Positions 1 through 42,109 of a stretch of 42,109 nt of DNA are shown here, piece after piece (within the stretch, counting starts at the first letter, position 1; every line of letters starts with the position of its first letter). This DNA comes from an uncultured Cryomorphaceae bacterium (GTDB taxonomy: Bacteria > Bacteroidota > Bacteroidia > Flavobacteriales_D > Parvicellaceae). The DNA lies in assembly GCA_947311505.1 (NCBI GenBank), contig CAMZLL010000003.1, forward strand, positions 1 to 42,109. The letters run 5' to 3'. The notes below the pieces were generated by a model that was not told the origin of the DNA, searched no databases, and was given only the letters and a program-made list of their open reading frames with translations. A program made the translations under genes and the position numbers.

Positions 1-16
1 AACTAAACGTTTTCTT

Positions 17-604
17 TTATAACTTAAATGTAAATCCGATATTCAAATTTGAATGCCCATACCCCACAGCTCCATATAGGGACATTGACTCAGAAAAGTT
101 AATTCGACCTCCCACTTGAGCTGAAAAATCAAGAGGGTTAAAACCTGTAACATTGGTATTATCTCCAATTCGAATCAAAGCAGCTGTTTTTATTTTAGCA
201 AACACATCGTACTTGTCTGGCATGTTAGGAATGAGCCAATCAAAATAATAATGAGCAACTACACCCGCATTAATGAGCATTATAGATTTAGTACGAGTTT
301 CATAATAACCACCGCCCCAATAAGCCCCATTACTAACCCAATACAGATAGTGGTAACTAGCCACTCCCATTCCTAGAGTAGGCCCTAGAGTAAGGTTGTC
401 AGTAAACATTGGGATTTCAAAATCCGCCATTACCATACCGCCAAAACCACGAGCAAATGTAGGCCCCACATAAATATTCAAAGCCTTTCCTACTTCTGTT
501 CCAACTCCATCACCTTTGACAGTCATTAAACTTGAATTGTTTTGCGCTTGACTTCCTATTGCACTCCCCAATAGTAAAAGCCCTATCAATAAAGATTTTT
601 TCAT
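17..604 (-). CDS. Secreted outer-membrane beta-barrel-like protein
   Basis: ORF with signal peptide (MKKSLLIGLLLLGSAIGSQAQ); Gly/aromatic-rich alternating pattern ending in FTFKL, typical of a terminal beta strand. Confidence 0.6.
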   Translation of the reverse strand: MKKSLLIGLLLLGSAIGSQAQNNSSLMTVKGDGVGTEVGKALNIYVGPTFARGFGGMVMADFEIPMFTDNLTLGPTLGMGVASYHYLYWVSNGAYWGGGYYETRTKSIMLINAGVVAHYYFDWLIPNMPDKYDVFAKIKTAALIRIGDNTNVTGFNPLDFSAQVGGRINFSESMSLYGAVGYGHSNLNIGFTFKL

Positions 605-605
605 T

Positions 606-1058
606 TTATAAGTTATTTAAACATTCCTTTACAATCTTAGAAATAATTCCTCCATCAGCTTTACCGTTAAGTTGCCCCATAGACGCCCCCATCACTTTAC
701 CCATATCTCCAGGTCCAGATGCTCCTATTTTAGAAATTACTCCCAAAACGACATCTTTCACAGCAGCTTCGCTCATTTGCTCTGGCAAGTATTCTTTAAT
801 AACCCCCGCCTGAAATGTTTCCACCTCTGCTAAGTCGCTGCGATCTTGCTCAACATAAATTTTTGCAGCATCAACTCGTTGCTTGTACAACTTCTTTAAA
901 ATTGACAATTCAGCATCTTCAGACACCTCTCCACTTCCATCTTTTGTTGCCTCTAAAAGCAAAGCAGATTTGACTGCTCTAAGTGCTTCTAACTTCGATT
1001 TTTCACGAGCAAGCATTGCTGTTTTTATGTCTTTATTTATTATTTCTGTTAAATTCAT
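606..1058 (-). CDS. GatB/YqeY domain-containing protein
   Basis: 150 aa; LTEIINKDIKTAMLAREKSKLEALRAVKSAL and GDMGKVMGASMGQLNGKADGGIISKIVKECL motifs of the YqeY family. Confidence 0.9.
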   Translation of the reverse strand: MNLTEIINKDIKTAMLAREKSKLEALRAVKSALLLEATKDGSGEVSEDAELSILKKLYKQRVDAAKIYVEQDRSDLAEVETFQAGVIKEYLPEQMSEAAVKDVVLGVISKIGASGPGDMGKVMGASMGQLNGKADGGIISKIVKECLNNL

Positions 1059-1183
1059 TCTTGTTTGAATTGAAAGTTTTTAACAAAAGTAGATAATACT
1101 ATATTATCTACTTTGCTAAAGCTCTTATAATTATATGATTAATCTTTGTTTTCAATGGTATTTTCTAACATTGAAATACACCA

Positions 1184-3214
1184 CTAATCAACATTGTCAT
1201 GCAAGAATGAATTATTATCACTCAAACCTGATTTATTTTCTCCCTCTTCATTTTTAGCATCTCCTAACGTGAAACGAGAAATACTAGACTCTGACGAATG
1301 TTGCACATCGTCTAATCTTATTTTTCTACGAAGATAAGCCGGCTCTTGTTCTAATTCGGCTAACCCCTCTTGAGTATTCATTTTAGTACCTGCCTGACGA
1401 ATACGTTCTAGCCTCATTTTGGCCAGCTCTGCATTATCTTCAATCGTAGGTGTTTCTTTAACTGGTGCTTCGTTAACATTAGCGTTAAAACCAGACGTTT
1501 CGGCAACATCATCCTCCGTATCATCAGTAAGCATATAACGCACTTTACCATCATTAGATGCGTTTGACACAGGTGCTTCTTCTTTTGCAAAAGAAATATT
1601 AGGTTCTTCGACTTTCTGCTCTTCTTCAAGCCAAGTTTTATGCACTTCTTGAACAGGTGTCTCAGCACTAATTTGAGTTTCTATATTATTATTTTCAACC
1701 TCTTCGACAGCCTCAGACTGAGTAGGCACAAACGACCATTCGGTAGTTGTGCTTGTAACTTCTTCAACAACCTCATCTACTGTTGAGCTAGTGATATCAT
1801 CATTTATTCCAGCAACTTCTTCATTGACTACACTACCCATAACTTCTGACTGGCTAGCATCTTCCTTGTTCAACTCAGGTAAAGAGAACTCACTTTTCGG
1901 CAATTCATTTACCATAGGAGTTTCAGCAACATCTGAAGTATATGTATTTAATTTAGTTTCAACCACAGAAACATCTTCTTTTGGAGTGTCAGGTTTAGTA
2001 ACATCCTCAACAACGTTAGCATTATCAGAAGTTGGAACATTCGACACAGAAGGAACTGCATCTTCCCTTTTCTTAACTAAAAACGGCTCCTCTTCAGTTC
2101 TTGGTTCTTCCGCACTAAAAGCCATAGGCTTAATCGCATTTTCCACAGGACTAGCAATAGGTTTTTGAATAGGTTGTGTAATCATAGTAGGTCTATCCGC
2201 CTCCAAACTAACCACTTTTTTCTCAGGTGTTTTCACTGGCATACCAGCATCTACTTCATGAGCTTCAAAACCTGTAGCAATAATGGTTACACTTAACTTT
2301 TCTCCTAAAGTCTCATCAAAACCATGTCCCCAGATTACATCAGCAGTACTTCCTGCTTCATCTTGAATATAATCTGTAATATCTGCTATTTCATCCATCA
2401 ACACTTCAGTTGCTCCGTAAGTAATGTTTAGCAACACATACTTAGCTCCTAGTATTTGATTATCATTCAACAAAGGAGAAGTTAAAGCTTTCTCAACACA
2501 TTTAAGCGCTCTATCTTCACCTTCCGCTTCCGCAGACCCCATGATTGCAACACCGCTATCTTTCATTACGGTGCTCACATCATTAAAATCGACATTTATA
2601 GCACCGGTTACAGAAATCACCTCAGCGATACCTTTTGCTGCAGTTGCCAACACTTCATCAGCTTGAGAAAACGCATTTGCCAACGTAAGGTTACCAAACA
2701 TTTCTCTAAGTTTATCATTATTGATAATCAAAAGCGTATCCACAGCATCACGCATTCCTTCGAGTCCGTTTTCTGCTTGTGTTTTTCTTTTACGACCTTC
2801 AAAACCAAACGGAACAGTAACTATACCTACGGTAAGAATACCTAAGTCTTTTGCCACCTTTGCAATGATTGGAGCGGCACCCGTACCGGTACCCCCACCC
2901 ATCCCAGCGGTAACAAAAACCATCTTCGTATTGGATTCTAAAATCTCTTTAATTTCATCTAAATTTTCTATAGCAGCATTCTTGCCTACTTCCGGAATAG
3001 AGCCCGCTCCTCTTCCTTCTGTAAGACTTGCGCCCAGTTGAATTTTAATCGGAACTGGGCTGATATCTAACGCTTGCTGATCGGTGTTACAGACAATAAA
3101 GTCAACACCTTTGATTCCTTGACGGAACATGTGGTTGACAGCATTGCTACCTCCACCTCCCACTCCTATCACCTTAATGATAGAAGAGTTGTCTTTTGGT
3201 AAATCGAATTTCAT
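1184..3214 (-). CDS. ftsZ: Cell division protein FtsZ with long C-terminal linker
   Basis: VGGGGSNAVNHM, GGGTGTGAAPIIA tubulin signature; EPAYLRRK peptide near C-terminus; ends NNSFLHDNVD. Confidence 0.98.
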   Translation of the reverse strand: MKFDLPKDNSSIIKVIGVGGGGSNAVNHMFRQGIKGVDFIVCNTDQQALDISPVPIKIQLGASLTEGRGAGSIPEVGKNAAIENLDEIKEILESNTKMVFVTAGMGGGTGTGAAPIIAKVAKDLGILTVGIVTVPFGFEGRKRKTQAENGLEGMRDAVDTLLIINNDKLREMFGNLTLANAFSQADEVLATAAKGIAEVISVTGAINVDFNDVSTVMKDSGVAIMGSAEAEGEDRALKCVEKALTSPLLNDNQILGAKYVLLNITYGATEVLMDEIADITDYIQDEAGSTADVIWGHGFDETLGEKLSVTIIATGFEAHEVDAGMPVKTPEKKVVSLEADRPTMITQPIQKPIASPVENAIKPMAFSAEEPRTEEEPFLVKKREDAVPSVSNVPTSDNANVVEDVTKPDTPKEDVSVVETKLNTYTSDVAETPMVNELPKSEFSLPELNKEDASQSEVMGSVVNEEVAGINDDITSSTVDEVVEEVTSTTTEWSFVPTQSEAVEEVENNNIETQISAETPVQEVHKTWLEEEQKVEEPNISFAKEEAPVSNASNDGKVRYMLTDDTEDDVAETSGFNANVNEAPVKETPTIEDNAELAKMRLERIRQAGTKMNTQEGLAELEQEPAYLRRKIRLDDVQHSSESSISRFTLGDAKNEEGENKSGLSDNNSFLHDNVD

Positions 3215-3325
3215 TTTATGTTTGTTTATGTTTATGTTTCTTTTTTTAATTGCACTATGTCTTAGGCACTATGTTTTCTCGACTTTTAATACGACAAGCT
3301 CTGTCAAGTCTCGAAAGCCTAATTA

Positions 3326-4597
3326 TTAATCTAAATTGTCATCGAAGAAGTTTTTCAACTTTTCAAAGAAGCTTCCTTTAGTTTTTACAGAATGCTGACG
3401 TGTTTTTATTCCTGTTTTTGGTTGTAATTTAGGTTTTTCTTTTTCGTAGTTTTCAAAACCTTTAGCAACCAAACCAACACCTGTTGCAAACAATGGACTT
3501 GTTACATTTATATTTGTATTAGAACTTAAATGCTCGTTAGGATATCCAATTCTAGCATCCATTCCTGTAATAAATTCAAACAATTGGGTAATGTGTTTCA
3601 TTTGCGAACCACCACCAGTAATCACAATACCTCCAATTAATTTCTTTTCATACCCTGAGTTTTTTATCTCATAATACACGTGCTCTATCACTTCAGATAA
3701 TCTTGCATTGATGATATGAGAAAGATTCTTAACCGAAATTTCTTTTGGATCACGACCTCTCAAACCTGGGATACACACCACTTCATTGTCTTGTGTTCCC
3801 ATTGGTAAAGCAGTACCAAACTTAGTCTTCAACAATTCAGCTTGACGTTGCATAATGGTGCATCCTTCTTTAATATCTTGTGTAATGATGTTACCACCGA
3901 ATGGTATAACCGCAGTATGTCTAATAATCCCATCGTGGAAAATAGCGATATCTGTGGTTCCGCCACCTATATCAACCAAAACAACACCCGCTTCTTTTTC
4001 TTCTTCGCTCAATACAGAAGAGGAAGATGCCAATGGTTCTAAAATTAGATCTTGAACCTCTAAACCAGCTTTATGAACACATCTATAAATATTTCTAGCA
4101 GCGGCAATCTGCCCTGTAATAATGTGGAAATTTGCCTCTAACTGCACACCTGCCATTCCGATAGGATCCTTTATACTTGGCTGTCTATCAACGATATATT
4201 CTTGCGGCAATACATGTATAATTTCTTCACCTGGATTAATCAAGACATTGTACATATCATCTATCAAAGAATCTACATCTTCTTGTCCAATTTCATCATC
4301 ATAAGAGGCACGAGTAATCATTCCTCTATGCTGCATACTTTTGATATGCTGACCTGCGATACCAACATTTACCACTTTTATTTCCACACCAGACTTAGCC
4401 TCTGCTTCTTCTACAGCAGCCTTTATAGACTGAACTGTTTTCTCTATATTGGCTACTACTCCACGAGTAACGCCCACACTTGCAGATTTTCCCATTCCGA
4501 GAATTTCTATTTTTCCGTGCTCTGTTTTTCTACCTACTAGACAAGCTATTTTGGTGGTTCCAATGTCTAGACCTACTACGATTTCTGGTGCGTCCAT
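3326..4597 (-). CDS. ftsA: Cell division protein FtsA
   Basis: VGLDIGTTKIACLVG, VLVDIGGGTTDIAIF, GGIVITGGGSQM actin-fold motifs; directly upstream of ftsZ. Confidence 0.97.
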   Translation of the reverse strand: MDAPEIVVGLDIGTTKIACLVGRKTEHGKIEILGMGKSASVGVTRGVVANIEKTVQSIKAAVEEAEAKSGVEIKVVNVGIAGQHIKSMQHRGMITRASYDDEIGQEDVDSLIDDMYNVLINPGEEIIHVLPQEYIVDRQPSIKDPIGMAGVQLEANFHIITGQIAAARNIYRCVHKAGLEVQDLILEPLASSSSVLSEEEKEAGVVLVDIGGGTTDIAIFHDGIIRHTAVIPFGGNIITQDIKEGCTIMQRQAELLKTKFGTALPMGTQDNEVVCIPGLRGRDPKEISVKNLSHIINARLSEVIEHVYYEIKNSGYEKKLIGGIVITGGGSQMKHITQLFEFITGMDARIGYPNEHLSSNTNINVTSPLFATGVGLVAKGFENYEKEKPKLQPKTGIKTRQHSVKTKGSFFEKLKNFFDDNLD

Positions 4598-4670
4598 ATT
4601 TGTTTGTTTTATATATTTTGTAGTACGCTAATCGTACTACGTAATTTTTTATTTTTTAATTTCTATTCGC

Positions 4671-5465
4671 TCAACGTTTTGAGCATACCATTTGGTCTTT
4701 GTACTTTAAATTTAATGTATCGTATAAATTATACTCTTTGATATCCAACCCATCTGAAGTATAAAAAGCTTTTAGACGACTCATCTTAGAACTTAAATCG
4801 TTAATATCTCCAATCAACACTCTATGATTTCCTACTCGGGGTATCAATTCAAACTCTTGCTTACTATTAACAAAAACTTGAACAATCTGTGCCATTAAAA
4901 ACTCATCTGCCACAATTTCTTTGGCTACTAAATAAATTTCATCGATGATATGATATCTTGCCAAAGAATCATTCGCCAACAATTCTTTTGCACTGGGCAT
5001 ATCGGCATAAGACTCATGAATCATTCCTGTAAAAACAGGAACTTTAGCAACATAATTCTCAGACAATGGAATAATATCACCTTCAATATCTAAATAGCCC
5101 CCCATTTTACCATCTGAAAGTATGATTCGTGCAATGGGCAATTGTTGTTCAATATCTACCTTAACTTGCCCGTTGTTAAACTTATACGCCTCTACTGACT
5201 TCACTCCAGAAACCTCCAAAAGCTCAGATTCTATTCTATTTAATTCTATCTGCCCCAAGGGCTGATTTTTGAATGAATAACCTAAATCATTTAGCAACAG
5301 TTTAACCTTATCTTCGGTTACAAACTCGTGACCTCCAGGTCTTTTTATTTCTATAAGAATCTGATTTGACTTTATGTTATCGTAATTGAGATCAGCAAAA
5401 CCGAGTAACCCAAACGTAACCGCCACAAAAAGAATCCATCCCCCTATTTTTAGCATCTTATTCAT
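4671..5465 (-). CDS. ftsQ: FtsQ/DivIB-like cell division protein
   Basis: Single N-terminal TM segment, POTRA-like region (LNRIESELLEVSGVKSVEAYKFNNGQVKVDIEQQLPIARI); position between murC and ftsA. Confidence 0.85.
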   Translation of the reverse strand: MNKMLKIGGWILFVAVTFGLLGFADLNYDNIKSNQILIEIKRPGGHEFVTEDKVKLLLNDLGYSFKNQPLGQIELNRIESELLEVSGVKSVEAYKFNNGQVKVDIEQQLPIARIILSDGKMGGYLDIEGDIIPLSENYVAKVPVFTGMIHESYADMPSAKELLANDSLARYHIIDEIYLVAKEIVADEFLMAQIVQVFVNSKQEFELIPRVGNHRVLIGDINDLSSKMSRLKAFYTSDGLDIKEYNLYDTLNLKYKDQMVCSKR

Positions 5466-6817
5466 GGTGTCAAGATTTCTTTTAAAGGTTGAACAATGGT
5501 ATCTATATCTCCCGCTCCCAACGTTAGTAATACTTCTATATTTTTGCTAGCAACACGCTCCACTACATTGGCTTTGGAGACCAATTCCTTTTGAGCAAGC
5601 TTCATTTTATCCAACAGCATTTGAGCATCTACACCTTCGATTGGCAACTCTCTAGCAGGATAGATATCGAGCAACATCAAATCGTCTAAGAGATCTAAAC
5701 TAAGTGCAAAATCTTTTGCAAAATCTCTAGTGCGAGTATATAAATGGGGTTGAAAAATGCCTGTAATTTTTTTGTTAGGGTACAATTCCTTAACCGACCC
5801 AATGCACATTTTCAGTTCCGTAGGATGATGCGCATAATCATCTATGTATATAAGACGATCGGTTTGGATAATTTTTTCAAATCTTCGTTTCACCCCCTTG
5901 AAAGAAGCTAGAGCAGCAACTACACTATCAGCAGCGACATTCATCAATTCAGAAACAGCGATGGCAGCTAATGCATTTTCTATATTATGCCTTCCTGGCA
6001 AACCTAAAACCACATCTATGTACTTCCTATTGGGAGATACTACATCAAATACATAATTACCGTTAGCTACTCTTATGTTTTCAGCTTTGTAATCCGCATC
6101 TTCTTCAACGGCATATGTCAACGTATTTTCAAAATTCAGACTTAATCCTTTACGTAGAATCAACGTCCCATTTGTATCTATCTTATCCACAAACATTTGA
6201 AATGAATCTAACAAATCGGAATGCGCACCATAAATGTCCAAGTGATCTGCATCTGTAGAAGTTACCACAGCAATATCGGGGGATAATGTTAAGAAAGAAC
6301 GATCAAACTCGTCTGCTTCGACAACTGTATTTTTAGAGGTAGCATCCACCAACATATTGGTGTTATAATTAGTTGCTATTCCTCCTAAGAAAGCATTACA
6401 TCCTTTTTTCACTTCCGTTAACACGTGTGCAATAATAGAAGACGTTGTTGTCTTACCGTGTGTACCCGCTACGGCTACCGTATAACTAGAATTCGTTATC
6501 AATCCTAATACTTCTGAACGTTTGTATAAAGGAACACATCTCCCAATGAAAGCATTTAAAATTTTGCTATTGCCCGGAATGGCAGGCGTATAAATAACCA
6601 ATGAATCCTTAGTAAATAAATTGGCTGCAAGTTCTGAAACGGAATCTATATACGTTATTTGAATACCTTCCGTAGAAAGTTGCTCAGTAAGTGCTGTCGC
6701 AGTTTTATCATAACCAGAAACAGACTTACCAACAGCATTGAAATAACGTGCCAAAGCACTCATTCCGATACCACCGATACCAATTAAATATACGTTATGT
6801 ATGTTTTCTAATTTCAT
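5462..6817 (-). CDS. murC: UDP-N-acetylmuramate--L-alanine ligase
   Basis: VYLIGIGGIGMSALARYF, VAGTHGKTTTSSI, IDDYAHHPTE motifs; start taken at MKLENIHN (track ORF begins at 6856). Confidence 0.96.
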   Translation of the reverse strand: MKLENIHNVYLIGIGGIGMSALARYFNAVGKSVSGYDKTATALTEQLSTEGIQITYIDSVSELAANLFTKDSLVIYTPAIPGNSKILNAFIGRCVPLYKRSEVLGLITNSSYTVAVAGTHGKTTTSSIIAHVLTEVKKGCNAFLGGIATNYNTNMLVDATSKNTVVEADEFDRSFLTLSPDIAVVTSTDADHLDIYGAHSDLLDSFQMFVDKIDTNGTLILRKGLSLNFENTLTYAVEEDADYKAENIRVANGNYVFDVVSPNRKYIDVVLGLPGRHNIENALAAIAVSELMNVAADSVVAALASFKGVKRRFEKIIQTDRLIYIDDYAHHPTELKMCIGSVKELYPNKKITGIFQPHLYTRTRDFAKDFALSLDLLDDLMLLDIYPARELPIEGVDAQMLLDKMKLAQKELVSKANVVERVASKNIEVLLTLGAGDIDTIVQPLKEILTP

Positions 6818-6873
6818 TTTCTTATCGCTACACAACACTTGATGTATTATGTTCACTGCGCCCGCTACTTATT

Positions 6874-7977
6874 TTACTCTTTTTTAATTATTTTAACTAT
6901 TTCATCACAAATATCGCTAGCTGCATTGGGCTTTCCAAGTGTAGCGATATTAGCACTAAATTCATTCATTCTCTCTTCACTTCCAAGCAAAGCGAGGGTA
7001 TTTGGCACTAAGGTCGTAAGAGCATCCACATCTTTTACAAGCAGTGCAGCGTTTTTATCAACAAGAGATTTTGCATTCTTGGTCTGATGATCCTCTGAAA
7101 CATTGGGAGAAGGCACTAAAACACAAGGCTTTGCAACAATACAAAGCTCACTAACAGATAATGCACCTGCTCGACTAATTACTACATTTGCAGCCGCATA
7201 AGCCAGATCCATACGATTAATAAACGCCATAGGCAGTATAGAAACATCGCCATGAGCATCCGCAGCTGCTTTCATTTCATCAAAATAGATCTTACCCGTT
7301 TGCCAAATTAACTGCACACCTGCATCAGATAATTGCTTTAGCGAATTTTTAATACTATTATTAATAGTTCTCGCCCCTAAACTTCCTCCGATAATTAAAA
7401 TTGTTTTTTTCTGATCATCTAATCCAAAATGTGCTATGGCTTCAGTTCTTTTTTGAGACACATCCAAAATATCTTTTCTAACCGGATTTCCAGTGATAAC
7501 GATCTTATCAGCAGGAAAAAACTGCTCCATCTTATCATAGGCAACACAAATTTTATTTGCCTTTTTTGCAAGAAATTTATTAGTCAATCCAGCATACGAA
7601 TTTTGCTCTTGCAAAAGAGTAGGCTTGCCTAACGCACCCGCTTTTTTGAGTAAAGAACCGCTTGCGTACCCCCCAACCCCAATGGCTATATCGGGATTAA
7701 AGTCTTTTACAATTTTTTTAGCAGCACGAAGACTCATCCAAAACTTATAAGGGAAATTCCAATTCTTCCAAACTTTTTTTCTTTGTATGCCAACAATATC
7801 TAACCCCTTAATAGGATAGCCAGCCGCAGGAACTTTCTCCATTTCCATTTTGCCATTAGCACCTACAAAGAGGATATTCGCACTAGGATATCTATCTTTG
7901 ATAGCATTTGCAATAGCCAAAGCGGGATAAATATGCCCTCCAGTACCTCCGCCTGATATAATTATTCTTGGATTCAT
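6874..7977 (-). CDS. murG: Undecaprenyldiphospho-muramoylpentapeptide beta-N-acetylglucosaminyltransferase
   Basis: IISGGGTGGHIYPALAIA, GGSLGAR, SRAGALSVSEL motifs. Confidence 0.97.
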   Translation of the reverse strand: MNPRIIISGGGTGGHIYPALAIANAIKDRYPSANILFVGANGKMEMEKVPAAGYPIKGLDIVGIQRKKVWKNWNFPYKFWMSLRAAKKIVKDFNPDIAIGVGGYASGSLLKKAGALGKPTLLQEQNSYAGLTNKFLAKKANKICVAYDKMEQFFPADKIVITGNPVRKDILDVSQKRTEAIAHFGLDDQKKTILIIGGSLGARTINNSIKNSLKQLSDAGVQLIWQTGKIYFDEMKAAADAHGDVSILPMAFINRMDLAYAAANVVISRAGALSVSELCIVAKPCVLVPSPNVSEDHQTKNAKSLVDKNAALLVKDVDALTTLVPNTLALLGSEERMNEFSANIATLGKPNAASDICDEIVKIIKKE

Positions 7978-7979
7978 GA

Positions 7980-9113
7980 TTAACTTTTTTCTAATTCAAC
8001 ACCTTTACTAACATTTAGAATAATACCTATAGAAATACAGGTAAACAATATAGAAGTTCCTCCCATACTTATCAAAGGTAATGGCTGCCCAGTAACAGGC
8101 AACAAATTAACTCCTACTCCCATATTTATCAACGCTTGAAATACCAACATAAAACTCAATCCGAATGCGACTAAAGCTCCAAAATGACTCCCCGTCTTCA
8201 ACATAATCCGTATGGATCTAAAAAAGAACATTAGATAAAGAATCAATAATGGAATTGCGCCAAGCAACATTCCAAACTCCTCCACAATAGAAGCAAAAAC
8301 AAAATCAGACTGAGCAGAATACATATCATTTTTGATATTACCTCTACCAGGTCCTTTTCCAAACACGCCTCCGTTCTTAACGCCCACTTTAGCCATTTGA
8401 GCTTGATAATTATCCTCCTTTGCCGCTGCATTATCAACTTGACTAAAAGCAAAAATTCTCGTCTTCCATGTTTCTACACGAGGTAATAAGCCAGGTGAAG
8501 CCGCATTTATTAACAACAAAAAAGCAAATATACCAATAGCCCCACCAACGATAGCGAGCAGATGTTTAATGGCAACCCCTCCTACAAACAGCAGTACAAA
8601 CGAAACTGTACCTAGCATAAAAGCAGTAGAAAAATCTGCTGGCAATATCAACATACAAATTAATCCGATGGGTATAACGATAGGTAAAACACCTAGTTTA
8701 AAATCTTTAATTTTAGATGCTTTGATAGTGAGCATTCTCGCAACAAACAACACGAGCATAATCTTGGCTAAATCAGAAGGTTGAAACCCCATAATCCAGC
8801 GCTGAGCAGAGTTAATATTTTTTCCAAAGACGAGTGTCACCAACAAAAGCACCCCCGATACCCAAATCCCTAACTGAGAAATTCGAGAAAAATATTTAAA
8901 CCTAAAATGCTGAAAATAAATCATAAAAACAACACCCACTATTAATGTAGCGACATGCTTAAACCAAAAAGGTGTAGCATTTCCTCCCGTAAGACGATAT
9001 GCCATATTTGAACTAGCACTCAAAGCTATAACCGTAGAACTCAAAATCAAGAGTATTACGATAGCCCAAATTGCTTTGTCTCCTTTTAGATATTTTTCTG
9101 CTATTTCTTGCAA
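7980..9113 (-). CDS. ftsW: FtsW/RodA/SpoVE family SEDS glycosyltransferase
   Basis: Polytopic; SAQRWI, FGKGPGRGNIKNDMYSAQSDFVFASIVEEFG, TGQPLPLISMGGTS motifs; dcw position. Confidence 0.95.
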   Translation of the reverse strand: MQEIAEKYLKGDKAIWAIVILLILSSTVIALSASSNMAYRLTGGNATPFWFKHVATLIVGVVFMIYFQHFRFKYFSRISQLGIWVSGVLLLVTLVFGKNINSAQRWIMGFQPSDLAKIMLVLFVARMLTIKASKIKDFKLGVLPIVIPIGLICMLILPADFSTAFMLGTVSFVLLFVGGVAIKHLLAIVGGAIGIFAFLLLINAASPGLLPRVETWKTRIFAFSQVDNAAAKEDNYQAQMAKVGVKNGGVFGKGPGRGNIKNDMYSAQSDFVFASIVEEFGMLLGAIPLLILYLMFFFRSIRIMLKTGSHFGALVAFGLSFMLVFQALINMGVGVNLLPVTGQPLPLISMGGTSILFTCISIGIILNVSKGVELEKS

Positions 9114-9166
9114 CGTATTTTTATTTATATATCATTGAAATGTTGTGTATTATCAACCATTATTTT

Positions 9167-9655
9167 CTATACAAGACTTTTAAAATGCTCTCCACGCTCT
9201 GCATAGCCTTCATACAAATCGAAGCTAGAAACTGCTGGTGAGAATAAGACTACATCCCCTTCTACAGCCCATTCCTTTGCGGTAAGCATCGCTTCCTCTA
9301 ACGTTCCTTTGTGAGCATAACTATCCACTAGATTAGCAAACGAGTATTTCAAATTGGTTTCATAAGCACCAAAACAAATGATATTTTTCACTTTGTACTT
9401 AACTAACTTATCTAAAATACTGTAATCTAACTCATCTTCAGAACTACCGACAATCCATACTACAGGTTTTTCCATTAATTCTAATGAATAATAGGTAGAA
9501 TTTAGGTCTGTTGCTTTAGAATCATTGATCCATTCCACACCATTTAATACATTTACGACCTCTAATCTATGTGCTATATCCGCAAACAGATTCATACTTT
9601 TTTTACGAGCAGCCATCAATTGGCTTCGTAAGGATATTGTTTTCTTTTTTTCCAT
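9167..9655 (-). CDS. Stand-alone MurD C-terminal (glutamate ligase) domain protein
   Basis: 162 aa; HRLEVVNVLNGVEWINDSKATDLNSTYYSLE...PVVWIVG...VLFSPAVSSFDLYEGYAERGEHFKSLV aligns by eye to the C-terminus of the adjacent full-length MurD; no P-loop or central domain. Confidence 0.85.
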   Translation of the reverse strand: MEKKKTISLRSQLMAARKKSMNLFADIAHRLEVVNVLNGVEWINDSKATDLNSTYYSLELMEKPVVWIVGSSEDELDYSILDKLVKYKVKNIICFGAYETNLKYSFANLVDSYAHKGTLEEAMLTAKEWAVEGDVVLFSPAVSSFDLYEGYAERGEHFKSLV

Positions 9656-9861
9656 TTTTTTGTTTTTTTTAAATTAAGCTCGTAACGAACTAGGTAAAAT
9701 GTATTAGTTAGAAAATACTACTCGTATAATCGCAACCCTATTTGTATCGCTTTGCTACTAAACTTAGTTTTAAATGAGTTCGCTAAAACATCAATTAACT
9801 CGCGTACCTTATACAAGCACCACTTCACGCAATACGATAAACAGAACGAGATTATAATACA

Positions 9862-11280
9862 CTACAATGATCTTACTGCACTTTTAAACTTATTTCCTCT
9901 GTCTTCGAAATTTTCGAAAAGATCAAAACTAGCACAGGCGGGAGATAGCAAGACCGCATTCTCTTTCTTAGCCATTCTATAAGCAAGCCCAACTGCTTCT
10001 TCTGCAGATGATGCATCCCAAATATTTTCAACAACACCTTCAAAAGCTGCGTGAATTTTGGCATTATCTTTACCCAAACAAATGATTCCAGTTACCTTCT
10101 CTTTTACTAGACCTTCTAGCATGGTATAATCATTCCCTTTATCAACACCACCTACAATCCATACGGTAGGTTTCTGCATACTTTCCAGTGCATACCAGGT
10201 AGAATTTACGTTAGTTGCCTTAGAATCGTTGATAAAATCAATGTGATGTACAGATGCTACGAACTCCAAACGGTGTTCGACATTCTGAAAATCAGAGAGT
10301 GAATCTCTAATAATTTCTTTTCTGATATTCAAGACTCTTGACGCTATGTTAGAAGCCATTGAATTGTAGGCGTTGTGCCTCCCTTGTGTTGCTAATTTGT
10401 GTATTGACATACTTGTTTGTTGGTTATTAATGTTGGTTTGTATTTGTTTGTTTGTTGTTACCCAAGCCCCTTCCGTAAGCTGTTTTTCGTATGAAAATGC
10501 ATACCTCTTTGCCTTGAGTATTTTGTTGTTGTTTTGTTGTTGTATTATTTCATCATCGAGATTATAAATGAACACATCATTCTCGTCTTGATTTTGAGTA
10601 ATTCGATATTTACTGTCCGCATATTTTTGCATATCGTAATCGTATCTATCTAGGTGATCGGGTGTAATATTCAATAGAATGGCAATATCAGCTTTAAAGC
10701 CATACATATTATCCAACTGAAAACTACTCAATTCGATTACGAAATAATCATAATTTTCTTCTGCTACAAGTCGAGCTAAACTTACCCCAACGTTGCCAGC
10801 CACAGCCACGTTTAGACCTGCATTAGACAAAATATGATAAATCATCATTGTGGTGGTGGTCTTACCATTGCTACCGGTAATACAAATTTTAGTAGCATCT
10901 GTATAGCGTCCAGCAAATTCTATTTCCGATATGACCGGTATTGATCGTTGATGCAACTCTACAATCAACGGTGCCGAATCGGGAATACCTGGACTCTTGA
11001 TGACCTCCACAGCTTTGAAGATTATTTCGTGAGAATGAATTCCTTCCTCCCATTTAATTTCATTATGTAAAAGAACTTTTTTGTATTGATCTTTGATTTT
11101 TCCCAAATCAGAAACCCACACATCAAAACCTTTTTGTTTTGCCAAAATAGCAGCACCTACACCACTTTCTCCTGCACCAAGAATTGCAATCCCCTTTTTT
11201 TCCTTAGCGGGAAAAACAATTTCACTCTCGCCATCTTGTTCCTGCGAAACCTTTTTACTATTTTGCTTACTACTATTCAC
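9862..11280 (-). CDS. murD: UDP-N-acetylmuramoyl-L-alanine--D-glutamate ligase
   Basis: ILGAGESGVGAAILA, CITGSNGKTTTTMMI, NDSKATNVNSTWYALE, LLSPACASFDLFENFEDRGNKF. Confidence 0.96.
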   Translation of the reverse strand: MNSSKQNSKKVSQEQDGESEIVFPAKEKKGIAILGAGESGVGAAILAKQKGFDVWVSDLGKIKDQYKKVLLHNEIKWEEGIHSHEIIFKAVEVIKSPGIPDSAPLIVELHQRSIPVISEIEFAGRYTDATKICITGSNGKTTTTMMIYHILSNAGLNVAVAGNVGVSLARLVAEENYDYFVIELSSFQLDNMYGFKADIAILLNITPDHLDRYDYDMQKYADSKYRITQNQDENDVFIYNLDDEIIQQQNNNKILKAKRYAFSYEKQLTEGAWVTTNKQIQTNINNQQTSMSIHKLATQGRHNAYNSMASNIASRVLNIRKEIIRDSLSDFQNVEHRLEFVASVHHIDFINDSKATNVNSTWYALESMQKPTVWIVGGVDKGNDYTMLEGLVKEKVTGIICLGKDNAKIHAAFEGVVENIWDASSAEEAVGLAYRMAKKENAVLLSPACASFDLFENFEDRGNKFKSAVRSL

Positions 11281-12623
11281 TATCTCAATTTCAGTGTTAC
11301 AATTGACAATACTGCGAGCATGATTCCTATAATCCAGAATCTTGCAACAATCTTAGCCTCGTGAATACCCTTCTTTTGATAATGATGATGCAAGGGAGCC
11401 ATTAAAAATATCCGCTTCCCTTCTCCCGTTTTTTTCTTTGTATATTTAAAATATCCGACCTGCATCATCACAGACACATTCTCAATTAAGAACACTCCGC
11501 AGATAATAGGAATCAATAATTCTTTTCGAATAGCAATAGCAAATGTGGCAATGATTCCACCCAAAGCCAGACTACCTGTATCTCCCATAAAGACTTTAGC
11601 AGGATAACTATTATACCACAAAAAGCCGATTGCAGCACCGATAAATGCAGAAATAAAGATTACCAATTCTCCAGCATCAGGTATATACATTATATTGAGA
11701 TAATCAGCGAAGATGGCATTACCACTTAGGTAGGCAAATATTGCCAAAGTAACACCTATAATAGCTGATGTACCGGTAGCGAGACCATCTAATCCATCTG
11801 TAAGATTAGCTCCATTGGAAACTGCAGTTACAATTACAATCACCATCAAAATATAAATTATCCACGTATATTTCCCTAAACCAAACCAAGCGTAATCAAA
11901 CTCGTTATTTTTTATGAACGGGATGGTTGTGGCAGTAGATTTACTTTCACTCCACACGTAGGCTTTTCCTTTATTAGATATCTTTATATCTTTATACTCT
12001 ACATTATAGACCGGATGAACATCTGAAAGGCCTATTCCACTTTCTGCCAGTTCTAGATCTACAATTGCAGACTCAATAGATTCGTCAAAAGCACCTAGAC
12101 TTAATAAGTGATACTCTACGTCTGTCAATTCATTTAAATAAACTTTTTCTTTGACAACTACATCGTTGCTAAAGTACAACAATGAACCTACGATAATTCC
12201 TACACCAACTTGTCCGATAATTTTGAATTTTCCAGACAAACCTTTTTTATCTTTTTTGAAGACCTTGATATAATCATCTATAAAGCCAATAAAACCTAAC
12301 CACACCGTAGCTATAATCATGGTAATGGTGTAAATATTATCTAACTTGGCAAACAATAGCGTAGGAATAAGGATAGAACCTAAGATAATCAATCCGCCCA
12401 TAGTGGGTGTTCCTGACTTCTCAATCTGACCTTCTAAACCAAGATCACGAATACTTTCTCCAACTTGTAATCTTTGTAGCAATTTGATTAACCTACCACC
12501 GAAAACCATAGAAATTAAAAGCGAAACGATAATCGCCATACTCGCACGAAATGAGATATACTGAAACAACCCTGCTCCAGGAATGTTGTGCTCTTGTAAA
12601 TATTCAAATAAGTGATATAACAT
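11280..12623 (-). CDS. mraY: Phospho-N-acetylmuramoyl-pentapeptide-transferase
   Basis: [66 protein letters not shown]; extra ~90-aa segment after the third TM region. Confidence 0.97.
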
Positions 12624-12624
12624 A

Positions 12625-14088
12625 TTATTTATTCAAGTTTTGTAAGGTTTCTGTAATAATTTTGTAATCGTCAAAAGGATAAGTTTCTCCATTTATAATC
12701 TGGTAATTCTCGTGACCTTTGCCTGCTATCAATAAAATATCTCTACCTTGCGCCAAGGCACAAGCAGTATTAATCGCCTCCTTCCTATTAGTAATTGCTA
12801 GCACTTTTTTATAATCCTGAGGAGCAACCCCTGTTCTCATTTCAGCAATAATAACATCAGGATCTTCACTACGAGGATTGTCAGATGTAAGAATTACCTG
12901 ATCAGAAAGTCGAGCAGCAATTTCTGCCATCAAAGGACGCTTTCCCTTATCCCTATCTCCTCCACACCCCACAACGGTAATAACTCTTTCGTTTCCGGTA
13001 CGAATATTTTTTATGGTATTCAAAACATTATCCAATGCATCAGGCGTATGAGCATAATCCACAATTGCTACCACCCCAGACTGAGAAGCATACTGCTGGA
13101 AGCGACCAGCTGGAGGCTCCAAATTAGACAAACCAGCCAACGTTTCTAAAGAGTCCATCCCTAAAAGGATAGCAACCGCATAAGCAACAGATGCATTATA
13201 TGCATTGAAATCTCCTATCAATTTTAAATAAACCTCTTTTAGATCTATCTCTACGTGCAATCCATCAAATCTATTTTCAATAATCTTTGTCTTGAAGTCT
13301 GACACCGTATTAACGCTATAAGTATAAACCTTTGCTTTAGTATCTTCCACCATAACACGGCTTTGAACTTGATCTGCATTTACTAGCGCAAAGGCATTAT
13401 CAAGAAGCGCATCAAAGAAACCTTTTTTAGCTTCAATATAGTTTTCAAACGTCTTGTGATAATCCAAATGATCTCGGGATATATTGGTAAAAACACCCCC
13501 AACAAAATCAACCCCATAAATTCTATGTTGATCTACAGCATGAGAACTTACCTCCATAAAACAATACTCACATCCATCGTCAACCATCTGACGAAGCAGC
13601 AAGTTAAGATCCAGCACATTAGGAGTAGTATGTGTAGAAGCGATTGCTTTAGTATTAATTTTATTGACCACCGTTGAAATCAAACCTACGTTTTTACCGA
13701 ACAAACGAAACAAGTCATACAATAAAGTAACAGAAGTAGTTTTACCGTTGGTTCCAGTAATTCCTATTAATTTAATTTCTTTTGAAGGCTGCTCATAAAA
13801 ATTAGCTGCAATAACACCTAACGCAAGAGCTGAATTAACGACTTGCACATAGGCAACATTCGCAACTCTAACTGTTGGAATAAATTCGCAAACAACACTT
13901 GTAGCTCCGGCATCAATAGCTGCTTGAATATAATTATGCCCATCTACTTGCGCACCATTGACTGCAACAAACAAAGACCCAGCAACTACATTACGAGAAT
14001 CATACGCAACATCAGTAACCACGACATCCGTAGATCCGACAACATCAGCGATACTCGCACCGTAAATTATATCTTTCAGCAATTTCAT
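12625..14088 (-). CDS. murE: UDP-MurNAc-tripeptide ligase, meso-DAP type inferred
   Basis: [25 protein letters not shown] contains the DNPR motif associated with meso-DAP specificity; TTPNVLDLN. Confidence 0.96.
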
Positions 14089-16166
14089 ATTAAATTCAAT
14101 ACTATTAATTCTCCTTTTTTCAACTCTAAACCGGGGCTTAATGACTGATATTTAACCACTCCAGACCCTTGAACTTTTACCACTAACCCGAAAGACTCTA
14201 ACACAAACAAAGCATCTACTAACCCCATTCCCAAGACATTGGGCACTAGTTCATTTTTCATCAACCGATTATTCATCAGTACATCTTTTTCGCCAGTTGT
14301 TGTAACCACATAAGACGAGCCATTAGCCTTATCATCAACTGGGATTTTCATCTTATTGAAAACTGATTTTAATTCTTTTTTAGCACCATTCTTAGAATAC
14401 GGAAAATGCATAGAAGCCATCAAACTCTTTTCAGCATCATCCAAATCATCATCGCCCATAGCATAAACTTTATCCGCAATCTCCTTGAACACCGTACCCG
14501 AAACTTGCGAACCATAAATCTGCTTGGTAGGTCCTTGAATAACTACAATACAACTATACTTAGGTTTCTCAGCAGGAAAATATCCCACAAAAGAAGCTTG
14601 ATACTTATTAGAATACGCCCCAGACTTTGCCACCTTTGCTGTCCCGGTTTTCCCCGCAATAGAAAAGCCACGCGCCCTAATATTTCGAGCCGTACCTCTT
14701 AACACAACACCTTCGAGCATCTTCTGCACATCAGTCAAAGTGGACGCTTTACACACCGCTTCATTCAAGACATACGGCTCAAATACTTCAACCACATCAC
14801 TACCTTGTCTAATTTCCTTTACAAACTGCGGACGAAGCATCACTCCTCCGTTTGCAACAGCATTATAAAGAGCAAGCGTTTGCAAAGGCGTTTGTTCAAT
14901 CTCATAACCTATCGACATCCAAGGAATAGATATCCCTGAGAACGTCTCATCATTAGCATCCTTAATCAATGGAGTATCCTCTCCCGACAAATCAAGCCCT
15001 AGTTTCTTATGCAACCCTATATCTTTTAATCCATCAATAAACTCTTGCGGATTAGCACTATAATTATCATACATAATTTTAGATATGACGTTTGAAGAAA
15101 CCTCAAAAGCTTTTTGAATAGTACCCTTACCGTAGCCATCCCATTTAGAATCATGCAAACAAGATCCATAAAAACAATACTTACCCGTCATATCAATACT
15201 GTCGGTAATTCGAATCTTCCCATCATCTAAAGCCACCATCAATGATGCTAACTTAAAAGTAGAACCCGGCTCAGTAGCCGTACCGACTGCGTGATTGAAT
15301 GACTCTCTAAAAACACTTTTATCTTTATCTTTCGTAAGATTAGCGATAGCCTTGACGTACCCCGTTTCAACTTCCATCAAAACTGCACATCCCCAAATTG
15401 CATCTTGAGACATCATCTGCTTCAATAAAGCACTCTCAGCAACATCCTGAATATTAACATCGATGCTTGTGTAAACATCAGCTCCAGGAATGGGCTCAGT
15501 AGTCAAATCACTAGGGATTGGTCTCCAGTTGTTACCCCCCATTTTCTCCATCAATATTTCGCCATCCTGCCCCGTAAGATACTTAGAATAAGCTCCTTCA
15601 ATCCCGACACGATACCCCTCCTTAGAATAACCTATAGTTCTAGCTGCAAGCAACTTATAAGGCATAACCCTTTCGGTTTTTGGAACTTTAATAAAACCAC
15701 CTCTAAACTGCCCACGTGATAAAATGGGGAATTTCTTCATTTTCTGCAAGTCGATATGACTTACATTTTTTTTGAGTAAATGATACCTTCTTCCGCTTTC
15801 GACCGCCTGTGTCAAACTCTGCTCCCATTCAAAAGCAGGTTTACTAGGAAATAAAACAGACAAACTATCGACCAAATCTAACAAACCAGTATCTATAGCC
15901 AATTTAGAAGGAACAGTAGCATCCCAAAACAAATCGTATCGAGGAACAGACAAAGCCAAAGAAGTTTTCTGTTCATTATCAGCGAATACACTACCTCTTG
16001 GAGCTTCAACTTGCTTTAACTTTATTGTAGCATTCTTAACCTCCTGAGACAAATCGTCTCCAGTAATAAACTGCAAAAAAACAATACGACCAAGTATAGC
16101 CACAGCAAAAAACACCATGCTCATATACACGATGTAAACCCTTACTATTTGACCTTTACTTTTCAC
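14085..16166 (-). CDS. ftsI: Peptidoglycan transpeptidase PBP2/SpoVD-like with C-terminal PASTA domain
   Basis: EPGSTFKLASL (SxxK), SSN, AGKTGTA (KTG) motifs; C-terminal NELVPNVLGMGLVDALFVLESFGLVVKVQGSGVV PASTA-like. Confidence 0.95.
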   Translation of the reverse strand: MKSKGQIVRVYIVYMSMVFFAVAILGRIVFLQFITGDDLSQEVKNATIKLKQVEAPRGSVFADNEQKTSLALSVPRYDLFWDATVPSKLAIDTGLLDLVDSLSVLFPSKPAFEWEQSLTQAVESGRRYHLLKKNVSHIDLQKMKKFPILSRGQFRGGFIKVPKTERVMPYKLLAARTIGYSKEGYRVGIEGAYSKYLTGQDGEILMEKMGGNNWRPIPSDLTTEPIPGADVYTSIDVNIQDVAESALLKQMMSQDAIWGCAVLMEVETGYVKAIANLTKDKDKSVFRESFNHAVGTATEPGSTFKLASLMVALDDGKIRITDSIDMTGKYCFYGSCLHDSKWDGYGKGTIQKAFEVSSNVISKIMYDNYSANPQEFIDGLKDIGLHKKLGLDLSGEDTPLIKDANDETFSGISIPWMSIGYEIEQTPLQTLALYNAVANGGVMLRPQFVKEIRQGSDVVEVFEPYVLNEAVCKASTLTDVQKMLEGVVLRGTARNIRARGFSIAGKTGTAKVAKSGAYSNKYQASFVGYFPAEKPKYSCIVVIQGPTKQIYGSQVSGTVFKEIADKVYAMGDDDLDDAEKSLMASMHFPYSKNGAKKELKSVFNKMKIPVDDKANGSSYVVTTTGEKDVLMNNRLMKNELVPNVLGMGLVDALFVLESFGLVVKVQGSGVVKYQSLSPGLELKKGELIVLNLI

Positions 16167-16528
16167 TATTTATTTTCTTCTTTTTCTATTTTAACCTCAA
16201 TTGTTCTTGGCGGATCTTTCGCTTCAAAAATATTTCTCTCCCCTATCTCCGAAGCCACTTTACTTTGCAAACTCTCCATATCATATACCTCCATCAAAGA
16301 CTGTAACTCCGAATACAATTCTTCCGAACGCTTCTCTTCGTTTGCTAAATCTCTAATGACATGATCTGCGTAATAACCATACGCAACATATATTACCATC
16401 AAAAAAGCTACAAAAGCTAAGTAGGGTAAATTTCTCATCACCCTACCATCAGACAGAAAATCACCAGAAACAAGAGACTTGAAACTCCAACCTCTTACAC
16501 TTACTTTTATATCTTTTTTTTTATTCAT
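16166..16528 (-). CDS. FtsL-like cell division protein
   Basis: 120 aa, one TM followed by coiled-coil-like region (IRDLANEEKRSEELYSELQSLMEVYDM); between ftsI and rsmH. Confidence 0.8.
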   Translation of the reverse strand: MNKKKDIKVSVRGWSFKSLVSGDFLSDGRVMRNLPYLAFVAFLMVIYVAYGYYADHVIRDLANEEKRSEELYSELQSLMEVYDMESLQSKVASEIGERNIFEAKDPPRTIEVKIEKEENK

Positions 16529-17442
16529 ATTCTTTCTGCCACTCTCATTTTTGCACTTCTAGACCTCGGATTAAGCACCAACTCATTTTCTGAAGGCACG
16601 ATAGGCTTTCTCGTTATCTTCTTAAAAGGCTTCAAAACATTTCCATAAAAATCTTTATTCAATTCTCCATCAACGTTGCCAGAATTGATGAAATTCTTAA
16701 CCATTCGATCCTCCAAAGAATGATAGGTTATAAAAACTATCTTTCCGCCTAAAGCCACCACATCGTCTAATTGATTCAGCAACATTTTCAGCACCTCCAT
16801 TTCTTGGTTTACCTCAATTCGAATAGCCTGAAACACCTTAGCAAAAAACTGCGCATGTTTATTTCGGGGAGCCAAACTAACCAAAGCATTCTTTAACTCA
16901 TCAATAGTTTGCAAACGCTCACTACCACGTCTATAAACAATACGGGATGCAACAGACCTAGCATTTTTTAATTCACCGTAAGTCTTCAACAACCTAAACA
17001 GATCCATTTCGTCATATTCATTGACCACAACTTGAGCTGTCAAATCACTTTTCTGATTCATTCGCATATCTAACTCCCCATCAAAACGAGTAGAAAAACC
17101 ACGCTCAGCAGTATCGAACTGATGAGAAGATACCCCCAAGTCAGCAAGCAAACCATCAACAGGTAAACCTCGATGCAGCCTTAAGTTATTCTTTACGTAC
17201 GCAAAATTTTGAGGCACAAAAACAAAACGCTTATCCTCTAGTACATTTTGCCTAGCATCAACATCTTGATCAAATGCGAACAACTTTGCATCATCATTTA
17301 AACGATTAAGAATCTCAGCAGAATGCCCACCTCCACCGAAAGTGACATCAACATAAACCCCCGAAGGATTGCCAATAAGCATATCCACCGAATCATTCAG
17401 CAAAACTGGTATATGATATTTTTCTTTATTCTCCATTTTCAT
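16525..17442 (-). CDS. rsmH: 16S rRNA (cytosine-N4)-methyltransferase
   Basis: HIPVLLNDSVDML, VDVTFGGGGHSAEIL, DLGVSSHQFD, AERGFSTRFDGELDMRMNQ, FITYHSLEDRMVKNF. Confidence 0.97.
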   Translation of the reverse strand: MKMENKEKYHIPVLLNDSVDMLIGNPSGVYVDVTFGGGGHSAEILNRLNDDAKLFAFDQDVDARQNVLEDKRFVFVPQNFAYVKNNLRLHRGLPVDGLLADLGVSSHQFDTAERGFSTRFDGELDMRMNQKSDLTAQVVVNEYDEMDLFRLLKTYGELKNARSVASRIVYRRGSERLQTIDELKNALVSLAPRNKHAQFFAKVFQAIRIEVNQEMEVLKMLLNQLDDVVALGGKIVFITYHSLEDRMVKNFINSGNVDGELNKDFYGNVLKPFKKITRKPIVPSENELVLNPRSRSAKMRVAERI

Positions 17443-17881
17443 CGCCCATAACTTCTGCAGCTAAATCTTCAAACTCTGACCAATCTTCAGACAAAAGCGC
17501 ATCGTAACGCTTTTTATCCCAGATTTCCCATAAGTCCACATTAGCCACCATGACGATGTCTTTTTGGATACCCGCCCAACCTACTAAGGTTTTAGGCAAA
17601 AGAATTCTTCCATTTGAATCAAGCCCAACTTTTGTTGCACCTTTTTGAAACATACGGGCAAATTTTCGATCTTTCACCTTAAATCTATTCAGCGTACGAA
17701 GCTTCTCCATAACACGAGCCCATTCAGACATCGTATATAAAGACAAACAGTCATCAACTCCACGAGAAATTACAAAACTTTCAGCATCCTCTGGGGACAA
17801 TTGCTTGCGCATATCAGCAGGAAGAAGCAACCGCCCCTTCGCATCAACTTTACAACCATATTCTCCAATGTATCCTGTCAT
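17426..17881 (-). CDS. mraZ: Transcriptional regulator MraZ
   Basis: Two SpoVT/AbrB-like halves: GEYGCKVDAKGRLLLPADMRKQL and GATKVGLDSNGRILLPKTLVGWAG; first gene of dcw cluster. Confidence 0.95.
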   Translation of the reverse strand: MTGYIGEYGCKVDAKGRLLLPADMRKQLSPEDAESFVISRGVDDCLSLYTMSEWARVMEKLRTLNRFKVKDRKFARMFQKGATKVGLDSNGRILLPKTLVGWAGIQKDIVMVANVDLWEIWDKKRYDALLSEDWSEFEDLAAEVMGDENGE

Positions 17882-17924
17882 TTTTTTACTCGCTTGATTT
17901 AAAGTGTAAAACTAAAAATAATAT

Positions 17925-17940
17925 TCCCACATTTACCCAC
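17925..17940 (-). promoter_or_regulatory. Candidate MraZ box pair upstream of mraZ
   Basis: Minus strand reads GTGGGTAAATGTGGGA: two TGGGN repeats with a 5-nt spacer, 45-60 bp upstream of the mraZ start. Confidence 0.65.
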
Positions 17941-18054
17941 ATAAATTATATATGTGCATAACTTTCAAGACCACAAACATAATTATTTTTTAATCATTAA
18001 GCAACTTTTCAGATATATCAATTGATTTAAGCCATAAATAATTTTAAAACACTA

Positions 18055-18070
18055 GTGGGAATTTGTGGGA
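18055..18070 (+). promoter_or_regulatory. Second candidate MraZ box pair, facing the divergent gene
   Basis: GTGGGAATTTGTGGGA on the plus strand: TGGGA-N5-TGGGA, same geometry as 17925-17940. Confidence 0.5.
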
Positions 18071-18199
18071 CTCTTATTAACAGTAAGATGTTAAACAACT
18101 CTTCCGAACACATCATTTTTATGTTTAACTTTGCAACATACAAAGGAAGACAGCGTTATATTTATACGTTTGACTTACAATTCTTTACAAACCAATAGA

Positions 18200-19081
18200 A
18201 TGAGCAAAAAAATTAAAGCAATCAAGATAGACGTACCCGAAAAGGATCGATTAATCAATGTAGAAAAAGCAATAAGAGACAAAAAACCAAGTCTATTAAA
18301 ATGGATGCCAAAATTCATTTTAAATTACATTACGCGAACAGTTCACGAAGACGAATTGAACAGTTTATTCTACAGAACACGAAACGATACGCAAATAGGT
18401 TTTTTAGACATTGGACTTGCCGAAATGGGACCGATAATCACACACGAAGGCATAGAAAACCTACCAAAAACGGGTGGCGTTTTCATTGTGGCCAACCACC
18501 CACTTGGCGGACTTGACGGAACAGCACTTCTACGGATTTGCCTAGACGTAAGAAGCGATATGAAATTTTTCGTTAATGATCTATTGATGCAAGTAAAGCC
18601 AATGGACAATGTTTTTATCCCTGTAAACAAACATGGTAAAAATGACAAGAGCTACCGAGACCGATTTGAAGAGGTATATAAAAGTGACAATTGCCTCATC
18701 TTATTTCCAGCAGGAATGGTATCCAGAAGACAAGAGGGAAAAGTCATAAAAGACCTACAATGGAAAAAAAGCATCATTCAAAAATCAACACAATACAACA
18801 AACCCATCATACCCGTACATATAGAAGCTAGCAACTCTAACAAATTCTACAATCTTGCATATTGGAGAAAAAAACTAGGTATCAAAGCTAATATTGAGAT
18901 GTTTTTTCTTGCTGATGAAATGTATCGTCAAAATGGAAAAAAGATACACATTACTTTTGGAAAAGCTATTCCCGCAAGCGCATTTGATGACTCTAAAAAA
19001 CCTGAAGAGTGGGTACAAGAATTAAAAGACCACGTTTATACGTTGGAAAACAACCCCAACAAGATTTTTGGAAAACCATAG
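18200..19081 (+). CDS. Lysophospholipid acyltransferase (PlsC-like) family protein
   Basis: GGVFIVANHPLGGLDGTALL (NHxxxxD-like) and LILFPAGMVSRR motifs; start taken at ATG 18200 because the 18131 start is TTG and overlaps a TAnnTTTG box. Confidence 0.8.
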   Translation: MSKKIKAIKIDVPEKDRLINVEKAIRDKKPSLLKWMPKFILNYITRTVHEDELNSLFYRTRNDTQIGFLDIGLAEMGPIITHEGIENLPKTGGVFIVANHPLGGLDGTALLRICLDVRSDMKFFVNDLLMQVKPMDNVFIPVNKHGKNDKSYRDRFEEVYKSDNCLILFPAGMVSRRQEGKVIKDLQWKKSIIQKSTQYNKPIIPVHIEASNSNKFYNLAYWRKKLGIKANIEMFFLADEMYRQNGKKIHITFGKAIPASAFDDSKKPEEWVQELKDHVYTLENNPNKIFGKP

Positions 19082-19330
19082 AAACCTTAACAAAAAAAAA
19101 GCACAGAACAATCGCTATATCTATTAAAGACATGACTATCGATTTGGAAAATGCTACTTATAAAACATTCAATTCAGTTAATCGATTAACTAAATCTGGA
19201 ATAGTTAGATCGCCTAAATTTAAGGCATCCAAAATACCACTAGGATTTGAATCAGCATTTTTCAATTCGAACGATAAGCTCTTTAAGTTTTCATTCGTAA
19301 TATCTCGATTAAAGAATTAAAACAAAAAAA

Positions 19331-19358
19331 ACCCTTGAAAACTAATGTTTTCAAGGGT
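19331..19358 (-). terminator. Intrinsic terminator after tRNA
   Basis: ACCCTTGAAAAC-TAAT-GTTTTCAAGGGT perfect 12-bp stem; minus strand followed by T-tract (plus strand aaaaaaa). Confidence 0.85.
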
Positions 19359-19369
19359 TTCTCTCGCTG

Positions 19370-19443
19370 TGGGCCCTGAAGGGCTCGAACCTTCGACCCC
19401 CTGATTATGAGTCAGGTGCTCTAACCAACTGAGCTAAGGGCCC
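19370..19443 (-). tRNA. tRNA with CAT anticodon (elongator Met or Ile2)
   Basis: GGGCCCTTAGCTCAGTTGGTTAGAGCACCTGACTCATAATCAGGGGGTCGAAGGTTCGAGCCCTTCAGGGCCCA folds as a cloverleaf; anticodon CAT. Confidence 0.95.
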
Positions 19444-19509
19444 ATTTCAAAGATTAATTTTGAAATGCGGTTGCAAATGTGCACCTTTGCTTTGAATTAA
19501 ACAAGAAAA

Positions 19510-20148
19510 ATGGCAATTGATTTAAAAGAAATTAAAAATATTATTTTTGACCTCGGTGGAGTCATCTTAAATATCGACTATAACTTAACAGCTAACGCAT
19601 TCAAAAACATAGGCTTTACAAATTTTGACACCTTCTATTCTCAACAAAAGCAATCCAATTTATTTGACCAATTAGAAACAGGAAAATTATCAAGTTTACA
19701 GTTTACAGATGTTATTCAGTCGAATTTTGCAACTAAAAGCTCCAAATCTGATATTATTTCTGCCTGGAATGAAATGCTTTTAGATCTCCCTAAAGAAAGA
19801 ATTAGACTCATCAGAGAATTAGCTAAAAAGTATAAGGTATTCCTTTTAAGTAACACCAACAGTATCCACTACGATGCTTTTACTAAAATTATAGAAAAAG
19901 ATTATGAAACCAATTTATTTAAAAACCTTTTTGTTGAAACCTATTACTCTCACGAAATAGGATTACGTAAGCCAAATAAAGAATGCTTTGAATATGTTCT
20001 TAACCAAAACAATTTAAAAGCGAGTGAAACTCTTTTTATTGACGATACAGAACAACACATTATAGGCGCAAATTCAGTTGGCTTAAAAACACACCACCTC
20101 AAAAACAAAGAAACAATTAACCTTTTATTTGCTGACACAGTTCTATAA
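19510..20148 (+). CDS. HAD-IA family hydrolase
   Basis: NIIFDLGGVILNID, LLSNTN, GLRKPNKECFEYVL, LFIDDTEQHIIGA. Confidence 0.9.
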   Translation: MAIDLKEIKNIIFDLGGVILNIDYNLTANAFKNIGFTNFDTFYSQQKQSNLFDQLETGKLSSLQFTDVIQSNFATKSSKSDIISAWNEMLLDLPKERIRLIRELAKKYKVFLLSNTNSIHYDAFTKIIEKDYETNLFKNLFVETYYSHEIGLRKPNKECFEYVLNQNNLKASETLFIDDTEQHIIGANSVGLKTHHLKNKETINLLFADTVL

Positions 20149-20524
20149 GCATTCCGCTAGTAGATTTAGGATGCATAAATGCAACCCTCATATTATCTGC
20201 TCCTAATTTTGGTTTTGTATGAATTAATTCAAAACCCTCTTCAGTTAATCTAGCAATTTCTTTTTCGATGTCATCTACACCAAAAGCTATATGATGAATC
20301 CCCTCTCCTTTTTTATCTATAAACTTTGCGATAGGACTATTTTCATTTGTAGCCTGCAACAATTCTATTTTACTCTCCCCTACTTTAAAGAAAGAAGTCT
20401 TTACTCCTTCTGACTGCACCTCCTCTTGTTTATAAGGATCCACATTAAGTATCTTACTATAGATTTCATTCGAAACATCTAAATCTTTTACAGCGATTCC
20501 TATGTGCTCTATTTTATTTAGCAT
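20117..20524 (-). CDS. mce: Methylmalonyl-CoA epimerase
   Basis: EHIGIAVKDLDVSNEIYSKIL, GEGIHHIAFGVDDIEKE, FMHPKSTSGMLIELCQ: VOC fold motifs. Confidence 0.9.
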   Translation of the reverse strand: MLNKIEHIGIAVKDLDVSNEIYSKILNVDPYKQEEVQSEGVKTSFFKVGESKIELLQATNENSPIAKFIDKKGEGIHHIAFGVDDIEKEIARLTEEGFELIHTKPKLGADNMRVAFMHPKSTSGMLIELCQQIKG

Positions 20525-20548
20525 ATATTAATATTTTAAGCAAAAAAA

Positions 20549-20574
20549 AGCCTTTCCAGATTATGAAAAGGCTT
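20549..20574 (-). terminator. Intrinsic terminator of the 20595-21392 gene
   Basis: Minus strand AAGCCTTTTC...GGAAAGGCTT then T-tract. Confidence 0.8.
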
Positions 20575-20594
20575 AATAAATTATATTGAGTTAA

Positions 20595-21392
20595 TTATTT
20601 TTTATTCTTGTTCCAAACTTCCCCTGTGGTATTATCAAAGTTCACATAGAAAAGTCCTTTATCAAGATTACCACAATCGATAAGTTTTCCATATCCTTTT
20701 TTGACCATATTACCATAAGTGTCAAATATTTCATAAAGTGTTTCTCCACTAAACTCTGCATTTTTTCCTTTAGGAGCCAATAATGTTAAAACCGGAGCAT
20801 CAGACTGAACTGTGGTAGATGGCGAAATCTTTGGCTTTCCAGAGAAATCGACTTGTTTTACACGAAACTTATTTGTGCCGGAGTGCAATTCTACTTGAAA
20901 CTCATAGCAGTTTGCACTAGGTGTACCAATACCATCAACTTCTCCAACTTTAATCCATTTATTCCACCTGTATTGTTCTACAATAAAAGTTAACTTACCT
21001 GACTCACCAGTAGTACACCATTTAAGCAAATTTCCATTTTCTACTTTTATGCTTGTCGTTTGAAAAGTACTTTTTGGTCGTAGCACTTCAGGGTTAAGCA
21101 CTTTTGGCTGACAGTCGGTCTTATGAATAATTTTAACCACAACTGGATCTCCTAATTTAAGATCTAGATTTGCAAAATCTACTTCAAAAGCACTGGATGC
21201 AATTTGGTCTGTTGTTGCATCGCCATTGACAGTTACTTTTATAACACAAAAACCTACTCCACTACTTGCGAAGGGATTTTGAACGTATAAATTTTTACCT
21301 TGATAGTGACCTTCGTGAACAATACTCGTTTCGTTTTGAGCAACAGTAACAACTGTTATAAAAGTCAATAATATTAATAGTAGCCTTTTCAT
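20595..21392 (-). CDS. Secreted protein with possible T9SS type-A-like C-terminus
   Basis: Signal peptide; C-terminal YEIFDTYGNMVKKGYGKLIDCGNLDKGLFYVNFDNTTGEVWNKNKK resembles a Por-secretion CTD. Confidence 0.55.
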   Translation of the reverse strand: MKRLLLILLTFITVVTVAQNETSIVHEGHYQGKNLYVQNPFASSGVGFCVIKVTVNGDATTDQIASSAFEVDFANLDLKLGDPVVVKIIHKTDCQPKVLNPEVLRPKSTFQTTSIKVENGNLLKWCTTGESGKLTFIVEQYRWNKWIKVGEVDGIGTPSANCYEFQVELHSGTNKFRVKQVDFSGKPKISPSTTVQSDAPVLTLLAPKGKNAEFSGETLYEIFDTYGNMVKKGYGKLIDCGNLDKGLFYVNFDNTTGEVWNKNKK

Positions 21393-21648
21393 ATCCTTAT
21401 TTAAGTAAGTAAAACATCACCATAGTTAGCTGGTTTGATTTCACATTCTTGGTTTAAGAGGCAATATTAACTTCATTTTTTGATATATCAAAGTAATACT
21501 CCATTTATTTTTATCAACGCCTATTAAAAAACAGATAGACAATCAATCATTTATAGAGGTAATTACAAAAAAAATAGATTTTACATGAGATTCTTTAGCT
21601 ATAGCCATTTTTATTATTTATATTTGTCAGTTATAATAGGTATTTTTT

Positions 21649-23400
21649 ATGAAAAAAACAATTTTAGGATTTACTTTACTAAGCTTACTTTTTGTAGGAT
21701 GTGGAGAGACGGAAGAAATTAAGGATGAACAAATTAACAAACGTAAATCAAACGGAGTTGATTTATTTTATGGTGGTACGATTACGATTGCTGAAGACGA
21801 GACTTTTCAATCTTTATTCCCTATAGAAGTTGTTGACCTTTCGTCATTTAACGCTGTTAATCAACTGCATGACGGATTGATTCGCTATGACACCAAAGAC
21901 TTTTCTTTACAATCAGCTGTTGCCGAAAATTGGGAAGTAGATGCTGCTGGTTTGGTATATACTTTTTATTTAAGAAAAGACGTATTATTTCATGATGACG
22001 TTTGCTTTAAAGAAGGTAAAGGTAGAAGCGTTACGGCTGAAGATGTAAAATACACCTTTGAGCTTCTATCTTCAAAGGATTTTAAAATTAATTTTGATCC
22101 GATAGTAAAGCCGTACATCAAAGGTGCTGAAGATTTCTTCAATGGTAAAACTGACCAAATAGAAGGTATCGAAGTTGTTGATGATTTCACTATTAAATTT
22201 ACACTCAATCAAGCATCACCTAGCTTTATCTACACTTTAGCAATGCCCAACACCAGCATCATAGCTAAGGAGGCGTATGAAAAATACGGCAAAGAAATGA
22301 CCGTAGGCTGTGGCCCATTCAAATTCATAAAGCCAGTAGATATAACAAAAGAACTCTCTTTTATATACAATGAAAAATATTATTTGAAAGATGAAAATGG
22401 AAATTCATTACCCTATTTGGATACAGTAACTTATGTTTTCCTACCAAGTAAATTAAAACAACTGGAGTATTTTAATCAAAATAAATTATCCATAATTAAT
22501 GGGCTTCCTTCCTCTAAGATTGCGCAAGTAGTTTCTGAAAAGATTGAAAACTTCAAAAACAATCCACCTAAAACTATACTTGACAGACAGCCAGAGTTAC
22601 AAACTCAATATTATGGTTTTTCATGTACTCGCCCTCCATTTGACAACATATTAGTACGTAAAGCCTTTAATTATGCAATAAATAGAAATGACATTGTTAA
22701 CGACATTCTTAATGGACAAGGCACTCCCGGACTGCACGGAATCACACCTAAGATACCGACTTTTACCAATTATGATTTTTCAAAAATAAAAGGTTATAGA
22801 TATGATCCTATGCTTGCTAAAGAATTATTAGCTGAGGCTGGTTATCCAAACGGAGAAGGTTTTCCTGAGACCACCCTAGAAATTAACCTTGGAGGTAATG
22901 TTCACAAGCTTGTTTCTACTGAAGTAGAACGTCAGTTAAAACAAACACTAAACATTAAGTTAAGTATAGACCAAGTTTCTTTTAAGAAAAAAATCGAGCA
23001 TTCAAAATTCAGTAAATCTGAAATTTACAGAGCATCTTGGGTCGCTGACTTCCCTTCTCCTGAGAGCTTTTTATCTATTTTATATGGAGGTGATGTACCT
23101 TCAACGTTAGATGAACCATCTTACCCTAACACGATGAGATATGTAAATCCAGCATTTGACTCTTTATTTTTAGCTGGAAAAACTGCCATAGACAATGCTA
23201 CGAGTTACAACAACTTTGCTGCTGCCGAGGCTTTAATGATGGAAGATGCTCCTATTCTAATACTTTGGTATGCCGAAAACTATACGATGTTTCATTCTGA
23301 GGTTAGAAGCTATTTCAACAATGGTCTTAAAATAGCTGATTTCTCAGAAGTTTATATCAAAACGATGACAGCCGAAGAAAACACTCCAAAAGAAGATTAA
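21649..23400 (+). CDS. ABC transporter substrate-binding lipoprotein, peptide/nickel (SBP_bac_5) type
   Basis: Lipobox LFVGCG; VYTFYLRKDVLFHDDVCF, VTAEDVKYTFELL, RKAFNYAINRNDIVNDILNGQGTPG. Confidence 0.88.
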   Translation: MKKTILGFTLLSLLFVGCGETEEIKDEQINKRKSNGVDLFYGGTITIAEDETFQSLFPIEVVDLSSFNAVNQLHDGLIRYDTKDFSLQSAVAENWEVDAAGLVYTFYLRKDVLFHDDVCFKEGKGRSVTAEDVKYTFELLSSKDFKINFDPIVKPYIKGAEDFFNGKTDQIEGIEVVDDFTIKFTLNQASPSFIYTLAMPNTSIIAKEAYEKYGKEMTVGCGPFKFIKPVDITKELSFIYNEKYYLKDENGNSLPYLDTVTYVFLPSKLKQLEYFNQNKLSIINGLPSSKIAQVVSEKIENFKNNPPKTILDRQPELQTQYYGFSCTRPPFDNILVRKAFNYAINRNDIVNDILNGQGTPGLHGITPKIPTFTNYDFSKIKGYRYDPMLAKELLAEAGYPNGEGFPETTLEINLGGNVHKLVSTEVERQLKQTLNIKLSIDQVSFKKKIEHSKFSKSEIYRASWVADFPSPESFLSILYGGDVPSTLDEPSYPNTMRYVNPAFDSLFLAGKTAIDNATSYNNFAAAEALMMEDAPILILWYAENYTMFHSEVRSYFNNGLKIADFSEVYIKTMTAEENTPKED

Positions 23401-23434
23401 TAACGCTATTTATTTCATACAAACAACTTGAATT

Positions 23435-23854
23435 ATGTTTAAATCAAATAACAATACAACTACCAAACAAGGCAACACTAACTCACCTGAAAGGTTAAAT
23501 AGAATCGTTGAAGGCACCAATATTACTGGAGAAATAAATTCTGAGAGTAATATCAGGATAGATGGTCAAGTCAAAGGTACAGTAACCACTAAAGGTAGAG
23601 TTGTAATAGGTGTTACTGGAATTATAGAGGGTGATATTTATTGTTTAGACGCAGATGTAGAAGGTTTGATTACTGGAACAATAAAGGTAGGGAATCTTTT
23701 GACCTTAAAAAATACTGCAAAAATAGATGGTGACATTACAACCAAGAGACTCAACATTGAATCGGGGGCTGAATTTAACGGAACCTGTACAATGGGAGAC
23801 TCGAATAAATCAACCGCTTCTGTTTCGGCAGAAGGTGTGCTTGAGGCACATTAA
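23435..23854 (+). CDS. Bactofilin family polymer-forming protein
   Basis: RIVEGTNITGEINSESNIRIDGQVKGTVTTKGRVVIGVTGIIEGDIYCLDADVEGLITGTIKV repeat pattern. Confidence 0.92.
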   Translation: MFKSNNNTTTKQGNTNSPERLNRIVEGTNITGEINSESNIRIDGQVKGTVTTKGRVVIGVTGIIEGDIYCLDADVEGLITGTIKVGNLLTLKNTAKIDGDITTKRLNIESGAEFNGTCTMGDSNKSTASVSAEGVLEAH

Positions 23855-23894
23855 ACTAACAAATTAGAATTAAAAAAATAGTATAAATAATTAA

Positions 23895-24740
23895 ATGATT
23901 ATGAACAAACGAAGAATTTTAGTACCGACAGATTTTTCAGCTGTATCGCACACAGCTATGACACATGCTGCCGATTTAGCTGAATCAATAGGCGCAGACG
24001 TATTTTTATTAAATATTATTGATAAAGAATCTGATGCACCAAAGGCTGAAGAAAAAATTGCAGAAGAAATCGATTATCTTAATAGGTATAATTCTAACAT
24101 TAAAGTAGAGTCTTTTGTACAAGTTGGTAGTATATTTGAGGATATAGGAGATGTGGCTGAAGAAAAGAAAGTAAGCATCATAATAATGGGTACTCACGGA
24201 GCTAGCGGATGGCAAAAAGTAGCAGGAAGCTATGCCTTAAAAGTGGTTACAAGTTCTAAAATTCCTTTCATAATTACTCAAGACAATCCCATTGAGAAGA
24301 AAGGATATGACAAAATCCTTGTTCCTCTTGATTTGCACAATGAAACAAAACAAAAACTAGAAATTGTAGCTGATTTAGCGAGATATTTTGAGTCTGAAGT
24401 TCATATCGTTACTCCAAAAGAAACCGATGAATTTTTAAGAAACAAAATGAATGGCAATATAGCTTATGCAAAAAAATACTTAAAGGATAAGAAAGTAAAA
24501 TGTGCCACACACGTAACCACAAAAAGCGGTGACTTTGTAGATCAACTTCTTGACTTAGCAGGAGAGCTTGAGATTGATCTTATTACCATAATGAATCTGC
24601 AAAGGAATTCATTGATGGGAATGCTTGGCGCAAGATACGAACAAGAAATAATTACCAACGAAGATCAAATACCTGTTCTATGTGTAAATCCAAAACAGAC
24701 TACCCACACTACAGGTTCTGTGTTTGGAAACTCTATATAA
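23895..24740 (+). CDS. Universal stress protein (two UspA domains)
   Basis: RRILVPTDFSAVSHTAMTHAADLAE; IIMGTHGASGW; second repeat KILVPLDLHNETKQKLEIVADLA. Confidence 0.9.
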   Translation: MIMNKRRILVPTDFSAVSHTAMTHAADLAESIGADVFLLNIIDKESDAPKAEEKIAEEIDYLNRYNSNIKVESFVQVGSIFEDIGDVAEEKKVSIIIMGTHGASGWQKVAGSYALKVVTSSKIPFIITQDNPIEKKGYDKILVPLDLHNETKQKLEIVADLARYFESEVHIVTPKETDEFLRNKMNGNIAYAKKYLKDKKVKCATHVTTKSGDFVDQLLDLAGELEIDLITIMNLQRNSLMGMLGARYEQEIITNEDQIPVLCVNPKQTTHTTGSVFGNSI

Positions 24741-24762
24741 ACAACAAGATATGTTTAAAAAA

Positions 24763-24788
24763 AGTCGTTAATTTTATTTTTAACGGCT
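24763..24788 (+). terminator. Intrinsic terminator after usp gene
   Basis: AGTCGTTAA...TTAACGGCT stem followed by T-tract. Confidence 0.75.
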
Positions 24789-24840
24789 TTTTTTATGCCT
24801 AGAAAACTAATGTTAAGGTAATCCGATTATCTTTGTTCTG

Positions 24841-25863
24841 ATGATTGAAGAATTTGACCTACATAGTGACGAGAGCTCCAACTCTGACAAAGAGGTAGAA
24901 AAGGTTTTACGTCCCAAACTACTTGATGATTTTTCTGGGCAACGAAAAATAACCAATAACTTATCTATTTTCATTGATGCAGCAAAACTTCGAGGAGACA
25001 CACTTGACCACGTACTCCTACATGGTCCTCCTGGACTTGGGAAGACTACCCTATCGAATATCATCGCAAATGAATTAGGTGTTGGTTTTAAAGTAACTTC
25101 TGGTCCTGTTTTAGAAAAACCTGGAGATCTTGCAGGGCTTTTAACCAATTTAGAAGAAGGTGACGTTTTATTTATTGATGAAATCCATAGATTATCCCCT
25201 GTCATAGAGGAATATTTATATTCTGCAATGGAAGATTACAAAATTGATATCCTTATAGATACAGGGCCCAATGCTCGCACCGTTCAGATTACATTAAACC
25301 CCTTTACACTAATAGGCGCTACCACTCGATCTGGTATGCTTACAGCACCACTTAGAGCTCGTTTTGGTATATCGTGTAGATTGGAGTATTATGATGCAAA
25401 AATACTTACTGATATTGTAGAGCGTTCGTCTGGCATATTGAACATCCCTATTGAATACGAAGCTGCATATAAAATAGCTTCCAGAAGCAGAGGCACTCCA
25501 AGAATTGCAAACGCACTACTACGTAGAGTACGAGATTTTGCTCAAATAAAAGGTGACGGAACTATCACACCAAACATCACCGACATTGGGCTTGAGGCTT
25601 TAAATGTAGATCAACATGGCTTAGATGAAATGGACAATAAAATTCTTTCTATTATAATTGATAAATTTCAAGGAGGTCCTGTTGGTCTAACCACCATAGC
25701 TACGGCTGTTGGAGAAGACTCAGGAACCATTGAAGAGGTTTACGAACCATTCTTGATACAAGAAGGATATCTTATGCGTACGCCTAGAGGACGTAAAGCA
25801 ACTGAAATGGCATACAAGCACCTTGATAAAAATATTGGCTATACGCAAGGAGGTTTATTTTAA
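24841..25863 (+). CDS. ruvB: Holliday junction branch migration DNA helicase RuvB
   Basis: [73 protein letters not shown]. Confidence 0.98.
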
Positions 25864-25923
25864 GACTACTTAAATTTAGTTCCGAACAAAATTCAGCAAA
25901 GCCAAAGTAGTATTTATTTCTAT

Positions 25924-28242
25924 TTAAAACTTCCAACTAAATCCTAAACTAGGAAGTACAGGTAATTGGTTAACTCTTTTAGTAGTAACTCTATCAACAT
26001 AAAATAAGTTAGCTCTATTATAAGCATTAGTTACACTTAAATTGAATTCCATTTTGCTATTCTTCAAGTTGATGGTTCGTTTCAAAGAAATATCTAAACG
26101 ATGATAAACAGGTAATCTTCCTCCGTTTAAATCTCCATAAACGATAGTCGGTTCATTATCATTTTGAGTGGTAATATCTGTTCCTATACCATTGTTGAAT
26201 GTTGGTAAATGACCGTAACCTTGTGTTTGCGTAAAAGGTAATCCCGAACCTAAATTCCATCTAAAATCGACTTCCCAATTTTTGTCTTTGTCTAAGAAAT
26301 AGGTCGTAACAAGATTTACGTTATGTCTTCTGTCAAACACAGGCGCATAAGTGGTATCTACACCATTCCAACGATCTACTTTACCCAAAGAATAGACTAA
26401 CCAAACATATAATCTTTTTGTATTGTATGACATCACAACATCCACACCTTTGGCAGAACCAGATTCGATTATAAAATCTTTCTTTTGCACGTCTGGTATG
26501 AGTCTGTTGCTGCTATTATCTTCGTATATTTTATTTCTATTGATATTGGTCAACTGATTGAATATTTTATAATAACCTTCCACATTAATAGACACGTGCT
26601 TACCAAGATCCTGTTCTGCTCCAAATATAAAATGGGTTGCTTTCTGCAATTTATGCTTTCTTTGTTTAGTTCCGTTTGGAGTGATTATTTCATCTTGCAA
26701 GTTATCTGGCCCAGATAAAAACCCATAAAATAAGTTTACAACATCTCTATCTGAGTTTGCAGCTATGAGGTTTTGAGAATAAATCCCTGACGCAGCTTTT
26801 AATCTAAACTTTTCGGTTACATTATACTTCAATCCCAATCTAGGTTCTAAAGAAGTATTCCCCAATGAGGCATAATACTGAACTCGAAGACCGGGATTTA
26901 TAACCATTTTTCCTTTGATGATTTTATAGTCCAAATAAGCTCCAATTTGAGTGGTATTGTCTTGTTGTTGAATGACTCTATTTACCGAATTTTTAAATTT
27001 AAAATCTGTAGAAAATCCACTTACCTCAACTCCATATTTAATAACATTCTGTTTATTAAACACTTTAAAATCAAATCCTAGATTAAAATTATTAATCCCA
27101 CTACTTTTAATAGTATCTCCATTTTGCACCAACTGTATTTTATAATCTGAGTAACCAAATTTACCTGAGATTTGTGTTGGCGAACCCGATGGTAACAATA
27201 CAAAATTACTTCCCACTCCAAATGAATTCCACCCTAAATCTCCTAAAGCTTTCCATTTAACCTTGTCATTAAAATTGAATCCAAAGACATTAAATTTACT
27301 TCCTGTTGGGCTATTGATGCTTATTTTACCAAAAATATCTGTATAGCTAAACGGCAGCCCAGCGGTATCTACATAGGAATAAAGTGATTTAGAGGTTTTG
27401 TCTAAATAAGATGTTTTAGCTGATACGATATAAGAAATAGTAGAAGCGTTTAGATTATCTTCGTTTAATTTCTTTAAAGGACCTTCGAGCGTTAGCTTAG
27501 CTCCAAATGGATTGACAGATACTTTTCCTCCCATTTTTTTCTTGTTACCATCAATGGTAGTAACGTCCATTATAGATGAAATACGGCCACCATATTCTGC
27601 TCCAAATCCACCAGTGTATATGTCTGCATTTTTGATCAGTTCTGTATCGAACACAGAAAAGAACCCGATACTATGGAATGGATTATACACAATCATTCCC
27701 TCAAGAAGCACCTTGTTTTGAACAGGAGAACCTCCTCTTACATACATTTGCCCCCCTTGATCTCCTGTAGTAACTACTCCAGGAACTGTTTGAAAATAAG
27801 TAGCTAAATCCGGTTCTCCACCAGTAGAAACAACTCTACTAATATCTTTACTGGTTGCTTTTATAGTTGAAGAATTAACGTTTTTCACATCATTGGAATG
27901 ATCTGCACTTACGGTTACACCTTCTAGCACCTTACCTTTAGCTAAATACAAATTTTGAGTAGTAATTCTTCCTGCTTTAATTTCAATTTCTTTAGTTAGC
28001 CTTTCGTATTCTACATTGGTTACGACCAAAGTGTACACTCCTGGTGCTAAATCACCAATTTGATATAATCCATTCAAATCTGTTGCTCTACCTTTACTCG
28101 TTCCTTCTATTACTACATTGGTAAACAAAACCGGCTCTCCAGATGCCTTGTCGTAAACTGTACCTCTAACGGTTCCTGATTTTTGTGCCAATAGTAGGTT
28201 TGAAAAAAGCATTAGCACTAAAACTGAATAAAAATATCTCAT
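25924..28242 (-). CDS. TonB-dependent receptor with carboxypeptidase-like regulatory domain
   Basis: VRGTVYDKASGEPVLFTNVVIEGTSKGRATDLNGLYQI; plug domain FQTVPGVVTTGDQGGQMYVRGGSPVQNKVLLEGM; C-terminal aromatic LGFSWKF; start taken at MRYFYSV. Confidence 0.92.
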   Translation of the reverse strand: MRYFYSVLVLMLFSNLLLAQKSGTVRGTVYDKASGEPVLFTNVVIEGTSKGRATDLNGLYQIGDLAPGVYTLVVTNVEYERLTKEIEIKAGRITTQNLYLAKGKVLEGVTVSADHSNDVKNVNSSTIKATSKDISRVVSTGGEPDLATYFQTVPGVVTTGDQGGQMYVRGGSPVQNKVLLEGMIVYNPFHSIGFFSVFDTELIKNADIYTGGFGAEYGGRISSIMDVTTIDGNKKKMGGKVSVNPFGAKLTLEGPLKKLNEDNLNASTISYIVSAKTSYLDKTSKSLYSYVDTAGLPFSYTDIFGKISINSPTGSKFNVFGFNFNDKVKWKALGDLGWNSFGVGSNFVLLPSGSPTQISGKFGYSDYKIQLVQNGDTIKSSGINNFNLGFDFKVFNKQNVIKYGVEVSGFSTDFKFKNSVNRVIQQQDNTTQIGAYLDYKIIKGKMVINPGLRVQYYASLGNTSLEPRLGLKYNVTEKFRLKAASGIYSQNLIAANSDRDVVNLFYGFLSGPDNLQDEIITPNGTKQRKHKLQKATHFIFGAEQDLGKHVSINVEGYYKIFNQLTNINRNKIYEDNSSNRLIPDVQKKDFIIESGSAKGVDVVMSYNTKRLYVWLVYSLGKVDRWNGVDTTYAPVFDRRHNVNLVTTYFLDKDKNWEVDFRWNLGSGLPFTQTQGYGHLPTFNNGIGTDITTQNDNEPTIVYGDLNGGRLPVYHRLDISLKRTINLKNSKMEFNLSVTNAYNRANLFYVDRVTTKRVNQLPVLPSLGFSWKF

Positions 28243-28395
28243 TTGCAATTGTTTTCTATTATGAATTGTAAACAAAAATACTTTTTTCATGCACAATCAC
28301 GCTTAGATTTTCATTATTTTATGCATTAGATACATAAAAGGTAAAGTTAGATAAGGGAAAGGTAACATTAATACCAACACAAAAACAAGATAATA

Positions 28396-29604
28396 CTAAA
28401 ATTTAACAACATAAGCTTCTTCAAAGATAGTCACAAACAGGGGATAGGCAGCTCCAAGTTTATTATAATCTGCATTCTTTTTACTCAATCTGTGTTTTTC
28501 TACAGCTACTTTTAACGTATAGCTACCAGGCTCTTTGTTTGCATATGCAAATGAATAGATTCTGGATTCCTTTGGCAATAGATTATTATCCGAAATTTTC
28601 TTTACAGCTGGATGCCACTCCCAATGTTCTCCTATTCGATCTATTTGCTCTTTGACTAAAGAACCTTCCGCATTATACAATTGGATTTTAATCAGAATAA
28701 AACGTTCTGGATCTCCTGTTGGCACTTTATGCCCTGCAAATTCATTTTTTAGTTGAATCGAAAATCGAAGACTATCAGACACCGACACCTCCGATGGGTA
28801 AAACGCCAAACCATTGAGCATCTTAGTGGTTACACTATCAAACTTAGGTATGCCTGACCCTGCAAAAAAATGATAATGACTTTTTCGCTCTCCATAACCC
28901 TTCACTATTTCTCTAGTAACCCCTTCCATATGACATGACTTACAATTCTTCTCCTCTGCGTAAGGTCCTGCCTTCCATTCATCTCCAGTTTCAAAAGAGC
29001 ATGCCAATGTAGGAGTGATAACGGCTACAGCATTGTGACAAGAGATACACAAATTTTCAGATAAATGTGCTGTGTTTTTCTCTACTGCATGAGGGGCTTT
29101 AGTTGTCCCTGTTGGCCCTATTATGGTATTGTTTCTTACGTGGCAACTTGCACAGTTTATACCTTCTTGTTGTAAATCATAATTAAAGTTGGGATTTTTT
29201 TCTTTTACAGGTTGATAAATATCGCCATTGATTAATCCCTTGATGATATATTCTTGTTGGTTTTGCAATGGCACATGGCAGTTGATACACATAAAAGGGC
29301 TGGACTCTTTTTTTAATTCTGCTTGAAATTGCAAATCTGTCCAAGCATGCGAATGTGTCGAAAGTTTCCATTCTTCGTAATGTTTTTGATGACAAGCTCC
29401 GCAACTTGCAGCACTCAGAGAATGCAATCCTTCAGGAATTTCTTGATGCGGCACTACTTTTTCCCAAGATTTGGTAAGTGGTACTATCTCGTAAGCTTTT
29501 TCATCAGAGATTTGGTTATTAGGGATGCTTTCGGCACATTGCATCAACCCTAAACTAAGAATCATTATTGAGCTTGTAAAAAAAAGTTGCGCTTTAAATT
29601 TCAT
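28396..29604 (-). CDS. Multiheme cytochrome c, five CxxCH motifs
   Basis: CGACH, CINCH, CASCH, CISCH, CKSCH; N-terminal LMQCAES lipobox-like sequence. Confidence 0.9.
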   Translation of the reverse strand: MKFKAQLFFTSSIMILSLGLMQCAESIPNNQISDEKAYEIVPLTKSWEKVVPHQEIPEGLHSLSAASCGACHQKHYEEWKLSTHSHAWTDLQFQAELKKESSPFMCINCHVPLQNQQEYIIKGLINGDIYQPVKEKNPNFNYDLQQEGINCASCHVRNNTIIGPTGTTKAPHAVEKNTAHLSENLCISCHNAVAVITPTLACSFETGDEWKAGPYAEEKNCKSCHMEGVTREIVKGYGERKSHYHFFAGSGIPKFDSVTTKMLNGLAFYPSEVSVSDSLRFSIQLKNEFAGHKVPTGDPERFILIKIQLYNAEGSLVKEQIDRIGEHWEWHPAVKKISDNNLLPKESRIYSFAYANKEPGSYTLKVAVEKHRLSKKNADYNKLGAAYPLFVTIFEEAYVVKF

Positions 29605-29732
29605 TGGGAGTTTGTACTGTTCTATTCTGTTAATATTGAAATCGAGCTCAAAATAATACTATTATCTTTAAATTTTCGGCAACTAAAGTTACTACAATTT
29701 CATACCAATATCATTTTTCAAAACAGCCAATA

Positions 29733-30311
29733 TTATTTATGATGCTCTGCCTCAAATACAGATAATACGGTTTTAAATTCTTCTTTTGCATTTATCCAAT
29801 CTTGATATTGAGGATCTACAATACTCGTCCATTCGTTCCAATCCTCATCTGTCCACTCGTCTTCAAAAACTGACAATTTGCTGGCATAATCTTTATGCAC
29901 TTTAGCTATGGTCATAAAATGATAAATCAATTTTCCTGAAGCTTTAATAAATTGTTCTGTTTCAGGTCGTGCAGATTCGCTAGTTTCTTTCATTTGAATC
30001 ATAAAAGCAGTATAGACTTCCAATGCACTATCTGCTTTTGCGGTAATAATAGCCTCAGAGGCATCTATACTATCCAAAACAAACAATTCTTCAAACATGA
30101 TCTCAGATTGATCTATCAATGACAATACATCTGCACGCAATGATGCTGCCTCGGCAGGAGTAAAAGGTTCTAGTTTAATTTCTTTCTCAAGCTCTACAAT
30201 CTCCTTTGATGCATTGGGGATATTACTTTCTTTTTCTACTGTTTTCTCTTCACAGGATGAAAAGAAAAAAAGCCCAGCTAATAAAACTGAGGATAATAAT
30301 TTAATTTTCAT
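29733..30311 (-). CDS. Hypothetical lipoprotein
   Basis: 192 aa, lipobox FFFSSCEEK. Confidence 0.6.
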   Translation of the reverse strand: MKIKLLSSVLLAGLFFFSSCEEKTVEKESNIPNASKEIVELEKEIKLEPFTPAEAASLRADVLSLIDQSEIMFEELFVLDSIDASEAIITAKADSALEVYTAFMIQMKETSESARPETEQFIKASGKLIYHFMTIAKVHKDYASKLSVFEDEWTDEDWNEWTSIVDPQYQDWINAKEEFKTVLSVFEAEHHK

Positions 30312-30313
30312 AC

Positions 30314-30877
30314 TTATACTTTCATTATATCAATCTCTTTCAAATCAATTAAAGCATCTACCTCTTTAATGAATTTGTTTGTAAGTTCTTGCACATTGTC
30401 TTCGGAGTTTTTTACTTGATCTTCGCTCAACCCATCATTTTTTAATGACTTGATAAAGTCGTTAGCTTCTTTTCGCTTAGATCGGATACTAACTTTGCAT
30501 TTTTCTCCTTCTGCCCTAGCTGTTTTCACAAGGTCTTTACGTCTTTCTTCTGTAAGAACTGGAATAGAGATAATAATCATTTCTCCGTTATCTTGGGGAT
30601 TTAATCCCAAATTTGCATTCATTATGCCTTTTGCTATTTCACTAAGCATTGATTTTTCCCAAGGCTGCACAGTCAGTGTACGTGAATCTAAAGTATTTAC
30701 ATTTCCTATCTGGCTAAGTGGTGTAGGTGTGCCGTAGTAATCTACTTTTACGTTGTCGAGCATAGACGGTGTTGCTCTACCGGCTCGTATTTTTACCAAT
30801 TCTGTTTTTAGATGCTCCAATGAGCCTTTCATTCCATCCTCAGTATCGGTCATTAGCATATTTATTTCTTCTGTCAT
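30314..30877 (-). CDS. frr: Ribosome recycling factor
   Basis: LVKIRAGRATPSMLDNVKVDYYGTPTPLSQIGNV; LTEERRKDLVKTARAEGEKCKVSIRSKRKEA. Confidence 0.97.
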   Translation of the reverse strand: MTEEINMLMTDTEDGMKGSLEHLKTELVKIRAGRATPSMLDNVKVDYYGTPTPLSQIGNVNTLDSRTLTVQPWEKSMLSEIAKGIMNANLGLNPQDNGEMIIISIPVLTEERRKDLVKTARAEGEKCKVSIRSKRKEANDFIKSLKNDGLSEDQVKNSEDNVQELTNKFIKEVDALIDLKEIDIMKV

Positions 30878-30922
30878 AATTTTATTTTTAATGCATTACT
30901 AAATCTGTAACATTTCTATATG

Positions 30923-31630
30923 TTAAACGGCAACTAACGTACCGATACCCTCTCCTTTTACTACTTTTACTAAATTGCCAGGTTGATTCATATCAAATAC
31001 GATTAATTCCATTTTGTTTTCTTTACAGAGTGTAAAAGCAGTCATATCCATCACGTTAAGCCCTTTTTTATAAGCTTCATCAAAAGTTAAGTTATCAAAC
31101 TTGATAGCTTCTGGATTTTTTTCGGGATCCATATTGTAGATACCGTCCACACGAGTACCTTTAAGAATAACATCTGCTTCTACTTCTATTGCTCTTAAAG
31201 CTGCTGCTGAATCTGTGGTAAAAAATGGATTACCTGTACCTGCCCCAAAAATTACTATTCTATTTTTCGCCAAATGTCTAACGGCTTTTCTTTTTATGAA
31301 TGGCTCTGCCACTTCTTTCATTGTGATAGCAGATTGAAGTCTAGTTTCGAGACCTATTGACTCTAACGCTGACTGCAACGCCATACTATTTATCATAGTA
31401 GCGAGCATCCCCATATAATCTCCTTGAGTACGATCCATTCCTCCTCGTTCGGCTTGTACACCTCTAAAAATATTTCCACCTCCAATTACTATTGCGATTT
31501 GCGTTCCCGCTTCTTGTATGGCTTTTATCTCTTTAGCATATTGCATCAGACGATTATTGTCTATACCAAATTGCTTTTCTCCCATTAGCGCCTCACCACT
31601 AAGTTTTAAAAGGATTCTTTTATATTTCAT
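30923..31630 (-). CDS. pyrH: UMP kinase
   Basis: [58 protein letters not shown]. Confidence 0.97.
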
Positions 31631-31933
31631 GAAACTATTTTATAGCGTTTGCACAAAGTTAAAAAAAAAGGAATACGATTAAAGTTTTATAATACTTGAA
31701 ATTGATATTATTTTTCATGCTATTCATAACGCATCTTACATATTTTCAAAACCCTTTTCATAAAAAAAACCTATACACGCCTATATACCAACACATTACA
31801 AAAAAAATAAATTTCCCTTAAATTAACCACTTTATAACCACTTACTAAACAATATGTTGCATCTTTCAACTTCATATATAACCCACTATTGAAAGCTACC
31901 AATATATAAGTTAAGGGCATCTCCGAAAACGCA

Positions 31934-32653
31934 TCACGTTGAAATCATAAAAGCCTCATCGATCAAAGGTTGCCCATTGTATCTAAGCATCAATTGAATA
32001 GTTGCTATGACATCTTTTTCGCAATAGGTAATGATTCTATCAATATCTTTTTCATCGTAAAAAACTGAAGCTACCTGACTGCCATCAATATCGTCTTTTG
32101 GTGTAGGAATATCAAATACATAGGTCAGTAATTCTAAAGAAGTGTAGTGTTTATAATCTCCAAACTTCCACAGTTCCATCGTGTCTAAGTGATTAATCTC
32201 CCACGGCTTTTTACCCGCTATATTTAGAGATTTTGGCAATTTCAATCCGTTGATAAGTATTCTCCTAGACAAAAAGGGATAGTCAAATTCTTTACCGTTA
32301 TGCGCACATAACATATAACTTGGATGTTCAAATTTGGTATCCATTATATCTATAAACTCTTGCAAAAGTTCTTTTTCATCAAAACTAGCAAATGATTTTA
32401 GCCGAATCTGTTTTTCTCCATCTTTTTGAATCAACATACCAATACTGATGCAAGCAACTTTTGCAAACTCTGAATAAATACCAGCTCTTTGATATATTTC
32501 TTCTGCGGATACTTCTTCTCTCTCTTGTAAAAATCGAGTTTTTTTAGCCCACAATTCTTGCCCTCTTTTATCTAAATCTTTAAATTGATAAACCGTAGGA
32601 ACTGTTTCTATGTCTATGAATATTATTTTTGAAAAGTCTAAGTTTTGTAGCAT
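31934..32653 (-). CDS. 3'-5' exonuclease (PolB/RNase H-like)
   Basis: IIFIDIETVPT (ExoI DxE), LCAHNGKEFDYPFLSRR, YCEKDVIATIQLMLRY. Confidence 0.85.
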   Translation of the reverse strand: MLQNLDFSKIIFIDIETVPTVYQFKDLDKRGQELWAKKTRFLQEREEVSAEEIYQRAGIYSEFAKVACISIGMLIQKDGEKQIRLKSFASFDEKELLQEFIDIMDTKFEHPSYMLCAHNGKEFDYPFLSRRILINGLKLPKSLNIAGKKPWEINHLDTMELWKFGDYKHYTSLELLTYVFDIPTPKDDIDGSQVASVFYDEKDIDRIITYCEKDVIATIQLMLRYNGQPLIDEAFMIST

Positions 32654-32803
32654 ATGTATTGGATTTGACAGATAACAAAGGTAGCTATTTTTTCAATTCC
32701 TAAGTCCACCAGACTATTTCTCGTATTTGAAACCTCGACAAACTCTTCTGCTGATACCAAATCAACATTGAAATACATCTAAAAAATCGTAAATTCTTCT
32801 TTG

Positions 32804-33811
32804 TTAATTTTTGATTGAGCTAAGCTGTTCTGTATCAAAAAGAGACAACTCAATAATTTCATCAAAAATCTGACTTAATGGAATCCCATCTACTTTTGCC
32901 ATCTGCGGAATAATGCTTTGAGCAGATTGACCCGGAACGGTGTTTATTTCGATAAGGTGAGGTACGCCATCTACTATTATATAATCCATTCTCGCTATGC
33001 CAGTTAAATTCATCAATTCGTAAATAGTTCTTGTAGTCTCTTTTACTTTAGCAGTCAACTCAAACGAAAGTGGTGCAGGTGTAATTTCTTCAGATTCTCC
33101 CTTATATTTAGCATCAAAATCAAAGAAACCGTTATCGGTAACAATCTCTGTGATAGGCAAAACATGAACACCTTGCTTTCCTAAATATACTCCATTGGTA
33201 ACCTCTCTTCCTTCCAAAAAAGATTCTATCAACGCCTGCGTCCCATTGCCATCTGCGGTTGCTAGAGCAATAGCATCTGCCAACTGCGATACATTCTCAA
33301 CCTTAGTTACACCAAAACTACTCCCTCCATCATTTGGCTTCACAAAGCAAGGCAAACCTATTTTAGCACAGATTTCTTTGCTATCAAAATGCTGATTTTT
33401 ATTAATAATGATTGCTTTGGCAACAGGAATATTAAAATTTTCTAAAAAACGATTACAGACATATTTATCAAACGTCAAAGTCGCTAGCATTTGACTACAC
33501 GTATTGTAAGGAATGTTAAGCATATCAAAATAAGCTTGCAACTTACCATCTTCTCCTGGTGTGCCATGAATTACAATAAACGCATAATCAAATTTGACTT
33601 TTTCTCCTGCCAATACCGCACTAAAATCATTCTTATCTACGGGACTCATCTTTCCAGAGTTGGTGTAAGCTATCCATCCATTTTCATCTATTCTTACTCT
33701 AATGGTTCTGTATTTGTTTTCATCAAGATTGGCTTGTACGGTTTGCGAACTTTTTAAAGAAATTTGCTTTTCATGACTATACCCTCCCTCTATTATAGCT
33801 ACTGTAATCAT
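32804..33811 (-). CDS. ddl: D-alanine--D-alanine ligase
   Basis: IIEGGYSHEKQISL, IHGTPGEDGKLQAYFD, FVKPNDGGSSFGVTKV, RMDYIIVDGVPHLIEINTVPGQS. Confidence 0.93.
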   Translation of the reverse strand: MITVAIIEGGYSHEKQISLKSSQTVQANLDENKYRTIRVRIDENGWIAYTNSGKMSPVDKNDFSAVLAGEKVKFDYAFIVIHGTPGEDGKLQAYFDMLNIPYNTCSQMLATLTFDKYVCNRFLENFNIPVAKAIIINKNQHFDSKEICAKIGLPCFVKPNDGGSSFGVTKVENVSQLADAIALATADGNGTQALIESFLEGREVTNGVYLGKQGVHVLPITEIVTDNGFFDFDAKYKGESEEITPAPLSFELTAKVKETTRTIYELMNLTGIARMDYIIVDGVPHLIEINTVPGQSAQSIIPQMAKVDGIPLSQIFDEIIELSLFDTEQLSSIKN

Positions 33812-34007
33812 CGTTTATGTTTTTCAAAAGTAATTGTAAATGTACATGCTATCTTGTTCAATAACGGATAGCCAACTATGAGTTATTAACGATTTTTAGT
33901 GGAATATGAAATAAGATTACTAACTAACTGAAACACCTGTATATCAATACGTTAAACCTCTTGAAAAAATAGAATGATTGCAATAGTGAACGCAAACACT
34001 ATATTTA

Positions 34008-34559
34008 CTACCTTATTCTAGGTAGTTCAGAATAGGTATCACGAAACATTTTCACAATAATACGTTCCTTTTCAATCACGTTATTATCACATCTATTCAC
34101 TAATATATAACCACTTATTTCAGGATATAAAAAATGTGCAAACGTTTCATTTCTTATTAATCGCTTAGACAATTCGGCATAAATGATAAAACGTTGGTTA
34201 TTTACTATATTTTCAACATACTTGTTTCTTTCTATGGTTCTTGCACTAGTAAAACTAAAACTTGCATTAGGATATTCTTTTAAAAGGTAAGGAACTACTT
34301 TAGCTGTGGTTACGAGTATGTTTATCGCATCCCCCTTGTTAGTGATTACATTATACTTTCTAACACTTTTACTGTGTTTTTAAGCATAAAACTTTACTGA
34401 AAAAACATTAGGCTCGTGAAATTCCGCCCTAATCACGTATTTTAGTTTAGTTATAGGGGAGTAAAAAGTAAATATTGAGGTGAATTTATGGGGCGTATCA
34501 TCATTACAGTTATCGGTTTGAATAAAATTTAATTCATAACCTTTTTTTGTAATTATCAC
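34008..34559 (-). pseudogene. Degenerate or interrupted ORF, hypothetical protein with one in-frame TAA
   Basis: Hand translation from GTG 34559: VIITKKGYELNFIQTDNCNDDTPHKFTSIFTFYSPITKLKYVIRAEFHEPNVFSVKFYA*KHSKSVRKYNVITNKGDAINILVTTAKVVPYLLKEYPNASFSFTSARTIERNKYVENIVNNQRFIIYAELSKRLIRNETFAHFLYPEISGYILVNRCDNNVIEKERIIVKMFRDTYSELPRIR*; single internal TAA at 34380-34382, same frame on both sides. Confidence 0.65.
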
Positions 34560-34720
34560 GGAACTAACGAAATGCTTTGTAAGTTTTGCTTTTCTTTAGG
34601 CAACCAAGTAGTTTCAGATAACTGCCTACCTTTAGTAATTGATTCATTCAATTTGACAGGCTTAACATCTTTCAGTAATGACCAGTTAAGTCTTTTTCCC
34701 TTACTTTTTTTCGTTTTCAT
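34556..34720 (-). CDS. Small ORF upstream of the interrupted ORF, or its frameshifted 5' part
   Basis: MKTKKSKGKRLNWSLLKDVKPVKLNESITKGRQLSETTWLPKEKQNLQSISLVP*; stop overlaps the GTG of the downstream ORF (GTGA). Confidence 0.5.
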   Translation of the reverse strand: MKTKKSKGKRLNWSLLKDVKPVKLNESITKGRQLSETTWLPKEKQNLQSISLVP

Positions 34721-34744
34721 AATGCAAATATATTAAAATTTTCA

Positions 34745-34766
34745 TATTGTATAATACTTTACAATA
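34745..34766. promoter_or_regulatory. Operator-like inverted repeat upstream of the 34.0-34.7 kb locus
   Basis: TATTGTA-N8-TACAATA perfect 7-bp arms, 25 bp upstream of the small ORF start. Confidence 0.4.
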
Positions 34767-35085
34767 CGTAAAAACTTATATATCGTTACAAAAAGCACTT
34801 AAAACGAAACTCCTTTAGTTCCAAATAAGGCTCTAAGGGATTGTTATTTAAGTGTGTTTACTTGTCTGGACACGACAAAAGTTTACGTACAATATCGTAC
34901 AGTAAACACTTTGTAAATATATAAGATTCTACCTAATGGAGTAAACCAATCTGTTTAAATAATTGAATTTAATACGTTGATTATTATTTAGATTTGATAA
35001 AAACATGAGTGAACGCAAATTTAAGAAAAAAGCCTTATATACCGTATAAACAAGCATTACACAAACCTACCATATACAAACAAAA

Positions 35086-35114
35086 AACCCCGTAAACAAA
35101 ATGCTTACGGGGTT
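35086..35114 (-). terminator. Intrinsic terminator after tRNA-Gln
   Basis: AACCCCGTAA-N9-TTACGGGGTT stem with T-tract on the minus strand. Confidence 0.8.
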
Positions 35115-35133
35115 ATATCGTGCTTTTAACAAG

Positions 35134-35206
35134 TTGGCCCACTAGGGCTCGAACCTAGACTCTTCTGTACCAAAAACAGACGTGTTGCCAGTTACACCAT
35201 GGGCCA
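35134..35206 (-). tRNA. tRNA-Gln (TTG anticodon)
   Basis: TGGCCCATGGTGTAACTGGCAACACGTCTGTTTTTGGTACAGAAGAGTCTAGGTTCGAGCCCTAGTGGGCCAA cloverleaf. Confidence 0.93.
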
Positions 35207-35273
35207 ATCTCTCATTTGAGGAGTGCAAATATAAAAGCTTTTTTTTAACTACCAAACAGTAAGTAAAAAAATA

Positions 35274-35513
35274 TTATTTTTTTACTTTGCATTGATGTAC
35301 TTTAATGATTTTTACGGGACAAACCTCCTTACATTGATTGGCTTTATCTTCATATTCATCATGCACCCTAACAGTGGCAAAACCTCGCTTATCCTCTCCA
35401 TTGACCAATATGCTTTTTCCATCTTTAGTTGACATACGAAACATATCTGGAGCTATTTCAAAACAATAGTTGCATCCGATACATTTATTTCTCTGTAACG
35501 TTACCGCTATCAT
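35274..35513 (-). CDS. 4Fe-4S ferredoxin
   Basis: CIGCNYCFEIAPDMF ... CKEVCPVKII. Confidence 0.9.
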   Translation of the reverse strand: MIAVTLQRNKCIGCNYCFEIAPDMFRMSTKDGKSILVNGEDKRGFATVRVHDEYEDKANQCKEVCPVKIIKVHQCKVKK

Positions 35514-36748
35514 ACATCAGGATTTGGAATCATTTTATAAAGCTTATCGGTAGTGCGGATTCTGTCGCATTTAAAAGTCAACTGATCTCCTTTTACTGCT
35601 TCTTCTGCAGGTTGGCCATTGACATAAATTTCATCAAGCTCCATTTCTATCACTCCAGTTGTAGGACCAGTAATCAATATTTTATCTCCTTTTTTTATTT
35701 TTTGAGCCTCAACTAAAAACTCTGCTATCTGCGGTTTTGGATAATAATGAGCTCCTTTGGCGATGTAAACTTTCTTCTGAGTAGCTTTAGACCCACTACC
35801 GTCATGCCATTCTCCCATTTTCTGACCAAGGTAATATCCACTCCAAAAACCTCTATTGTAAACAGATTCTAGGCGTTCCATCCACCCCTTTACTTTCTCT
35901 TGTGAATAGGTTCCATTTTGCAATGCATCAATAGCTTCACGATATGTTTCAATAGTTGTTTTAACATATTCGGGAGCCCTTCCTCTACCTTCTATTTTCA
36001 AGACTTTAACTCCAGAATCCGCTACTTGATCAAGAAAATAAATGGTACATAAATCTTTGGGAGACATGATATATTGGTTGTCTATCTCTAATTCGTTACC
36101 CGATTCATTATCTATAACAGTGTAGGTTCTTCTACAGTTTTGCACACATGCACCTCTATTGGCAGATGAGTTATTGGAGTGCAATGACAGATAACACTTA
36201 CCACTTACTGCCATACACAACGCTCCATGACCAAAAATTTCTATCTCAATGAGATTTCCCGAAGGACCTCTTACGTCTTCTTTTGAGATTCCATCTGTGA
36301 TTTTTCGTACTTGCGTCAAACTCAATTCTCTTGAAAGCACCATAACATCGGCAAATAAGGCATAAAACTTAACAGTTTCGAGATTGGTAACATTTAACTG
36401 TGTGGATATATGCACTTCTACACCAGCAGTACGAGCATTATTAAGTACCGCTTGATCTGCAGCAATAACAGCCGTAATGTTATGTTCTTTAACTGCTGAA
36501 ATAAGTGTTTTTACAATAGATAAATCATGATCATATACAATGGTATTTAAAGTCAAGTAGGTTCGTACGTTATGACTGTTGCAATATTCTCCTATTTCTT
36601 TTAGGTCATCTACCGTAAAATTAGCTGTAGCACGAGCTCGCATATTCATCTGCTCAACGCCAAAATACACACTATCTGCTCCAGCCATCACAGCTGCTCT
36701 CATCGACTCCCAGTTTCCACAGGGTGCCATTAATTCTATTTTTTGCAT
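35510..36748 (-). CDS. U32 family peptidase-like protein (TrhP/YegQ-like)
   Basis: KIELMAPCGNWESMRAAVMAGADSVYFGVEQMNMRARA; FGHGALCMAVSGKCYLS; ANRGACVQNCRR; start taken at MQKIELMAPC. Confidence 0.92.
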   Translation of the reverse strand: MQKIELMAPCGNWESMRAAVMAGADSVYFGVEQMNMRARATANFTVDDLKEIGEYCNSHNVRTYLTLNTIVYDHDLSIVKTLISAVKEHNITAVIAADQAVLNNARTAGVEVHISTQLNVTNLETVKFYALFADVMVLSRELSLTQVRKITDGISKEDVRGPSGNLIEIEIFGHGALCMAVSGKCYLSLHSNNSSANRGACVQNCRRTYTVIDNESGNELEIDNQYIMSPKDLCTIYFLDQVADSGVKVLKIEGRGRAPEYVKTTIETYREAIDALQNGTYSQEKVKGWMERLESVYNRGFWSGYYLGQKMGEWHDGSGSKATQKKVYIAKGAHYYPKPQIAEFLVEAQKIKKGDKILITGPTTGVIEMELDEIYVNGQPAEEAVKGDQLTFKCDRIRTTDKLYKMIPNPDV

Positions 36749-37028
36749 TCGTTTTCTTTTTTTTAAAAGGGTATGCAAAGCTACAATTAAACTACAACTC
36801 TACAAACAACTATTTTTCATCTCTAATTTAAATCTATTCGTCATTGTTTTTATTGTATTCGCAATATATAAATACGCTTTCTCAATAAATAAGCTACTTT
36901 TGAATTAAGACAACAACACTACAACAACTACAATTACCGTTTTTTTCTTTGGAAAGGAACGGTTTTTTTTGTGCTTCACATTTTTTTGCACATTCAAAAA
37001 ACACCAATAGGAATAGCGTTAATAGTTA

Positions 37029-37117
37029 GGGCGTGTCCCATCCGGGTCGGGCTATCCGCTATATCTTCCAAAGCTTAAAAAACAGCTTTGGAAGGATGCC
37101 GCTTCTATCCCTCACGC
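37029..37117 (+). repeat. Structured repeat unit A (GGGCGTG...CTCACGC)
   Basis: Shares most positions with the reverse complement of 37210-37288; contains an 11-bp hairpin 37065-37075/37084-37094. Confidence 0.85.
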
Positions 37118-37209
37118 AAATAACAAGAAAATTTATATCACATGAACTTCAAGAAAAAAACAATAAAAGTAGTATCATTCGCAGCACTCCAAGTCGCTCA
37201 CGACAACCT

Positions 37210-37288
37210 GCGTGAAGGATAGGAGCGGCATCCTCCAATTTTTTCTATTGGAGATATAGCGGATAGCCTGACCCATCGGGGCACGCCC
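37210..37288 (-). repeat. Structured repeat unit B, inverted relative to unit A
   Basis: Reverse complement GCGTG...GGCTATCCGCTATATCT-hairpin-GGATGCCGCTCCTATCCTTCACGC; hairpin 37233-37239/37247-37253. Confidence 0.85.
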
Positions 37289-37384
37289 AAAAGAAGAAAC
37301 TCAAAACGGATATCGCAAAAATGGGAGATAAAATATTTGCTCAAAACATCATTAAATTTATTAGGTTTGGGTATATTTGCATTT

Positions 37385-38611
37385 ATGGCAAAACAAGATG
37401 TAAGATGTTCTTTCTGTGGAAGACAAAAAAAAGAAGTAGAAGTATTAATCGCTGGAATCACAGGACACATCTGTGATAGCTGCATCAGTCAGGCGGGAAA
37501 TATTGTGGAAGAAGAGTTTGGTCAAGCCAACAAATCAGAATTGGAACACAACCTTACCTTACTTAAACCCAAAGAGATACTCGCTCGCTTGGATGAGTTT
37601 GTAATCGGTCAGGAGGATGCAAAAAAGGTGCTTTCTGTAGCGGTTTACAATCATTATAAAAGATTACTTCAAGAAGAAGATGCAGAAGAAATTGAAATTG
37701 AAAAGTCAAATGTAATCATCGTTGGAGAGACTGGAACGGGTAAAACCTTACTTGCAAAAACGATTGCAAAAATGCTCAACATACCATTTACCATAGCAGA
37801 TGCTACTGTACTGACTGAAGCTGGATATGTAGGTGAAGATGTAGAGAGTATTCTTTCTAGGTTATTGCAAGCTGCGGACTATGATGTGGCTGCTGCCGAA
37901 CGAGGAATAGTATTTATAGACGAGATAGATAAAGTAGCTCGAAAGAGTGATAATCCTTCTATAACTAGAGATGTTTCTGGAGAGGGGGTACAGCAAGCAA
38001 TGTTAAAACTACTTGAAGGATCTACCGTAGGTGTACCACCTCAGGGAGGAAGAAAACACCCAGATCAAAAAATGGTACAGATAGATACTAAGAACATTTT
38101 ATTTATATGTGGAGGTGCTTTTGATGGTATCAAGCAAATCATTGAGCGAAGAATAAAAACACAATCTATAGGTTTTGGATCTAGCGATGGAATGGAAGAT
38201 GTAAAAGAAAATACACTTTCGTATGTAAACCAATTGGACATCAAAAAATACGGATTGATTCCAGAGTTAATCGGACGTTTCCCAGTGCTTACCTATTTGA
38301 ATCCACTGGACAAACCAACGCTTATCAGAATTCTTAAAGAGCCCAAAAACGCTTTGGTAAAACAATATGAAAAGTTATTTGCTATTGATGGCATAGCTTT
38401 AGAAATAACTGATGAAGTTATTGATTTTATTGTAGATAAAGCGATGGAATTGAAATTAGGTGCTAGAGGTTTGCGTTCTATATGTGAAGCTATCCTTACT
38501 GACGCAATGTTTGAAGGTCCTACTATGAATGTGACTAAATTAACAATAGATTTGACATACGCAAAAGAAAAATTTAATGAGTCTAAAATTAGTAAATTAA
38601 AGGTAGCCTAA
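37385..38611 (+). CDS. clpX: ATP-dependent Clp protease ATP-binding subunit ClpX
   Basis: [17 protein letters not shown] zinc-binding domain; [51 protein letters not shown]; start at ATG 37385. Confidence 0.98.
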
Positions 38612-38615
38612 AAGC

Positions 38616-39101
38616 ATGTCTAAAAAACTATACCTTATACGTCATGCAAAGTCAGATTGGGACAGAAATACACCAAATGATTTTTTAAGACCGCTAAATG
38701 AGCGAGGGAAACGAGACGCTCCAAAGATGGCAAATTTGATTCTCAAAAATGGAACTACTCCAAATCTAATGATATCGAGTAGTGCAGTAAGAGCGAGATC
38801 AACTGCTAGACTGATGGCACATGAACTCAATTACAATATAGTGGACATTATTGAAACCAAGAAAGCCTATTTGCCGTTGGTATCTGACCTTTTATCAATT
38901 TTAAACACCGTAGATGATCGACACGATTGCGTTTACCTTTATAGTCACAATCCTGGTATTAGTGAATTGGTTCTTCATCTTAGTGGAGAGGCTATATTCT
39001 TGAACACTTGCTGTATTGCCGAGCTGGATTTGGTAGTAGAAAACTGGAATGAATTGAGCAAGAACATGTGCACACTCGTTTCTGTATATTCACCAAAATA
39101 A
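38616..39101 (+). CDS. SixA-like phosphohistidine phosphatase (histidine phosphatase family)
   Basis: KLYLIRHAKSDWD (RHG-like), SSAVRARSTARLM, YLYSHNPGISELVLHL. Confidence 0.88.
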   Translation: MSKKLYLIRHAKSDWDRNTPNDFLRPLNERGKRDAPKMANLILKNGTTPNLMISSSAVRARSTARLMAHELNYNIVDIIETKKAYLPLVSDLLSILNTVDDRHDCVYLYSHNPGISELVLHLSGEAIFLNTCCIAELDLVVENWNELSKNMCTLVSVYSPK

Positions 39102-39156
39102 CAATAAAACGTTCCTTATAAATCGCATTTTAAATTTAATTTGTCACTACTATTCC

Positions 39157-39894
39157 TTACCAAGATTCTATTTTTTCGAGCAATGCTCTTCGTCCAGTTT
39201 CACTCAGCGGTATTTCTTTATCGTTAATCAAGACCGATTTTGGCAAGATAGATTCTATATAATTGTAATTGATAATATACGACCTATGTGTTTTGAAAAA
39301 CATTTCTACTGGTAATTTCTCTTGCAAGGATTTCAGCGTTTTGCTGAGCATAAACCGCTCTGTTTTAGTATGTACTTTACAGTAATTGTCACACGCCTCT
39401 AGGCACACGATATCCTTGTATGCTACTTTTATCAATTTATGTTTTTCTTTGATAAAAATATGATCATCTTCATTAGAATTAACAACTCTTTTATTGGATT
39501 GATTTTTCCAATTGAAATAAGCTATATCTATGGTTGGTTTCAAATCATCTTCTTGGAATGGTTTCACAATAAAACCAAACGGTACGGTTTGTTTTACCTT
39601 CTCTATGGTTCGAGGATCTGTATTAGAAGTTAAGTAAACGAATGGAATTTTATACTTTTCGTTAATTTCTATGGCTACATCTATACCATTGAGTACACCT
39701 ATCAGATGTATATCCAAAAGGGCTATGTCAATTTCTTTTGATTTCAAAACCTCAAAAGCATCGTCTGCATTATCTACAATATCCACGATTGTATATTCTT
39801 TAGACGCTAAAACTTCCGCCAGATGATCCGCAATAAGCGCCTCATCTTCTACTATTAAGATTTTTAGGTTCTCGGAGTTTTTAGTTAATTTCAT
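39157..39894 (-). CDS. LytTR family response regulator
   Basis: KILIVEDEALIADHLAEVL receiver domain; C-terminal IFIKEKHKLIKVAYKDIVCLEACDNYCKVHTKTERFMLSKTLKSLQEKLP...FFKTHRSYIINYNYI. Confidence 0.93.
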   Translation of the reverse strand: MKLTKNSENLKILIVEDEALIADHLAEVLASKEYTIVDIVDNADDAFEVLKSKEIDIALLDIHLIGVLNGIDVAIEINEKYKIPFVYLTSNTDPRTIEKVKQTVPFGFIVKPFQEDDLKPTIDIAYFNWKNQSNKRVVNSNEDDHIFIKEKHKLIKVAYKDIVCLEACDNYCKVHTKTERFMLSKTLKSLQEKLPVEMFFKTHRSYIINYNYIESILPKSVLINDKEIPLSETGRRALLEKIESW

Positions 39895-41704
39895 ATCGTG
39901 TTATTATTAGTTCTGTTTTTGTTCCCAAGTTATTAGACACAGTAGTAACGGTGGCTTTTAGCTGTCTAGAAAACGATTTGATTAATTTACTTCCAAAGTT
40001 TTTAGGCGTATTTCCTATATCATAGCCATTTCCATTATCACTTACTATAAGTTGTAAAAACTCTTTTTCATCTTTTAAAACTATTTGGACTGTAGGGGTT
40101 TGCACATTCTCAAATGCATACTTGATAGAATTGGTATAAAGTTCGTTTACGACCAACGCAATAGGAATGGCAGTGTCTATGTTTAGCTTAATAGTATCCA
40201 CATCGAATTTGGTTTGTGTCTCATGATATCCATACGATGCGTCCAATTTTAAAACCAGTTTTTCGAGGTAAGTTTTCATTTCTACCCCACTTAAATCATC
40301 ATGTTCATAGAGTAATTGATGAATCAATGCCATAGATTGAATTCGCCCTCTACTCTCTTGAATTAATTTTGAAAAATCCTCATTTCCAGAAGCGTTACTT
40401 TGTAATTGGAGCATCGTTGATACAAGTTGTAAATTGTTTTTTACCCGGTGATGTATTTCACCGAGTAGCACTTCTTTTTCATTCAAGTTTTGATAAATTA
40501 TAGCATTCTTTTGATTCAGAGCTTTATTGTTTTTAAGCTTTTGCACGTACAAATAGATACCCCCCGCAATTAACAATAAAAAAATACCCAACCCTATTGA
40601 TAGCATTTTAATATTCTGATTGGCAGTATGATTTTTTTCTAGCTCTTCTTTTAAACTTAAATTGAATTGCGCTATCTCCTTATCTTTTTTTTCTGTCTCG
40701 TACTTAACTTCCATCTCCGCCACCTTTTCGTTGGTAGCCAATTGAAATATAGAATCTTTTATAACTTTTGATTTTTTATAATAATATAATGCCGAATCGT
40801 ATTGATTCAAACTTGAAAAAATAGAAGCATACATATCATAATCGTATTGTAAATCTTGATTAGCACCAAAATCCAATTTCAGTTTTGTACTATGCCGTAA
40901 ATCCTTCAAAGAATTTGCGTACTCTCCTTGATTTTGATGCAACACCGCTTTTGAAAATGCAATGGTCCAAAGCGTTTGCGTATCTTTATTTTTGATGGCT
41001 AAATCTTCTGCTTTTCTATAATAGTCCAATGCCAAATTTGGATTGGACTTGATGTATATTTTAGCAAAATTGACGTAGGCGCTTCCCAAATAATAATCAT
41101 TATGAAATTTTTTATAGATAGCAACTGCTCGTGTATAATTCTGCTCAGGAATAGTAAAATCTACAGTATCAATATAGGTATGATTAACACCAATAGAAAT
41201 TAGATTATTTGCCATACTCAAAGAGTCTCCCAGCAGTATATTTAATTTTAATGACTGTTGAAAGTACTCATTAGAATGTTCATAATCATATTGAAAATGA
41301 TAAAACCAACCTAAGTTGGTAAAGGTAAACGCCAATCCAGATGAATCTGAAATTTCTTCTTGAATCGTCACAGCTTTATGATAAAATTCAATTGCCTTAT
41401 TCGAATTACCTGACACTTCATAATAAACGCCTTTGTTGGTATAAGTGATTGCCAATTCTTTCCGATCAACATCTTGATTTAAAGCCTGAGCCACGTTGGC
41501 ATAATGCAACATAGAATCCAAATCGCTATAATAATATTCCCAAGAAACATCATTGAAATATTCGATTTTCTCTTGCAAAGATTTACCCCTTAGTTCTACT
41601 TGAAGTAAACTATCGAGCGTTGATGCCGATGCAATGTATCCACTCGTCAATATCGAGAACAACAACACATACTCCATTAAATATTTCTGAATAGTTCTTT
41701 TCAA
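39881..41704 (-). CDS. TPR-containing sensor histidine kinase (HisKA_2 type)
   Basis: TPR repeats; LLGEIHHRVKNNLQLVSTMLQLQS (HisKA_2 phosphoacceptor); VVNELYTNSIKYAF and VSDNGNGYDI ATPase boxes. Confidence 0.93.
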   Translation of the reverse strand: MKRTIQKYLMEYVLLFSILTSGYIASASTLDSLLQVELRGKSLQEKIEYFNDVSWEYYYSDLDSMLHYANVAQALNQDVDRKELAITYTNKGVYYEVSGNSNKAIEFYHKAVTIQEEISDSSGLAFTFTNLGWFYHFQYDYEHSNEYFQQSLKLNILLGDSLSMANNLISIGVNHTYIDTVDFTIPEQNYTRAVAIYKKFHNDYYLGSAYVNFAKIYIKSNPNLALDYYRKAEDLAIKNKDTQTLWTIAFSKAVLHQNQGEYANSLKDLRHSTKLKLDFGANQDLQYDYDMYASIFSSLNQYDSALYYYKKSKVIKDSIFQLATNEKVAEMEVKYETEKKDKEIAQFNLSLKEELEKNHTANQNIKMLSIGLGIFLLLIAGGIYLYVQKLKNNKALNQKNAIIYQNLNEKEVLLGEIHHRVKNNLQLVSTMLQLQSNASGNEDFSKLIQESRGRIQSMALIHQLLYEHDDLSGVEMKTYLEKLVLKLDASYGYHETQTKFDVDTIKLNIDTAIPIALVVNELYTNSIKYAFENVQTPTVQIVLKDEKEFLQLIVSDNGNGYDIGNTPKNFGSKLIKSFSRQLKATVTTVSNNLGTKTELIITRYEIN

Positions 41705-41774
41705 ATAAAGGTGGTATTAATGCTCAAATATAATAAAAATATCGACAAACATTTTAGGAATATCAGTAAAGACA

Positions 41775-42109
41775 GTTGCGCAATTAGACGTTTAATATGA
41801 GAGACTTCTCTTTCAATCAATTCTTCGCCACCAAAAACCCAACTCACTTATTATCAACAGGTAACTCATTAAATATTTTTCACTCTAGCCTCGAACTTAA
41901 TCAAACTTGGATTTTTGCATTGGTTTTCAGTAGCTCTTTGCAATCCTTAAACCATTAACCAGTAGAAAACAATCCAAGTTTGATTAAGTCAGAGGCTAGA
42001 GTGAAAAATATTTAATGAGTTACCTGTTGATAATAAGTGAGTTGGGTTTTTGGTGGCGAAGAATTGATTGAAAGAGAAGTCTCTCATATTAAACGTCTAA
42101 TTGCGCAAC
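41775..42109. repeat. Large inverted repeat: 139-bp arms, 57-bp loop
   Basis: Arms 41775-41913 and 41971-42109 are reverse complements with 2 adjacent mismatches; right arm ends at the window edge. Confidence 0.95.

Follow-up and report, generated by a model that had tools for sequence, protein, structure and literature searches.

Two inverted Flavo-1 elements upstream of clpX belong to a multi-copy intergenic repeat with a strand-specific fold

Identification of the inverted pair

The divergent spacer between clpX (37385–38611, plus strand; assigned from the ORF list and clpX relatives) and an open reading frame on the minus strand (35510–36778, ORF list), which we take from its sequence to be a U32-type peptidase gene, contains two inverted units separated by 92 bp. 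Both units are members of the Flavo-1 family (Rfam RF01705) in an extended form and are arranged as an inverted pair. All positions refer to the window, i.e. the whole stretch of 42,109 nucleotides from an uncultured Cryomorphaceae bacterium that was analysed. A cmscan search against Rfam 15 assigns unit 1 (37029–37117) to RF01705 with 61.2 bits (E = 4.3e-11) and unit 2 (37210–37288) with 44.3 bits (E = 2e-6). Both scores lie above the gathering threshold of 42 bits and both matches cover model positions 1–76; the Rfam match of unit 1 spans 37041–37122. An independent covariance model (R1), for which Flavobacterium succinicans copies alone were the input, has just two hits in the whole window, namely these units (E = 6.8e-14 and 8e-10, respectively). 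Given the Rfam E-values, the matches to the independent model and at least 69 Flavo-1 matches in the host draft genome, the units are beyond chance.

For ease of description, the strand modelled by Rfam is termed F and the opposite strand, on which the first-pass annotation was written, is termed R. F corresponds to the minus strand for unit 1 and to the plus strand for unit 2.

The closing helix of unit 1 is formed by GCGTG (37031–37035) and CACGC (37113–37117), and that of unit 2 by GCGTG (37210–37214) and CACGC (37282–37286). A small hairpin, hp1, follows the first arm in unit 1 (CCC-ATCC-GGG, 37037–37046); in other copies it extends to ~60 nt and remains paired. The hypervariable tip hairpin of unit 1 (37065–37094) pairs CTTCCAAAGCT (37065–37075) with AGCTTTGGAAG (37084–37094), whereas the tip of unit 2 (37233–37253) pairs CTCCAAT (37233–37239) with ATTGGAG (37247–37253). 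The blocks shared by the two units, the closing stem, the CCC/GGG hairpin and tips that differ yet stay paired had all been described in the first-pass annotation, and each of them is present at the positions given there. A further compensated difference, in R orientation, changes CGGG...CCC of unit 1 to CAGG...CCT in unit 2. No conserved feature was seen in the 92-bp spacer between the units (37118–37209).

Architecture and variants of the element

On the R strand the element has the layout (A)TTT GGGCGTN - hp1 - (T)CGGG CTATCC RY TRTATC - tip - GGATGCC RY NCTATC CC T N'ACGC AAA. Its length is ~75–165 bp, with 79 and 89 nt for the window copies. The core consists of short helices separated by conserved, purine-rich internal loops. 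Neither the closing helix (GCGTN/N'ACGC) nor hp1 (3 bp to ~60 nt) is among the pairs modelled by Rfam. Complementary closing arms are found in 44 of 46 host copies and 82 of 88 copies from a sister genus (16 and 27 with shuffled arms); for copies of named species the figure is 71 of 100 (30 with shuffled arms).

Several variants were observed. In a second variant of the centre, CACTACTCACTC-tip-GGAGTTCAAACACGCCGTT takes the place of the usual sequence while the ends are the same (loci L099, 10560–11080 and 17020–17720; L337; L155/L338). In the relatives G032 and G033, Flavo-1 lies within a composite repeat of ~290 bp (L107, L114, L118, L121, L127 and L131), and many copies of this composite carry a terminal second palindrome with ATCCCTAACGC, which is Flavo-1's own 3' end. 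Three host copies (L008, L034 and L036) have an insert within the tip, AGTACTTCG...CTCAGCAACC, which resembles another common flavobacterial repeat.

Covariation of the paired positions

Fixed pairs were evaluated against 2000 shuffles in 146 distinct copies, or in 74 for the closing helix. Every fixed pair is Watson-Crick in at least 90% of these copies. Nine of the 12 pairs beat all shuffles and the remaining three hardly vary. The two P5 pairs occur as GC (76) or AT (69) and as CG (112) or TA (31), and the closing arms of the 74 copies include GCGTG/CACGC, GCGTT/AACGC and GCGTA/TACGC, among others.

In an alignment of 24 F. succinicans copies (A2), 99.2% of the cells are paired compared with 74.4 ± 1.3% in shuffles, a control that ignores the kinship of the copies. 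The covariation score is 0.720 versus 0.220 when shuffled and at most 0.156 in slid registers, the latter control favouring the structure as it came from the same alignment. Double changes are present in 16 of 20 pairs. The covariation thus very strongly supports a selected nucleic-acid structure, as had been suggested from the two window units.

Strand specificity of the fold

Tip arms were aligned in a wobble-blind manner, i.e. only Watson-Crick pairs were scored and all mismatches were treated as equal, and transitional mismatches were then tallied. Among 197 distinct tips there are 41 G.U (or G.T) and 2 A.C mismatches on F, corresponding to 41 A.C and 2 G.T on R. The asymmetry is retained when counted by sequence cluster (22 versus 2) and in tips of copies found without structure scoring (30 versus 2). 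Hairpin hp1 points in the same direction (76 versus 6), with many copies sharing one fixed mismatch. Symmetric counts would be expected from a double-stranded palindrome, from a cruciform or from neutral correction of a palindrome; folding therefore concerns a single strand, and the selected fold is specific to the Rfam strand, F. Both RNA and single-stranded DNA fit the folded F strand. The short hp1 loops carry a GNA-like triplet on F in 16 of 24 cases, which fits single-stranded DNA or a UNCG-type RNA loop on the other strand.

Copy number and distribution

Besides the at least 69 matches, the host draft genome (2.70 Mb, 74.6% complete) contains 57 places with the 16-nt core at no more than one mismatch, and none with the reversed pattern. 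Of 40 genomes in the GTDB family, 11 carry Flavo-1, with 1 to at least 89 matches. Three congeners have 0, 0 and 2 copies; genomes of one neighbouring genus have between 1 and at least 89, and the relatives G032 and G033 have at least 89 each. In the order, 74 of 250 genomes are positive. The recurrence in flavobacterial genomes mentioned in the first-pass annotation is real, with further copies in the host as well as in relatives. At least 124 copies are present in F. succinicans DD5b and at least 150 in an Aquimarina. Altogether the copy number varies from 0 to at least 150 across relatives from five Bacteroidota families; the named hosts belong to Flavobacteriaceae, Weeksellaceae, Sphingobacteriaceae, Cyclobacteriaceae and Chitinophagaceae. 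Only 6 of 148 copies are located inside open reading frames.

A strict pattern matched a single contig of the viral collection, and carriage by phages was rejected on this basis. Nine host contigs (C52, C61, C79, C88, C161, C163, C165, C181 and C194) start or end at a Flavo-1 copy or within ~100 bp of one, which suggests that the repeats break the host assembly.

Gain, loss and exchange at orthologous sites

The region upstream of clpX lacks Flavo-1 in the congeners G027 and G028. The distance from a conserved small terminator-like block to clpX is ~80 nt in these two genomes and ~400 nt in the window. One Flavo-1 site of the relative G029 is empty in G036. Five other sites are occupied in both of these genomes, with flanks that are just ~75–90% identical, and the shared sites differ by paired changes in P4, P5, the tip or hp1. 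Several sites are also occupied in both G032 and G033. At one of them, with flanks ~95% identical, hp1 and the centre have been swapped for a different paired version, which includes the second central variant, and the ends are unchanged. Either selection or conversion by another copy can give rise to double changes at orthologous sites.

For comparison with a MITE, the ends GCGTG/CACGC of the element pair and the left flank ATTT is conserved (92–94% T at two positions). No direct (target) duplication was seen in the flanks of the copies and no insertion with exact boundaries against an empty site was found. Since no exact-boundary insertion with a target duplication was caught, mobility is deduced from copy number and from presence and absence at sites.

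A 22-nt block upstream of clpX, ACAACAACACTACAACAACTAC, is identical in three congeners (window 36910–36970; L160, 1354; L163, minus strand, 1377). After it come a hairpin, whose sequence differs between them, and a T-run; some also have a TAnnTTTG-like box upstream of the block. Judged by these motifs, the block is a candidate for a small terminated transcript; no Rfam family matched it. The host clpX is divergent from the U32-type peptidase gene (window 35510–37385), and a clpP-like gene is located directly upstream of clpX in relatives (L160, L163 and L187).

Alternative explanations

Flavo-1 may act as RNA, either as a UTR element or as a small RNA, with F transcribed from neighbouring or cryptic promoters and the purine-rich internal loops read by a protein or ligand. 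RF01705 is filed as an sRNA in Rfam, an RNA fold would give the wobble asymmetry, internal loops such as GGA/GGA on F look RNA-like and orthologous sites are occupied with compensatory changes. In the transcriptome of F. psychrophilum, several 5' transcribed regions overlap Flavo-1 matches; the matches there are, however, sense or antisense without preference and many lie outside transcribed regions (PMC9723704). Gene context in our data likewise opposes an RNA role. Relative to the flanking genes, F is sense to both in 41 cases and antisense to both in 39, divergent in 22 and convergent in 17, and the corresponding classes in F. succinicans (8/9/6/4) approximate its intergenic background. There is no promoter excess upstream of F, as TAnnTTTG (the only box type considered) occurs in 11 of 142 flanks versus 10.7 expected from shuffling; a promoter-driven sRNA gene was rejected because the flanks do not fit. 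These neutral results for orientation and flanks agree with the F. psychrophilum transcriptome, where the sense of Flavo-1 could not be assigned (PMC9723704). Inspection of flank profiles and sequences revealed no U-run 3' of the element on either strand; on R, AAA comes after CACGC, and the opposite strand terminates with CCCAAAT. Together with the swings in copy number, these observations make a role as RNA possible but rather doubtful, and little speaks for a stand-alone sRNA gene. As to the first-pass proposal of a non-coding RNA, the units belong to the Rfam family Flavo-1, but promoter excess, U-run and a preferred gene orientation are missing. An intrinsic terminator was rejected as well, the hairpin having no U-run. 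That the copies are bidirectional intrinsic terminators is highly improbable: they are stable hairpins between genes, but the U-run is missing on both strands and copies between divergent genes, including the window pair, occur at about the expected frequency.

The alternatives at the level of DNA concern a mover and a chromosomal role. REP sequences are palindromes of 20–40 nt with a GTAG or CGTC foot (PMC3733652), and a REP/BIME element moved by a RAYT (Y1 HUH transposase) would account for a dispersed, palindrome-like intergenic repeat, an inverted pair and a strand-specific fold. This explanation is very unlikely and the RAYT/REP model is largely refuted. No Y1_Tnp (PF01797) turned up in the host draft (74.6% complete), G032 or G033, which carry at least 69, 89 and 89 copies, respectively. 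A Y1 transposase is present in some other Flavo-1 hosts, but no Flavo-1 copy was found within the loci of Y1 genes and no Y1 gene near the sampled copies; the window copies have no GTAG or CGTC foot. The likeness to REP/BIME noted in the first-pass annotation accordingly persists for the dispersed intergenic distribution and the inverted pair, and the RAYT link fails. A reverse transcriptase (RVT_1) was also rejected as mover, as none was found in the copy-rich genomes G000 (the host draft), G033 and G036; reverse transcriptases do not track Flavo-1 copy number. A mover in cis was rejected too, as the neighbours are scattered, mostly housekeeping-type genes with no recurrent family. A host chromosomal role, in which a replication, repair or nucleoid protein binds F folded as single-stranded DNA, is unlikely, though less so than movement by a RAYT. 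Strand specificity that is not tied to transcription and retention at orthologous sites would suit it, as would a weak tendency of successive F. succinicans copies to alternate in strand (contigs C15, C44, C51 and C33 of G274, tens of kb). This alternation fades as copies are added: 43 different versus 16 same for the best 67 copies (p = 0.0006), 47 versus 26 with 81 copies (p = 0.019) and 8 versus 5, not significant, in complete stretches. Furthermore, congeners live with 0 to 2 copies, and GC skew as a measure of replication-strand bias shows no clear tie (58 versus 42, not significant). The complete Lacinutrix chromosome has 7 matches, too few for a replication-strand test.

Proposed nature of Flavo-1

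Most likely, by a little more than an even chance, Flavo-1 is a dispersed, non-autonomous intergenic structured repeat of the ERIC/BOX/REP kind that depends on a trans-acting mover, with the fold of F as its working form. Machinery acting in trans would spread the element. Copies would then persist at their sites while internal modules are exchanged among them by gene conversion or replacement, and the single-stranded fold of the Rfam strand alone would be the working form. This proposal draws on the following findings. The units belong to the Flavo-1 family, whose copy number is high and varies erratically; copies lie between genes and favour neither orientation; their pairs covary strongly, and wobble is tolerated in a strand-specific manner; some orthologous sites are empty, modules were replaced at one occupied site, and no linked Y1 transposase was found. 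Copying would be transposition-like, the folded strand may serve as substrate, and local retention may reflect competence or conversion instead of a host function at each site. The five sites shared by G029 and G036 with paired changes would also fit per-site host function, and the host genome taken by itself has some excess of F-sense copies (17 versus 7), which speaks somewhat against the proposal. A wider formulation is more tentative by far: Flavo-1 might be a phylum-wide selfish or domesticated element, with the strand-specific fold in single-stranded DNA as substrate and non-Y1 machinery that spreads the element and shuffles its modules. The interpretation given in the first-pass annotation is, as a whole, partly supported.

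If Flavo-1 is a dispersed repeat, sRNA annotations and counts in Bacteroidota genomes mislead; a review lists it among the most abundant sRNA families (PMC9029176). The repeat may also help to explain the fragmentation of draft genomes, in which contigs end in copies. It is puzzling that the fold is maintained on one strand although the copies are placed without regard to the direction of transcription and have no clear tie to GC skew.

Comparison with known systems

The Flavo-1 RNA motif was described as a candidate RNA without known function (Weinberg et al. 2010, PMC2864571). The window units share with the Rfam model its core helix, internal loops and strand over all 76 positions. They differ in that the flanks of the model are unpaired, whereas the window units are completed by a closing helix of 5 bp and by a side hairpin. 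The second central variant in relatives, the scattered distribution as a repeat, the strand-specific fold and the lack of an orientation preference are further differences.

Like REP/BIME sequences, Flavo-1 is a high-copy intergenic imperfect palindrome that sometimes occurs in inverted pairs (PMC2817692, PMC3733652). In contrast to these, it is longer (~75–165 bp), has several helices and no GTAG or CGTC foot, and has no linked or obligatory Y1 transposase.

ERIC of enterobacteria and BOX of pneumococcus are intergenic structured repeats of ~100 bp with many copies, and we know of no mover for either. Flavo-1 is equally intergenic, structured and present in many copies; no autonomous partner was found for it, which is absence of evidence only. 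It differs from both in phylum and sequence, and the strand-specific wobble signal and the exchange of whole modules are observations on Flavo-1, the only one of the three analysed here.
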